DNA from: a bacterium
Lineage (GTDB): Bacteria > Pseudomonadota > Alphaproteobacteria > Caulobacterales > Hyphomonadaceae
Assembly (NCBI GenBank): GCA_016125045.1
Contig: WGML01000005.1
Span: forward strand, 62,001 to 126,000
Length of the DNA stretch: 64,000 nucleotides
Direction of reading: 5' to 3'
The position numbers and the translations under genes are program-made. Positions 1 through 64,000 of the stretch are shown in pieces; position 1 is the stretch's first letter; each line of letters starts with the position of its first letter. The notes under the pieces were generated by a model, which was not told where the DNA came from, did no database searches, and worked only from the letters and a program-made list of their open reading frames with translations.

Positions 1-642
<642 letters not shown>

Positions 643-683
643 GCCGAACCAGGCGGACCTGCGGGACCGCTTGCGACATTGCG

Positions 684-720
684 TAGCACGGGGCTGACCG
701 CGAAGGTCGGAACCGTGCTA
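684..720 (+). other. Hairpin in the ahcY-kup intergenic region / kup leader
   Basis: Two nested complementary arms: TAGCACGG (684-691) pairs with CCGTGCTA (713-720), and inside them GACC (696-699) pairs with GGTC (705-708) around a GCGAA loop. The downstream side is not T-rich, so it is not a standard intrinsic terminator. It sits 34 bases before the kup start codon, so it could be part of the kup mRNA leader or the 3' end of the ahcY message. No known riboswitch was recognised. Confidence 0.4.
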
Positions 721-754
721 ACGCGCTTCCGTCAGAAACCGGGAGGCGGGAGAA

Positions 755-2674
755 ATGGCGGCCTCGACCGCCGGCGGGAGCGCCGAGCCAGACGGGCAAC
801 CGAACGGACGGCGTCTGTTCTGGGCGTCAGCCCTCGGCTCTGTCGGGGTGGTGTTCGGCGATATCGGCACAAGCCCGCTCTACGCGTTCAAGGAATCGGT
901 GGCGGCGCTTGGCCGCGACGGCGAGGTGGCGAACCGGACCGAAGTGTTCGGCGTCATTTCGCTGATGCTCTGGTCGCTGCTGATCGTGGTCTTCCTCAAA
1001 TATGTCGTGCTGCTGATGCGGCTCGACAATCGCGGGGAAGGCGGAACGCTGTCGCTGATGGCGCTGCTGCAGCGGGCGCTCGGCAAGCGGCCGCTCGCCC
1101 TGCTGGTGATGGGGATCTGCGGCGCCGGCCTGTTTTATGGCGATGCGTTGCTGACACCGGCGATCTCGGTCTTGTCGGCCGTCGAGGGTCTCACCGTCAT
1201 TCCGGCGTTCGAGGGCTGGATCGATCCATTGATCGTTCCGCTTGCGCTCATCATTCTGACGGGACTGTTTCTCGTTCAGCGACGCGGCACAGGCGTCGTC
1301 GGGGCCTGGTTCGGGCCGATCTGTCTCGTCTGGTTCCTGACGCTTGGCGGGCTCGGCGTTTATCGTCTGATCGGCGAGCCGACCATTCTCGCCGCGATCA
1401 GCCCGCACCACGCGATCCAGTTCATGACCTCCCACTCGGTTCTCGCCTTCGTGGTGCTGGGATCGGTGTTCCTCACGGTCACGGGCGCCGAGGCGCTCTA
1501 CGCCGACATGGGACATTTCGGCCGCAAGCCCGTGACGGCGGCGTGGACGGCGCTGGTGCTGCCGTCGCTTGCGTTGAACTATCTCGGCCAGGGCGCGCTG
1601 GTGCTGCGTCATCCGGAGACGATTGAGAACCCGTTCTTCATGATGGCGCCGCAGGTCCTGCAAGGCCCGCTCGTGCTGCTGGCGACCATGGCGACGGTGA
1701 TCGCGAGCCAGGCGGTGATCACCGGCGCGTTCTCGCTGACCCGCCAGGCGATCCAGCTCGGCCTGCTGCCGCGGCTCAACATCGTCAACACATCGGAGCA
1801 GCATCAGGGGCAGATCTACATTCCGCAGGTGAACTATCTTCTGCTCGCGGGCGTGGTGGCGCTGGTGCTCGGCTTCCGCACCTCATCGGGGCTCGCTGCG
1901 GCCTATGGCATCTCGGTGAGCGGCGAGATGATCATCTCGACGCTGCTCGCCTTCATCGCGATCCAGCGGGTGTGGGGCCGCAAGCTGTGGCAGGCGGGGC
2001 TGATCGTGCTGCCCTTCCTGCTGGTCGAACTCGTCTTCCTCGCATCGAACCTGCTGAAACTGTTCCAAGGCGGGTATCTGACGTTGCTGATCGCGGGGGC
2101 GATCGCGATCACCATGTGGACGTGGGTGCGCGGGTCGCGACTGCTGAGCGAACGCTCTAGCAAGGGCGTGCCGCTGGAAGCGGTGATGGATTCGCTGCGG
2201 GTCTCGCCGCCGCACACGGTGAGCGGCACGGCCGTGTTCCTGACGCAGGATCCCGCGGCCGCGCCGGCGGCCTTCCTGCATAATCTCAAGCACAACAAGG
2301 TGTTGCACGAAACCATCGTCGTGCTGACGGTGCGCGCGGACGAACAGCCGCGCGTCGCGGATGAGGACAAGATCGAAATCACCGAGGTCCGCCCCGGCGT
2401 GAAGCGGATGACGATCAGCTATGGCTTCATGGAGACGCCGAACATCTCGCGCAGCCTGTCGATCGCCCGCAAACGGGGGCTGTGGTCGCACGACATCATG
2501 TCGACCTCCTTCTTCCTCAGTCGCAGGTCGCTCCTGCCGGACTCAAAGACGGGGATGCCGATCTGGCAGGACCATCTGTTCATCTTCCTTGCGCGGAACG
2601 CGAGCCACGCCTCGGAATTCTTCCGGGTGCCGACCTCCCGCGTCGTCGAGCTCGGAACGCAGATGCTCATCTGA
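755..2674 (+). CDS. kup: Potassium uptake permease Kup/HAK family
   Basis: Inner-membrane K+ uptake transporter, probably a K+/H+ symporter as in other Kup proteins. At 639 aa it has the usual family length. The N-terminal signature GDIGTSPLYAF is present near residue 35, followed by the GGTLSLMALL and FYGDALLTPAISVLSAVEG segments and about 12 hydrophobic helices up to residue about 460. A hydrophilic C-terminal domain of about 180 residues follows, as in family members. The ATG at 755 is preceded by a good ribosome binding site (GGGAG). It sits between ahcY and a phosphomutase gene with more than 100 bases on each side, so it is probably its own transcription unit. The 5' leader contains a marked hairpin. 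Confidence 0.96.
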   Translation: MAASTAGGSAEPDGQPNGRRLFWASALGSVGVVFGDIGTSPLYAFKESVAALGRDGEVANRTEVFGVISLMLWSLLIVVFLKYVVLLMRLDNRGEGGTLSLMALLQRALGKRPLALLVMGICGAGLFYGDALLTPAISVLSAVEGLTVIPAFEGWIDPLIVPLALIILTGLFLVQRRGTGVVGAWFGPICLVWFLTLGGLGVYRLIGEPTILAAISPHHAIQFMTSHSVLAFVVLGSVFLTVTGAEALYADMGHFGRKPVTAAWTALVLPSLALNYLGQGALVLRHPETIENPFFMMAPQVLQGPLVLLATMATVIASQAVITGAFSLTRQAIQLGLLPRLNIVNTSEQHQGQIYIPQVNYLLLAGVVALVLGFRTSSGLAAAYGISVSGEMIISTLLAFIAIQRVWGRKLWQAGLIVLPFLLVELVFLASNLLKLFQGGYLTLLIAGAIAITMWTWVRGSRLLSERSSKGVPLEAVMDSLRVSPPHTVSGTAVFLTQDPAAAPAAFLHNLKHNKVLHETIVVLTVRADEQPRVADEDKIEITEVRPGVKRMTISYGFMETPNISRSLSIARKRGLWSHDIMSTSFFLSRRSLLPDSKTGMPIWQDHLFIFLARNASHASEFFRVPTSRVVELGTQMLI

Positions 2675-2830
2675 GGGGCCGGCGCGCGCCGGGCCCGCGG
2701 GTTGCATGGACGGGGGGGCGCAGCGACTTAGAAGCGTCATTGCTGTTCAATCGGGTCGCATATGCATTGAGAATCGGCGGCGCGGCGGCTACCCCGTCCG
2801 CACGTCCGAAGCCAAGGGGAAAGCACGATC

Positions 2831-4351
2831 ATGAGAACGCCGCGTGCCGACATCGCAGCCAACACCTACGACTTCGAGATGACGCCGCTCGTCAAGCCCA
2901 CCGGGTTTCGGGAATACGATGCGCGCTGGTGGTTCGGCGGACCACAATACGCCAAGGCGCCGGAGCTGAACTTCCTCGGCGTGCAGGCGCTCGGCCTCGG
3001 GCTCGGCACGCTGATCCGCCGGATGGGCGTCGCGCCGCGTATCGTGACGGGGCATGACTACCGGGCGTACTCTCTCTCGATCAAACAGGCGCTCACGCTC
3101 GGCCTTCTGGAAGCGGGGCTGGAGGTGCACGATATCGGCCTCGCCCTCTCGCCGGTCGCCTATTATGCGCAGTTCGCCCTCGATGTACCCTGCGTCGCGA
3201 TGGTGACCGCCAGCCACAACGAAAACGGGTGGACGGGCGTGAAGATGGGGGCGAACAAGCCGCTCACCTTCGGTCCGGACGAGATGGGCCAGCTGAAGGA
3301 GATCGTGCTCGGCGGCACGTTCGATCCGCAGCCGGGCGGCCGGCTGATCCGCGTCGAGGGCATGCGGGAGCGCTATATCGAGGCGGTGTCCAAGGATGTG
3401 AAGCTCTCGCGGCCGATCCGGGTGATCGCCGCCTGCGGCAATGGCGCGGCGGGGGCGTTCGCGCCGGACGCCCTGAGGCGGATGGGCGCCGAAGTGATCG
3501 AGATGGACACGGCGCTCGACTACACTTTCCCGAAATACAATCCGAACCCCGAGGACATGGAGATGCTGCACGCCATGTCCGCAGCGGTTAAGGCTCACGG
3601 CGCGGACCTCTGCGTCGGCTTTGACGGCGACGGCGACCGGTGCGGCGTTGTCGACAATCTCGGCGAGGAGATTTTCGCCGACAAGATCGGGCTAATGCTG
3701 GCGCGCGACCTGTCGAAGCTGCACCGGGACGCAACCTTCGTGGTCGATGTGAAGTCCACCGGTCTCTACAAGACCGATCCCGTCCTGAAGGCGAACGGCG
3801 CGACCGTCGACTATTTCAAGACCGGCCATTCCTACATCAAGCGCCGCACGACCGAGCTTGATGCGCTCGCCGGCTTCGAGAAGTCCGGCCATTTCTTCTT
3901 CCGCCCCCCCTATGGATTTGGCTATGACGACGGCCTCGTCGCGGCGGCGGAAGTGCTGAAGATGCTCGACCGCAATCCCGGGCGGACGCTCGCCGACCTG
4001 AAGGGCGAGCTTGGCGCGGCGTGGACCTCCGCCACCATGTCGCCCCACTGCGACGACGAGACGAAATACCAGGTGATCGAAACCGTCGTCGCGGACTATC
4101 AGAAACTCCACGCGGCGGGCGGCGAGATCGCCGGCCGCAAGATCATCGACGTCAACACGGTGAACGGCGCAAGGGTGACCTTGTCGGACGGCTCCTGGGT
4201 GCTGGTGCGCGCCTCGTCCAACAAGCCGGAACTCGTGGTGGTGGTGGAGAGCATGACGGGCGAGGACGACATGCGCACGCTGTTCCGCTCCGAGGTGAAG
4301 CCGCGCCTTGCGGCCTTCTCGCAGGTCGGCGCTTACAATCAGGAGATCTGA
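2831..4351 (+). CDS. Phosphomannomutase/phosphoglucomutase (alpha-D-phosphohexomutase)
   Basis: 506-residue cytosolic phosphohexomutase interconverting hexose-6-phosphate and hexose-1-phosphate, the entry step to GDP-mannose or UDP-glucose sugars. The phosphoserine loop TASHNENGWTG is visible with catalytic Ser128. The metal loop FDGDGDR lies at residues 264-270, the sugar-binding GFEKSGHFFF loop near 350, and the C-terminal phosphate-binding RASSNKPEL segment near 460. Closest in type to bifunctional AlgC/ManB-like enzymes; which sugar it prefers cannot be read from sequence. Its product could feed GalU (30.4 kb). An AAGGGGAAAG ribosome binding site precedes the ATG. Confidence 0.9.
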   Translation: MRTPRADIAANTYDFEMTPLVKPTGFREYDARWWFGGPQYAKAPELNFLGVQALGLGLGTLIRRMGVAPRIVTGHDYRAYSLSIKQALTLGLLEAGLEVHDIGLALSPVAYYAQFALDVPCVAMVTASHNENGWTGVKMGANKPLTFGPDEMGQLKEIVLGGTFDPQPGGRLIRVEGMRERYIEAVSKDVKLSRPIRVIAACGNGAAGAFAPDALRRMGAEVIEMDTALDYTFPKYNPNPEDMEMLHAMSAAVKAHGADLCVGFDGDGDRCGVVDNLGEEIFADKIGLMLARDLSKLHRDATFVVDVKSTGLYKTDPVLKANGATVDYFKTGHSYIKRRTTELDALAGFEKSGHFFFRPPYGFGYDDGLVAAAEVLKMLDRNPGRTLADLKGELGAAWTSATMSPHCDDETKYQVIETVVADYQKLHAAGGEIAGRKIIDVNTVNGARVTLSDGSWVLVRASSNKPELVVVVESMTGEDDMRTLFRSEVKPRLAAFSQVGAYNQEI

Positions 4352-4356
4352 CCGCG

Positions 4357-4563
4357 GAGTCGCGGCGAGACTCGCCCATATCATCTGCATCCCGCGCCGA
4401 AGCGTTAACGACACGTTAACGCTCGCAGTCCCCATTTGGCGAACGGGCGAATTCGCCTATGCCGAATCGCGCGCCGAATCACATGTGCTGGTCGCATGTC
4501 CGATTCGCCGCTGATGGAAAGTGCTGCAGGGACGACTGAATATGACCGAGCCGCTGCTGATTC
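4357..4563. promoter_or_regulatory. Cluster of GANTC (CcrM methylation) sites upstream of the DivL-like gene
   Basis: Six GANTC sequences lie in 207 bases: GAGTC 4357, GACTC 4369, GAATC 4464, GAATC 4476, GATTC 4502 and GATTC 4559. The two GAATC copies are part of a direct repeat GCCGAATC spaced by four bases. In GC-rich DNA such sites are expected only about once per 300 bases or less often. In alphaproteobacteria GANTC is methylated by CcrM, and promoter sites are read by GcrA. That this cluster is functional is inference. Confidence 0.55.
4405..4420 (+). promoter_or_regulatory. CtrA box (TTAA-N7-TTAAC)
   Basis: TTAACGACACGTTAAC matches the full CtrA consensus TTAA-N7-TTAA with exact spacing. 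TTAA is rare in this GC-rich sequence; I found no other pair with this spacing. The box lies 122 bases upstream of the DivL-like start codon and 54 bases after the phosphomutase stop codon, so it is positioned to control the kinase gene. It is also partly self-complementary (GTTAACG...CGTTAAC). Confidence 0.65.
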
Positions 4564-6998
4564 TCGTCTCCGGCGCCGCCGCCTTCGGCCTCGCGGCCTT
4601 GCTCTGGTCGCTGCGGATTTCGGACGGCGCACGCGGGGCCGCCCGGAAGTTCAAGGAGGAAGCCCAGAAGCTGCGTGACCGGCTGGCCCGCGCCGACAGC
4701 GTGTTCGGCGCCCATCCGGGCGTCATCGTGGTCTGGGAGGATGACGCCGCCGACGACAGCGCCGCAAAGACCGGCGACTGGGGAAGCCCCAGCGTCTACG
4801 GCTCGCCGGTGGCGCTGATGGGCCTGTTGCGCTTCACCGACGACGCCGCGTCCGCCAATCCGGCCGTGCGGATTCTCGAAGGGCTCGCCGATTATGAGGC
4901 GCGCGACGGCGCCGGCCAGGACGCCACCCTGCGCGAGCGGCTGAAACAGCTGCGCACCGAGGGCGCGCCCTTCTCGCTCACCATCATCGGCCCGTCGGGG
5001 CGCTTTCTTGAGGCGGACGGACGCACCGCCGGCGCCCGCGCCGTGCTCTGGATCACTGACACCACGATCAAGGGGCTTGAGGAATCGAGCGCCCGCGGCC
5101 GGCTCGAGGAGGCCCGCCAGGTCGTCGCGCGCAATCCGATGGCCTTCCTTGAAATGCTCGGGAAAGCGCCCTTCCCCGCCTGGCGCATGGCGAGTTCCGG
5201 CAAACTGCAATGGGTGAACGAGGCCTATCTCGACGCGGTCGGGGCCGGATCGATGGACCAGGTGCTCGATCGCCAGATCATGCTCGACCAGCACATCACC
5301 ACCCAGGCCCACAAGACGATCACCGCCGGCGCGAACACCACCGACGTGCGCCATGTCGTCGTCGGCGGCGACCGCAAGACCTTGCGCGTGATCATGTTCC
5401 CGCTGACGGCGGGGCTCGGCGGCATGGCGCTCGATGTGACCGCGGAGGACTCCTTCCGCGAGGCGCTTGAGGCTCACACCAAGGCGCACGACGAGACGCT
5501 CAACCATGTCGCCGACGCGGTCGCGATATTCGGTCCGGAGCGGAAGCTGATTTTCCACAACCACGCCTTCGCGGAGCTGTGGGACCTCGACCCCGCCTAT
5601 CTGCGCGAAAAGCCGGACCATGGCTCGCTGCTCGACCGGCTGCGCGAGCGTCGCAAACTGCAATCCCGCACCGACTACGCCAAATGGCGGGCCGAGCAGC
5701 TCTCCTATTCGCAGGGCGCGAAGGACACGCTGTCGGAAGACATCTGGACGCTTCCTGACGGCCGCGTGCTGCGCGTGACCCGTCAGCGCCACCCCCTCGG
5801 CGGCCTCCTGATGATCTGCAAGGACATCACCAACGAACTCGCGCATCAGGCGCGCTACAACGAACAGATCAAGGTGCAGAGCGCGACGCTCGACAACCTC
5901 CGCGAGGCGGTGGTCGTGTTCAAGGCGGACAGCAAGCTGCGCCTGCGCAACCGGGCGTTCGAACAGCTGTGGAACATTCCGCCTGAACGGCTGAAGGACC
6001 AGCCGGACTTCGACACGGTCGTGGAGTGCTGCACGGAGATGTTCCACGACCGCGCCGTGTGGGCGAACATCAAGGCGCGGGTCACCAATCCCGACCCGGA
6101 TTACCGCGTCTCCGACACCGGCGTGATGCGCACCTCCAACAACAAGACGCTGGTCTGGCTCACCCAGCCCCTGCCCGACGGCGCGACTCTCATTGCCTTC
6201 ATGGACGTCACCGCCCAGCGCCAGGTCGAGACCGCGCTCAAGGACCGGGCGGAGGCCTTCGCGGCGGCGGACCGGCTGAAGACCGAGTTCGTGCACAATG
6301 TCTCGCGCCAGCTCCGCGCGCCGCTGACGACGATCCTCGGCTTCGCGGAATTCCTCGAAAGCGAAAAGCCCGGGGCCCTGAACGACAAGCAGAAGCAACA
6401 GGTCGGCGCGATCCTCTCGGCGTCCGACCATCTGTCGAAACTGATCAGCAACATTCTCGATCTCGCCATGATCGAGGCGGGGCGACTCGATCTCGATCTC
6501 TCCGACGTCAACCTGCGGCGGGCGATCGACGATTCGGTCGATCTTCTGGTTTCGACCGCCGACAAGACGAAGGTTCGCGTCGAGGTGCAGTGCGACGAGA
6601 AGGTGGGTACGATTCACGCCGATGAGCGGCGCATCCGCCAGATCCTGTTCAACCTGCTGTCGAATGCGCTCCGCTTCACCTCGCCGGGAGGGCTCATCCG
6701 GGTGGAGGCGAGCCGCGAGGACGGGGTGGTGCGTCTCACCGTCACCGACAATGGCAAGGGCGTGCCGTTCGACCGCCAGCCGAGCGCGTTCGACAGTTTC
6801 ACCTCCGGCGATCAGCGGGGCGCCGGGCTCGGTCTCGCCCTGGTGCGCTCGTTCGTCGAGCTGCACGGGGGCCAGGTGCTGATGAAATCCGCGCCGGACG
6901 CCGGCACGACGGTGCTCTGCTTCTTCCCGGAAACCGCCATGCCGCGCGGGTCACGGGGCGAACTCAATCTCGGCGCCGAGGCCGTGACGCTCCAGTAG
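4542..6998 (+). CDS. DivL-like multi-PAS sensor kinase with Arg at the phospho-histidine position
   Basis: 818-residue membrane-anchored kinase of the DivL type. One N-terminal transmembrane helix (about residues 4-23) is followed by a long PAS-rich region (about 150-560), a dimerisation/phosphotransfer helix and a HATPase domain. The H-box reads FVHNVSRQLRAPL: Arg589 stands where kinases have His and where Caulobacter DivL has Tyr. The ATP-binding N box (FNLLSNALRF), G1 (DNGKGVP) and G2 (GAGLGLAL) look intact, so ATP binding is plausible but His autophosphorylation is not. DivL in Caulobacter acts as a conformational regulator of CckA, upstream of CtrA and CpdR. I chose the ATG at 4542 over the track start (TTG, 4521) because the hydrophobic segment starts directly after it. 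Position near ahcY and tsaE fits kinases of this family in rhizobia. Confidence 0.85.
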   Translation: MTEPLLILVSGAAAFGLAALLWSLRISDGARGAARKFKEEAQKLRDRLARADSVFGAHPGVIVVWEDDAADDSAAKTGDWGSPSVYGSPVALMGLLRFTDDAASANPAVRILEGLADYEARDGAGQDATLRERLKQLRTEGAPFSLTIIGPSGRFLEADGRTAGARAVLWITDTTIKGLEESSARGRLEEARQVVARNPMAFLEMLGKAPFPAWRMASSGKLQWVNEAYLDAVGAGSMDQVLDRQIMLDQHITTQAHKTITAGANTTDVRHVVVGGDRKTLRVIMFPLTAGLGGMALDVTAEDSFREALEAHTKAHDETLNHVADAVAIFGPERKLIFHNHAFAELWDLDPAYLREKPDHGSLLDRLRERRKLQSRTDYAKWRAEQLSYSQGAKDTLSEDIWTLPDGRVLRVTRQRHPLGGLLMICKDITNELAHQARYNEQIKVQSATLDNLREAVVVFKADSKLRLRNRAFEQLWNIPPERLKDQPDFDTVVECCTEMFHDRAVWANIKARVTNPDPDYRVSDTGVMRTSNNKTLVWLTQPLPDGATLIAFMDVTAQRQVETALKDRAEAFAAADRLKTEFVHNVSRQLRAPLTTILGFAEFLESEKPGALNDKQKQQVGAILSASDHLSKLISNILDLAMIEAGRLDLDLSDVNLRRAIDDSVDLLVSTADKTKVRVEVQCDEKVGTIHADERRIRQILFNLLSNALRFTSPGGLIRVEASREDGVVRLTVTDNGKGVPFDRQPSAFDSFTSGDQRGAGLGLALVRSFVELHGGQVLMKSAPDAGTTVLCFFPETAMPRGSRGELNLGAEAVTLQ

Positions 6999-7019
6999 GC
7001 GCTCCGCCCGCGCCGCTGC

Positions 7020-8870
7020 TCAGGTCGGTTCAGCCTCGCTTGCGAGCACCGAGGCCGTCCAGTCGCGAACCCGCCGTTCGAGCACCGACATGGGCAGCGC
7101 GCCACCGCCCAGCACGACATCATGGAACTGGCGGATGTCGAACCGGTCGCCGAGGGCGGTGCGCGCCTCCTCACGCAGCTGCTGGATGCGGATCTGGCCG
7201 ATCTTGTAGGCGGTCGCCTGCCCCGGATTGACGAGATAACGCCGCATCTCGGACCGGACGGAGGCCTCCGGACGGGGCGAATTCGTCAGCGCGTAGTCGA
7301 TCGCCTGATCCTGCGTCCAGCCCTTGGCGTGCAGGCCGGTGTCGACGACGAGGCGCACGGCGCGCCAGATTTCGGACGACAGCCTGCCGAAGTCTGAATA
7401 CGGGTCCTGGAAGAAGCCGACTTCCTTGCCGAGCGCTTCCGAATAGAGGCCCCAGCCCTCCGAATAGGCGGTATAGCCATACTGGGTGCGGAATTGCGGC
7501 AGCCCTTCCAGCTCCTGCGCGATCGCAATCTGCATGTGGTGACCGGGAACCGCCTCGTGATAGGTCAGCGCCTCGAGCAGGAAGGTCGGGACGGCGTTCA
7601 TGTCGACGAGGTGGGCGTAGAACACCCCCGGCCGCGACCCGTCCGGCGCCGAGCGGGAATAGTGCGCCGCGCCGCCCGCCTCCTCGCGAAAGGACTCCAC
7701 ACGGCGGACGACCACGTCGGCCTTTGGCAGCCGGCCGAACAGTTCGGGCAGCTTCGCCTTCATCGCGCCGATATAGCCCTCGGCGATTGCGATGTATTCG
7801 GCCCGGCCGGCGTCGGTGTTCGGCAGAAGGAAACGCTTGTCGGCCCGCATGGCGTCGAAGAATTCCGGCAGCGACCCTTCAAAGCCGACCTTCTGCTTGA
7901 TCGCCTCCATCTCGGCGTGGATGCGCGCCACCTCAGCGAGGCCGAGTTCGTGGATCTGGTCGGCCGTCAGGTCGGTCGTCGTCTGCTGGCGCAGCATCGC
8001 CTGGTAGTAGGCCGCCCCGTCCGGCAGACCCGACGAGCCGAGCGGCGTCTCGGACGCCTTCGCGCGGTCCGCCTCAAGCCAGGCGATGAGCCGGTCATAG
8101 CCCGGCTTCATTTCCTCCAGCATCGCGGTGCGCACGGCGTTGTCGAGCTCGCCCGCCTGGGCGGGCACCGCCTTTCCGGAACGCACGAGCTCGGTGATCT
8201 TCGAGCGGGCGTCCGCGTAGAGCGGCGAGTCGGGGCCATCGGAGAACGGCGCACCGGTGATCACGCGCCGCGCCTCGTCGATCGCCTGATCATAGGCGAA
8301 CCGCGGCTGGCGCACGCCCGGCACGTCGGCGGCGACTTTCGCGCGAACGGTGAGCTTGTCGAGCACGTCGTCGATCTGGCGGATGCGCGCGGTGTAGTTG
8401 CGCATGTCGGACACATCGTCGACGCGGTGGAAGTTGATCATGAAGTTCGGCAGCGAGGCGTGCGCCCCGCCGCGGGCGAAGATGTAGCGGTGACGCCGCC
8501 AGCGCTGCGCTTCCTCCGCGCGGGCGAGCGACAGCTCCCAGACCTCGAACGAGGTCCGCGCCTCGGCGTCCAGCCTCGCCGGGTCGAACGTGCGCTTCAT
8601 CTCCTCGACGCTCGCGCGCCGCCATTCGAGATCTGCGTCCTCCGCCGCCTCGCTTGGATCATCGAGCTTGTCGTACTGCTCCTTGCGGCCGTTGCGGGTC
8701 AGCCATTGCGGACTGCGCTGGAGTTCCTCCTCGAACGCGGCGTCCAGATAGGCCGTCAGCCGCGCGCTCTCGGCGGCGACCTCCTCCGGCGTCAGCTGCT
8801 GGACGATGTTGAGGCCCTGGCCGCAGGCCGCGAGCAGGGTGATGAGACAAGCGATGACAAGTTGACGCAT
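7020..8870 (-). CDS. DUF885 family lipoprotein, predicted zinc peptidase-like
   Basis: 616-residue exported protein of the DUF885 family. It starts with a lipoprotein signal peptide (MRQLVIACLITLLAAC, lipobox LAAC), so it is probably anchored to the outer or inner membrane facing the periplasm. The typical DUF885 motif HEAVPGHH, resembling a metallopeptidase HExxH centre, is present near residue 450. Members are often annotated as X-Pro dipeptidyl-peptidase-like or simply hypothetical, and the substrate is unknown. The start was moved from the track's 8900 to the ATG at 8870, which begins the signal peptide and has GGAGTGGAG upstream. It is convergent with the kinase gene and divergent from the amino-acid permease. 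Confidence 0.85.
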   Translation of the reverse strand: MRQLVIACLITLLAACGQGLNIVQQLTPEEVAAESARLTAYLDAAFEEELQRSPQWLTRNGRKEQYDKLDDPSEAAEDADLEWRRASVEEMKRTFDPARLDAEARTSFEVWELSLARAEEAQRWRRHRYIFARGGAHASLPNFMINFHRVDDVSDMRNYTARIRQIDDVLDKLTVRAKVAADVPGVRQPRFAYDQAIDEARRVITGAPFSDGPDSPLYADARSKITELVRSGKAVPAQAGELDNAVRTAMLEEMKPGYDRLIAWLEADRAKASETPLGSSGLPDGAAYYQAMLRQQTTTDLTADQIHELGLAEVARIHAEMEAIKQKVGFEGSLPEFFDAMRADKRFLLPNTDAGRAEYIAIAEGYIGAMKAKLPELFGRLPKADVVVRRVESFREEAGGAAHYSRSAPDGSRPGVFYAHLVDMNAVPTFLLEALTYHEAVPGHHMQIAIAQELEGLPQFRTQYGYTAYSEGWGLYSEALGKEVGFFQDPYSDFGRLSSEIWRAVRLVVDTGLHAKGWTQDQAIDYALTNSPRPEASVRSEMRRYLVNPGQATAYKIGQIRIQQLREEARTALGDRFDIRQFHDVVLGGGALPMSVLERRVRDWTASVLASEAEPT

Positions 8871-9090
8871 TCGGCAGACTCCACTCCGGTGTCGAGACAT
8901 GGATCGTGTCGGCGTTCAGCCCGGTGGCTCTTGCACCACGCGAGACCGGAACACGCAAGCCGAATTGGATGCATGCGCGCCGACGCGGGGCCGGATTGCG
9001 CGGCCAAACGGGCGTGATAATCTCGATTTCCGTTCGGCCATGAACGCCGCAGGCGCCCGTGCTCCCGGACTGATCGGAGACAAATCAGTC

Positions 9091-10635
9091 ATGGACAAGA
9101 CAAGCGGTGCGCCCGTCGCGGGCGCGGTGCGCGGGCTCGGCCGGCTCTGGCAGCGCAAATCCGTGGACCAGGTGCAGGCGGAATACGCCTCGAGCGAGCT
9201 GAAACGATCGCTCGGGGCGGTGAACCTGGTGCTCCTCGGCATCGGCTGCATCATCGGCGCGGGCATCTTCGTGCGCACCGGCACCGCGGCGGCGCTCCAC
9301 GCGGGGCCGGCGGTGATCCTGTCTTTCGTGATCGCGGGGCTGATCTGCGCCTTTGCGGGTCTCTGCTATGCGGAACTCGCCTCCGCCCTGCCTGTTTCAG
9401 GATCGGCCTACACCTACGCCTACACGACGCTCGGCGAGTTCGTGGCGTGGATGATGGGCGCGTTGCTGGTGCTTGAATACGGGCTCGCCGCGTCGGTGGT
9501 GGCGGCCGGCTGGGCTGGCTACGTCGTGAGTTTCCTGCACGATTTCAACATTGTCATACCCCCGGAACTGACCGCGGCGACCGGCAAGGAGATCATCCTC
9601 GCGGACGGCGGCACGGGCACGGCGCTGTTCAACCTGCCGGCGGCCGCGATCGTGATCGCGCTCGCCTCGCTTCTGGTGCTCGGCATCTCGGAGTCGGCGA
9701 CCGTCAACAACATCATCGTCGCGATCAAGGTGTCGGTGATCCTCGCCTTCATCGTGGTCGGCGCCTTCCATGTGAATCCGGCGAACTGGACGCCGTTCAT
9801 CCCGGAACCCACGGGCGAGCCTGGCGAGTTCGGCTGGGGCGGGGTCTTACGCGCCGCGACCATCGTGTTCTTCGCTTATATCGGCTTCGAGGCGATCTCG
9901 ACCGCCGGCCAGGAGGCCCGCAACCCCAAGCGCGACCTGCCGATCGGCATCATCGGGTCGCTGGTGATCTGCACCGTGCTCTACATGGCGACATCCGCCG
10001 TGCTGACGGGCGTGGTGCCCTATGCGCAACTCGATTCCCCGGCTCCGGTCGCGGATGCGGTGAACGCCTTCGGAGCGGGTTGGGCCTGGCTCGGCACGGC
10101 GATCAAGATCGGCGCCATTGCGGGGCTGACGTCGGTGATCCTGGTCCTGATGTATGGCCAGACGCGCATCTTCTACACCATGGCGCGCGACGGCCTTCTG
10201 CCGGGCGTGCTGTCGCGGGTGCATCCGACCCTCAAGACGCCCTGGATCAACACGCTCGTCGTGGCGGTGCTGGTGGCGGTCGCCGCCGGCCTCTTCGACA
10301 TCAACACGCTCGGCGATCTCACCTCGATCGGCACGCTCGCCGCATTCGCGATCGTGTGCATCAGCGTGATCTGGCTGCGCCAGACGCGGCCCGACCTGCC
10401 GCGCGGGTTCAAGACGCCGCTTTATCCGATCACGCCGATCCTCGGCATCCTCTCCTGCCTGTTCCTGATCTTTCAGGTGGAGCCGCGGGTGCAGCTGTTC
10501 TTCCTGGTCTTCCTCGTCGGCGCGGTGGCGGTGTATTTCGTCTACAGCCTGCACCACTCCAAGCTCGGCAAGGGCGTGATCGTGAGCGGGCACGAGCCGT
10601 CGCCGGACGAAATTCTTGCTCCGCCGCCACACTGA
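9091..10635 (+). CDS. Amino-acid permease, APC superfamily (cationic amino acid transporter type)
   Basis: 514-residue inner-membrane transporter with about 12 hydrophobic helices. The first helix carries the APC signature GIGCIIGAGIFVRTG, followed by the segments typical of the CAT/YfnA subfamily: YAELASALPVSGSAYTY, FFAYIGFEAISTAGQEARNP and RIFYTMARDGLLP. Such permeases take up cationic or other amino acids; the substrate cannot be set from sequence. The track extends the ORF to a TTG/ATG-like start at 8899. I chose the ATG at 9091 because the conserved N-terminus begins there and the upstream part is not transporter-like. It stands alone, divergent from the DUF885 lipoprotein. Confidence 0.9.
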   Translation: MDKTSGAPVAGAVRGLGRLWQRKSVDQVQAEYASSELKRSLGAVNLVLLGIGCIIGAGIFVRTGTAAALHAGPAVILSFVIAGLICAFAGLCYAELASALPVSGSAYTYAYTTLGEFVAWMMGALLVLEYGLAASVVAAGWAGYVVSFLHDFNIVIPPELTAATGKEIILADGGTGTALFNLPAAAIVIALASLLVLGISESATVNNIIVAIKVSVILAFIVVGAFHVNPANWTPFIPEPTGEPGEFGWGGVLRAATIVFFAYIGFEAISTAGQEARNPKRDLPIGIIGSLVICTVLYMATSAVLTGVVPYAQLDSPAPVADAVNAFGAGWAWLGTAIKIGAIAGLTSVILVLMYGQTRIFYTMARDGLLPGVLSRVHPTLKTPWINTLVVAVLVAVAAGLFDINTLGDLTSIGTLAAFAIVCISVIWLRQTRPDLPRGFKTPLYPITPILGILSCLFLIFQVEPRVQLFFLVFLVGAVAVYFVYSLHHSKLGKGVIVSGHEPSPDEILAPPPH

Positions 10636-10732
10636 CCGCATCCGCCCGGAGATCTACCGCCGCCTTTCCGGCTGGCCCTGCGCGTCCGCCGAGGATAAGC
10701 CGGTCCATCACAGTCCGAACGAGGCCTCGCAC

Positions 10733-11926
10733 ATGACGCTCCGACCCCACCGCACCGTCGCCGCCGCCCTCGCCGTCTGCTTCGGTTCGCTGGCCGCCCC
10801 GACGGCGACCGGGCAGGTTCCGATCACCGATCCGCCCGCGCCCATGATTCTGACCTGGACGCCTGAACAACAGGCGAACTGGTACAAGGCAATCGAAAAG
10901 GTCTACGAGGTTCGCACCGTCCGGCGCGGCGACCAGGTGCACGCCCTCCCCATCTCGACCGAGCCCGTCACCGACCTCGCCGTCGACGTCGGCGGCAAGA
11001 CAAGCGACCTTCGGACCTTCATGGCCGACCACAAGATGTCCGGCGTGCTCGCCCTCAAGGACGGCAAGATCATCCTCGAAGCCTACGGCCTCGGCAGGTC
11101 GCGCACCGATCGCTGGACGTCGTTTTCCGTCGCCAAGTCCGTCACCTCGACGCTTGTTGGGGCGGCGATCGCGGACGGGAAGATCAAGTCGCTCGACGAC
11201 CCGATCACCGACTATCTGCCGGACCTGAAGGGCGGCGGCTATGACGGGGTCACCGTTCGCCAGATCATCACCATGACCTCCGGCGTGAAGTGGAACGAGG
11301 ACTATACCGACCCGAAATCAGACGTCGCGAACGCCGGCCGCGACCCGATGGTGGGCGGCGTCAACCCGATCATCGCCTACATGGCGAAGCTGCCCCGCGA
11401 GGCCGAACCCGGAACCAAGTTCGTCTACAAGACCGGAGAGACGGACCTCGCCGGCTTCCTCGTGTCGAAGGCGGTGGGCAAGCCGATGTCGGAGTATCTG
11501 TCGGAAAAGATCTGGCGACCCTATGGCATGGAGCAGGATGCGATCTGGATGGTCGACGGCGCGGGCCATGAGCGCGGCGGGTGCTGCATGTCGATGACGC
11601 TGCGCGACTATGGCCGCTTCGCCCAATTCTTCCTCGACGGCGGCATGATCGACGGTCGCTCCATCCTTCCTGAGGGCTGGGTGAAGGAAGGGTCCACCAA
11701 CCAGATCAAGCCGCCGGCGGAGGGCCAGTACGGCTATTTCTGGTGGACCGAAACCGCCCCGAACTTCCGCGCGAGCGGCATCTACGGACAACAGATCGCC
11801 TTCTTCCCGGAGGACCGTCTGATCGTGGTCATCAACTCCGCCATGCCGAAGGCGACCGACCGCGACCAGTCGCTCGCGATCCGCGGGCTCTACAACAGCA
11901 TCCACAAGGCGGCGACGGCCAACTGA
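10733..11926 (+). CDS. Exported serine hydrolase, beta-lactamase/class C (PF00144) family
   Basis: 397-residue protein with an N-terminal signal peptide (hydrophobic stretch ending AAPTATGQ) and a class C beta-lactamase-like fold. The SxxK catalytic motif is visible as SVAK (Ser132, Lys135), and a C-terminal GIYGQQIAFFPEDRLIVVI segment matches the last strands of this family. Members include esterases, D-amino-acid hydrolases and 6-aminohexanoate-dimer hydrolases. Nothing here shows antibiotic hydrolysis. The ATG at 10733 begins the signal peptide; the track start (10616) is upstream and unlikely. It is followed after 28 bases by an alpha/beta-hydrolase gene and may be cotranscribed with it. 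Confidence 0.85.
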   Translation: MTLRPHRTVAAALAVCFGSLAAPTATGQVPITDPPAPMILTWTPEQQANWYKAIEKVYEVRTVRRGDQVHALPISTEPVTDLAVDVGGKTSDLRTFMADHKMSGVLALKDGKIILEAYGLGRSRTDRWTSFSVAKSVTSTLVGAAIADGKIKSLDDPITDYLPDLKGGGYDGVTVRQIITMTSGVKWNEDYTDPKSDVANAGRDPMVGGVNPIIAYMAKLPREAEPGTKFVYKTGETDLAGFLVSKAVGKPMSEYLSEKIWRPYGMEQDAIWMVDGAGHERGGCCMSMTLRDYGRFAQFFLDGGMIDGRSILPEGWVKEGSTNQIKPPAEGQYGYFWWTETAPNFRASGIYGQQIAFFPEDRLIVVINSAMPKATDRDQSLAIRGLYNSIHKAATAN

Positions 11927-11954
11927 CGCGGGGCGGCCTTGCGGAGCAGGGAGA

Positions 11955-12920
11955 ATGGCGGTGCTCAAGAGCGCGCTGAGATGGACCGGCCGGGCGCTTG
12001 GCGCCGGGCTCATCGGCCTCATCGCGATCGGCGGCTTTGGACAGATTTCCGCCATGGGTGACGAGCCCTCCTTCGACATGGTCGAGGTCGAGCCCGGCCG
12101 GCGCCTGCATGTCGAGTGCGAGGGCGAGCCCGAAGCGCCGTTCGCGCTTTACGACGCTGGCGCCTTCGGCATCTATTCGGACGGCTGGTGGATCAAGGAG
12201 GAGCTGAAGCGGGACTTCCGCGTCTGTCTCTATGATCGCGCGGGCATGGGCTGGAGCGATCCTGTGCCTGCAGGCGTCTCTCCGTCGCCCGACTGGCATG
12301 TCGAGGATATGCGCCGGCTCGCAAGAGCGGTCGGGGCCGCCCCGCCCTATTACCTGATCGGCCATTCGATGTCGGGCCTGCGGCTGCACGCCTTCGCGAG
12401 CCTCCATCTGGACGAACTCGCCGGCCTCGTCTTCATCGACGCCGCCCGGCCGGCGGGCTTCACCGGCGAGAGCGCGCGACGCCTGATGAACCGGTTTTCC
12501 GGCGCGATGTCGGCCGGCGTGTTCGCCGCGCAGGTCGGGCTCGCCCGCGTCGCGGCGCAGGTTCTGCCGGACTCCCTCGACCTGCCTCGCGGCCCCGCCC
12601 GCGACAAGCGACGATCGATCGCCTCGGTGCGCCATCACAAGGCGTCGCGGGAGGAGGTGCGCGCGGTGGACACGAACGCGGAATGGCTCACGCGCGAGCT
12701 CGCTCAGGAGGTTCCGGTGTCCGTCTTCGCCACATCAGCCGACGGCGGGAGAAACGCCGCCGTGGCGGAGGCCGCCCGGGCGATATCCGGCTTCGGCCGC
12801 GTCCACGGCCTGCCCGATGAGAACCACGTCTCGCTCCTGTCGAGGAAGATCGCGCCGCTGATCGCAGAGGATGTCCGCGCCATGGCCGCCTTCCGAGCCG
12901 CCCGGACGGGGCCAGGGTGA
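11955..12920 (+). CDS. Alpha/beta-hydrolase, membrane-anchored, paired with an MprF-like synthase
   Basis: 321-residue alpha/beta-hydrolase with an N-terminal hydrophobic segment (about residues 12-30), so it is probably held on the periplasmic side of the membrane. The nucleophile elbow is GHSMSG with Ser138. An Asp in the FATSADG segment and a His in DENHVS near residue 293 are candidates for the remaining triad. Its stop codon overlaps by one base the start of the downstream MprF-like gene, so the two are translationally coupled. Known aminoacyl-phosphatidylglycerol synthase operons carry a hydrolase that removes the aminoacyl group (PA0919/PA0920 in Pseudomonas, AcvB/AtvA with LpiA in rhizobia and Agrobacterium). 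A similar role here is inference. Confidence 0.8.
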   Translation: MAVLKSALRWTGRALGAGLIGLIAIGGFGQISAMGDEPSFDMVEVEPGRRLHVECEGEPEAPFALYDAGAFGIYSDGWWIKEELKRDFRVCLYDRAGMGWSDPVPAGVSPSPDWHVEDMRRLARAVGAAPPYYLIGHSMSGLRLHAFASLHLDELAGLVFIDAARPAGFTGESARRLMNRFSGAMSAGVFAAQVGLARVAAQVLPDSLDLPRGPARDKRRSIASVRHHKASREEVRAVDTNAEWLTRELAQEVPVSVFATSADGGRNAAVAEAARAISGFGRVHGLPDENHVSLLSRKIAPLIAEDVRAMAAFRAARTGPG

Positions 12921-14692
12921 TGGCCGCCTCGCCCGCCGTCGCCGAGGCCGGCCCCCTCGCCCGGGTTGAGGCGGTGCTGTTCGATCATGCGCCGCGGTGG
13001 CTTGGCGCGCTCACCTTCGTCGCGGGCGTGATGTCGATGATCGCCTCCGCCAACCCATCCATGCTCGGCGCCAATCCGGTGCTAATGGACTGGCTGGTCG
13101 CCGAACTGCCCAACTTCGCCGCGGCGATAGGCGGTCTCGCCCTTATGGCGCTCTCGCTCGGCCTGATGCGGCGCATCTGGATGGCGTGGGCGTTCACCCT
13201 CGCCACCGCGGCTCACGGCCTCTGGCTGTCGGTGTTCGTGAAGCCCTGGGTGCTCGAGGCGGTGGTGTACGCCGGACTGATCGTCGTGCTGATCGCGGCG
13301 CGCCGGGCGTTTTTCCGCCGCTCGGCCCTTCTCGCCATCCGCCTGCCCCGGATCTGGTTCTTCGCCGCGGGCGGGGCGATCGCGCTCGCGGCGGTCGGCG
13401 CCGCCCTTTGGGCCGGGCACCGCAGCGGGTTTGTGGCCGCCGAGTGGTGGGACCTCATCATCCATCCGGTGATCGGCGCAGCGGGGCGCCCGATCCTGCT
13501 TGCGACCCTGATCCTGGCGTTTCTCGCCTTCGGATCGCTGGTGACCAGTCCGGTGGCGCCGCACGCGCCGCCGCCCGGCGGGGAGGATTTCCGCAAGGTC
13601 GAGGCGATCCTCGCCGCAACCTCGCGGCCACGGCCGGAGGGACTTCTCGCCTTCGCCGGAGACAAGAGCTTTCTGTTCTCCGAGGCGGACGACGCCTTCA
13701 TCATGTTCGCCTCGATCGGTAACGCGATCATCGCCTTCGGGGCGCCTATCGGACCGCGCGCGCGCTGGAAACCGCTTCTGTCGCAGTTTCGCCAGCGGGC
13801 CGACCAGCTCGGCGCGAACTGCGCCGTTTACGCCGCACCGCCGGATTTGCTGCCCGATCTCCTCGATCTCGGCTTCAAGGTCGAGAAGGTCGGCGAGAAC
13901 GCGATCATCGACCTGCCCGCCTTCAGCCTCGCGGGGGGCCGGCGCGAAGTCATCCGCCGCGGCCGCCGCAAGCTCGCCGAACGCTCCGGCGCGCGCTTCC
14001 AGATGATCGAGACCGGCGTCACGAACGACCTGATGGACCGCCTGAAACCCGTCTCGGACGCCTGGCTGACCGCCCAGAAGGGCAAGGAAAAGGCGTTCTC
14101 GCTCGGCCGGTTCGATCCGGATTTTCTTCAGCGCTGCCCGATCGGCGTGGTCGAGATCGGCGGGCGAACCGCCGCGTTCGGAACCCTGCTTGCGACGCCG
14201 GACCGGTCCTGGGCCGGCATCGACCTGATGCGTTATGACCCGGAGATCGCCGTCACCAACACGATGGATTTCCTGCTGGTCGAGATGATCCTGTGGGCCA
14301 AGGAGGCTGGCTTCCAGCGCTTTGATCTCTCGATGGCGCCCTTGTCGGGCCTCGTGGAGGAGGATCACGCCCCGCTCTTTGCGCGCATCGGCAACGAGAT
14401 CTACCAGCGCAGCGAACGCTTCTACAATTTCCAGGGGCTGCGGCGTTTCAAGGAAAAATTCGATCCGGAATGGGAGCCCCGCTACATCGCCGCGCCGGGC
14501 TATTGGGACCTGCCTGTCGCGCTCGCCCAGGCGGCGCTATTGACCAACGGTGCCGCACGTGTCGCCCCCGCCGCGGGCGCGGCCGCTGGACAACCGCAGG
14601 AAGGCGGCGCAACGACCGCGCAAACCTCCGGGAAATCGATCGGCAGGTCGTCGCCCGGCTCCGCCGACAAGCCCATCACGCAGGACGGTTAG
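12920..14692 (+). CDS. MprF-like aminoacyl-phosphatidylglycerol synthase (DUF2156) with short membrane domain
   Basis: 590-residue protein. The N-terminal 205 residues hold about six hydrophobic helices, and the C-terminal part (about residues 220-550) is the DUF2156/LPG_synthase_C double GNAT-like domain. Matching segments include LLAFAGDKSFLFSE, the SLGRFDPDFLQ region and FDLSMAPLSGL. Such enzymes transfer Lys or Ala from tRNA to phosphatidylglycerol, reducing surface charge. Full MprF has about 14 helices including a flippase; this shorter form lacks most of that part. The start may be ATG 12920 or the GTG three bases earlier. It overlaps the upstream hydrolase. The last 60 residues are low-complexity and rich in Gly, Gln and Thr. 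Confidence 0.8.
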   Translation: MAASPAVAEAGPLARVEAVLFDHAPRWLGALTFVAGVMSMIASANPSMLGANPVLMDWLVAELPNFAAAIGGLALMALSLGLMRRIWMAWAFTLATAAHGLWLSVFVKPWVLEAVVYAGLIVVLIAARRAFFRRSALLAIRLPRIWFFAAGGAIALAAVGAALWAGHRSGFVAAEWWDLIIHPVIGAAGRPILLATLILAFLAFGSLVTSPVAPHAPPPGGEDFRKVEAILAATSRPRPEGLLAFAGDKSFLFSEADDAFIMFASIGNAIIAFGAPIGPRARWKPLLSQFRQRADQLGANCAVYAAPPDLLPDLLDLGFKVEKVGENAIIDLPAFSLAGGRREVIRRGRRKLAERSGARFQMIETGVTNDLMDRLKPVSDAWLTAQKGKEKAFSLGRFDPDFLQRCPIGVVEIGGRTAAFGTLLATPDRSWAGIDLMRYDPEIAVTNTMDFLLVEMILWAKEAGFQRFDLSMAPLSGLVEEDHAPLFARIGNEIYQRSERFYNFQGLRRFKEKFDPEWEPRYIAAPGYWDLPVALAQAALLTNGAARVAPAAGAAAGQPQEGGATTAQTSGKSIGRSSPGSADKPITQDG

Positions 14693-14816
14693 ACCCCTTG
14701 CGACCACCGCGCACGATGACCTGCGAGGTCATCGCCGCGCGCCAGATCGTGAGTTAGGTTCAGCCGGTCACGCGCAGTCTCAAGCCACCAGCCTCAAACC
14801 ACCCGGGCGACGACAC

Positions 14817-15161
14817 ATGCTCCTGTTCCGCATCTTCCTGATCGCGTTTCTCATCTTCCTTTCCGTCTATACCGGCGTCGTCATCGCCAATCACGGATGG
14901 AACCTGTTCGCCGTCTTCTTCGGCGACCTGCTCGCGATGACCTGGCCGGGCCAGTTCAACGCCGACTTCCTCGGCTTCCTCATGCTGTCCGCGATCTGGA
15001 CCGCGTGGCGCCATCAGTACTCGGCGCTCGGCCTCGCGCTCAGCGTGGCGGCGTTCTTCGGCGGCATGATATTCCTGACGATCTATCTGACCATCGAGAC
15101 GGGACGCGCGCGCGGCGACGTGCGCGAGCTTCTGCTCGGGCGGGCCCGGGCGCGGAGCTGA
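14817..15161 (+). CDS. Small three-helix membrane protein, function unknown
   Basis: 114 residues with three hydrophobic helices: MLLFRIFLIAFLIFLSVYTGVVI at the N-terminus, a segment around LGFLMLSAIWTAW, and LALSVAAFFGGMIFLTIYLT. The C-terminal tail is basic (RARGDVRELLLGRARARS). The track starts the ORF at 14550, but the upstream part is low-complexity and overlaps the MprF-like gene. The ATG at 14817 begins the first helix directly. I do not recognise a family. It lies 124 bases after the MprF-like gene and is convergent with the ferredoxin gene. Confidence 0.65.
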   Translation: MLLFRIFLIAFLIFLSVYTGVVIANHGWNLFAVFFGDLLAMTWPGQFNADFLGFLMLSAIWTAWRHQYSALGLALSVAAFFGGMIFLTIYLTIETGRARGDVRELLLGRARARS

Positions 15162-15191
15162 CCTCGAGCGACTCAGCGGAGCTTGAAGGGG

Positions 15192-15512
15192 TTAGTGCTG
15201 GCTTTCGGGCGTCGTGACGACCAGCCCGTCAAGCGCGTCGGTCACCTTGATCTGGCACGACAGGCGCGAGAACTCGGTCACACCTTCCGCGAAATCGAGC
15301 ATCGACTGCTCCATCGAGCCGGGCGATCCGACCTTGGCGATCCAGTCCGGATGCACCTGAACATGGCAGGTCGCGCAGGCGCAGGCGCCGCCGCAATCGG
15401 CGTCGATGCCCGGCACGTTGTTCTTGATCGCCGTCTCCATGACGGACATGCCGTTCTTCGCTTCCACCGTGCGGGTCTCGCGGGCGGCGTCGATGAAGGT
15501 GATCTTCGGCAT
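15192..15512 (-). CDS. 2Fe-2S ferredoxin, adrenodoxin/putidaredoxin type
   Basis: 106-residue vertebrate-type ferredoxin. The cluster ligands follow the C-x5-C-x2-C pattern (Cys40, Cys46, Cys49) with a fourth ligand at Cys86; an extra Cys44 sits in the loop. The HVQVHPDW segment after the loop is typical of redox partners of cytochrome P450s and ring hydroxylases. The start was set to the ATG at 15512; the track begins ten codons earlier. It lies 16 bases downstream of a matching FAD-dependent reductase, so the two form an electron-transfer pair. No P450 or other terminal oxygenase is present in the window. Confidence 0.92.
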
Positions 15513-15528
15513 TGGACGGGTTGACTCC

Positions 15529-16788
15529 TCAAGTCCGCGCAAGGGCGCGCGCGGCGATATCTTTCATCGCCACCGATTTATCTGCTAGTTCGCCGGGCGC
15601 AACCATCGCTCCCAGCGAGACGAGCTTTTTGCCAACAATATATTCCGGCGCGGCGTTGACCGCGTCGACCGCGATCAGGCGTCCGGCCTGAAGGTAGAAC
15701 ACGGCGAACGACCGTTCCGCCGGGTCGCCGCGCACCACAGTCGCGTCCGCTCCGGTCCACAGGCCGGCGGTCTGCAGCTTCAGATCATACTGGTCGGACC
15801 AGAACCAGGGCGCATCCTCCGCCGGATGCGGCGCGCCGAGGATGGCCGCCGCGGCGATCTTCCCGCCCTCGATGGCGTTATGGACCGATTCCAGCCGCAT
15901 CATCCGGTCGCCGAAATGGACAAGCGGCCGCCGCGCCACATCGCCGATGGCGAACACGGCCGCGTCGGATGTCCGCTGCGCACGATCCACCACGATTCCG
16001 TCGTCGCAAACGAGGCCCGCCTCCCGCGCGATCTCGTCATTGGCGATCACCCCCACGCCCACGATCACGACGTCGCAGCCAATGACCTCCCCTCCCGCAA
16101 GGCGGACGCCGGACACACTGCCCGCGCCCTCGAAGGCTTCCAGGCGCGCGCCGAGTCGCAGCTGGACGCCGCGCGATCTGTGTTCGTTTGCGAAGAAGGC
16201 CGACAGCTCCTCCCCGGCGACGCGGGACAGCACCCGGTCCATCGCCTCGATCACCGTCACTTCGCAGCCGAGCGCGCGCGCGGCCGCGGCCGTCTCCAGT
16301 CCTATATATCCGGCGCCGACCACGCAAAGGCGCTCTCCCGGTTTCAGCGCGGGCTTCAACCGCTCGACATCGGCGCGCGTGCGCAATTCGAACACGCCAC
16401 CCAGCCCCGCCCCCGGCGCCGCCAACCGGCGGGGCCGCGTTCCGGTTGCGATGATCAGGGCGTTGTAGCCGAGTCCCGCCTCTCCCTGCTCAGCGTCGGT
16501 CGTCACGCGCCGCGCCGCTCGATCAATCGCGGTCACCCGTTCGCCGAGCCGAAGCTCGATCCGCTCCTCCGCGTAGAAGCTCTCGGGCCGGATGAGCAGC
16601 CGCTCCGCCTCGATCTCGCCCTTCAGATAGGCTTTCGAGAGCGGCGGGCGCTGATACGGGGCGTCCGGCTCCTCTGCGATGATCACGATCTCGCCGGCGT
16701 GGCCGAGCTGGCGCAGCGACGCCGCGGCCTGGCATCCCGCCTGACCGCCGCCGATGATGACTACCCTGTCCGGAGCCCGCTCCGCCAC
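15529..16788 (-). CDS. FAD-dependent ferredoxin reductase (putidaredoxin/rhodocoxin reductase type)
   Basis: 419-residue flavoprotein passing electrons from NAD(P)H to the neighbouring 2Fe-2S ferredoxin. Two dinucleotide-binding motifs are visible: [14 protein letters not shown] at the N-terminus (FAD) and [13 protein letters not shown] near residue 150 (NAD(P)H). AIGDVARRP near residue 275 is the second FAD-contact motif. A C-terminal reductase domain ([11 protein letters not shown] onward) places it in the oxygenase-coupled NAD(H)-dependent ferredoxin reductase group. The start codon is GTG. It precedes the ferredoxin gene in the same direction. Its end product partner (P450 or similar) must be encoded elsewhere. 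Confidence 0.92.
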
Positions 16789-16905
16789 GATTCCGCGCCC
16801 TCACGCCGCTTCGTTCCGCTCCCGTCTGTATCACACGGGCCGGGGACGAACAGGCGCTACACCGCCGCGCTTGCCAATCCCGTCCCGCGTCGGCACACAG
16901 CCGCC

Positions 16906-17451
16906 ATGGCTTCGCCGCCCGGCCCGTTCAACTCTTTCCTCGCCCCCACGTCGGCCGGCGCCGCGCAGCGCGCGGTCCTGCTGCTCGACGACGAGGCCGC
17001 GACCGAACGTCTCGCCGCCGAAATCGCCGCGGTGTGCAGGGCCGGCGACGTGATCCATCTCATCGGCGATCTCGGTGCGGGCAAGACCGCCCTTGCGCGC
17101 GGCCTCATCCGATCACTCGCGGGCGATCCCCGGCTTGAGGTGCCGAGCCCGACCTTCACGCTCGTGCAGACCTACCCCGCCCCCGCCTTCGACATCTGGC
17201 ACTTCGACCTCTACCGGACCCGCGACCCGGAGGAGGTGCGTGAACTCGGCCTCGACGACTCCATGGACGGCCTCGCTCTCATCGAATGGCCGGAACGCCT
17301 CGGCCCGCATACGCCGCGCCTCCGCCTCGATATTGCGCTATCCTTCGGCGATTCGGGTGGTTCGGACCCTATCACCGGCCCGTCCGCCCGGATCGCCCAC
17401 CTTGAGGACCACCATGACTGGAGCCGCCGCCTCCGCGCCGACTGGAGCTAA
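16906..17451 (+). CDS. tsaE: tRNA threonylcarbamoyladenosine biosynthesis ATPase TsaE
   Basis: 181-residue P-loop ATPase that works with TsaB and TsaD to make the t6A base at position 37 of ANN-decoding tRNAs. The Walker A motif GDLGAGKT lies at about residues 54-61. The family segments VPSPTFTLVQTY, IWHFDLYR and LIEWPERLG follow in order. The track fuses it to a long upstream open frame (15826), which is an antisense shadow of the reductase gene. The ATG at 16906 begins the real protein. It is the first gene of a tightly overlapping run with amgK, murU, addB and addA. Confidence 0.94.
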   Translation: MASPPGPFNSFLAPTSAGAAQRAVLLLDDEAATERLAAEIAAVCRAGDVIHLIGDLGAGKTALARGLIRSLAGDPRLEVPSPTFTLVQTYPAPAFDIWHFDLYRTRDPEEVRELGLDDSMDGLALIEWPERLGPHTPRLRLDIALSFGDSGGSDPITGPSARIAHLEDHHDWSRRLRADWS

Positions 17452-18526
17452 TCTCCGCGCTCGCGAGATCATCGACTTTCTGTCGCGCTCGGGCTGGGAG
17501 GCCGCCCACCGTGCGCCGCTCAAGATCGACGCCTCGACGCGGCGCTACGAGCGCCTGCGGCTGAAATCCATGGGCGCGATCCTCATGGACGCACCGCGCG
17601 TGGAGTCGAGCCCCTGCCCGCCCGGCGCGAGCGAGGAGGAGCGTGTCGCGATGGGCTGGAACGCGATCGCCCGGCTTGCGGCGTCGCGGGTTGAGGCGTT
17701 CGCCGCGGTGGACGGCTTCCTCACCTCGATCGGACTGTCAGCCCCCGGCGTGCTCGACATCGACGTGCCGCGCGGCCTCGCCCTCCTCGAGGATCTGGGC
17801 GACGATCTGTTCTCCGTCGTGATCGAACGGGGCGGCGACGAGACCGCGCTCTACACCGCCGCCGCGCAGGTGCTGGCCCGCGTTCACACGACGCCGCCAC
17901 CCTTCTCCCTGCCTTATCCGGGCGGCGAGTGGCCGATCCTTTCCTATGACGAACTCGCCCTCGCCGGCGGCTTCGACCTGTTCTGCGAGTGGATGCCGCG
18001 CCGGTTCGACGACATCCGCATCGGCGACGCCCAGCGCATCCGGTGGGAGCGTATTCGTTCCGATCTCTTCGCGCTGGCGGACGAGTTCCCCCGGGCCCTG
18101 ATCCTGCGCGACACGCACGCCGAGAACCTGATCTGGCTGCCTGACCGTGAGGGTCCCGCGCGTGTCGGCCTGCTCGACTTCCAGGACGCCGTTCTCGGCT
18201 GGGGGGAGTGGGACCTATCCATGCTGCTCCACGACGCCCGGCGGGATGTGTCGCCGGAGGCCGCCGAAGCCGCCATCCGGTCCTATCTCGATCTCACCGG
18301 CGGCGAGCGGGCCGCGCTCGACCACAGGCTGGCGGTGCTTGGCGCGATCAACATCATGCGCATTCAGGGCGTCTTCGCCCGGCTGGTCACACGCGACCAG
18401 AAGCCAAGATACGACGCCTTCCAGCCGCGCCTCGCCAGACTCCTCGGAGGCGTCGCGAAAGCGCCGGCGCTCGACGATCTTGCAAGCTTCCTGCGCGCGA
18501 TCGCGCCGCGCGCCATCGCCGGCTGA
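17414..18526 (+). CDS. amgK: Aminoglycoside-phosphotransferase-fold sugar kinase, AmgK type
   Basis: 370-residue APH-fold kinase. The catalytic loop is LRDTHAENLIWLP (Asp about residue 234) and the metal-binding DFQDAVLG motif follows near 255. Next to murU this is the AmgK family, which phosphorylates the anomeric carbon of N-acetylmuramate (and GlcNAc) in the peptidoglycan recycling shortcut of Pseudomonas and Caulobacter. The start is taken as the ATG at 17414, which overlaps the tsaE 3' end by 38 bases. The stop overlaps the murU start by one base. Sugar specificity is inferred from family and neighbour. Confidence 0.85.
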   Translation: MTGAAASAPTGANLRAREIIDFLSRSGWEAAHRAPLKIDASTRRYERLRLKSMGAILMDAPRVESSPCPPGASEEERVAMGWNAIARLAASRVEAFAAVDGFLTSIGLSAPGVLDIDVPRGLALLEDLGDDLFSVVIERGGDETALYTAAAQVLARVHTTPPPFSLPYPGGEWPILSYDELALAGGFDLFCEWMPRRFDDIRIGDAQRIRWERIRSDLFALADEFPRALILRDTHAENLIWLPDREGPARVGLLDFQDAVLGWGEWDLSMLLHDARRDVSPEAAEAAIRSYLDLTGGERAALDHRLAVLGAINIMRIQGVFARLVTRDQKPRYDAFQPRLARLLGGVAKAPALDDLASFLRAIAPRAIAG

Positions 18527-19284
18527 TGGCCCCGCCCGTCGCCCATTCGCCAGTCGTCGGTCGCAAGGTGCGCAGCGCGATGCTTCTGTCAGCCGGGCTT
18601 GGCACCCGCATGCGCCCGCTCACGGATCACACGCCGAAACCGCTGATCGAGATCGCCGGCCGGACGCTCATCGACCGCGTGCTCGACAAGCTCGTTGCTC
18701 AGGGCGTGGAGCGGGCGGTGGTCAACGTCCACCATCTCGCCGGACAGATGGAGGCGCACCTCGCCCGCCGCGCGGATATCGAGATCATCATCTCAGACGA
18801 ACGCGATCTGCTGCTGGAGACAGGCGGCGGAGTGGTCAAGGCGCTGCCACATCTCGGGTCGGAGCCGTTTTTCGCGATCAACACCGACGTCGCCTGGGAA
18901 ACCGAGGGCGACGACACCTTCCTGCGGCTCGCCCGCGCCTTCGATCCGGGCCGGATGGACGCGGTGCTGCTGCTCGCGGACATGACCCGCACACTCGGCT
19001 TTCACGGCGCCGGCGACTTTTTCCTCGACGATGAGGGACGCCCGGTCCGGCGCGGCGACCGGGCCCGCGCGCCCTATGTCTACGCCGGCGCCTATGTCTG
19101 CACCGCGGGGGCGCTCGCGGGCGAGACTGTTCACCCCTTCTCGGCCAACCGCTACTGGGACAGGTTCGCGGCCGCCGGCCGCCTGTTTGCAACCGTGATG
19201 TCACCCTTCTGGCTGCATGTCGGCGACCCCGAGGCCCGCGACAAAGCTGAACGCTGGCTGCTTGATCGGGCGGCGGGGCCGTGA
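18526..19284 (+). CDS. murU: N-acetylmuramate-1-phosphate uridylyltransferase-type nucleotidyltransferase MurU
   Basis: 252-residue nucleotidyltransferase carrying the sugar-phosphate NTP-transferase signature LSAGLGTRMRPLTDHTPKPL near residue 20. It also has the FFAINTDVAWE nucleotide/metal segment. Following amgK, it is expected to turn MurNAc-1-phosphate into UDP-MurNAc, bypassing de novo synthesis and the fosfomycin-sensitive MurA step. The ATG at 18526 overlaps the amgK stop (TGATG). The addB start overlaps its own stop (GTGA). A later ATG inside the signature (SAMLLSAG) would be a shorter alternative start. Confidence 0.86.
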   Translation: MAPPVAHSPVVGRKVRSAMLLSAGLGTRMRPLTDHTPKPLIEIAGRTLIDRVLDKLVAQGVERAVVNVHHLAGQMEAHLARRADIEIIISDERDLLLETGGGVVKALPHLGSEPFFAINTDVAWETEGDDTFLRLARAFDPGRMDAVLLLADMTRTLGFHGAGDFFLDDEGRPVRRGDRARAPYVYAGAYVCTAGALAGETVHPFSANRYWDRFAAAGRLFATVMSPFWLHVGDPEARDKAERWLLDRAAGP

Positions 19285-22200
19285 GCGCGCAGCGCCTCTT
19301 CACGCTGGCGCCGGGAAGCCGTTTCCTTGACGCGATCGCACGCGAACTCCTCCGCCGCACCAACGCCGTCGCTGACCCGATCAGCCTGTCCCGCGCGCAG
19401 GTGTTCGCACCCAACCGGCGCGCCGCACGCGCCTTCGCCGAAGCGCTTCACGCCGCCGCGGGCCGGCCGGTGCTCCTGCCCGACATCCGGGCGCTCGGCG
19501 ACCTGGACGAGGAAGAGTCCGGCGCATCCTTCGGGGTGGACAGCCTGTCGCTTCCCGAAGCACTCGCCCCCGCCCTTCGAAGGGGCGCCCTCATCCGGCT
19601 GGTGTCGGCATGGCGGAAGCGTCGGGACGAGGCTCCACTTCCGCCCGCGACGCTCCTCGCCGCGGTCGACGAACTCAGCCAGCTCATCGACCAGTCGGCG
19701 ATGGGGGGAGAGGTCGACTGGTCGATGCTGCCGCACCTGGTCGAGGATCAGGACCTCGCACGCCATTGGAGCGCGTCGGCGAGCTTTCTCAACATTGTCG
19801 GAGAGGCCTGGCCGCAGCAGCTTGCAGAGCTGCGCATGCTCGACCCGGCGCTTCGTCGCCTCAAGGCCGCCCATGCACTCGCCGAACGATGGACCCGGGA
19901 GCCGCCACGCGATCCGGTGCTCGTGATCGGATCGACCGGAGCGATGCCCGCCACCCGCATCCTGATGGCGGCGACGCTGCGTCTCTCCGCCGGCGCGGTT
20001 GTGCTGCCGGGCCTTGACCGCGAACTCGACGACGACGCCTGGAAGGCCGTCGCCCGCGCCCCGAGCCACCCGCAATACGTTCTCGCCCGCACCCTGCGCG
20101 ACCTCGATGCGACCCCCGCCGACGTCGCCGACTGGCCGGACGAGCCCCGCGCCCCGGCGGCGATCGCCCGCGCCAAGCTGATCAACGAGGCGCTCGCCCC
20201 GGCCGTCGCGACCCGCGGCTGGAATGCGCGGCTCACCCGGCTCGCGACCCCGGAAGAAGCGCCAGATTTCGTCCGCAGGGGCCTTGCCGGCGTCCGGCTG
20301 ATCGAGGCGGCGGATCAGTCCGAACAGGCGCTGACCGCCGCGCTCCTCCTCCGGGAGGTTCTGGAGACGCCCGGCCGCACCGCCGCGCTCGTCACGCCGG
20401 ACGGCGATCTTGCGCGGCGCACCTCCGCCACGCTGCGATCGTGGGGGATCGATGTCGCCCCATCCGCCGGCACGCCGTTCAACCGCACCCTCCCGGGCGG
20501 CCTCGCGCTGATCCTGCTCGGCTGGATCCGCGACCCGGCGGACCCGACCCTGCTCCTCGCGCTGCTCAAGCATCCGCTCACCACCCCCGAAACCTCACCC
20601 GAAACCTCACCCGAGCCCCGCCGCGCGGCGATCACCTGGCTCGAACGCGAGTGGCTTCGGGGGCCCCGGCGCCATTCCGATCTCGCCGCCTTGTCCGCGA
20701 GCGCCGAGGCGAAGGACCAGCCCGCCGCCGCCGCTCTGCTCCGGGGGATCGAGCAGGCGCTTTCCACCATGTCATCGCTCCTCTCCGCCGACGAGGTGGA
20801 GGGCCCGACCCTCGCCCGGGAACTCGCCGCGCTGGGGGAAGCGCTGGTTCTGCACCTTGGCGCGCGGCCGCCGGAGAGTTTGTGGGCCGGGCCTGCCGGT
20901 CGCGCCGCCGGCCAGTGGTTCCGCGATCTATCCGACATCACGAGCGGGATGGGACCACTGCCGCCGGATCAGGTGCTCGACCTCGCCGAGGCGCTCGCCG
21001 CCGAAGTGGTCGCCGCGCCAGACGCCGCCGAACACCCCCGCCTCGCGATCTGGGGACCGCTGGAGGCCCGCCTGCAACGCCGCGACCTGATGATCCTCGG
21101 CGGCCTGAATGAGGGGAGCTGGCCGCGCCTGCCCGCCGCCGATCCCTTCCTCAACCGCAAGCTGCGCCAGGAACTCGGGCTGAACGACCCCGACGAACGC
21201 GTCGGCCTCGCCGCGCACGACTTCGCCGAACTCGCCAATGCACCCGAGGTCGTCCTTCTGCGCGCCCGGCGCGTGGACGAACAGCCACGGGTCGCGTCCC
21301 GCTGGATCTGGCGCTTGTCCACGCTCGCCGCAGGGGGACTTAAGAGCCGCGCCGAGGCGGACCGGCTGCTCGCCCCTCCGCCGGACAAGGACCCGCTCCG
21401 CTGGGCGCGTCACCTGCGGCGAACACCGGCGGTCACACCTGTCTCGGCGCCCGCTCCCCGACCACCCGCGGACGCGCGCGAGCTTACCTACGCCTCGCCG
21501 AGCCGGGTGTCCGATCTCATCCGCGACCCGTTCACGGACTACGCCAAGCGCATCCTGCGGCTGGCGCCGCTTGAACGCGTCGGCGGTCCGGTGGATCCCG
21601 GGCGGCGCGGCACGGCGGCCCACGCCGCGATCGAACGTCACGCCCAGGCGATGCGGGAGGGCCGCGCGCTCGATCTTGAGGACCTGTTCATCGACCAGCT
21701 TCGGCGTCAGGGCGAGACCATATCGAACCTCGTCTATGAACGCCCGCTGTGGCGGCGGGCCGCGACCGCCTATCTCGACTGGACGGCGCGCAGGGCGAAC
21801 CGGGTGCGTGACTACGAGCTCGAAGCCAAGGCGCAGATCGTGCTCGAAACCAGCTACGGCGTCTGCCGCCTCTCCGCGACCGCTGACCGGATCGAACGGC
21901 TCGACGACGACACGATCGCCATCATCGACTTCAAGACGACGCCAAAAAGCAGGTCGCAGGTCGAGAGCGGACTCGAACCGCAACTGCCGCTTGAGGCGGC
22001 GATCGCCAATCAGACCGCCTTTGGCGGGATCGGACCCGCGACGACATCCGAGATCATCTATTTCCAGGTATCCACGAGCAAAGGGGTGGACAACCCGAAA
22101 AACGGCGAGCCGCTGAACGTCGACGTGATGGCGCTCGCGTCCGAACATACCCTGGCGCTTGTGGACCTGCTCAACCAGTTCGCCGACGAGGCCACGCCCT

Positions 22201-22301
22201 ACCGGTCCAAACCCCGCGCCCAGTACGCCGCCGATTGGGGGGATTATGACCGCCTCGCCCGCCGGCAGGAGTGGACAGCCGACGGGCACGCGGACGAATG
22301 A
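19281..22301 (+). CDS. addB: Double-strand break repair protein AddB
   Basis: 1006-residue subunit of the AddAB helicase-nuclease that resects DNA ends for RecA. The N-terminal region (LTLAPGSRFLDAIARELL, DIRALGDLDEE) is alphaproteobacterial AddB-type. The C-terminal RecB-like nuclease domain shows the motif IIDFKTTPK near residue 885, with the upstream HAAIERHAQ histidine. The four cysteines of the iron-sulfur staple found in Firmicutes AddB are not seen, as usual in this class. The start is GTG at 19281, overlapping the murU stop; its stop overlaps the addA start (ATGA). A short 12-base tandem repeat encodes a PETSPETSPEP linker. Confidence 0.93.
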   Translation: MSAQRLFTLAPGSRFLDAIARELLRRTNAVADPISLSRAQVFAPNRRAARAFAEALHAAAGRPVLLPDIRALGDLDEEESGASFGVDSLSLPEALAPALRRGALIRLVSAWRKRRDEAPLPPATLLAAVDELSQLIDQSAMGGEVDWSMLPHLVEDQDLARHWSASASFLNIVGEAWPQQLAELRMLDPALRRLKAAHALAERWTREPPRDPVLVIGSTGAMPATRILMAATLRLSAGAVVLPGLDRELDDDAWKAVARAPSHPQYVLARTLRDLDATPADVADWPDEPRAPAAIARAKLINEALAPAVATRGWNARLTRLATPEEAPDFVRRGLAGVRLIEAADQSEQALTAALLLREVLETPGRTAALVTPDGDLARRTSATLRSWGIDVAPSAGTPFNRTLPGGLALILLGWIRDPADPTLLLALLKHPLTTPETSPETSPEPRRAAITWLEREWLRGPRRHSDLAALSASAEAKDQPAAAALLRGIEQALSTMSSLLSADEVEGPTLARELAALGEALVLHLGARPPESLWAGPAGRAAGQWFRDLSDITSGMGPLPPDQVLDLAEALAAEVVAAPDAAEHPRLAIWGPLEARLQRRDLMILGGLNEGSWPRLPAADPFLNRKLRQELGLNDPDERVGLAAHDFAELANAPEVVLLRARRVDEQPRVASRWIWRLSTLAAGGLKSRAEADRLLAPPPDKDPLRWARHLRRTPAVTPVSAPAPRPPADARELTYASPSRVSDLIRDPFTDYAKRILRLAPLERVGGPVDPGRRGTAAHAAIERHAQAMREGRALDLEDLFIDQLRRQGETISNLVYERPLWRRAATAYLDWTARRANRVRDYELEAKAQIVLETSYGVCRLSATADRIERLDDDTIAIIDFKTTPKSRSQVESGLEPQLPLEAAIANQTAFGGIGPATTSEIIYFQVSTSKGVDNPKNGEPLNVDVMALASEHTLALVDLLNQFADEATPYRSKPRAQYAADWGDYDRLARRQEWTADGHADE
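20587..20610 (+). repeat. 12-bp tandem duplication inside addB
   Basis: The unit CCGAAACCTCAC occurs twice back to back and gives the in-frame repeat PETSPETSPEP in a linker of AddB. One of several such four-codon duplications in the window. Confidence 0.8.
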
Positions 22302-25300
22302 CCGAACCGGACCCCGCCGCACGCGACTCCTCTGACCGGCCCGAATACGTCGCCGCCCTCTCTGGCCAGGCGCAGGCCGCGCACCCCGCCCATTCCGCCT
22401 GGGTGTCCGCCAACGCCGGCTCCGGCAAGACCAAGGTGCTGATCGACCGCGTGGCCCGCCTGCTTCTCAGCGGCGCGGCGCCGGACGAAATCCTCTGCGT
22501 CACCTACACCCGCGCGGCGGCGATGGAGATGCAGGCCCGCCTCTATCAACGTCTCGGCGACTGGTGTGTCGCCGCCGAAGCCGATCTCGCGGCGCAAATC
22601 GAGGCGCTGGAGCAAGCCACCCCCGGCAGCCTTGACCCGGCCCGCATCGGCCGCGCGCGCGAGCTCTTCGCCCAGGCGCTCGAGACGCCCGGGGGCCTGC
22701 GCATCGAGACCATCCACGCGTTCTGCGCGCGCCTGCTCAAACGGTTTCCGATCGAGGCCGGATGCCCACCCGGCTTTCAGGAACTGGACGAGCGTGAAGC
22801 CGATCTGCTCTGGCGGGACGCCCTCGACGAGGTCGCCGAACGGATCGCCGCCGGCGACGAAGACCTTGCCGCCGCCGCGACATTCGTCGCGGAAGTCGCC
22901 GGAGCGGCGCTGCGCCCCCTCGAAGCCCTGACCTCCCGCCGCGGGCAGGTGTCCGCCTGGCTCGCGGAGGCCTCCAGCATCGACGACGCCATCGCCCGGC
23001 TGGCCGCCGAGCACGGCGCCGGCGACGAGACCGCCGAGGAAATGCTCGAACGCTTCATGGGGCGGGACCTCCCCAGAGCGGATCTGCGACGCGCCGCGGA
23101 CGCGCTTATGAGCGGCGCCAAGACCGACAAGACCGCGGCGGAGAAACTCCTCGTCGCGCTGTCGGATGCTCCGGCCGCCGAGCGATGGGACGCCTATCAG
23201 GGGGTCGTCCTGACGACGACCGGAGACTTGCGGAAGAGCGCTGCCACGAAAGGGACGGCTTCCGCCCATCCCTTCATCAATGATCTGTTCTCCACCGCGC
23301 CGCCCACGGGCCGCGAGACCGGCCGTATTCTCGCCTTCCGCGCCGACCTGCGGATCCGGCGCACCTTCGAACGCTCCGCCGCCCTCACCCGCCTCGCCGC
23401 CGCCGCCCTCGACATCTACGCCAAACGCAAGGCCGAGCGCGGACTGCTCGACTTCGACGACCTGATCGATACCGCGCTCCGCCTCCTCGACAATCCCGGC
23501 GACGGCGCATGGGTGCTCTGGAAGCTCGACGGCCGGCTGTCCCATGTCCTGCTCGACGAAGCGCAGGACACGAGCCCGGCGCAGTGGCGGCTGCTGCGCC
23601 GGCTGACCGAGGAATTCTTCGCTGGGGCCGGCGCGCATGACGGCGCCCCCCGGACGCTGTTCGTGGTCGGCGACCAGAAACAGTCGATCTATTCCTTCCA
23701 GGGCGCGGAGCCGGAACGGTTCGGGGCCGAGCGCGAGGACCTTCGGCGGCGGCTGGAGAGCCATTCGGCGCCGCTCGCCCATCCGAGCCTCGACATGTCT
23801 TTCCGGTCGGCCCCAGAAATCCTCAGCTTCGTCGACACCGCCTTCCTCACCGACGCGTTCGACGGGCAGGACCCGTTTTCCATCGCGCCTCCGCCGGAAG
23901 CCGATCTCATGCGCCACACCGCCTATCGGCGCGGAGAATGCGGATCGGTGGAGCTTTGGCCGCCGCACCGGCCGGCCGAGGCCCCCGCGTCGCGACCATG
24001 GGATGCGCCCCTCGATCAGGAGCCGGAATCATCCCCCAGGCAGGTGCTCGCCGCCGCCATCGCCCGCTTTGTCCGCGAGGAGATCGACGCCGGCGCCGCC
24101 GTCTGGGACGCGGGCCGCAAGCGCGCCATGCGGCCGGGCGATGTGCTCATTCTGGTGCGCAAGCGATCCGGCGGACTGTTCGATGCGATCCTCCATCATC
24201 TGAAACGACAGGGACTTCCCGTCGCGGGGGCCGACCGCATCGCGCTTCTCGACACGCTTGGCGTTCAGGACCTGCTCAACCTCATCCGCTTTGTCCTGCA
24301 CCCGGACGATGATCTCGTGCTCGCCGAAATCCTCGTCGGCCCCTTCGGCGGCTTCGACTATGACGCGGACCTGTTTCCGCTGGCCCATGGACGCGGCGCC
24401 GCCTTGCTCCTTGACCGGCTGCGCGCCTCACCCGCTCAGAAGGCCCGCCCTGCGGTCGCGTTTCTCGATCGTCTGCTCGAAATGCGCGGCGCCGCGCCTT
24501 ATGATTTCCTCGCCACCGTCCTTGATCAAGCGGCGCCCTCGCGCTCCCCGGACGTGGTGATGTCCGGCTGGCAGGCCATCCTGTCCCGCCTCGGAGCGCC
24601 CGCACGCGAACCCGTCATCGCCCTCCTCGACCGCGCCGCCCGATTCGACTCAGGCTCGCCTGCGTCGCTGCAGATGTTTCTCACCGAAATCACCCGCGAC
24701 GGCGGAGAGATCAAACGCGAGCTGTCCGAGGCCGGTGACGCGGTGCGGGTGATGACCGTGCACGGCGCGAAGGGACTGGAAGCCCCGGTTGTCATCCTGC
24801 CCGACACGACCTCGAACAAGGCCCCCACATCCGCCGGCGTCTACCTCACCGAGACCGGCGCGCCGGTGTGGTCGTCCGGCAAGAAGGAAGAGACCAAGCT
24901 GGTCGAGACACTCCGAACCGAGGCGGAGGCCAAGGCGCTCCGGGAGCAGCGCCGGCTTCTCTATGTGGCGCTGACGCGCGCCCGCGACCGGCTCGTGATC
25001 TGCGGGCACTGGACGGGAAAGCGCGACGGCGCCGGAGAGGACGCCGCCTGCTGGCTCGGCGTCTGCCGGGCCGCGATGGTCCGCCTCCAGGCTGAGGGCC
25101 GCGCCCTGCCCGAGCCCTCGGATCAGGGGGAAATCCTGCGCTATGGGACGCGCAGCCTCGCCAGTCGCGAGGATCCCGAGGCGCTCGAAGGAGCAGCGCT
25201 TCCCCACTGGCTGGAGCGCCTTTCGGACGCCCCGGCCGCCCCTGCGCTCCCGCCGCGCGCACCGTCTTCGCGCGAGACCCCCACCGGCGCGGCGCGGACA

Positions 25301-25864
25301 AGGGAAGCAGCAAACCCGTTCATGGAACGCGCATCCCCGGGCGCGCGCCGGGGCGTGCTGATCCATCGCCTGCTTGAAACCCTTCCCGATCTGCCGCCCG
25401 ACGCGCGGCCTGACGCCGCCCGCGCCTGGCTTGCCGCGCGCGACGATCTCGACGACGCGGCCCGCGAGGATATCGCCGCAGCGGCGCTCGGCGTTCTCTA
25501 CGACCGGCGCTTCGCCGCCCTGTTCAACGCCCCTGGACGCGCCGAAGCGCCCATCATCGGCGGCGCTGATCCGGGCCAGGCGGAGGGGGCGTCGCCCGGC
25601 GGCGGGCTGATGTTCGGACGGGTGGACCGCCTCGTCGTGACCGATGACGCCGTCTGGATCGTCGACTTCAAGTCGGACCTCGACCCGCCCGCCGACGCCA
25701 CGGGGGTTGCCGCGCCCTATATCGCGCAGATGGCCGCCTACCGGTCCATCCTGCGTCAGACCTGGACCGATCGGCCGGTGCGCGCGCTCCTGATCTTCAC
25801 GGAAGGGCCGACTCCGGTTGAACTCTCCGATCACGACCTCGCCCGAGCCGTCAATTTGGCGTGA
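22298..25864 (+). CDS. addA: Double-strand break repair helicase-nuclease AddA
   Basis: 1188-residue UvrD/Rep-type helicase fused to a RecB-like nuclease, the motor subunit of AddAB. The Walker A motif NAGSGKTKV lies near residue 40. The Walker B/DEAQD motif (LLDEAQDTSPAQW) lies near 420, VVGDQKQSIYSFQGA near 465 and MTVHGAKGLEAPVV near 825. The nuclease motif WIVDFKSDLDPP lies near 1122 with TPYI-like AAPYIAQMAAY downstream. The start is the ATG at 22298 overlapping the addB stop (ATGA); the track start at 22271 lies inside addB. Coupled translation fits equal amounts of the two subunits. Confidence 0.95.
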   Translation: MTEPDPAARDSSDRPEYVAALSGQAQAAHPAHSAWVSANAGSGKTKVLIDRVARLLLSGAAPDEILCVTYTRAAAMEMQARLYQRLGDWCVAAEADLAAQIEALEQATPGSLDPARIGRARELFAQALETPGGLRIETIHAFCARLLKRFPIEAGCPPGFQELDEREADLLWRDALDEVAERIAAGDEDLAAAATFVAEVAGAALRPLEALTSRRGQVSAWLAEASSIDDAIARLAAEHGAGDETAEEMLERFMGRDLPRADLRRAADALMSGAKTDKTAAEKLLVALSDAPAAERWDAYQGVVLTTTGDLRKSAATKGTASAHPFINDLFSTAPPTGRETGRILAFRADLRIRRTFERSAALTRLAAAALDIYAKRKAERGLLDFDDLIDTALRLLDNPGDGAWVLWKLDGRLSHVLLDEAQDTSPAQWRLLRRLTEEFFAGAGAHDGAPRTLFVVGDQKQSIYSFQGAEPERFGAEREDLRRRLESHSAPLAHPSLDMSFRSAPEILSFVDTAFLTDAFDGQDPFSIAPPPEADLMRHTAYRRGECGSVELWPPHRPAEAPASRPWDAPLDQEPESSPRQVLAAAIARFVREEIDAGAAVWDAGRKRAMRPGDVLILVRKRSGGLFDAILHHLKRQGLPVAGADRIALLDTLGVQDLLNLIRFVLHPDDDLVLAEILVGPFGGFDYDADLFPLAHGRGAALLLDRLRASPAQKARPAVAFLDRLLEMRGAAPYDFLATVLDQAAPSRSPDVVMSGWQAILSRLGAPAREPVIALLDRAARFDSGSPASLQMFLTEITRDGGEIKRELSEAGDAVRVMTVHGAKGLEAPVVILPDTTSNKAPTSAGVYLTETGAPVWSSGKKEETKLVETLRTEAEAKALREQRRLLYVALTRARDRLVICGHWTGKRDGAGEDAACWLGVCRAAMVRLQAEGRALPEPSDQGEILRYGTRSLASREDPEALEGAALPHWLERLSDAPAAPALPPRAPSSRETPTGAARTREAANPFMERASPGARRGVLIHRLLETLPDLPPDARPDAARAWLAARDDLDDAAREDIAAAALGVLYDRRFAALFNAPGRAEAPIIGGADPGQAEGASPGGGLMFGRVDRLVVTDDAVWIVDFKSDLDPPADATGVAAPYIAQMAAYRSILRQTWTDRPVRALLIFTEGPTPVELSDHDLARAVNLA

Positions 25865-25888
25865 CGAGGCCTCGAACAAGACTGGACC

Positions 25889-25917
25889 TTTGACGCAGCA
25901 GGGCTACTTACCCGTCA
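25889..25917 (+). promoter_or_regulatory. Candidate promoter of trxA
   Basis: TTGACG (25889-25894), 17 bases, then CGTCAT (25912-25917). The -35 element is near-consensus, the -10 is poor. A small hairpin GCCCGC-CGGAT-GCGGGC (25922-25938) lies between it and the trxA ribosome binding site, and could instead mark the end of the addA message. Confidence 0.3.
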
Positions 25918-25957
25918 TACCCGCCCGCCGGATGCGGGCTTAAAGAGGATTTCCGAG

Positions 25958-26290
25958 ATGGCCATCAAGACCGTGAACGACGACACGTTCGAGGGTGAAG
26001 TGCTGGGCGCCAAGGGCCCCGTGATCGTGGACTTCTGGGCGGAGTGGTGCGGCCCGTGCAAACAGGTCGCCCCGCATCTGGAAGCGCTCGCCGCCGAACT
26101 CGGCGACACGGTTTCGGTGGTGAAGCTCAATGTGGACGACAATCCGGTCACCGCCGGCAAGTTCGGGGTTCGCGGCCTGCCGACCTTCATGATCTTTGTC
26201 GACGGGAAGGTCGCGGCGACCCATCTTGGCGCGATGAACAAGGCCAAGATGGCTGAGTGGATCCGGGAAGCTGCCCCCTCGAACGCCTGA
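25958..26290 (+). CDS. trxA: Thioredoxin 1
   Basis: 110-residue cytosolic thioredoxin, the general protein disulfide reductant. The redox motif WCGPC is at residues 30-34. VDFWAEWCGPCK and the cis-proline segment GLPTFMIF are canonical. The ATG at 25958 has AGAGGA upstream. It follows addA after 93 bases, an order (addB-addA-trxA) that I recall from many alphaproteobacteria. It may have its own promoter in that gap. Confidence 0.97.
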   Translation: MAIKTVNDDTFEGEVLGAKGPVIVDFWAEWCGPCKQVAPHLEALAAELGDTVSVVKLNVDDNPVTAGKFGVRGLPTFMIFVDGKVAATHLGAMNKAKMAEWIREAAPSNA

Positions 26291-26419
26291 TCTCTCCCGA
26301 CCTTCCGAACCGTTCCCTTGCGCGGCGTCCGGAGCGGGTTAACGCCCCCCGCGTTCGCGGCTTCTTAACCAGAGCGCGCGAAGAGAAACGCTCCAGAACG
26401 GTTTGGAACGGTCATTCTC

Positions 26420-27577
26420 ATGCCTGCGTCACGAAAAACCGACCCGTCCGCCCTTCAGACAGGGCTCGGGCATTTTGCGCTCAGCATCCTCACCTTCGGG
26501 GTTGCCGCCTCCGCGCTGGGCGGCGCGGCCGCCGCGCTCGGCGATGCATCGGACGCAGCGCCGGTCGTGGAATACGCGCTGTTTGATCATAAGGACGCCG
26601 CCGCTCCCTATCTGAAGGCCCGCACCGACGCCGGCGCGCTGGTGAACCACGCCGCCGAGCCGAGCCTCGGCGTCGACTATGATCCCGACGCGGACGCCGG
26701 CGCGCGGCCCGTCACCATCACCATAACGGACCTAGAGCAGGGCTCCCTCGCGCCCGCGGCCCTTCCGCGCGCGCCCATTCTGGGCTTCTTCGAGCGCACG
26801 CCGTCGGGCGACCTGCCGCGCATTGCCGCCGATGGATCGACCCCGGCGCAGGCCTACGCCCGTCCGTTCGTTTCGTCCGGCCAACCCCGTGTCTCGCTGA
26901 TCATCGGCGGTCTCGGCCTCAACGCCACCCACACGCTCGCGGCGATCAACGAACTGCCGCCGGAAGTGACGCTTTCCTTCGTGCCGTATTCCAACAACCT
27001 GCAGACCTGGATCAACCGGGCGCGGGCGGCCGGGCATGAAGTGCTGCTTGAACTTCCGATGGAGCCCTATGATTATCCCAATGTGGACACCGGACCTCAA
27101 ACCCTGCTGACGTCGGCTTCGACCGGCGAAAACCTCCGCCGGCTCAACCTGCTGCTCGGCAAGGCGACCGGCTATTTCGGCGTGACGAATTATCAGGGCG
27201 CGAAGTTCGCAACCGATGAGCGGGCAGCCGCCCCGATCATGAAATCGCTGAACGAGCGCGGCCTCGTTTTCGTCCACGACGGTGCGGCGGCGCGGTCCTC
27301 CCTGCCCGAGGCGGCCGAGAGCGCTGGCCTGTCCTTCGCCGCCGCGGATCGCATCATCGACGCGGAAGCCTCCGCGGACGCGATCGACCGCCAGTTGCTG
27401 GAGCTTGAGGCGCTGGCGCTCCAGAACGGGTCGGCGGTGGGTGTCGGCTTCGCCTATCCCGTGACGGTGGAACAGCTCCAGCAATGGGCCGCCGGGCTCA
27501 AGACCAAGGGCTATGAGCTCGCCCCGGCCTCCCAGGCGGTTGGCGTGACCGCCCTCTCCCTCGGCGACGCGACCTGA
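26420..27577 (+). CDS. YibQ-like divergent polysaccharide deacetylase family protein (PF04748)
   Basis: 385-residue protein with one N-terminal hydrophobic segment (about residues 18-42), so it is membrane-anchored or exported. A variable linker is followed by a divergent polysaccharide deacetylase domain from about residue 150. Family hallmarks are VSLIIGGLGLNATHTLAAINELPPEVTLSF, HEVLLELPMEPYDYP and YFGVTNYQGAKF. The usual N-terminal metal Asp pair of this fold (often DDxG) reads IIGGLG here, so catalysis may be lost, as it often is in this family. It is directly upstream of rppH (2 bases), an arrangement frequent in alphaproteobacteria. Cellular role unknown, perhaps envelope-related. Confidence 0.82.
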   Translation: MPASRKTDPSALQTGLGHFALSILTFGVAASALGGAAAALGDASDAAPVVEYALFDHKDAAAPYLKARTDAGALVNHAAEPSLGVDYDPDADAGARPVTITITDLEQGSLAPAALPRAPILGFFERTPSGDLPRIAADGSTPAQAYARPFVSSGQPRVSLIIGGLGLNATHTLAAINELPPEVTLSFVPYSNNLQTWINRARAAGHEVLLELPMEPYDYPNVDTGPQTLLTSASTGENLRRLNLLLGKATGYFGVTNYQGAKFATDERAAAPIMKSLNERGLVFVHDGAAARSSLPEAAESAGLSFAAADRIIDAEASADAIDRQLLELEALALQNGSAVGVGFAYPVTVEQLQQWAAGLKTKGYELAPASQAVGVTALSLGDAT

Positions 27578-27579
27578 CC

Positions 27580-28095
27580 ATGATCGCCCATCCGCTCGAA
27601 AACGGACGGGACCCCACGCTCTACCGGGCCAATGTCGGCCTCGCCGTCTTCTCGAAGAAGGGCCATGTGATGGTCGGCCACCGCGCCGGCGGCGGGCGCA
27701 ATGACGATCAACGCTTCTCCTGGCAGATGCCGCAGGGCGGGATCGATCGCGGTGAGACCCCCGCCGAGGCCTCGCTGCGCGAGCTGAAGGAGGAGACCGG
27801 GATCAACCCGTCCATGGTCGAGCTGCTGGAAGAGCTCGACCCCTGGCTCTACTACGACTTCCCGCCGGACCTGAAGGCGCGCCTGACCGGTCCCTACCTG
27901 GGACAGCGGCAGAAATGGTTCGCCTTCCGCTTCAAGGGGAGCGAGAGCGATGTGCGCCTCGATGAGCACACGCCGGAATTCGACGCCTGGCGCTGGGCCG
28001 AACTCGCGGAAGCCCCTGCCCTCGTCATCCCTTTCAAGCGGGCGGTCTACGAAGAGGTCGCCCGGCGGTTCGTGCGCTGGACCGAACCGGTGTGA
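27580..28095 (+). CDS. rppH: RNA pyrophosphohydrolase RppH (Nudix)
   Basis: 171-residue Nudix hydrolase that removes pyrophosphate from the 5' end of mRNAs and so primes RNase E decay. The full Nudix box GGIDRGETPAEASLRELKEETGI is present from about residue 48, with RANVGLAVFSKKG at the N-terminus and QKWFAFRF and DAWRWAEL later, as in RppH/NudH. It begins 2 bases after the YibQ-like gene stop codon, so the two are almost certainly cotranscribed. Confidence 0.94.
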   Translation: MIAHPLENGRDPTLYRANVGLAVFSKKGHVMVGHRAGGGRNDDQRFSWQMPQGGIDRGETPAEASLRELKEETGINPSMVELLEELDPWLYYDFPPDLKARLTGPYLGQRQKWFAFRFKGSESDVRLDEHTPEFDAWRWAELAEAPALVIPFKRAVYEEVARRFVRWTEPV

Positions 28096-28282
28096 GGGCG
28101 CCGCTCTTGCGTGCTACCAGCGCGCGATCTGATCGGGCGCATTGCCTTCGACCAGTTCCCGTGCGAGGCGAGTTGCGACGCCGGAGCCTCTCCCGGCTGT
28201 ATCGGTGGGGCCACCAGACCCGGCGCGCTTCTTGCTCTGACTGGGCGCTAAGTGCGTCAACGGGTGCGTGCGAGGGACGAAA

Positions 28283-29275
28283 ATGGCTCAGACTGGCGGG
28301 TCTCGGAAAGTCGGCGTGAAGGCGAGTTCGCTGCTCGACGGGCGAACGCTGGTGACTGGCGGGTCCGGCTTTCTTGGCTCCCATCTCTGCGACAAGCTCC
28401 TTGCGCAAGGGCGCGAAGTGCTCTGCGTCGACAATCTCTTCACCGGACAAAAGCGCAATGTCGCCCACCTCATCGGGCACAGCCGGTTCGAATTTCTCCG
28501 TCATGACGTGACGATGCCGCTCTTTGTCGAGGTCGACGAGATCTACAATCTCGCCTGCCCCGCCTCTCCGGTGCACTACCAGCACGATCCCGTGCAGACG
28601 ACGAAGACCTCGGTCCACGGCGCGATCAACATGCTTGGCCTCGCCAAGCGCCTGCACGCCAAAATCCTCCAGGCGTCGACGTCGGAGGTCTATGGCGACC
28701 CCAAGGTTCACCCGCAGACGGAGGATTACTGGGGACATGTGAACCCGATCGGCCCGCGCTCCTGCTATGACGAGGGCAAGCGCTGCGCCGAAACCCTGTT
28801 CTTCGATTACCACCGCCAGCACGATCTTAAGATCAAGGTCGTTCGCATTTTCAACACCTACGGCCCCCGCATGCATCCGAATGACGGACGAGTGGTGTCG
28901 AACTTCATCCTTCAGGCGCTTCGCGGCGAGGCGATCACCCTCTATGGCGACGGCGGCCAGACGCGGTCCTTCTGCTATTGCGACGACCTGCTCGACGCCA
29001 TGGTCTGCATGATGCAAACCGGCGACGACGTGACCGGCCCGATCAATATCGGCAATCCCGGCGAATTCTCGATGCGCGAACTGGCCGAGATCGTGCTCGA
29101 ACTCACCGGCTCGAAGTCGCCGCTCGAATATCGCCCCCTGCCAGCGGACGACCCCAAGCAGCGCCGGCCGGACATCACCCTTGCGCGCCAGACGCTGGGC
29201 TGGGAGCCCAAGGTTCAGCTCCGCGACGGGCTGAAGGAAACCATCGCCTATTTCCGCTCACTCATCGCAAGCTGA
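28283..29275 (+). CDS. UDP-glucuronate decarboxylase (UDP-xylose synthase), SDR family
   Basis: 330-residue extended short-chain dehydrogenase. The NAD motif [11 protein letters not shown] is at the N-terminus. The active-site segment [11 protein letters not shown] carries the YxxxK pair, and the TSEVYGDP segment supplies the Ser/Thr. [14 protein letters not shown] and the [15 protein letters not shown] stretch are hallmarks of UXS, which decarboxylates UDP-glucuronate to UDP-xylose. The ATG at 28283 has the ribosome binding site GAGGGA; the track's GTG 15 bases earlier is less likely. It is followed by galE. The UDP-glucose dehydrogenase needed to supply its substrate is not in the window. 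Confidence 0.9.
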
Positions 29276-29323
29276 TCCCGTTCCGCACGCGACGTGCGGG
29301 GCCAGCCGGAGGTCGAAACCCAG

Positions 29324-30298
29324 ATGACAACAGTTCTCGTGATCGGCGGGGCAGGATATGTCGGCAGCCATTGCTGCAAGGCGTTCGCCGAAGCGGGCTG
29401 GAACGTCGTGACGTTCGACAATCTGTCGGGCGGCTGGCGGGATTTCGTGAAGTTCGGCCCCCTAATCGAGGGCGACATCCGCGACCGCGCCGCCCTCGAC
29501 GCCGCCATCCGTGAAACCAGGCCGGATGTCGTCGCCCATTTCGCCGGGCTGATCGAGGTAGGGCTGTCGGTCACCAATCCCGGCGCCTTCTACGACGTCA
29601 ACGTCACCGGCACGCTGAACATCCTCGAAGCGATGACCGCCGCCGGGGTCAACCGGATGATCTTCTCCTCGACCTGCGCCACCTATGGCGCGCCGGTGCG
29701 CACGCCGATGGACGAGACCCATCCGCAATGGCCGATCAATCCCTATGGTTGGACCAAGCTGTTCGCCGAACGGATGATGGCGGACTTCGACCGCGCCCAC
29801 GGCCTTCGCTACGCGGCCCTTCGCTATTTCAACGCCGCGGGCGCCGACGCATCGGCGGAGATCGGTGAACGCCACGAGCCGGAAACCCACGTCATCCCGC
29901 TTGCCATTCGCGGCGCGAAAAGCTCTGACTACACCTTCACCATCTTCGGCGATGACTACGACACGCGCGACGGCACCTGCGTGCGCGACTATATCCACGT
30001 CACCGATCTCGCCGACGCGCATCGCCGGGCGATCCAGCATCTGCTCGACGGCGGAGCAAGCGAGGCGTTCAATCTGGGCACGGGCGTCGGCACCACCGTC
30101 GCCGAAGTCGCGGCGGCCGTGGAGACCGCCTCCGGGCGTCCCCTGCCCCGCAAGTTCGGACCGCGCCGACCGGGTGATTCCCCCGCCCTCGTCGCCGCCG
30201 CGGAGAAGGCGAACCGTCTGCTCGGCTGGACACCGCGGCACTCCTCGATCGACAATATCGTGCAGACCGCCTGGCGCTGGCACCTTCGCCAACCCTGA
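29324..30298 (+). CDS. galE: UDP-glucose 4-epimerase
   Basis: 324-residue extended SDR enzyme interconverting UDP-glucose and UDP-galactose. It shows the NAD motif VIGGAGYVGSHCC, the active-site pair in NPYGWTKLFAE, the SSTCATYGAP segment and the RDGTCVRDYIHVTDLA segment typical of GalE. The ATG at 29324 is preceded by GGAGG. It sits between the UDP-xylose synthase and galU in one direction, forming a nucleotide-sugar group for envelope polysaccharide or LPS. Confidence 0.93.
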   Translation: MTTVLVIGGAGYVGSHCCKAFAEAGWNVVTFDNLSGGWRDFVKFGPLIEGDIRDRAALDAAIRETRPDVVAHFAGLIEVGLSVTNPGAFYDVNVTGTLNILEAMTAAGVNRMIFSSTCATYGAPVRTPMDETHPQWPINPYGWTKLFAERMMADFDRAHGLRYAALRYFNAAGADASAEIGERHEPETHVIPLAIRGAKSSDYTFTIFGDDYDTRDGTCVRDYIHVTDLADAHRRAIQHLLDGGASEAFNLGTGVGTTVAEVAAAVETASGRPLPRKFGPRRPGDSPALVAAAEKANRLLGWTPRHSSIDNIVQTAWRWHLRQP

Positions 30299-30446
30299 TC
30301 GCGGTGATCGGCGCGCCGACCACCCGTCCGCGCGCCGCCGCCCTGCACACGCGCGAGGACTTTCCCGCGGCACGCGATTTGCTCGTCCCTATCAAACCGC
30401 CGCGGGCGAGAAGCGATCGGCGAAGCGAAACTGAGGAGTTCCCCGA

Positions 30447-31331
30447 ATGAAAAAGGTCCGCAAGGCCGTCCTCCCCGTCGCCGGCTTCGGCACACGCGTG
30501 CTGCCCGCCACGAAATCCATCCCCAAGGAGATGCTGCCCGCCTTCGACCGGCCGGCGATCCAGTATGTCGTGGACGAGGCGCGCGCGGCGGGCGTTGAGC
30601 ATTTCATCTTCGTCACCGGCCGCAACAAGGGCGCGATCGAGGACTATTTCGACCGCGCCTATGAGCTCGAGACCACGCTCAAGGAAAAGAACAAGACCGC
30701 GCTGCTGGAAGAGCTCGACCGGCTCTGCCTTCCGCCGGGCGCCGCAAGCTTCGTGCGCCAGCAGGCCCCGCTCGGCCTCGGCCACGCCGTGCTCTGCGCC
30801 CGCGATCTCGTCGGCGACGAGCCGTTCGCGGTCCTCCTGCCCGACGTCCTCGTCCATGCCTCGCCCTCCTGCCTCGCGCAGATGACCGCGGCCTACGCCG
30901 AGGTCGGCGGCAATATCGTGGCGGTGGACGAGGTTCCGGCCGAACGCGTCTCGTCCTACGGCGTCATCGCTCCGAAGACCGCGGGCGACCAGGGGCCATT
31001 GATCGAGATGAGCGGCATGGTCGAGAAGCCGCCGCGCGAGAGCGCTCCTTCGCGCCTCAAGATCACCGGCCGCTACATCCTTCAGCCTGAAATCTTCGGC
31101 CTGCTCGCCACCCAGGCCCGCGGCGCCGGAGGCGAGATCCAGCTGACGGACGCGATGCAGCGCCTGATGGGATCGCAGACCTTCCACGCCTTCCGCTACG
31201 CCGGACGCGACTATGATTGCGGCGACAAGCTGCTTTATCTGGAGGCCTTCGCCGCGCTCGCCCTCGCCCACCCGGAGCTTGGCAAGGACGCACGGGCGGT
31301 GCTCGAAGCGGTGCTCGCCCGCAAGCCCTGA
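30447..31331 (+). CDS. galU: UTP-glucose-1-phosphate uridylyltransferase
   Basis: 294-residue enzyme making UDP-glucose from glucose-1-phosphate and UTP. The signature PVAGFGTRVLPATKSIPKEMLP is at the N-terminus, followed by VLLPDVLV and LIEMSGMVEKPP. Length and motifs are standard. A strong GAGGAG ribosome binding site precedes the ATG. Glucose-1-phosphate could come from the phosphomutase at 2.8 kb, and its product feeds galE next door. It is convergent with an unknown proline-rich protein gene. Confidence 0.95.
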   Translation: MKKVRKAVLPVAGFGTRVLPATKSIPKEMLPAFDRPAIQYVVDEARAAGVEHFIFVTGRNKGAIEDYFDRAYELETTLKEKNKTALLEELDRLCLPPGAASFVRQQAPLGLGHAVLCARDLVGDEPFAVLLPDVLVHASPSCLAQMTAAYAEVGGNIVAVDEVPAERVSSYGVIAPKTAGDQGPLIEMSGMVEKPPRESAPSRLKITGRYILQPEIFGLLATQARGAGGEIQLTDAMQRLMGSQTFHAFRYAGRDYDCGDKLLYLEAFAALALAHPELGKDARAVLEAVLARKP

Positions 31332-31343
31332 CGGCGTCGCGTC

Positions 31344-32309
31344 TCAACCGCGAAGGAACTCCGCCTTGATAAGGCCCGGCTGTTCGCCCCGCGCCGGATA
31401 CTCGAGAACATCGACATAACGCCCCGCCGGCGAGCGGAAGCGCGTGAACAGCACGCTTTCATCCAGCGTCTCTTCCGACGTCTTTTCAAACCGCGACTCG
31501 GTTTGCGTCAGTGCGCTTCGTAGACGCGGGCCCGCCGCATCGCTGAGCGGGCGAGCGATGATCACCCCGCATCCCGCCGCACCAGAGTGGGCATAGAGAT
31601 ACACCTGGCTGTCGGTTGACTCCGCGGCCCAGGTGACGGCGTCGGCTGGCAGGGTCCGCTTCACGAAGTCCGGCGCTTCGGCGGTCTGCAGACCGGCCGC
31701 CCCGGCGAGGGCCGCCGGCGTAGACGCGTCTTCCGCGGCGGACTGACAGATGCTCAGCAACAGGCCCTGCGCGACTTCGAACGAGAACTGACCGAATTGC
31801 TCCGATCGGGGCGGCGGCGGCTCCTGCGGCCGGGCCAGCGTGCGCGGCGGTTCGGGCGGCTCTGATGGTCCGTCGACGACAGGCGCGCGCGCCGCCGGGG
31901 AAGGCGGAGCGGTCGGGACAGAGGCCGATGCTGCGTCGGGCGCGGCCTGGACCGTGATTTCAGGTGACGGCTCCGGAGTCGGAACTGGCGTCTGAACTGG
32001 CGTCTGAACTGGCGTCGGCGCTTGTTCTGTCGCCGCCGCTTCAGATGGTGTGGCGGCTTCCCCAGGCGACGCCGCGCCCGAGCCCGGATCGCCCTCTCGC
32101 ACGACCATCCACATCCCGCCGCCGGGCGCGGGCGGCGTCTCGGTTTCCGAGGGAACAGCGCCCTGCGGGTTCGGGGCGGAGACTGCGGGCGGAGGGACAG
32201 GATCAGGCCGCGGTTGCGTCTCCGGCGGGGACTGCGCCACCGCGGTCGACCCGATCCACAGACCTGCTCCGATCACGGCTGTGATCGCTGCTTCAAGCGC
32301 ATGGCGCAT
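31344..32309 (-). CDS. Exported proline/alanine-rich protein, function unknown
   Basis: 321 residues with a signal peptide (MRHALEAAITAVIGAGLWIGSTAVAQ, likely cleavage after VAQ). A disordered Pro/Ala/Thr-rich region follows (about 27-170), including three copies of TPVQ/TPVP. The C-terminal 150 residues are folded-looking (FGQFSFEVAQGLLLSICQSA, VYLYAHSGAAGCGVIIARPL). I do not recognise the family. The start at 32309 was chosen over the track's 32351 because it begins the signal peptide and has GGGAGGGGG upstream. It lies 182 bases downstream of atpC in the same direction, so readthrough from atpC is possible. Confidence 0.7.
   Translation of the reverse strand: MRHALEAAITAVIGAGLWIGSTAVAQSPPETQPRPDPVPPPAVSAPNPQGAVPSETETPPAPGGGMWMVVREGDPGSGAASPGEAATPSEAAATEQAPTPVQTPVQTPVPTPEPSPEITVQAAPDAASASVPTAPPSPAARAPVVDGPSEPPEPPRTLARPQEPPPPRSEQFGQFSFEVAQGLLLSICQSAAEDASTPAALAGAAGLQTAEAPDFVKRTLPADAVTWAAESTDSQVYLYAHSGAAGCGVIIARPLSDAAGPRLRSALTQTESRFEKTSEETLDESVLFTRFRSPAGRYVDVLEYPARGEQPGLIKAEFLRG
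31982..32017 (-). repeat. 12-bp tandem repeat (three copies) in the proline-rich gene
   Basis: The + strand unit GAACTGGCGTCT occurs at 31982, 31994 and, with one changed base, 32006. It encodes the TPVQTPVQTPVP stretch in the disordered linker of the minus-strand gene. Confidence 0.85.
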
Positions 32310-32491
32310 CGCCCACCCATCCCCCTCCCGGATGACCCTTGGTCCAACCATACCCGACTTTAGACGGGAAGTGCGACGTTTGGTTTCGCGTGAAGCGGGA
32401 TTCTTTGCGTTTCGTGAACGAGAGGCTCTGCGCCGCCACCGGGCTGACCTGTCTATTGCAGGCGCGCGGTCACAAGCGGAGACCGCGAGCC

Positions 32492-32896
32492 CTAGCCGAC
32501 CGACACCGCGGCTTTCAGGGCCTCAAGATAGGCGAGCCGGTCCGCCGCCCGCGCGCGCCGCGCTTCGTCGCCGGGATCGGCGGCGTCCGTGCGCACCACC
32601 TCGATCTCCGCCGACAGCTTCGCGACATCGACATCCGACAGCCGCACCGCCTCCTCCGCGAGGATGGTCAGCCCGTCCGGGGTGACGTCCGCGAACCCGC
32701 CCCGCACGAACACCGCAGTCTTGTCGCCCGCCTCATGGATCGTCACGACGCCCGGCTTCAGCGTCGTCATGAAGGGCGCGTGGTTGGGCAGAACGCCGAA
32801 CTCCCCCTCGACGCCCGGCGCATCCACCTGCTTCACCGCGCCGGAGAACAGTTCGCGCTCGGGCGAGACCAGCGAGAATTGGAGAACGTCGGCCAT
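32492..32896 (-). CDS. atpC: F1-ATPase epsilon subunit
   Basis: 134-residue epsilon subunit of the F1 sector, part of the rotating stalk and an inhibitor of ATP hydrolysis. It begins MADVLQFSLVSPERELFSG and contains VDAPGVEGEFGVLPNHAPFMT, the family hallmark. The track extends it to 33001; the ATG at 32896 has AAGGA upstream and matches the conserved N-terminus. In most alphaproteobacteria it directly follows atpD. Here an opposite-strand gene of 1.8 kb lies between them, so it must be transcribed from its own promoter (candidate at 32939-32967). Confidence 0.95.
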   Translation of the reverse strand: MADVLQFSLVSPERELFSGAVKQVDAPGVEGEFGVLPNHAPFMTTLKPGVVTIHEAGDKTAVFVRGGFADVTPDGLTILAEEAVRLSDVDVAKLSAEIEVVRTDAADPGDEARRARAADRLAYLEALKAAVSVG

Positions 32897-32938
32897 GAGA
32901 ATTTCCTTTTCCGCCGCTCGTCTAGCAGGACCAGACCG

Positions 32939-32967
32939 CGTGTAAAGGCCGCATCTTGTCTTGCCAA
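32939..32967 (-). promoter_or_regulatory. Candidate promoter for atpC
   Basis: On the minus strand TTGGCA (32967-32962), 17 bases, then TACACG (32944-32939). The expected start point leaves a leader of about 35 bases before the atpC ATG at 32896. Its -35 overlaps that of the divergent promoter on the other strand. Confidence 0.5.
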
Positions 32968-32989
32968 TCGGGCATGCCGCGCGCAAAAT
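32961..32989 (+). promoter_or_regulatory. Candidate promoter for the inserted exported-protein gene
   Basis: TTGCCA (32961-32966), 17 bases, then CAAAAT (32984-32989) on the + strand. The predicted start point is about 20 bases before the ATG at 33017. Its -35 shares bases with the atpC promoter -35 on the other strand (the palindromic core TTGCCAA). Confidence 0.5.
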
Positions 32990-33016
32990 CCGACAAGGCA
33001 TCCATGGCGGGACGAG

Positions 33017-34816
33017 ATGCTCATGGGAAACATTGTCGCCCTTTCGATCAAGCGCCTGTTGCTGATCATTGCCGCTTGGGCCGTTATGACGGTCCCGCTT
33101 GGTCCAAGGTCGTTTGCGGCCCCCGCCACAGAATTTGCCTGCAATGTCTTCCTGGGCGTCGCGACCTGCGGCCTCGCGATCGGTGACGCGGCGCGACCGT
33201 TATCCCAAAGCGAACCCTTCGCCTCGAAAGATCCTGTCTCCTCCATCGCCGCCTTTTCGGAGCCGACAACCCGCACCTTCAATCTCAACAACACGAGCTT
33301 CACCACCGAGACCGGCGAGCCGACGGAGGGCGGGCTGATGACCAGGACATCCTGGTTCCGGCTCGAGCTCGCCGGATCGGGAGCCTCGACGCGCCGGGCG
33401 ATGATCCATACGTTCGGGTCCGAAATCGATACCGTAATCGCCGTCTATTCCGGGCCGGGCGGCTCTTTTGGCGGCCTCACCCGAATTGCCGGAAACAACG
33501 ACTTCGTGGCGCCCGGCGTCTCGTCCCAGCAGAGCCTGGTGCAGGTGGATCTGCAACCGGGAATGACCTATTGGCTACAGGTTGGATCGATCGGGGGAGC
33601 CCAAGGAAACATAGCCATCACCTCATCCGTCCTCGCAGACCAGGGCGGTCTTTCGGCGTTTCTCTACAAATACGGCGCGAACACCTCCTTCAACGGCCGC
33701 GAGTATTTCTGCACAAGCGGGGTCTGCCCGACAGCGGGATTCATCCTCTATAACGCCACCGCCGGTGCGATGACTGTCACGCCATCGACGACCCTTCCCA
33801 CACGCTTCAGCGCGCCGGCGGCCTTCCAGCTCGCGGCCGGCGCCGTTGCGACAGCTGAATTCACCGGCCTCGCTCTCACTGACTCAACCACCCGAACGGA
33901 AATCGGCTCGTTCGTGTTTGAAGGACGGACCGCAGGCGCTCTGACGGGTCGCGCCACCGAGCGTGCGGTCACACGGGTGCGCGGCGCGGCTCCGGCGACC
34001 ACCATCGCCGCCGCCGTGCTTCCATCAGGTCGCGCCGGGTCCCCCAACGAGCCCCTCACCGGCTTCATGAGCATTATCAACTCCGGCGCTCAGCCCGCGA
34101 TCGGCTGTCACCTCCGGACCGCCCAGTTCTCAGCCTACAGGATGTTCTTCCAGGCTACGGACCCGGCGAGCAACCTTCCCATCGGATCGATCGACGCCCC
34201 GATCGATATTCCGGCCGGCGCGACCCGCACATTCGTCTTTTCGGTGGAGAGTTTCGCCACCGAACTCGGCGACCCCACCGCCGCCGTGAACCCGTTTCAG
34301 ATCGAGTGCGCCAACGCCACATCAGGCGCGATCGGCGGGCTCGCGAGCGCCTTCGCCCTCACCTCCATCTTCACCTTCGACCCGGCGGACATGATATCCA
34401 TCGGCGTCACGCCCTCCGGCGACGGGATTCTGAACGTGCCTTCCGCCGGGCAGGCGTTCCCGGTGGCGACCGTGAACATCGGGGCTTCGGCGACGATCCG
34501 CGCGCGCGCGATCTACGCGCGGCCGTTCAGCGATCCGTCGGATCAGGCGTTCACGGCGACGATCTGCAAGACCAATCCGTCGACCGGCCAGTGCCTCGCC
34601 CCGCCGACGGCGGAAGTGGCTTTCACCGCCGCGCCGAACGTCGTTCACACATTCACCGCCTTTGTGTCGCGTCCGGCGTCTGCGCCCGCCTATTCCCCGA
34701 GCGAACGGCGCATGATCGTTGAATTCCGACAGGACTCGCCTGTGGGATTCATCTCGTCGTCCAGCGCCACGCCGGTATCGGTCGGGTCAACCAGCGCCGC
34801 GGTTCGGGCGCAGTAA
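33017..34816 (+). CDS. Exported protein with a pre-peptidase C-terminal-like (PPC) domain, inserted between atpD and atpC
   Basis: 599-residue secreted protein of unknown function. It has an N-terminal signal peptide (hydrophobic stretch about residues 8-28, ending SFAAPATEFA). A beta-rich domain at about residues 100-205 resembles the PPC domain: SWFRLELAG, the FGSEIDTVIAVYSG strand pair, and TYWLQVGS. The remaining 390 residues are beta-rich and Ser/Thr/Ala-rich, with no protease or sugar-cleaving motif recognised. The start is ATG 33017 (a second ATG two codons later is possible). It faces atpD, ending 14 bases from the atpD stop, and is divergent from atpC. Codon use includes more ATA, GGA and AAA-type codons than its neighbours, which suggests later arrival. 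Confidence 0.75.
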   Translation: MLMGNIVALSIKRLLLIIAAWAVMTVPLGPRSFAAPATEFACNVFLGVATCGLAIGDAARPLSQSEPFASKDPVSSIAAFSEPTTRTFNLNNTSFTTETGEPTEGGLMTRTSWFRLELAGSGASTRRAMIHTFGSEIDTVIAVYSGPGGSFGGLTRIAGNNDFVAPGVSSQQSLVQVDLQPGMTYWLQVGSIGGAQGNIAITSSVLADQGGLSAFLYKYGANTSFNGREYFCTSGVCPTAGFILYNATAGAMTVTPSTTLPTRFSAPAAFQLAAGAVATAEFTGLALTDSTTRTEIGSFVFEGRTAGALTGRATERAVTRVRGAAPATTIAAAVLPSGRAGSPNEPLTGFMSIINSGAQPAIGCHLRTAQFSAYRMFFQATDPASNLPIGSIDAPIDIPAGATRTFVFSVESFATELGDPTAAVNPFQIECANATSGAIGGLASAFALTSIFTFDPADMISIGVTPSGDGILNVPSAGQAFPVATVNIGASATIRARAIYARPFSDPSDQAFTATICKTNPSTGQCLAPPTAEVAFTAAPNVVHTFTAFVSRPASAPAYSPSERRMIVEFRQDSPVGFISSSSATPVSVGSTSAAVRAQ

Positions 34817-34830
34817 CCAGCCGGACGGTC

Positions 34831-37184
<2,354 letters not shown>

Positions 37185-37228
37185 TCAGCAGCCCCTGTTC
37201 CCGTGTTGGGTCCGATGGACCAGTCGGC

Positions 37229-39330
<2,102 letters not shown>

Positions 39331-39420
39331 ATCTGTGCCCGCAATCTCCGGCCCGCCGCGCCCGGGCCCGAGCGTTTGAAAATTCGCTCACAAATCAGGT
39401 GACTGCAGGCGGCCAGACGC

Positions 39421-39448
39421 GGAGCCCCCCTCAGGTTGAGGCGGCTCC
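39421..39448. other. Hairpin overlapping the predicted atp promoter
   Basis: GGAGCC (39421-39426) pairs with GGCTCC (39443-39448), and inside these CCTCA (39429-39433) pairs with TGAGG (39437-39441) around a GGT loop, giving 11 base pairs with a small internal loop. It overlaps the candidate -10 of the atp promoter and would lie at the very 5' end of the transcript. There is no T-tract, so it is not a terminator on either strand. Confidence 0.45.
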
Positions 39449-39473
39449 TAGCATGAGCCCCTACCCATGACAA
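39445..39473 (-). promoter_or_regulatory. Candidate promoter of the atpHAGD operon
   Basis: On the minus strand TTGTCA (39473-39468), 17 bases, then TAGGAG (39450-39445). This leaves a leader of about 110 bases before the atpH TTG. The 303-base gap to the divergent SOUL gene contains no other feature I can support besides the hairpin at 39421-39448 and the SOUL ribosome binding site. Confidence 0.4.
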
Positions 39474-39633
39474 CATGACGCCGTCGCGACAATTCGCTTT
39501 GCCGGCGCGTTCCGTGGCCGGAGGGTCGCGCGCGCCCCCTCTCCGCGTCCGGGCGGCATGCTCGGGCCGCATCGCCTGATCCACAGGACGCGCCGCCGGC
39601 GTATACCTGCAACACACAAGGAATTACCGGCCC

Positions 39634-40272
39634 ATGTCCCCTCCCGCATCGCTTCTGGTCGTCGCCGCCACAGCCATGTTCGCGGCGGTCGCGGCCCCCG
39701 CCGCCAGCGCCGTCGAGGAACCGAAATTCGCCCGCGTCCTCAAAGATGGCGACTTCGAGGTACGCGACTACGCCCCGCAGATCGTCGCCTCGGTCGACAC
39801 GCGCGGCGAGGCGGTTGACGCCCGTAATTCCGGCTTCATGCCGCTCGCGAACTACATCTTCGCCAAGGAGAGGCCCGGCGAGAAGATCGCCATGACGGCC
39901 CCCGTCGTCCAGGCGCCGCGAGCGAAGATCGCGATGACCGCCCCCGTCACCCAGACAGCGTCCGCCGGGGATGAGTGGCGCGTCTCCTTCATCATGCCCT
40001 CGTCCTGGACCATGGAGACCCTTCCCTCCCCGGAAAATCCCGCGGTCGAACTCGCCGAGCGCCCGGCCCGCCGCATGGCCGTCGTCCGCTATTCCTGGTT
40101 CGCCGGGCCGGACAAGATGGCCCGCAAGGAGGCCGAACTGCTTGCCTGGGTGTCGGCTCAGGGGCTCACCCCCGTCGGCGAGCCGGAGCACGCCTTCTAC
40201 GACCCGCCATGGACGCCGCCTTTCGCGCGCCGGAATGAAGTCATGGTCGAGATCGCCGCCGACGCAAGTTAG
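39634..40272 (+). CDS. Exported SOUL-family haem-binding-like protein
   Basis: 212-residue SOUL/HEBP family protein with an N-terminal signal peptide (ending AAPAASA). Family features are VEEPKFARVLKDGDFEVRDYAPQIVA, FMPLANYIF, and the IAMTAPV motif, here present twice only a few residues apart (KIAMTAPVVQAPRAKIAMTAPV). VVRYSWFAGPDKMARKEAELLAW follows near residue 150. These proteins bind haem or tetrapyrroles in animals; the bacterial role is unclear. An AAGGA ribosome binding site precedes the ATG. It is divergent from the atp operon and convergent with the CPBP gene. Confidence 0.9.
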   Translation: MSPPASLLVVAATAMFAAVAAPAASAVEEPKFARVLKDGDFEVRDYAPQIVASVDTRGEAVDARNSGFMPLANYIFAKERPGEKIAMTAPVVQAPRAKIAMTAPVTQTASAGDEWRVSFIMPSSWTMETLPSPENPAVELAERPARRMAVVRYSWFAGPDKMARKEAELLAWVSAQGLTPVGEPEHAFYDPPWTPPFARRNEVMVEIAADAS

Positions 40273-40298
40273 GCGGACCGCCGGGGCTCGCCTCCCCG

Positions 40299-40973
40299 CT
40301 ATCGATCGCTCCGCCGCCTCGCGAGCGCCGCAAGCGTCGGCGAAAGGGCGAGGCCGATGAAATCCGTCACGATGTGGCCGAGAATATTGGCGCCGAGATC
40401 GCCATGGATCCGGTAGAGCCCCATCAACACGCCTCTCGAAATGAAGAAGGTCACCGTCGGTCCGACGCCCCACATCGGGAGATGCGCGAGCGCAAAAATC
40501 GTCACGCCGACCAGGGTCGCAATCACCGGATCGCCGACCAGGCGATCAAGCCAGGCGAGCGCGACGCCCGTGAAGAGTATGTCCTCTGCGGCGACGCCAA
40601 CCACCACTCCGGCGACCATCAGCCACGGCGGGGCCTGACCGAACGCCGCCGCGCCGGCCTCGAACCCCTTGAGGCCGAGCCGGGCCGGAAGCCGCATCAG
40701 AACGCCGCCGAACCAGAGCGAGAAAAAGCCCGCGATCCCCGCAGCCCAGGCGAGCGTCGTCCATCCCGGCATGACGAAGCCCAGCTCCGCCGGCGAGAAC
40801 CCGCCCGGCCCAAGCGCCAGCGCAAGTCCACTCCCCGCCGCACCGGCAAACGCGATGAGCCCGGCGACGCGCAGCCACATCGGCCTCGCCGCCGGGTCCC
40901 CCCGCGTGGTCGCCCAGGCGATCAGCGGCGGCAGGCCGCAACCCAGCGTCAGCGCAAAGAGAGCAAGCGTCAT
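40299..40973 (-). CDS. CPBP (CAAX/Abi) family membrane protein with altered motif 1
   Basis: 224-residue inner-membrane protein with about seven hydrophobic helices. It resembles CPBP intramembrane proteases: motif 2 FALAHLP and motif 3 GHIVTDFIG are present. Motif 1, usually EExxxR, reads EDILF near residue 129, losing the second Glu and the Arg. This may be an inactive or divergent member. CPBP proteins include prenyl-protein proteases and bacteriocin immunity proteins; no role can be assigned here. Alone on the minus strand between the SOUL gene and fumC. Confidence 0.7.
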   Translation of the reverse strand: MTLALFALTLGCGLPPLIAWATTRGDPAARPMWLRVAGLIAFAGAAGSGLALALGPGGFSPAELGFVMPGWTTLAWAAGIAGFFSLWFGGVLMRLPARLGLKGFEAGAAAFGQAPPWLMVAGVVVGVAAEDILFTGVALAWLDRLVGDPVIATLVGVTIFALAHLPMWGVGPTVTFFISRGVLMGLYRIHGDLGANILGHIVTDFIGLALSPTLAALARRRSDR

Positions 40974-41059
40974 GAGGTCCCCCGCCGCCCGCGCGATTGA
41001 TCCTGACCCGACATCGGTCTAACCCGAAGCACCGTTCGCCAGCCAGAGATCGATGCGCC

Positions 41060-42457
<1,398 letters not shown>

Positions 42458-42502
42458 ACCCGGGCTCGCTTATACCTTCGAGGTCGGCGCGTCAGGTGCC
42501 TC

Positions 42503-43447
42503 TCAGGCGTCCTCAAGATCGAAGAATGACCGGAACAGGGAGTCGCCGACGATGTTCAGGTTGAACTGAAGCACGTCGATGAATTCGTGCAGCCCGCCCT
42601 GCAGGATCGGCTCGATCTCCGCCGTGTCGATCCCGGCGCGAAGCTTCTCCATTTCAGCCGTCGCCGCGACGTCCACACCGAGCATCCGCACGATCCGCTG
42701 AAGCGCGTCCGACGCGCCGTTGACGCAGAAGCGGATCGATCGCGGGAACTCCGGATCGAGGATCAGGAAGGTGGTGACATCCTTGTAGTTCGCGCGGTGG
42801 AATCTCTGGCGGTACATCTCAAATCCGCTCACCGACTTCAGCACGGCCCCCCAGTGAACCGAGTCATAGGGCGACTGGAAATAGTCCGCCCTCGGCAGCA
42901 GGTGGAAATACTTCACATCGAGAATCCGCGCCGTCTTGTCGGCGCGCTCGAGCAGCCGCCCCATGCGCAGGAAGTGCCAGCCCTCGCCATGCGACATAAC
43001 ATTCTCGGTGAGGCCCTCCAGCAGGTTGCTGGCGTTGCGCACCGCGATGTAGACGTCCTGCAGATTGTCGATCTTCCGCTTCCGGCTGTGCCGTTCGATT
43101 TCATGGTGCAGTTCGTTGATCGCCTCCCACATTTCCGACGGAATGATCTCCCGCAGGGTGCGAGCGTTCTCCCGCGCGGCCTTGATGCAGGAGAGGATGG
43201 AGTTGGGGTTCACCGGATCGAACGTCAGGAACCGGACGACATCCGCTTCGGTTTGCGTCGCATAGCGGGCGGCGAAATCCTCATCATCCCCGGACGCCTG
43301 CACCAGCGGCTCCCACTGCGCGCTGTCACGGTCGAGCCGCAGGTCCAGGATCAGATGCGAATTGACCGCGATGAACCGCGCGACATTCTCGGCCCGCTCC
43401 AGATAGCGGCCCATCCAGTGGATGGAACTGGCGGCGCGGCTAAGCAT
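42503..43447 (-). CDS. Alpha-E domain protein (DUF403/COG2307)
   Basis: 314-residue all-helical protein of the alpha-E family. N-terminal [25 protein letters not shown] is the hallmark, followed by the [14 protein letters not shown] helix and [18 protein letters not shown]. There are no catalytic motifs. It overlaps the circularly permuted ATP-grasp gene by 8 bases, a pairing seen across bacteria. Predicted partner or scaffold of a peptide-bond-forming ATP-grasp enzyme; the true role is not established. Third gene of a minus-strand operon. Confidence 0.92.
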
Positions 43448-44906
43448 CGAGGATCTCGTCCATCGAACGGAGGTCGTCGCCGAGCACCCAGGTATCCTTG
43501 CTGCCGCCGCCCTGCGACGAGTTCACCACGAGCGAGCCGCGTTTCAGCGCCACGCGCGTCAGACCGCCCGGCAGCACATAGATCTCCCGGCCGTAGAGAA
43601 TGTACGGCCTGAAATCGACATGCCGGCCCTCGATCGCGTCACCGATGATCGTCGGCGTGCGCGAAAGCGACAGCGTCGGCTGGGCGATATAATCCCGCGG
43701 CGCCTTTCGGATGCGTTCGGCGAAGATGTCCCGTTCGGCCGCCGTCGATTTCGGCCCGATCAGCATGCCGTATCCGCCGGACAGGTTGACCGCCTTCACG
43801 ACCAGCGAATCGAGATTCTCGAGCACATGCTTGCGCTGCTTTTCATCGTCGCAGATGAAGGTCGGCACGTTCGCGGTGATCGCATCCTCGCCGAGATAGT
43901 ATCGGATGATCTGCGGCACATAGGCGTAGACCGCCTTGTCGTCGGCGATCCCCGTCCCGGGCGCGTTGGCGAGCGTCACATTGCCCTTGCGGAAGCAATC
44001 CATGATGCCGGGAACGCCGAGCAGGGAGTCCTTGCGGAACACGAGCGGATCAAGAAACGCGTCATCGATCCGGCGATAGATCACGTCGACCCGCTGGAAG
44101 CCGGTGGTCGTGCGCAGATAAACCTTGTCGTCCCGCACCGCCAGATCGGAACCCTGCGCCAGCATCACTCCCATCTGCTGGGCGAGGAAGGAGTGCTCGT
44201 AATAGGCCGAATTGTAGATGCCGGGCGTCAGCACCACGACCGTCGGCTTCTCCACCCCCTCCGGCGCGGCGTGGCGCAGCGTCTCGTAAAGATGGTCGCC
44301 ATAGTTCGACACCGGGCGCACCCGCATTTCCTGGAAGGCGTTCGGAAAGGTGTGCTTCTGGATCGCCCGGTTCTGCAGCACGTAGGAGATGCCGGACGGA
44401 CAGCGCAGATTGTCCTCCAGCACATAGAATTCACCGTCGCCGTCGCGCACGAGGTCGGTGCCGGTGATGTGGATCCAGATCCCCTTGGGAGGCGACAGCC
44501 CGACGCATTCCTTCAGGAAGCATTCCGAGGACAGGACGAGATCCCTCGGAACCACGCCGTCCTTCAGGATCTTCTGGTCATTGTAGATGTCGTCGATGAA
44601 GAGGTTCAGCGCCTCGATCCGCTGCTTCAGTCCGGCTTCCAGCGTCTTCCATTCCTTCGACGGCACGATGCGCGGAACGATGTCGAACGGGAAAATCTTC
44701 TCCGTGCCCTTCTTGTCGCCATAGACGCTGAAGGTGATGCCCTGCTGATAGAGCGCGTGCTCGGCCGCCTTCTGCCGCCTGCGCAGCTCCTTGGGCGGGA
44801 GCGCGTTGATCTGCTGGATCAGCGGCAGCGCCTCCTTGCGGGGCCGACCGTTCGGCTGGATCAACTCGTCATAGAACCCTTCCGTGTCGTAGTTCGCGAA
44901 GTTCAT
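43440..44906 (-). CDS. Circularly permuted ATP-grasp type 2 ligase (DUF404/DUF407, COG2308)
   Basis: 488-residue predicted ATP-dependent amide ligase with a circularly permuted ATP-grasp fold. Family segments are [68 protein letters not shown] and [17 protein letters not shown]. The start is the ATG at 44906; the track places a TTG two codons earlier. It lies between the transglutaminase-like gene (14-base gap) and the alpha-E gene (overlap), in one operon. Families of this group have been predicted from genome context to make peptide-like products; the substrate is unknown. Confidence 0.92.
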
Positions 44907-44920
44907 ACACAAAGGGTCCT

Positions 44921-45889
44921 TCAGCTGACCGGTTCATTGAGCTCCCGCATCTGCACATCGATCAGGAGCGATTCCGTTCCGCCGCCGCGATAGATCGTGC
45001 CGGAGGTCGGAGTGGCGTCGAGATAGTTTCGGCCGCTGGCTACGCGAACATGATCTTGCGCGACCGAGCAACCGTTCGTCGGGTCAAATCCGCGCCAGCC
45101 GACGTAAGGCAGATAGACTTCAGCCCACGCATGCGACGCGTCCGACTGAATCTTGTTGGCGTAATTCGCCCCTGTATAGATGTAACCCATCCGATAACGG
45201 GCGGGAATGCTGAGCAGTCTTGCAAGACAAATAAAGAGATTGGCGAAATCCTGACAGACGCCCCGTCGCGACTTGTAGACCTCATACGGCGTCGTACTCA
45301 GGGCAGTGGCGCCCGGAGAATAGGCATAATCGCGATAGATGCTGACATTGATATCCTGAATCGTCTTCAGAAGATGGTAGCCGTTCCTCTCGACAAACCC
45401 CATCGCATAGTCGGTGAGTTCGAGAAGCTGCGACTCCGGCAATTCCATAGGCAACAGGTAGGGCATCATCATCTGCCGCTGCCAGGGCATCCAGACGAGC
45501 GGGATCGATGACTGCCTTCGGGACAGGCTGTGATCATCGGGCGGGGCCGCGAACACTTTCACCACGCTCGACGCCGTCACGTCGAGCCGCGTATAGGGCG
45601 CATCGATCAGATAATGCATGGCCTGATTGCCGAACACATCGTCGAACAGGATCCGTTCACCCGGAGACGACAGCGTCACCGTGGAGCGGACCACGTCCTG
45701 AACTGCGTCCTCCACCGGCTGGAGTCGGAACAGGTGCGTCGAATGCTCAACTGGCGCCGAATAGACGTATTGCGTCCGATGAACGATCTCGAACAGGCGA
45801 TAATGCAGCGGCTGACCGTCCTGCGTGCGGGTGATCGCGCGCACATTGGTGACGGACCCGGAATCCGCTATAGGTCGATCGTCATTCAT
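44921..45889 (-). CDS. Transglutaminase-like protease family protein
   Basis: 322-residue protein with an N-terminal beta domain ([28 protein letters not shown]) and a transglutaminase-like papain-fold domain. The triad is visible as Cys in [12 protein letters not shown] (about residue 210), His in [13 protein letters not shown] and Asp in FDPTNG. Many bacterial members are thought to cut peptide or isopeptide bonds rather than form them. The ATG at 45889 with GAGGAGG upstream was chosen over the track's 46018. It is first in the minus-strand operon and divergent from a second, larger transglutaminase/amidoligase gene. Confidence 0.9.
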
Positions 45890-46017
45890 CCGCAGCCTCC
45901 TCGCGCCTACCGGCCGCAGCGCCTGCGTGCGTCCGTCGCCCGCGGGCCGGATCGCGGACGTGTCCCGCGAGCGGCCCTCTGTCCGCCTCCTGTCGTCTAG
46001 CACGGAACACCCGCACA

Positions 46018-49000
46018 TTGAGCATTCTCGTCGGCCTCCATCATCTCACCCGCTACACCTACGATCGACCGATCGAACTCGGGCCGCAGACGATCCGGCT
46101 TCGCCCGGCCCCGCACGCCCGTGCGCAGATCCAGTCCTACTCCCTTCGGATTGCCCCGGACGGCCATTTCATCAACTGGCAGCAGGACCCGTTCGGCAAC
46201 TTCCTCGCGCGCGTCGTGTTTCCCGAAAAGGTGAAATCCTTCGAGATCGAGGTGGATCTCGTCACATCGATCCGGGTCTTCAACCCGTTCGACTTCTTCC
46301 TCGAAGACTACGCCAGGGACTTTCCCTTCGCCTACGAGCCCGGCCTGCGGGAGGAACTCGCGCCCTATCTTGAGATCAAGGACGCCGGCCCCGCCCTGCT
46401 CGGCTGGCTGAGCCGCGTCGACCGCACGCCGCGCGGCATGGTGGATTTCCTCGTCGGCGCCAATCAGCTTCTCAACCAGAGCCTGACCTACACCGTTCGC
46501 CTCGAGCCCGGAATCCAGACGCCGGAGGAAAGCCTCGCCCTCGGTTCGGGGTCGTGCCGCGACATGGCCTGGATGCTCTGCCAGGCGCTTCGGCACCTGG
46601 GGCTCGCAACAAGGTTCGCCTCCGGCTATCTGATCCAGCTGAAAGCGGACGTGAAATCGCTCGACGGACCGTCCGGAACCGAGGTCGACTTCACTGATCT
46701 CCACGCCTGGACCGAGGTCTATCTTCCCGGCGCGGGCTGGGTCGGCCTTGATCCCACATCCGGCCTGTTCGCGGGCGAGGGGCATATCCCGCTCTGCTGC
46801 ACGCCGAACCCGTCCAGCGCGGCCCCCGTCACCGGGCTGATCGAAGGCGGCGCCCACGCCACCCTTCATCACGAGATGTCCATCACCCGCATCGTCGAGG
46901 CCCCGCGCGTGACACGTCCACTGCCCGAGGGCGGCTGGGAGCGCATCGACGCGCTCGGCGCGGAGGTCGACAAGCGCCTCGCCGCCGCCGACGTCCGCCT
47001 GACCATGGGCGGGGAGCCGACCTTCGTCTCACTCGACGACCGCGAGGGCCAGACCTGGCACTACACCGCGCTCGGCGGCGAGAAAAAGCCCCTCGCCAAA
47101 GCCCTGATGCAGCGGCTTCGCGACCGGTTCGCGCCGGGCGGGCTGCCAATTTTCACGCAAGGCAAATGGTATCCGGGCGAAATCCTGCCTCGCTGGGCGA
47201 TGCCTTGCTTCTGGCGGCGCGACGGCCAGCCGATGTGGGCCTCACCGGACCTCCTCGCCGACCCGGACAAGCCGCTCGGCCACGACGCCGCGACGGCCGG
47301 ACGTTTCCTCGGCGCGCTCGCCGAACGCCTGGGCGTACCGTCCGACTATGTTCTGCCCGTCCGGGAAGACGCGCCTTACTATCTCTGGCGGGACCGCAAA
47401 CTCCCGCAAACGGACGAGATTCTCGCCGCCAGCCTGTTCGAGCGCGCCGAGCGCGAGCGCCTCCAGGCGCTGATGGAGGGCGATCTCAACGCCCCGGTCG
47501 GCTACGCCATGCCGCTCCATTTCTCCCACCGCCGCGAGCGCTGGATCAGCAACCGTTGGCGCTTTCGCGGCCCCCACCTCATCGCCCTCACCGGGGACTC
47601 GCCGATCGGCCTGCGGCTGCCGCTCGCCAGCCTGCCCTCGCCAAAGGATGCCGATCTCGAAATCGCGCCGGAGCGCAGCACGTTCGACCGCCCGAAGCCG
47701 CTGGCGTCGCATGCGGCCTTCACCAAGGCGGCGAGAGCCCGAAAACCCTCCGACGCCGCGTTCCGCGACGATCCGAACGGACTGATCCGCAGCGCGATCT
47801 GCGTCGAAGCGCGCGGCGGAGTGCTCCATGTGTTTCTGCCGCCGGTCGCATGGGCCGAGCACGCGCTCGACCTCATCGCCGCCATCGAGCTCACGGCCGC
47901 CGAGTTGAAGACGCCCGTCGTTCTCGAGGGCTACACACCGCCCTTCGATTCCCGGCTCGCGCATTTCAGCGTGACCCCGGACCCGGGCGTGATCGAGGTC
48001 AACATCCAGCCCTGCGCGAACTGGGAGGAGCTCAAATCCGTCACCTTCGGCGTCTATGAAGACGCCCGCGCCTCACGCCTGTCGACCGAGAAATTCCTCA
48101 TCGACGGCCGCCGCGTCGGCACGGGCGGCGGCAACCACATCGTCGTCGGCGCCGCCTCGCCGGACGACAGCCCGTTCCTGCGCCGGCCGGACCTTCTGCG
48201 CAGCATGCTCGGCTTCTGGCAGAACCATCCATCGCTCTCCTACCTGTTCGCGGGCCTCTATATCGGGCCGACAAGCCAGTCGCCGCGCGTCGACGAAGCC
48301 CGGCACGACTCGCTCTACGAACTCGAGATCGCGTTCCAGCAGATCACCGATGACGCCAAGGTTGCGCCCTGGATGGTCGACCGGCTGTTCCGCAATCTCC
48401 TCGTCGACCTGACCGGCAACACGCACCGGGCCGAGTTCTGCATCGACAAGCTGTACAGCCCGGACAGCGACCGCGGGCGGCTCGGACTGCTCGAAATGCG
48501 CGGCTTCGAAATGACCCCGCATCCGCAGATGAATCTCGTCCAGGCGCTGCTCCTGCGGGCGCTCATCGCCCATTTCTGGACGACCCCCCACCGTGCGCCG
48601 CTCGTGCGCTGGGGCAACCGGCTGCACGACGAATTCATGCTGCCGCACTTCATCGCGCAGGACTTTGCAAGCGTCCTCCGCGCGCTGCGGCAGGGCGGCT
48701 TCGCCTTCGAGGACAGCTGGTTTGCCCCCTTCTTCGCCTTCCGCTTCCCCGAGGCCGGCCGCGTGCAGGTCGGCGGCGTCGAACTGGTGATCCACAACGC
48801 GCTTGAACCCTGGCCGGTGATGGGTGAGGAGCCCGCGGGCGGCGGGGTCAGCCGCTCGGTCGACGCCACGGTCGAGCGTCTTCAGGTGACGGCGAGCGGC
48901 CTCGTCGAGGGGCGGCATGTGATCACCTGCAACGGCCGCCGCGTGCCCCTGTCCCCGACGCACGAGGCCGGGACCTCCGTCGCCGGCGTCCGCTTCAAGG

Positions 49001-49293
49001 CCTGGGCGCAACCCTCAAGCCTTCATCCGGGGATCGAACCGCACGCCCCGCTCGTGTTTGATGTCTTCGACCTGGAGAGCGGGCGGTCGCTTGGCGGCTG
49101 CCGATACCATGTCGCTCACCCCGGCGGCCGCAGTCATGATCGTTTCCCGGTCAACGAGAACGAGGCGGAGGGACGAAAGCTGTCGCGCTTCGAGGCGATG
49201 GGCCATACGCCCGGACGCGCGATCCCGCCGGTCGAGCCCCGCAATCCGGACTTTCCACGCACGCTCGATCTCCGGTTCCGGCCTGCGTCCTGA
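46018..49293 (+). CDS. Transglutaminase-like domain fused to DUF2126 putative amidoligase
   Basis: 1091-residue two-part protein. Residues about 1-290 form a transglutaminase-like domain: Cys in GSGSCRDMAW (about 179), His in DLHAWTEVYLP and Asp in GLDPTSG. Residues about 310-1090 form DUF2126, which Pfam describes as a putative amidoligase. Conserved pieces include TMGGEPTFVSLDD, YPGEILPRWA, VGTGGGNHIVVG, SLSYLFAGLYIGPTSQSPRVDEAR and GNTHRAEFCIDKLYSPD. No ATG is available before the conserved N-terminus (SILVGLHHLTRYTYDRP), so the start is TTG at 46018 with a weak ribosome binding site. It is divergent from the transglutaminase/ATP-grasp/alpha-E operon, with 128 bases between starts. Confidence 0.92.
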   Translation: MSILVGLHHLTRYTYDRPIELGPQTIRLRPAPHARAQIQSYSLRIAPDGHFINWQQDPFGNFLARVVFPEKVKSFEIEVDLVTSIRVFNPFDFFLEDYARDFPFAYEPGLREELAPYLEIKDAGPALLGWLSRVDRTPRGMVDFLVGANQLLNQSLTYTVRLEPGIQTPEESLALGSGSCRDMAWMLCQALRHLGLATRFASGYLIQLKADVKSLDGPSGTEVDFTDLHAWTEVYLPGAGWVGLDPTSGLFAGEGHIPLCCTPNPSSAAPVTGLIEGGAHATLHHEMSITRIVEAPRVTRPLPEGGWERIDALGAEVDKRLAAADVRLTMGGEPTFVSLDDREGQTWHYTALGGEKKPLAKALMQRLRDRFAPGGLPIFTQGKWYPGEILPRWAMPCFWRRDGQPMWASPDLLADPDKPLGHDAATAGRFLGALAERLGVPSDYVLPVREDAPYYLWRDRKLPQTDEILAASLFERAERERLQALMEGDLNAPVGYAMPLHFSHRRERWISNRWRFRGPHLIALTGDSPIGLRLPLASLPSPKDADLEIAPERSTFDRPKPLASHAAFTKAARARKPSDAAFRDDPNGLIRSAICVEARGGVLHVFLPPVAWAEHALDLIAAIELTAAELKTPVVLEGYTPPFDSRLAHFSVTPDPGVIEVNIQPCANWEELKSVTFGVYEDARASRLSTEKFLIDGRRVGTGGGNHIVVGAASPDDSPFLRRPDLLRSMLGFWQNHPSLSYLFAGLYIGPTSQSPRVDEARHDSLYELEIAFQQITDDAKVAPWMVDRLFRNLLVDLTGNTHRAEFCIDKLYSPDSDRGRLGLLEMRGFEMTPHPQMNLVQALLLRALIAHFWTTPHRAPLVRWGNRLHDEFMLPHFIAQDFASVLRALRQGGFAFEDSWFAPFFAFRFPEAGRVQVGGVELVIHNALEPWPVMGEEPAGGGVSRSVDATVERLQVTASGLVEGRHVITCNGRRVPLSPTHEAGTSVAGVRFKAWAQPSSLHPGIEPHAPLVFDVFDLESGRSLGGCRYHVAHPGGRSHDRFPVNENEAEGRKLSRFEAMGHTPGRAIPPVEPRNPDFPRTLDLRFRPAS

Positions 49294-49396
49294 CCAGAGC
49301 GCGCGCCGATCCCCGCGGGACTCGCGGCCGCGACGCTCCACCGGACAGGGTCAGCCGACCGGCCGCTGATCTGTCAAACGCGGGTCGCGGCGCAAT

Positions 49397-50713
49397 CTAG
49401 TCCGCGCCCTTGGCGCTCGCTTTCAGACGCGCCCTGAGTTCCGCGCCGGTGACCGTAGGCGGCAGGATCGGCGCGTCGGGGCCGGCCAGAATGACGCCAT
49501 CGCTGTCCGGGACAAGTCCGTCCGTGACGCGGAACCTGTTGGAGAAGAAGGCGTGGAGGCTGGGGCCCATGGGCGGCGCCTCGCTCTTGTAGGACCGAAC
49601 CCCGGAGACCTTGCGGCTCGCGTCCGGCGTCATCACGTAGGCCCGCACCGCATCTATCTTCAGCGCGAACGAAATGTGAGTCTTTTCGCCATTGGCCCCG
49701 TCCGGACTGTAGTCCGCGCCGCGTTTCAGGGCGTTCCACACCCCCGGCAATTCGGCCCACGTCAGCTGCTCGATGACCGAGCCGCGGGCTTCGACCATGC
49801 CCTGATACAGACGCTTCCACGGACGGTATCCGGCCAGAATCCCGCTCAGCGATCCGTCGTCCTTCATCGTCAGCTGGAGCTGCGCCTGGAGCAGTTGCAG
49901 CTCGCGCGCGTAGCTCGGATCCCGGAGCCAGATCTCCTTCGTCGGACTGGTCGATACGATGACGCCGTCGACGGTCTTCGCCTCGAGGATCGCCTCAAAC
50001 CTCGCATGCGGCTGGATCCGGAAGGTGTAGCCCGTCGCGATGTCGCCATTGCCATCCTTCACCAGCTTGTCGGTGCTGTCGTAGAAGCCGACCCGCACCT
50101 TGTCGTCGTTCATCGGATCGTCGCCCTCGCCGGAGGCGACGATCAGCACCGTCCAGCGACCCTCGCGCATCTCGTCATTGCGCGATTCCGCATTGTAGGA
50201 GAGGCGCGGCGGTCCGCGGAAATACTTCCAGCAGCCCATCGTGCGGTAGAACTGATTGTCGATGCCGGTGGTCTTTCCATCGACGCTGACAAAGCCGTTG
50301 GTCTTGTCGCCGTCCAGATCGAGGCCCTCGCCGATCGTCCCGGTGACGCCCTGCATGCCGGGATCCGCGGCCAGTTCAGGATGGACATAGACGTTCGCCC
50401 TGCCCTCGCCGCGAAACGCCATCTGATTCTGGCCGTGATTGGGGACGCGATAGGGGTGCGAGGGGTCGCGAAGCCAGAGCGCTTCCTGCTCCGTGTACCC
50501 CGCCTTCTTGAGGACGCCGATCCAGTCGGGCTCCGGGTTTGTGCCTTTCGGACAATCCGTTCCCGGATCGATGATCCCCGTCTCGGCGCCGTAATAATGC
50601 GCCGGCTCATACCATTCGATGGCCCACGTCCGTGTCCATTCGGCGCTCGCCGCGCCGTGCGCGGCGGCCATGAGAAGGGCGAGACCAGCCGCCTTGGCGA
50701 ACGGAAGTTTCAT
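49397..50713 (-). CDS. Exported protein of unknown function, third gene of the DUF1592/DUF1552 operon
   Basis: 438 residues with a clear signal peptide (MKLPFAKAAGLALLMAAAHGAASA). The mature part is acidic and soluble, with conserved-looking segments WAIEWYEPAHYYGAETGIIDPGTDCP and FYRTMGCWKYFRGPP. I do not recognise a named family. It starts 9 bases after the DUF1552 gene stop codon and so belongs to the same transcript. Two isolated cysteines could form a disulfide. Function unknown; the context suggests it works in the periplasm with the DUF1592 and DUF1552 proteins. Confidence 0.72.
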   Translation of the reverse strand: MKLPFAKAAGLALLMAAAHGAASAEWTRTWAIEWYEPAHYYGAETGIIDPGTDCPKGTNPEPDWIGVLKKAGYTEQEALWLRDPSHPYRVPNHGQNQMAFRGEGRANVYVHPELAADPGMQGVTGTIGEGLDLDGDKTNGFVSVDGKTTGIDNQFYRTMGCWKYFRGPPRLSYNAESRNDEMREGRWTVLIVASGEGDDPMNDDKVRVGFYDSTDKLVKDGNGDIATGYTFRIQPHARFEAILEAKTVDGVIVSTSPTKEIWLRDPSYARELQLLQAQLQLTMKDDGSLSGILAGYRPWKRLYQGMVEARGSVIEQLTWAELPGVWNALKRGADYSPDGANGEKTHISFALKIDAVRAYVMTPDASRKVSGVRSYKSEAPPMGPSLHAFFSNRFRVTDGLVPDSDGVILAGPDAPILPPTVTGAELRARLKASAKGAD

Positions 50714-50722
50714 CGCGCGCTC

Positions 50723-52075
50723 CTATGCCATGACTTCAGTGACGGGCCGCGACGTGCGCATGGCGCCCATGCCGAATTCGCCCCTCGGCACGCCGACGAG
50801 CTGCTGGGCCGTCAGGGACAGTCGGGTGATCGGTTCGCCCTTGGAGGCGATATGCTGGCCGGCGATGTGGCGGCCGCCCGCGCCGCCGGCGAACAGCACG
50901 GGAATATTCTCGAGCGAATGGATCTTGGCGTAGCCGGTGTCGGAGAACGCCATGACCAGCATGTGATCGAGCAGCGTCCCCTCGCCTTCCTGTATCGCCT
51001 CCATCTCGTTGAGGAAGTCGCCGAACGCCCCCATCACCAGGCCCGCGAGTTCGCTCGTCTTGGGCTGATAGCCGAGGGTCGTGTCGGTCGGCTCGTCATG
51101 CGTGATCTGGTGATAGGTCTTCTGCTCACCGGCGATATAGGTGATCGATGTGCCCGGCGTGTGCACGAAGTTGAACACGCGCGTCTGGTTGCAGGCGAGC
51201 CCCATGGCGAGCAGTTTCGCCAGCATTTTCGAATTCGCGTTCACGACATCGATGGTGACGGAATTGCCGAGGTCCTTTGGCGCGTCTGGAACCTCGCACG
51301 CTTCGCAGGGCTCTGGACGCTGCAGCTGGATTTCGAGCTGTTTCTCGATCTCGCGCAGCGAGGTGAAATACTGGTCCAGCTTCAGCTGGTCCGAACGGCC
51401 GACTTCCGAGATCAGCGCCTTGCGCTGTTCGGCGATGCCGGAGAGGACGCTGCGCCTCAGGACGATGCTCGGATCAGGCGTCCAGTTGGGATCATTCGGA
51501 TCCTGGAAGCCCTCGCCGAACAGTCGCTGGTAGAGTTCAAGCGGCGTTGTCTCCGGCGTCGCGAAAGTGGCTCCGTTCCGGGTCGAGTGGCAGGCGGACT
51601 GGCCGCCGGACGCCGCGACGTCGACTTGCTTGAACCGCATGCCGGCGCCAAGCGCGTCCGCGACCGCCGTGTCGAAGGACGGTCCCGCCATCACCCGGTT
51701 CCTCGCCGGCGCCTCGCCGCCGAGGATCGCCGCATGGCCGCTCCAGTGGACGACGTTGGGCTTGCCGTCGCCGATGACCCGAAAGCCCGAAAACACCGAA
51801 ACCTTGTGCCGCAAGTGCTTGATCGATATCAGCTCGGGCGTCGCCTCGTAGCCGCGGCCAACGGTTTCCGGCACCCAGCGCGATCCGCCCAGCGGCGTGT
51901 CGGTGAGGCCGAGCCCCCAGAAATAGGTGCCGAACCGTGTCGGCAGCGCCGCCTTGTCGGCGTAGGCGGACCCATTGCCGTTGAGGAAGGCGTCGAGCGC
52001 GGGAACGCCGACGCAGACGCCTGCGCCCGCGACCGCTCCGCGCAGGATCGAGCGGCGGTTGAATCTCTTGGTCAT
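50723..52075 (-). CDS. DUF1552 family protein with Tat signal
   Basis: 450-residue protein with a twin-arginine signal (MTKRFNRRSILRGAVAGAGVCVGVPALDAF), so it is probably folded with a cofactor or partner before export. The rest matches DUF1552, typical of planctomycetes, myxobacteria and some proteobacteria: RFGTYFWGLGLTD, FRVIGDGKPNVVHWSGHAAILGG, LPYLFAGG-like PVLFAGGAGGRHIAGQH. Its start overlaps the DUF1592 gene stop (ATGA). In other genomes these two families are often adjacent. Biochemical role unknown. Confidence 0.88.
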   Translation of the reverse strand: MTKRFNRRSILRGAVAGAGVCVGVPALDAFLNGNGSAYADKAALPTRFGTYFWGLGLTDTPLGGSRWVPETVGRGYEATPELISIKHLRHKVSVFSGFRVIGDGKPNVVHWSGHAAILGGEAPARNRVMAGPSFDTAVADALGAGMRFKQVDVAASGGQSACHSTRNGATFATPETTPLELYQRLFGEGFQDPNDPNWTPDPSIVLRRSVLSGIAEQRKALISEVGRSDQLKLDQYFTSLREIEKQLEIQLQRPEPCEACEVPDAPKDLGNSVTIDVVNANSKMLAKLLAMGLACNQTRVFNFVHTPGTSITYIAGEQKTYHQITHDEPTDTTLGYQPKTSELAGLVMGAFGDFLNEMEAIQEGEGTLLDHMLVMAFSDTGYAKIHSLENIPVLFAGGAGGRHIAGQHIASKGEPITRLSLTAQQLVGVPRGEFGMGAMRTSRPVTEVMA

Positions 52076-53838
52076 TGTCCTCCTCCTGAGGCGGCTGGCC
52101 GTGTCGATGTGTCTGCGTGCGTGGTTCCAGGACCCGCCGGAACGCCCTCTGGCGGGCGCACCGTCAGGAAGTTCGGATGGGTGAGGATCGTCCGGTACAG
52201 CGCCTTCATCCGATAGCCGGCGCCCGCGAACGCCTCCTGCTGTTTTGCGAGCAGCGCGTACTCGTCCGTCGCCGTCGTGCGTCCGACGCTGTAGGCGTGC
52301 ACCTTGCGAACCAGGCAGGCCGGCACCAGGGGGTGACCGGAAAGATAGTCTCCGAGCCCTTGCGCGCCGGAGAAGGTCTGCCCGCCGATACTGGCGCTGA
52401 CGTCGATCACCTCGCCGTTTTCAAGCAGCCTGTACTGGCCGAGCCCGTCGAAGTGTTCGAGCGCGAGGCCGGCCGGATCGGAAATCATGTGGCAGGTCGA
52501 GCAGCCGGTGTTGCTCATGTGATCGATCAGGCGGGCGCGCACGGTGCCGTTCTCCAGCGCCTGCACCTTGGAAAAGTCGACATCCGGCGGGGGATCGGGG
52601 GTGGCGACGCACAGGAAGATGTCGTGCAGCCTGACGCCTCGCACGGTGGGCGAGGAACTCCCGGGATGGGAGAACAGGGACAGGAACGTGACCTGGGTCA
52701 GCACGCCCGAGCGCTCACTGTCCTTGTCGAACGTGTGTCGCGACCACGGTTCGGCTGATGCGTAGGGCACATCATAGACGGCCGCCAGCGTGCGGTTGAG
52801 GAAGGTGTCGCGGCTCGTGAACACCTCCCGATAGTCGCGATCACGCGCGACGAGATGGTCAACAAGGAATCTCAGCGTCTCCTCGCGCGCGCTGTCGGCG
52901 ACCGCCTGCGAGAATTTCGGATAGGTGAGCGAGTCCTTGGTGAGCGTGTCGAACGCCTCGAACTGCATCATGTCGGTGAAGAAGGCGCGCACGCCGCGTT
53001 CGAGCTTGGGCGACGCGAGCATCCGCTCGACCTCGGCCGCCAGTCCCTCCTCGTCATGCAGCTCGCCATTGGCGGCCGCCCGCAGCAACGCCGCATCCGG
53101 CGGGCCGTCCCAGAGCACGAAGGAGAGCCTTGATGCAATCGTGTAGGCGTCGAAACGGTGGGCGCCGGGTTTCGCCGGGTCCGGCTCGGCCGCCTCGACG
53201 CGGAACAGAAAATCGGGCGACATCAGCATGGCGACGAGGGCGTGCTGGACGCCCGTATCGAAGTCTCCGGTCTCCGTGCGCGCCTTGTCCCAGACCGCGA
53301 CGAACCCCTCGATCTCGGGGGCGGACAGGGGACGACGAAAAAGCTGCTGGCCCCTGCCCTTGATGAAGGCCGTCGCGCAGTCGGCCGCCGCCTGCGCTTC
53401 CGGATCGGCGCCGCAGCCGATCAGCGCATCTCGGGCCTTGTTCGTCACCACCTGTTCGGCGATCGAACGGGCGACCGAGTAATACTGTTCCAGTCCGCTC
53501 GTGGTGATGGACAGGCGGCGGTTGCCGATCGCCTGGAGACCATCTTCGCGCATTTCGGGTTCAAACCTGGCGTTGATCTGAACGGCGTCTGCGAACATGT
53601 CGGCGATCACATTGCGATACTGACTCTCGGTCAGCCGGCGGTAGGCGGCGTTGAACGCTGTCTTGTCCTGATAGGGGGCGTAGCTTGCGTCGGGGGCGGC
53701 GTCGGGCCGCTCCCCGGCGCCCGCCCCGGCGCTTGCCTGGCTGGCGAGACCCGCCCCGACGTCGGCTGTCGTCTCCACCGACGGGCTCGCGCACCCGAAA
53801 AGCCCCGCGCACAGGACGCCAAGCAACCGTCGTCTCAT
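52072..53838 (-). CDS. DUF1592-type lipoprotein with CxxCH haem motif
   Basis: 588-residue exported lipoprotein (signal MRRRLLGVLCAGLFGC). Domains in order look like DUF1587 (YRRLTESQYRNVIADMF), DUF1595 (LFRRPLSAPEIEGFVAVW), DUF1592 (FDAYTIASRLSFVLWDGPPD), DUF1588 (RSGVLTQVTFLSLFSHPGSSSPTVRG) and DUF1585 (GLGDYLSGHPLVPACLVRKVHAYSVGR). The sequence CSTCH within NTGCSTCHMISDPAG is a c-type haem attachment motif. The start was set to the ATG at 53838, which begins the lipoprotein signal; the track begins 38 codons earlier. First gene of a three-gene operon. Such sets are typical of planctomycetes and myxobacteria and their function is unsolved. Confidence 0.88.
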   Translation of the reverse strand: MRRRLLGVLCAGLFGCASPSVETTADVGAGLASQASAGAGAGERPDAAPDASYAPYQDKTAFNAAYRRLTESQYRNVIADMFADAVQINARFEPEMREDGLQAIGNRRLSITTSGLEQYYSVARSIAEQVVTNKARDALIGCGADPEAQAAADCATAFIKGRGQQLFRRPLSAPEIEGFVAVWDKARTETGDFDTGVQHALVAMLMSPDFLFRVEAAEPDPAKPGAHRFDAYTIASRLSFVLWDGPPDAALLRAAANGELHDEEGLAAEVERMLASPKLERGVRAFFTDMMQFEAFDTLTKDSLTYPKFSQAVADSAREETLRFLVDHLVARDRDYREVFTSRDTFLNRTLAAVYDVPYASAEPWSRHTFDKDSERSGVLTQVTFLSLFSHPGSSSPTVRGVRLHDIFLCVATPDPPPDVDFSKVQALENGTVRARLIDHMSNTGCSTCHMISDPAGLALEHFDGLGQYRLLENGEVIDVSASIGGQTFSGAQGLGDYLSGHPLVPACLVRKVHAYSVGRTTATDEYALLAKQQEAFAGAGYRMKALYRTILTHPNFLTVRPPEGVPAGPGTTHADTSTRPAASGGGQ

Positions 53839-54250
53839 ATCCAGGCGCACCTTGTTCGCTCCCCAGGATCGGCGCGACCGGAAGACCGGCGCCCCGGTCA
53901 TGTCATCGGTGGTTTTCTGGGCGTCAAACCCGGGCGGTCTTTGCGCCGCCAACCACAGGAAAGCTTGCTATTGGACGGACATATAGTCAATCAGTCGGGG
54001 GTCAGACAGCCAGGAGCCAATCAGTCGGGGGCCAATCAGTCGGGGACGGGCCGAGGTCGCGTCAGGGCAGATCATGACAATCGCCTCGCGCGTGTCGACA
54101 GGCTCGCGACGCCGCCCTGCCCCGACCGCGTCAGACGAGCTGCTTTGCGAACGCCGATGAGTCGGGAAGATTTCGTCCACTTCCCGGCAACTCAAAGGTT
54201 TGTTGGTTCGGGCCGTCGGCGAGGTCCGCGCATCGCCCGGTGTGCGGCGG
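53839..54250. other. 412-base intergenic region upstream of the DUF1592 operon
   Basis: Between the DUF1592 gene and the next minus-strand gene. Apart from the 15-bp tandem array at 53986-54046 I see no gene: the short ORFs here (for example 53968-54195 minus) have no conserved look. It should hold the promoter of the DUF1592 operon, but no clear -35/-10 pair was found. Confidence 0.5.
53986..54046. repeat. 15-bp tandem repeat array, four units
   Basis: Units of 15 bases start at 53986, 54001, 54016 and 54031. Units 1, 3 and 4 read G(T/C)CAATCAGTCGGGG; unit 2 is degenerate (GTCAGACAGCCAGGA). The array lies about 150 bases upstream of the DUF1592 lipoprotein start. Confidence 0.85.
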
Positions 54251-56251
54251 CTACTCCAACGGCTTCATGCGGATCGACATCTGATATTCATAACCCTGCC
54301 CTTCCGCGGCCTTCGCCGACACCTCTTTTTGGTAGGCGCCCGGCAGGCTGATCGTCTGGACATTTGGAAAACCGGGAGGGGATTCCCAGTCGCAACGGAC
54401 GAGCCCGCGGTCGCTAGGCGGCCTCATGCAGGTCGGCTCCGCACCGATGAGCCTCGAAAGACTGGCGACGACGGCCTCGGGCGTCCGCGCCGGATCGAGC
54501 GTTCTCTCGAAAAAAGTCCACTGGAGCCCGAGTCGTGGCATCGATTTCGGGCCGTCGATGCTCACCCTGCTTCGGTCAAACTCACGGATGTAATAGGGGC
54601 CCGGAAACCCGTTCGCCTCCAACCACGCCGCCGCCTCCACCTTCGTGCCAGTGCGCAGCGGACCCTCCGGGCCGAGCAGGCGTTCGAGCGTGAACACATC
54701 GCCGGACGTCCCTGCCGGCGCAGAGCCCGCCGGCGCCGGGGCCGGAGACGCGCCTGAGGACGCGCCTGAGGATGCCCTTTCCGGCGCAGCACCGATCAGA
54801 TGGCGCTCGCGCAGCTCGTCCAGCCGCTGGATCCGGCCCGCGAACAGCGCGGCCGCGTGCGCCCGCGGCGCGAAGAGCTTTTCCCGAAGAAGGTTGACGT
54901 CACCTTCAAGAGGGATTTCGAGGTCCTCTTCACGCCCCTGGGACGCCTGAGCGTAAGTTGTGTCCCGATCACGCGCTTGGATCGCCTCGTAAAACGATTG
55001 AGTCGGGGCCACCCCGATAAACACCTGCGCGATCAGTCCGCACCCCCAAGGCCCGATGTCCTGCGTCGGGATCGAGGATCCCCTGGAAATGTTATCGTAC
55101 CAGTCGAAGTCTTGGAACGCCGTGACGCACGCCGTTCCGCTGTCCGGCCGGGCAGGTTGTCCGTCGGCCTCCAGGACCCAGACCATCGCCTGCGCGGGGC
55201 CTAGCGAGCGCACCTGCCGCATGTCCTCGCGCCGCCATGCGACCTCGCCGGCGTGAATCTGGTAGAAGGGCTCCCCCCACTTCGCGACGTAGCTGTCAGC
55301 CAGCCCCTCCAATTCGCGGCTAAGCCCCGTATTGCCCTCCTCGCGTACGAACGCAGTCACCAGGCCGTCATTCGGCCAGCCGGTACCAGCGCCGACGGCG
55401 AGCACGCCCTGAACGAGAGGACGTGCTGTGCCCGGACCGGCGACCCTCGCCTGCATCTGGCTGAACATGTACTGTTCCATCCTCGGGGGTTGGTATTGAA
55501 TGCTCTCCCACTCGCCCGTCTCCGGCTTCGGCCCAAGCCGGATGCCGCGAATATCAAAGCGGGCGTACGGGCCGCCGTCGATCCCTGTAGGCAGGTCGCG
55601 CACGCGCGTGACGACCTCAAGCCCACCGTCGAAGCTCCGTTCCCGCGTGCGTTCGTCGTGCGGGTTCTGGCTGGCGGCAACGGTATTCTGCGCCTGAAGG
55701 CGGACCGTTCCATCCCGCTGGCTCGTGAGGCTGAAGGGATAGCACCAGCCCGGCCGGCCGGTGTACTGGTCGGGCGTCACACCAAACGAAACGCTGGCCG
55801 CGTTCGGGTCGTCATTGCTCCAGGCCGTACACATCGCATGGCCGTTGTTGACAACGGCTGAGTAGGAACCGCTCTCTCCGAAGAACACGACGAGATCGAA
55901 AGGCCACATCCGGGAACTCGGAGCGGCCTGGGTGATCGCTTGGACCGCGTCATCCGACAGACGGATCTGCGTGTAGCCGCTCCAGTCGCCGCCGGCGTTT
56001 GCAGTCCGCGAGGGGCTCGCAGCCGTCTCGGTCGCCAAGGGACCGGAACGCTCGCTTGCCGGTGTCGATTCCTGCGTCACCGCGAGCTCAGCGCCGGCGC
56101 CCGCATCCGCCTCATTCGTCGCGGCTGGCTGACCGCAGGCTTGCGCGGCCAGCGTGAGGGCCAGCACGCAAGAAAGCAGTATTGGCCGGGAGACAGCAGA
56201 CTTGCCGATCTCGATGGCGCCCCGCCTCACCAACGCACACGAACCAGTCAT
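54251..56251 (-). CDS. Large exported protein of unknown function
   Basis: 666 residues. The N-terminus has a signal sequence (about residues 20-40, ALTLAAQACGQ), which could be a lipoprotein signal with a non-ideal lipobox or a normal cleavage site. A low-complexity Ala/Ser/Thr linker follows (about 40-85). The body has paired cysteines and many aromatic residues (SGYTQIRLSDDAVQAI, GRPGWCYPFSLTSQRDG), then a second low-complexity linker (SSGASSGASPAPAPAGSAPAG) near 490 and a C-terminal domain. No family recognised. Codon use is less GC-biased than its neighbours. The ATG at 56251 has GGAGAGG directly upstream. It is the gene nearest the 3' side of tRNA-Val. Confidence 0.7.
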   Translation of the reverse strand: MTGSCALVRRGAIEIGKSAVSRPILLSCVLALTLAAQACGQPAATNEADAGAGAELAVTQESTPASERSGPLATETAASPSRTANAGGDWSGYTQIRLSDDAVQAITQAAPSSRMWPFDLVVFFGESGSYSAVVNNGHAMCTAWSNDDPNAASVSFGVTPDQYTGRPGWCYPFSLTSQRDGTVRLQAQNTVAASQNPHDERTRERSFDGGLEVVTRVRDLPTGIDGGPYARFDIRGIRLGPKPETGEWESIQYQPPRMEQYMFSQMQARVAGPGTARPLVQGVLAVGAGTGWPNDGLVTAFVREEGNTGLSRELEGLADSYVAKWGEPFYQIHAGEVAWRREDMRQVRSLGPAQAMVWVLEADGQPARPDSGTACVTAFQDFDWYDNISRGSSIPTQDIGPWGCGLIAQVFIGVAPTQSFYEAIQARDRDTTYAQASQGREEDLEIPLEGDVNLLREKLFAPRAHAAALFAGRIQRLDELRERHLIGAAPERASSGASSGASPAPAPAGSAPAGTSGDVFTLERLLGPEGPLRTGTKVEAAAWLEANGFPGPYYIREFDRSRVSIDGPKSMPRLGLQWTFFERTLDPARTPEAVVASLSRLIGAEPTCMRPPSDRGLVRCDWESPPGFPNVQTISLPGAYQKEVSAKAAEGQGYEYQMSIRMKPLE
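54747..54770 (-). repeat. 12-bp tandem duplication in the 666-aa exported protein gene
   Basis: The + strand unit GACGCGCCTGAG is repeated twice, followed by a similar GATGCC stretch. It encodes the SSGASSGAS linker on the minus strand. Confidence 0.75.
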
Positions 56252-56576
56252 GCCCCTCTCCCCAAACCCGACGTCTGCGCCTCAACTCACTACTTAACCT
56301 GTATGACGAGCTTGCGAGGCGTGCTCTGAAGGTCAAGTCAAACTCGTCGCTCAGCACGAGGTTTGACGTTTTTGTTATCGAACTCTCGATCGATGTATTT
56401 GCCGAGCGCGCGCGGGTTTCCCTCGAGCAGCGGACCAGAGCCCTGTTGCTTGCCCTTGATGTCATTTGGGTCGAGCCGGATCGCGAGCCGGGAGGGCCGC
56501 CCGGTTCAAAACGTCAAGGGCCGCCCCATCCCACTGCGCGGCGACCTGCTGACATCACCAAAGATGGTCGGTCAGA
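56252..56576. other. 325-base intergenic region between the exported protein gene and tRNA-Val
   Basis: Noticeably less GC-rich than the rest, especially 56280-56410. It contains a + strand intrinsic terminator-like hairpin (56337-56373). A minus-strand frame of about 48 codons (reading RLDPNDIKGKQQ and GKYIDREFDNKN) looks protein-like but has a stop just upstream and no start, so it may be a remnant. No intact gene is supported. Confidence 0.4.
56337..56373 (+). terminator. Intrinsic terminator-like hairpin without an upstream gene
   Basis: GTCAAACTCGT (56337-56347) pairs with ACGAGGTTTGAC (56356-56367) with one bulged base and an 8-base loop, followed by GTTTTTG. The T-tract is on the + strand, but no + strand gene lies upstream; the nearest gene there is on the minus strand and starts at 56251. 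Confidence 0.6.
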
Positions 56577-56651
<75 letters not shown>

Positions 56652-56678
56652 GGCGCATGGGTCTGCGCGAAGACGCTG

Positions 56679-56707
56679 CTAATGCCGCCTCCGTGGTGCG
56701 GCGTCAA
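56679..56707 (-). promoter_or_regulatory. Promoter of tRNA-Val
   Basis: On the minus strand TTGACG (56707-56702), 17 bases, then CATTAG (56684-56679), about 27 bases before the mature tRNA 5' end. Spacing and -35 are near consensus. Confidence 0.6.
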
Positions 56708-57064
56708 TGGCGCCTGGCGGAGCATGAGGGCGCCCGCCGGATGCCGCGCCAGACGCCTCGGCCACGACCCCGAGACCCTCCGCGACGCCCTTGGCGCTGA
56801 CGCCCTCCGATCCGGGCGGCCCCCACCTCCGCGATCCTGCCATCATGCGTCAGGTCGGGTCCCGGTCGGATATCGCGGGGATTGTCCCCCTTTCGGTCGG
56901 GGCGACGGGGCGCTCCAGGGGGCGGAATCGGGCTGTTTCGCCGTCAAACCGGGCCGTCCCGGTGGGCCCGGAGCATCCCGCAGCCACGCCCCGAACATCA
57001 CTCTGACCCGTTTCTGACGCCCGGTCACGAAAGCCGATCACAAAAGCCCGGTCACAGGCGCAGG
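56708..57064. other. Intergenic region between tRNA-Val and cpdR
   Basis: About 357 bases upstream of the tRNA promoter and downstream of cpdR. Only overlapping short ORFs of low-complexity GC-rich composition are present. I see no gene or clear regulatory element. Confidence 0.5.
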
Positions 57065-57424
57065 TCAGGCCGCGACCACGCGCTCCACCTCGGCCACCAG
57101 GTCCTTCAGGTGGAAGGGCTTGGACAGGACGCGCGCCTCCTTGGGCGCCGGGTGATTCTGGCTCAGCGCCACGGCCGCGAAGCCCGTGATGAACATGATC
57201 TTCATGGCCGGATCGAGCTCCGCCCCCCGCCGCGCCAGCTCGATCCCGTCAAGCCCCGGCATCACGATGTCGGTCAGCAGAAGGTCGAACACCTCGCGTT
57301 CAAGCGCCGTCAGCGCCTGGCGGCCGTCGTCGAACGCCCGCACCGAATGGCCCGCCCGCACCAGCGCGTTGGACAGAAAGCCGCGCAGGCTGTCGTCGTC
57401 TTCCGCGAGCAGGATCTTCACCAT
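57065..57424 (-). CDS. cpdR: Single-domain response regulator CpdR
   Basis: 119-residue receiver-only protein matching CpdR in length and motifs: acidic pocket ILLAEDDDS, phospho-acceptor Asp52 in LLTDIVMPGLDG, conserved Thr in FITGFA and Lys in VLSKPF. In Caulobacter, unphosphorylated CpdR is an adaptor that primes ClpXP for cell-cycle substrates and helps CtrA degradation; CckA-ChpT controls its phosphorylation. The protein ends in VVAA, consistent with the alanine-ended tail linked to its own ClpXP turnover. The start ATG 57424 was chosen (the track begins ten codons earlier); ATG 57430 is possible. It is divergent from an N-formylglutamate amidohydrolase gene, a neighbourhood common in alphaproteobacteria. 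Confidence 0.88.
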   Translation of the reverse strand: MVKILLAEDDDSLRGFLSNALVRAGHSVRAFDDGRQALTALEREVFDLLLTDIVMPGLDGIELARRGAELDPAMKIMFITGFAAVALSQNHPAPKEARVLSKPFHLKDLVAEVERVVAA

Positions 57425-57529
57425 TCCCATCGTCCGCATCAGCCTTCCCGACATCTATGCTAGACCGTGTGCACGTCGCGGGTAAAGCCGACGTGAAGAT
57501 GCCGCCTTGACGATCCGTGCGCACCGGCA

Positions 57530-58555
57530 ATGATGCCGCTCATGACGCTGGGGTTGACCATTGCAAGCGCTCCGGGGGCGCGGCCCGGGGAGGACCCCTG
57601 GGGGCCGGTGTTCGCCATCGAGGAGCCGGTGTCCGTGGTCGCGCCGGTGGTCTTCGCCTCGCCGCATTCCGGACGCCGCTACCCGGACGTGTTTCTCGAC
57701 GCCTGCCGCGCGCCGCTCGCCGACCTTCGCCGCATCGAGGACGCCTATGTCGACCGGCTGCTCGCCGACGTCCACACCTGCGGCGCGCCGCTGATCCATG
57801 GCCTGATCGGGCGCGCCTGTATCGATCTGAACCGCGCCGAGACCGAGATCGACCCGGACATGTTCTCGGACGCGGGAACCATGTACGCCGCCGCCGCCCG
57901 GACCCCGCGGGTCGCCGCTGGGCTCGGCTGCATTCCGCGCGTCGCCCACAACGGGGCGGCCATCTATGGGCGCAAACTTGCGAAGGCTGACGCCGAGGCG
58001 CGCTTTCGGGCGGTCTACCGGCCTTATCACCGCGCGCTGGAGGCCCTGCTTCGGCGGGGCGAGGCGATGTTCGGCCGCTGCTGGCTGATCGATGTGCACT
58101 CCATGCCGGACGACGGCCCCGCGCCCGCCCGCGACCGCAACGCATCCGGCCCCGCCCTGCGCGCCGAGGCCTCCGGCGCGGACATCGTGATCGGCGATCG
58201 CTTCGGCGCGGCGTGCGGGGGTGAGTTCGCGGATCACATCGAGACCCTCTTCCGCCGCCGCGGCTACACCACCGCGCGCAACAAGCCCTACGCCGGCGGG
58301 TTTGCGACCGTGCACTACGGGCGACCCGCCCTCGGCCGGGAGGCCGTGCAGATCGAGGTGCGACGCCGCCTCTATCTCGACGAAGACGCCGTCGAGCCGC
58401 ACGAAGGCTTCTTTGCTCTGAAGGAATGCCTGACTGAGATCGCGGGGGAGATCTGCGCCTTCGCCTGCGACCGCGTTCTCGGGGAGCGTCAGGACAAGAA
58501 AAAGGCCGCGTCGGATGCCGACGCGGCCAAGGTCTTAGGGAGGAAACGCCCATAA
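57530..58555 (+). CDS. N-formylglutamate amidohydrolase family protein
   Basis: 341-residue member of the N-formylglutamate amidohydrolase (HutG-like) family, which in histidine catabolism releases formate and glutamate. Family motifs are VFASPHSGRRYPD, GLIGRACIDLNRAETEIDPDMF, LIDVHSMPDD and the GDRFGAAC stretch. No other hut genes are nearby, so the true substrate may differ. The start is uncertain: ATG 57530, 57533 or 57542. The last 19 codons (DKKKAASDADAAK onward) contain a perfect hairpin that is the terminator of a minus-strand small RNA candidate, so the 3' end has a dual role. Confidence 0.87.
   Translation: MMPLMTLGLTIASAPGARPGEDPWGPVFAIEEPVSVVAPVVFASPHSGRRYPDVFLDACRAPLADLRRIEDAYVDRLLADVHTCGAPLIHGLIGRACIDLNRAETEIDPDMFSDAGTMYAAAARTPRVAAGLGCIPRVAHNGAAIYGRKLAKADAEARFRAVYRPYHRALEALLRRGEAMFGRCWLIDVHSMPDDGPAPARDRNASGPALRAEASGADIVIGDRFGAACGGEFADHIETLFRRRGYTTARNKPYAGGFATVHYGRPALGREAVQIEVRRRLYLDEDAVEPHEGFFALKECLTEIAGEICAFACDRVLGERQDKKKAASDADAAKVLGRKRP
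58496..58528 (-). terminator. Intrinsic terminator on the minus strand
   Basis: GGCCGCGTCGG (58504-58514) and CCGACGCGGCC (58518-58528) form a perfect 11-bp stem with a three-base loop. Read on the minus strand it is followed by TTTTTCTT (58503-58496). It lies inside the 3' end of the amidohydrolase gene but is oriented to end a minus-strand transcript. Confidence 0.85.
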
Positions 58556-58577
58556 GGGCAGCAGCGCCGAAGCGCCA
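58498..58577 (-). ncRNA. Candidate trans-acting small RNA of the MmgR (alpha-r8) type
   Basis: About 80 nt on the minus strand. It is bounded by a promoter (58584-58612) and a strong intrinsic terminator. From 5' to 3' it has a small hairpin GCGC-TTCG-GCGC (58575-58564), GCCC-TTAT-GGGC, an unpaired stretch GTTTCCTCCCTAAGACC (complementary to Shine-Dalgarno sequences) and the terminator stem. The TTTCCTCCC core, the size, the two-hairpin layout and the position next to an XRE gene match what I recall of MmgR in Sinorhizobium and relatives. It overlaps the stop codon and last codons of the amidohydrolase gene on the opposite strand. Family assignment is by recall, not by covariance search. Confidence 0.7.
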
Positions 58578-58583
58578 CGACCC

Positions 58584-58612
58584 CTCTTACGCTGCAGTGC
58601 AAAAGAGTTCAA
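58584..58612 (-). promoter_or_regulatory. Promoter of the small RNA
   Basis: On the minus strand TTGAAC (58612-58607), 17 bases, then TAAGAG (58589-58584). The expected start is at about 58577, giving an RNA of about 80 nt to the T-tract. Confidence 0.6.
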
Positions 58613-58817
58613 GAGCCTGCTGCTGCTTCCGGCCGCTGAGGCCAAATTGCCGCATTTTGAGGCGCTTTCTGTCCATGTTTCGGGCGGCGTCAGGTGTTTG
58701 AACCATCTCTAATGTTGCAGCGCACAAGATCTTTCGGTGTCTAACTCGCCTTTTCGCCTGTGTTGTGGCGCGCAGCTTGCTCCTCCCCCTGCGAACGGTC
58801 TCCAAATGGCACGGGGA

Positions 58818-58833
58818 CCCGCAAACGCGGGAG
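58818..58833 (+). other. Hairpin covering part of the XRE ribosome binding site
   Basis: CCCGC (58818-58822) pairs with GCGGG (58827-58831) around AAAC. The Shine-Dalgarno sequence GGGAG (58829-58833) shares its first three bases with the stem, 8 bases before the ATG. It may limit translation; no ligand or partner is evident. Confidence 0.35.
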
Positions 58834-58841
58834 CATAAACA

Positions 58842-59240
58842 ATGGCCACAGATGTGGATATCTATGTCGGCAAGCGGCTTCGCCGACGCCGTCGTTTGCT
58901 GGGCCTCACCCAGCAGGACCTCGCCGCTCAGGTCGGAGTGCGGTTCCAGCAGATCCAGAAATATGAATGCGGCGCGAACCGGATCACGGCGAGCCGCCTG
59001 TTCAATCTGGCGCACGCCCTGAACGTCAACATCAACTACTTCTTCGACGGCCTCGCGCCGGACGGGAAACAGGCGCCGGCCAACGACTCCGCCGACCGGC
59101 TCTCGGGCGACATCCTCTCCCAGAAGGAGACGCTGGAACTCGTCCGCGCCTACTACCGGCTCGACGAACGGCCCCGCCGCCGCCTGCTCGATCTCGCCAA
59201 GGCGCTTGAATCCGGCGGCCCGGAATCGGGCGCAGCCTGA
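58842..59240 (+). CDS. XRE-family helix-turn-helix transcriptional regulator
   Basis: 132-residue regulator. An N-terminal Cro/CI-type HTH spans about residues 8-65 (GKRLRRRRRLLGLTQQDLAAQVGVRFQQIQKYECGANRITASRLFNLAHAL). The C-terminal part (SGDILSQKETLELVRAYYRL) is typical of the widely conserved alphaproteobacterial XRE regulators next to the CpdR region. Target genes unknown. The ATG at 58842 has GGGAG upstream, partly held in a hairpin. The candidate sRNA on the other strand lies about 250 bases upstream. Confidence 0.92.
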   Translation: MATDVDIYVGKRLRRRRRLLGLTQQDLAAQVGVRFQQIQKYECGANRITASRLFNLAHALNVNINYFFDGLAPDGKQAPANDSADRLSGDILSQKETLELVRAYYRLDERPRRRLLDLAKALESGGPESGAA

Positions 59241-59358
59241 TCCGAACGGGTCGCGCCCGCGGCCCTTCGCCATCTTCCGCTCCCTAGTCGCGCTCCGGCC
59301 AAATGGTCGGGGCGCGCGGGTGTTTGCCAATCGCAAGTCTCTGCTCCATGGTCGCGCG

Positions 59359-60162
59359 ATGCTGACAGACGTCCTCGCCGCCGAACTTGAAGCGTTCGCC
59401 GAAATGTTGGCTGACGCCGCCCGCGACGTCACTTTCCGGCATTTTCGCTCGCTCGATATTTCCACTGAAAACAAGGCCTCACGAGGGTATGACCCCGTCA
59501 CGATCGCCGACCGCGAGGCCGAACGGGTCATGCGTGATCTGATCGCGCGGCGTCGCCCTGACGACGCCGTCGAGGGCGAGGAGTTCGGCTTCACGCCGGG
59601 CCGCAGCGGCTTCACCTGGTATCTTGATCCGATCGACGGCACGCGCGCGTTCGTCGCCGGCCTGCCGAGCTGGACCACGCTGATCGGCCTCGTTGCGGAC
59701 GGCCGCCCCTTGGTCGGCGTCATCGATCAGCCCTGGCTAGATGAACGTTATGTCGGCGGCCCGCACGGGGCCTTCGCGCGCATCCGGGGCGCCCGCGGGC
59801 CGATCCGCGTGAGCCGCTGCGCGGACCTCCGCGAAGCCGTGATGGCGACCACTGACCCTTATCTGTTTTCACCCTCCGAGCGCGGGGCGTTCGAGCATTT
59901 GCGGTCCACCGCGCGCCTCACCCGTTACGGGCTCGACGCCTATGGCTATGCGAGGGTCGCCGCCGGCACGATCGACATCGTCGCCGAGAGCGGCCTGAAG
60001 CCCCACGATGTTGCGGCGCTCATCCCGGTGATCGAGGGCGCGGGCGGCGTCGCTCTCGATTGGCGCGGCGAGCGGGCGGCGCTCGGCCGACAGATACTGG
60101 CGGCCGCCAGTCAGGACCTCGCCGAGCAGGCGCTGGTCGCCCTCCGGCGCTCGGCTGACTGA
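59359..60162 (+). CDS. Inositol-monophosphatase family phosphatase, probably histidinol-phosphatase (HisN-like)
   Basis: 267-residue Mg-dependent phosphatase. Metal-site motifs are GEEFG (about residue 75), DPIDGTRAFVAGLPSW (about 91-106) and KPHDVAALIPVIEGAGG (about 215). The long lead ORF from 59206 is not conserved. The ATG at 59359 starts MLTDVLAAELEAFAEMLADAA as in HisN-type members, which dephosphorylate histidinol phosphate in alphaproteobacteria and actinobacteria. A SuhB-like inositol or nucleotide phosphatase activity is the alternative. Follows the XRE gene in the same direction; convergent with a hydrolase gene. Confidence 0.82.
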   Translation: MLTDVLAAELEAFAEMLADAARDVTFRHFRSLDISTENKASRGYDPVTIADREAERVMRDLIARRRPDDAVEGEEFGFTPGRSGFTWYLDPIDGTRAFVAGLPSWTTLIGLVADGRPLVGVIDQPWLDERYVGGPHGAFARIRGARGPIRVSRCADLREAVMATTDPYLFSPSERGAFEHLRSTARLTRYGLDAYGYARVAAGTIDIVAESGLKPHDVAALIPVIEGAGGVALDWRGERAALGRQILAAASQDLAEQALVALRRSAD

Positions 60163-60189
60163 CCCGGCGCCGGCGGCGGTCCATTCAGC

Positions 60190-61125
60190 TCAGACCCCGG
60201 CCTCCGCCAAGAGCGCGTCAAACGCCGCCCAGAACTGATCGCGGAGCGCGTCCTGCTCCATAAGGATCTCATGATAGGCGCCTGCGACCTTGATCTGCCG
60301 GATATGCGACAGCGTTCTCGCCATGCGGTCATGCGCGCGGTTATCGACGAGTTGCTCCGAACCCGCCGAAGCGATCAGGATCGGGATGGTCGACAGATGG
60401 GCCACGGCGCCCGGCTTAAAGAAGCCCGCTGTCACGCGGAGCGACGCCGCCACCCAGCCGATGGAGGGTTGACCCAAAGCCAGCCCCGGCTCGGCGGCCA
60501 CGCAGTCATGATAGACGCGCCAACGCGTCTCGTCGTGCGTCAGATTGTTGGTGGCGAAGGTTTCCTTTGGCCCTGGCGGGCGGGCAGCGCGCCCGCGCAT
60601 GCCGAACGAGGCCATCAACCCGATCGCGGCGCGGCTCAACCCGGCGATCCTCAGCCCCAGCATCGGCGCGCTGAACGCCGCAGCCTTCGGCGCTATCACC
60701 TTCTGGCGCAACGCTTCAAAGCCAATGGCGCCGCCCATCGAATGGGCGACGAGCACGACCGGCTTTGGGGTTCGGTCGCCAATCACCTCGAGGCCGCGAC
60801 GCAGGGCGTCGACAAAGACATCGAAATGGCTGACATGGCCGACCGTCGGATCGGGCAGCATTCGGGCGGACAGGCCCTGCCCCGGCCAGTCGAACACCAC
60901 GACCTCGAAGCCGCGCCGCTGCAGATCGCGGGCGACCTCGAAATACTTCTCGATGAATTCCGTGCGGCCCGGAAACACCAGGGCCGTCCCCCGCGCCGGA
61001 GACGCAAGCGCGGGCGCCGTCATCAGCCTCAGACGGCGCCCACCCTCACCTTCATACCAGATCGCCTCGGCGCCCTCGGGCGGCGGGTTGCCGGTGGTCG
61101 AAACGAGGCTGGCCGCGGCGCCCAA
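60190..61125 (-). CDS. Lysophospholipase-type alpha/beta-hydrolase (PldB/COG2267)
   Basis: 311-residue cytosolic hydrolase of the monoacylglycerol lipase/PldB group. The lid and fold segments ALVFPGRTEFIEKYFEVARDLQRRGF and FDWPGQGLSAR are typical. The nucleophile elbow is VAHSMGGAI (Ser about residue 130), with a candidate His in AGAYHEILME near residue 288. The only start that keeps the conserved N-terminal part seems to be a TTG at 61125, four bases after the SCP2 gene stop codon; a later ATG (LMTAPAL) is possible. Probably translated from the same transcript as the SCP2-domain gene. Confidence 0.82.
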   Translation of the reverse strand: MGAAASLVSTTGNPPPEGAEAIWYEGEGGRRLRLMTAPALASPARGTALVFPGRTEFIEKYFEVARDLQRRGFEVVVFDWPGQGLSARMLPDPTVGHVSHFDVFVDALRRGLEVIGDRTPKPVVLVAHSMGGAIGFEALRQKVIAPKAAAFSAPMLGLRIAGLSRAAIGLMASFGMRGRAARPPGPKETFATNNLTHDETRWRVYHDCVAAEPGLALGQPSIGWVAASLRVTAGFFKPGAVAHLSTIPILIASAGSEQLVDNRAHDRMARTLSHIRQIKVAGAYHEILMEQDALRDQFWAAFDALLAEAGV

Positions 61126-61129
61126 TCGG

Positions 61130-61429
61130 TCAGCGCAGCTTGGAGAACAGCGACTGGAGCTTCATCGCGACGCCCATGTCGCCCGCGACCTTCAGCTTGC
61201 CCTGCATGAACGCCATGGTGGGGTCGAGCTGGCCCTGGGCGAGTTTCAGGAAATCGTCGAAGTCGACGCTGATCGTCGCATCCGCGGCGCCATCCTCATT
61301 GGAGGCCTTGCCGGCGACGCCGTCGATCAGAAGCTTGCCGACGGACCCAAAGTCGAACTTCACCTTCTTGTCGAAGCCCGAACCGCCGATGGCGCCCTGA
61401 ACCTTGGAGGTCAGTTCCGCGAGATTCAT
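61130..61429 (-). CDS. SCP2 sterol-binding domain protein
   Basis: 99-residue stand-alone SCP2 domain, which binds fatty acids, acyl-CoA or other lipids in a hydrophobic tunnel. Motifs are KKVKFDFGSVGKLLIDG, ATISVDFDDFLKLAQGQLDPTMAFMQGKLKVAGDMGVAMKLQSLF. A strong AAAGGAGA ribosome binding site precedes the ATG. Upstream of a lysophospholipase-type hydrolase gene and divergent from an acyl-CoA carboxylase gene, which suggests a lipid or acyl-CoA role. Confidence 0.93.
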   Translation of the reverse strand: MNLAELTSKVQGAIGGSGFDKKVKFDFGSVGKLLIDGVAGKASNEDGAADATISVDFDDFLKLAQGQLDPTMAFMQGKLKVAGDMGVAMKLQSLFSKLR

Positions 61430-61601
61430 GTGCAGTCTCCTTTGCTTGGTTTGTCAGCCGTTGTCGCCCACCTGCTTCTGCGACGCAACGCCGTATCCCC
61501 TGATCCGCACCGCGATATTTGATTGCACCAAGCCTTCTGCTGGTCTCCTGTGTGAAACGGGACACGCAAGAGAGGCTTCAAGCCGCGGGACGAGACGGAA
61601 G

Positions 61602-63149
61602 ATGAGTTGGAAGCCAAGCATCGAGGAGCTTCGCGCGCGCGAGCGCCTCGCCGAACAGATGGGCGGAGAGGAGCGCGTCGAACGCCAGCGCAGCCAGGGC
61701 AAGCTCACCGTCCGCGAGCGCATCGCCTTCCTCGCCGACCCCGGCAGCTTCCACGAGCTCGGCAAGATCGCGGGCAAGGCGGACTACGACGCGGACGACC
61801 AGATCGCCAGCTTCCTGCCGGCGACCATGGTGATGGGTCGCGCGCGCGTCGACGGCCGCCCGGTCGTGTTGCTCGGCGATGATTTCACCGTGCGCGGCGG
61901 GGCGTCGGACGCCTCCATCGCCGGCAAGATGATCATGGCCGAACAGATGGCCCACGAATACGGCATGCCGATCGTGCGGATGGTCGATGGCACCGGCGGC
62001 GGCGGGTCGGTCAAAGCCCTGGAGGCGAACCCGCGGACCTATATTCCCCAGACCCCGGGCTGGGAGTGGGTTGTCGCCAACATGGCCCGTTCACCCGTCG
62101 TGTCCCTCGCCCTCGGGCCATGCGCGGGGCTTGGCGCGGGGAGGGTCGCGGCCAGCCATTATTCGGTGATGGTGAAGGGCTTGTCGCAAGTCTTTGTCGC
62201 GGGCCCGCCGGTCGCCCGCGCCATCGGAGAGGAGGTCGACAAGGAGGGGCTTGGCGGCTGGGACATCCAGGCCCGCAACGGCGTCGTTGACGACGCTGTC
62301 GCCTCGGAAGCGGACGCGTTCGCCCGCGCAAGGCGGTTCTTGTCCTACCTCCCCTCGAACGTCGACGAAGCCCCTCCGCGCACCGCGCCGACCGACGATC
62401 CCCATCGGCGGGAAGACTTCCTCATCGACATCGTTCCGAAGGACGGCCGCACCCCCTACAAGCCTCGCCGCATCATCGAGGCGGCGTTCGACCGCGGCAG
62501 TTTCTTCGAGATCGGCGAGCTCTGGGGCCGGTCGGTGGTGACCGGTTTCGCCCGGCTCGACGGCGTCCCCGTGGCGGTGCTCGCCGGAGACCCCTTCTTC
62601 CTCGACGGCGCCTGGACGGCCGACGCCTGCGACAAGGTTGTCCGCCTGATGGACCTGGCGGACACTTTCCACCTGCCCGTCATCCACCTCGTCGACTGCC
62701 CGGGGTTCGCGGTCGGGCAGCGGCACGAGCGGGCGGGCGTCACCCGGCGCGGCGTGCGCGCGATGGCTGCGGTCTATCAGGTGGACACGCCGGTCTGCGC
62801 CATCGTGATCCGAAAGGCCTACGGGCTCGCCGGGTCCGCCATGTTCAACCCGACCCGCACCAAATGGCGCTATTGCTGGCCGTCGGGCGACTGGGGCAGC
62901 CTTCCCATGGCTGGCGGCATCGAGGCGGCCTACAAGCGCCAGCTTGAAGCCTCCACCGACCCCGAGGCGGAGCTGCGCGCGCTCTACGCCAAGTTCGAGG
63001 CGATGCGATCGCCCTTCCGCACGGCGGAGGCGTTCATCGCGGAGGAGATCATCGATCCGCGCGACACCCGCCGCCTGCTCGTGGATTTCGCCCATCACGC
63101 GGTCCGCGTCCAGAAGACCGGCCCCCGCGCGAACGGGATGCGTCCTTGA
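61602..63149 (+). CDS. Acyl-CoA carboxylase, carboxyltransferase (beta) subunit
   Basis: 515-residue biotin-dependent carboxyltransferase subunit of the propionyl/methylcrotonyl/geranyl-CoA carboxylase group. N- and C-terminal crotonase-like halves are visible, with oxyanion-type Gly-rich segments GTGGGGSVKALE and AYGLAGSAMFNP, and the acyl-CoA-binding MAGGIEAAYKRQ. It begins MSWKPSIEELRARERLAEQMGG at the ATG 61602; the track start is too early. The matching biotin-carrying alpha subunit is not in the window. Which acyl-CoA it carboxylates is not readable from sequence. Confidence 0.88.
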   Translation: MSWKPSIEELRARERLAEQMGGEERVERQRSQGKLTVRERIAFLADPGSFHELGKIAGKADYDADDQIASFLPATMVMGRARVDGRPVVLLGDDFTVRGGASDASIAGKMIMAEQMAHEYGMPIVRMVDGTGGGGSVKALEANPRTYIPQTPGWEWVVANMARSPVVSLALGPCAGLGAGRVAASHYSVMVKGLSQVFVAGPPVARAIGEEVDKEGLGGWDIQARNGVVDDAVASEADAFARARRFLSYLPSNVDEAPPRTAPTDDPHRREDFLIDIVPKDGRTPYKPRRIIEAAFDRGSFFEIGELWGRSVVTGFARLDGVPVAVLAGDPFFLDGAWTADACDKVVRLMDLADTFHLPVIHLVDCPGFAVGQRHERAGVTRRGVRAMAAVYQVDTPVCAIVIRKAYGLAGSAMFNPTRTKWRYCWPSGDWGSLPMAGGIEAAYKRQLEASTDPEAELRALYAKFEAMRSPFRTAEAFIAEEIIDPRDTRRLLVDFAHHAVRVQKTGPRANGMRP

Positions 63150-64000
63150 GGTTCCCCGCAGGACCCGTCGCGCTCGCCGCCCTGCTTGCACAGATTGCCG
63201 GGTGCGGCTCACGCGTGTCTCATGCCGGCAAGGCTTCGTCTGCCTCTGCGGCGCTTGCCGAGGGTGGCCCGCTCGGGATCGATGTCATGACCACCGCTGC
63301 GCCTCCGCCTCCGGCCTTCCTCGTCGATCTGCCGGACGAAGAGCGTCACGGCCTTCCCACCAACTTCACGCAAGGCAAGGCCGGCGACCCCGTCTTGCCG
63401 GATCTCTTCGCCTCCCTGACCGGCGCACGCATCACCACGCCCGCGGCATGGCGCGCCATTCGACGGCCCGAACTCCTCGACCTGCTCGCGGCGCACCAGT
63501 TCGGCCGCACGCCGGATGCCGCCATCTCCGCCGAGCACGACGTCTGGGACGCCGGTTCTCCGGCTTTTGGCGGCCTCGCCATCCGCACACAGGTGGAGAT
63601 CAAGCTGTCGTCGGACGCCGGCGCATCCACCATGAATGTCGTGCTTTATCTGCCGGCGGCGGCTGTGGCCCGCTCATCCGGCCGCGTGCCCGTCATCCTT
63701 CGCCTCCTGTTCAGTCCGGTTGTCATCGGCGTCGACGACGAAGGGGTCAGAGAGGTCGACGGCTGGGTCACCACGGGCCCGGACGCGCCGAGGCGTGTGG
63801 CAGGACGGGATGCGCGCAGCCTCGGCAGGGTCGATGTCGCCGCCTTCGTGACCGCTGGCGTCGGGGTCGCGCTCATCTACTACGGAGAGATCGAACCGGA
63901 TTTCGCCGGAGGCGCGGCCCTTGGCGTCCGCCGCGTCTTCGCCTCCACGGCGGGACCGAGCGAACGCGCGCCAGGCGATTGGGGCGCGATCGGCGCGTGG
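63146..64000 (+). CDS. CE15-type (glucuronoyl esterase-like) lipoprotein, cut by the window end
   Basis: Open reading frame of 285 codons running to the window end and missing from the ORF track. It begins at a TTG overlapping the carboxylase stop codon (TTGA). The signal ends in IAGC, a lipobox. The mature part matches the CE15/acetyl-xylan esterase type: TPAAWRAIRRPELLDLLAAHQFGRTP, FGGLAIRTQVEI, MNVVLYLP, the VALIYYGEIEPDF segment and GDWGAIGAW just before the expected GHS nucleophile. CE15 enzymes cut the ester between lignin and glucuronoxylan. The catalytic Ser, Glu and His lie beyond the edge. The first codon is uncertain. Confidence 0.78.
   Translation, partial: MRFPAGPVALAALLAQIAGCGSRVSHAGKASSASAALAEGGPLGIDVMTTAAPPPPAFLVDLPDEERHGLPTNFTQGKAGDPVLPDLFASLTGARITTPAAWRAIRRPELLDLLAAHQFGRTPDAAISAEHDVWDAGSPAFGGLAIRTQVEIKLSSDAGASTMNVVLYLPAAAVARSSGRVPVILRLLFSPVVIGVDDEGVREVDGWVTTGPDAPRRVAGRDARSLGRVDVAAFVTAGVGVALIYYGEIEPDFAGGAALGVRRVFASTAGPSERAPGDWGAIGAW

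Follow-up and report, generated by a model that had tools for sequence, protein, structure and literature searches.

A CtrA box kept upstream of divL across the Hyphomonadaceae very probably marks a CtrA–divL feedback loop

Our analysis points to the region in front of divL in a Hyphomonadaceae genome as a cell-cycle promoter—a reading that we hold at a probability of roughly 0.72—in which phosphorylated CtrA (CtrA~P) at a full box in positions 4405-4420 would control divL and so close a regulatory loop, with an additional GcrA input probable at position 4502. The box is conserved throughout the Hyphomonadaceae, and for this reason it very probably marks a real CtrA–divL feedback loop, as judged from sequence comparison. 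The window, i.e., the whole 64,000-nucleotide stretch of DNA analysed, spans C5:62001-126000 of a 2.96-Mb genome assembled in 13 contigs and 82% complete. Its divL gene follows a phosphomannomutase gene, and the 190-bp gap between that gene and the divL ATG (position 4542) holds the CtrA box and five GANTC sites. The features are as follows (positions are those of the window).

2831-4351, plus strand: phosphomannomutase/phosphoglucomutase gene, upstream of divL and on the same strand
4357-4361, no strand: GANTC (GAGTC), starting 5 bases past the stop codon of the phosphomannomutase gene; not conserved
4369-4373, no strand: GANTC (GACTC); not conserved
4401-4423, no strand: perfect inverted repeat AGCGTTAACG-ACA-CGTTAACGCT with 10-bp arms, enclosing the CtrA box (from the sequence)
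4405-4420, plus strand: full CtrA box TTAACGACACGTTAAC, an exact TTAA-N7-TTAAC motif match, kept across the family
4440-4444, plus strand: CGAAC, degraded counterpart of a third TTAAC present in relatives (by comparison with them)
4464-4468, no strand: GANTC (GAATC), minus-strand CGATTCG fitting YGAKTCK; not conserved
4476-4480, no strand: GANTC (GAATC), minus-strand TGATTCG fitting YGAKTCK; not conserved
4502-4506, no strand: GANTC (GATTC), 40 nt before the ATG; candidate GcrA/CcrM site with a counterpart in most relatives
4542-6998, plus strand: divL, 818 amino acids, with an N-terminal hydrophobic segment, PAS domains, HisKA and HATPase_c
4559-4563, no strand: GANTC (GATTC) within the divL coding sequence; not conserved
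6306-6308, plus strand: CGC codon of Arg589, at the place of the pseudokinase tyrosine (C. crescentus Tyr550) by alignment

The original prediction spoke of a DivL-like gene, and its identity as divL is now established on several grounds: the architecture of PAS domains followed by HisKA and HATPase_c, a closest solved structure that is C. crescentus DivL itself (4q20, E 2.3e-57) and orthology within the family, where identities of 54-73% extend over nearly the full length. The gene is single-copy, the next-best match in its own genome reaching 37% over ~250 residues. By DivL, the nearest relatives are Hyphomonadaceae and alphaproteobacterial MAGs, with a top identity of 73%. Both ctrA and ccrM, on which the prediction depended, are encoded in the genome: CtrA scored 397 bits, the cut-off being 350 (NF045991), and CcrM (by its RAMA domain), GcrA and ChpT all lie above curated cut-offs. 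The genome also encodes a full-length CckA-like kinase (531 bits; the model is Brucella-specific, and Caulobacter does not pass it either).

The exact TTAA-N7-TTAAC site was found where it had been predicted, and since it sits within a perfect inverted repeat it can also be read on the minus strand, at 4404-4419. The motif did not occur in any of 100 shuffles of the window, and a pattern search for TTAA-N7-TTAA over the whole 2.96-Mb genome returned six sites, the divL box among them. The other five lie before flgBC-fliE/fliOP (two sites), gcrA, motA and a divergent gamma-carbonic-anhydrase/phoH-like gene pair; the neighbours were named from their translations, except gcrA, which was recognised by a family match. 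Since flagellar genes and gcrA belong to the textbook targets of CtrA, the motif behaves here as one expects of a CtrA motif. At gcrA, the full box stands ~140 bp upstream (C2:482065), which fits CtrA control of that gene here. The motA box (stretch C5:158001-178000) has as its divergent neighbour a gene for a long protein (7229-10441 of that stretch, minus strand), which combines a subtilase-like part with a GDISPFY/W-type heptapeptide repeated in tandem ~20 times.

Comparison with relatives, which the prediction had proposed as a check, gave a strong result for the CtrA box. Across 35 Hyphomonadaceae genomes in which the sequence before divL was readable, the window's own included, TTAA-N7-TTAA stood at the equivalent place in every one (35/35); outside the family it was present at divL in 1 of 15 relatives from the same order. 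In a set of 80 named divL loci that overlaps the family set and totals 701 kb, 69 carried the motif within 330 bp upstream of divL, and it was found nowhere else in that DNA. The phosphomannomutase gene was found in only 10 of these 80 loci; the box is thus tied to divL and not to its upstream neighbour. The presence of a motif by itself never proves function, and the matches could in principle be accidents of a GC-rich intergenic region without regulatory meaning. Set against the empty shuffles, the six sites in 2.96 Mb and the 69 upstream matches versus none elsewhere in 701 kb of relatives, this explanation is extremely improbable.

With the box taken as functional, CtrA~P bound there would control divL transcription. 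Since CckA–ChpT phosphorylate CtrA, and DivL in turn promotes the kinase activity of CckA, CtrA would thereby act back on its own activator and close a loop. The sign of this loop is best approached through the geometry of the region. In most relatives, a third TTAAC occurs 33-35 nt past the box start, leaving 16-18 bp between it and the second TTAA half, here taken as a -35 hexamer. The third TTAAC may be a -10-like element or a third CtrA half-site. The box would thus lie upstream of the likely -35 region and overlap it, an arrangement suggesting activation and positive feedback in predivisional cells. The reverse arrangement, in which the bound box blocks the promoter and negative feedback limits CtrA activation, has a precedent in Caulobacter, where full boxes near -35 activate and the same ctrA box that activates P2 from -39 likely represses P3 from -14 (PMC4287350); a third half-site in the relatives would also suit it. 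However, the box is placed 137 bp before the divL ATG, and the 16-18 bp spacing suits a -35 and a -10 element, the box then lying on the activating side, that of the -35. On balance the geometry favours activation of divL by CtrA as the likely sign, and repression appears unlikely, if not strikingly so. In the window's own genome the promoter may have drifted, since the third TTAAC is lost (CGAAC at 4440) and no sigma-70-like promoter passed a consensus scan; a terminator scan was likewise empty.

As for DNA methylation, the prediction had counted six CcrM sites within about 200 bases in front of the kinase gene. Six GANTC sites do fall in 207 bp, which is unusual (scan statistic P ~0.002, assuming uniform placement) in a window where the motif is depleted overall (103 occurrences versus 360 expected), but the site at 4559-4563 lies past the ATG at 4542, so that five, not six, precede divL. 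Against a background sample of the window plus 20 further stretches—464 kb, or ~16% of the genome—this cluster was the densest, followed by two groups of five. One of these lies directly upstream of ctrA (C9:277001-297000, at ~10410 of the stretch), is the second densest sampled and is accompanied by three TTAA half-sites; the other, at C2:265852 (14852-14920 of stretch C2:251001-271000), was set aside as a short tandem repeat with GAGTC or GAATC every ~12 bases.

One could take the whole cluster as the regulatory element, with six methylation sites tying divL transcription to passage of the replication fork. The density of the cluster, ranking beside the five-site ctrA promoter, speaks for this, and five of the six sites fit YGAKTCK in one orientation. 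The relatives tell against it: at least one GANTC occurs in the 250 bp upstream of divL in 75 of the 80 named loci (31% expected), yet mostly as one or two sites (none in 5 loci, one in 53, two in 16, three in 1, four in 4 and five in 1). Moreover, five of the six sites, including the one within the coding sequence, lack conservation, and GcrA targets with a single GANTC are activated in Brevundimonas subvibrioides, without the extended motif (PMC7987155). A role for the cluster as a whole is thus doubtful, marginally more so than repression by CtrA. Separately built GANTC clusters do exist in other lineages (loci L085, L105 and L138). Of the motif pair proposed for comparison, the CtrA box is retained, and of the six GANTC sites only that at 4502 is matched near the equivalent position in most relatives. 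The feedback idea itself gains from the divL identity, the encoded CtrA pathway and the conserved box; timing by methylation state is not supported as it was stated, because five of the six sites are not conserved, and what is left of it is one conserved GATTCG.

Returning to the preferred reading, in which CtrA acts through the box, this remaining site would probably provide a second, independent input through GcrA bound to the CcrM-methylated GATTCG at 4502. The heptamer CGATTCG (4501-4507) fits the extended motif YGAKTCK, and the nearest groups of relatives share a GATTC at about -35 to -55; in other relatives the counterpart lies farther from the aligned start, and the match there does not set in until after the likely start codon. 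If transcription began 24-29 nt past GATTC, as at podJ and ctrA of Caulobacter, the GcrA-dependent start would fall ~11-16 nt before the ATG. Together with a CtrA-dependent start, this would give divL two promoters, as at ctrA. C. crescentus and B. subvibrioides both include divL in their published GcrA regulons, and the site is best read as a GcrA/CcrM input of this kind; GcrA control of divL has also been predicted in most of 23 Caulobacteraceae/Hyphomonadaceae (PMC7987155). Like those systems, the present one has a GANTC (YGAKTCK) near the divL start; it differs in that the family adds a CtrA box, a full box being found in 1 of 15 same-order relatives outside it. The Caulobacter ctrA promoters P1/P2 also combine a CtrA box and a separate GANTC/GcrA input in one region (PMC4287350), but they control ctrA itself, whereas at divL the conserved GATTC follows the box and lies close to the start codon.

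A CtrA–divL loop is not new in principle, having been published in Dinoroseobacter shibae and predicted for Rhodobacterales. In D. shibae, a CtrA site lies in the divL promoter and expression of the divL homolog is CtrA-dependent, being lower in ctrA, chpT and cckA mutants (PMC4046655), and for the Rhodobacterales CtrA control of divL was predicted and the feedback noted (PMC2877005). The D. shibae homolog is, however, weakly conserved, and the cluster B DivL of Rhodobacterales lacks a kinase domain and occurs without DivK, DivJ and PleC (PMC2877005), in contrast to the full-length DivL of the Hyphomonadaceae. Within the family, the main-text passages of a CtrA ChIP-seq study of Hyphomonas neptunium (PMC7200025) give a consensus, TTAA-N7-TTAAC, identical to the box described here. 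These passages report direct autoregulation of ctrA, do not name divL as a direct target and describe many CtrA-bound genes as unchanged on CckA/ChpT depletion. No description of a family-wide CtrA box at divL in Hyphomonadaceae was found in the literature examined. Judged by sequence, the box would carry direct CtrA control of divL beyond the Rhodobacterales to the Hyphomonadaceae as a whole, among which are budding, stalked bacteria. For one of these, H. neptunium, the same study reports that DivK is dispensable and DivL essential, and it inferred that factors besides DivK control DivL (PMC7200025); the family-wide box is a concrete candidate for part of this non-DivK control.

The DivL protein encoded in the window carries peculiarities of its own. 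At the position of the pseudokinase tyrosine, all 79 readable named relatives have Tyr (TAC/TAT), versus Arg589 here. In a 36-sequence alignment, this protein alone departs from the common residue at eight otherwise universal positions; three of the changes—Y589R, S593A and Y601F, equivalent by alignment to C. crescentus residues 550, 554 and 562—lie within 13 residues of the H-box. Relaxed selection on the whole protein was rejected as an explanation: other long branches bear 10, 8 and 8 lineage-unique changes at near-universal positions, so the gene does not look like one in decay. The tyrosine is typical of DivL and not universal, being Ala in Magnetospirillum (PMC4211667), and we therefore call the protein a variant DivL by orthology; the literature examined held no description of a DivL with Arg at this position. 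In C. crescentus, DivK~P binds more weakly to the Y562A variant but not to Y550H, which nonetheless perturbs function (PMC4211667).

No DivK ortholog was found in the 82%-complete assembly (best match 32% identity), although 59 of 60 relatives have a DivK of at least 55% identity. We do not claim a loss of DivK: its operon partner PleD and a neighbouring acyltransferase gene that relatives conserve are missing from the same assembly, so that the absence may reflect an assembly gap, an unassembled block accounting for it no less well than loss. Taken together with Arg589, S593A and Y601F, which map to the surface corresponding to the docking site for DivK~P, the missing DivK could mean that DivL has been freed from DivK in this lineage and is set mainly by transcription from the CtrA box, with GcrA—a scenario that we regard as quite improbable. 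Were it correct, promoter feedback would be the main control of CckA activation in a DivK-freed lineage. A candidate DivK at C9:275777 was rejected as a CheY-like protein inside a chemotaxis cluster. The window also encodes a single-domain response regulator of 129 amino acids (57065-57454, minus strand), which we take to resemble CpdR, a CtrA-proteolysis factor.
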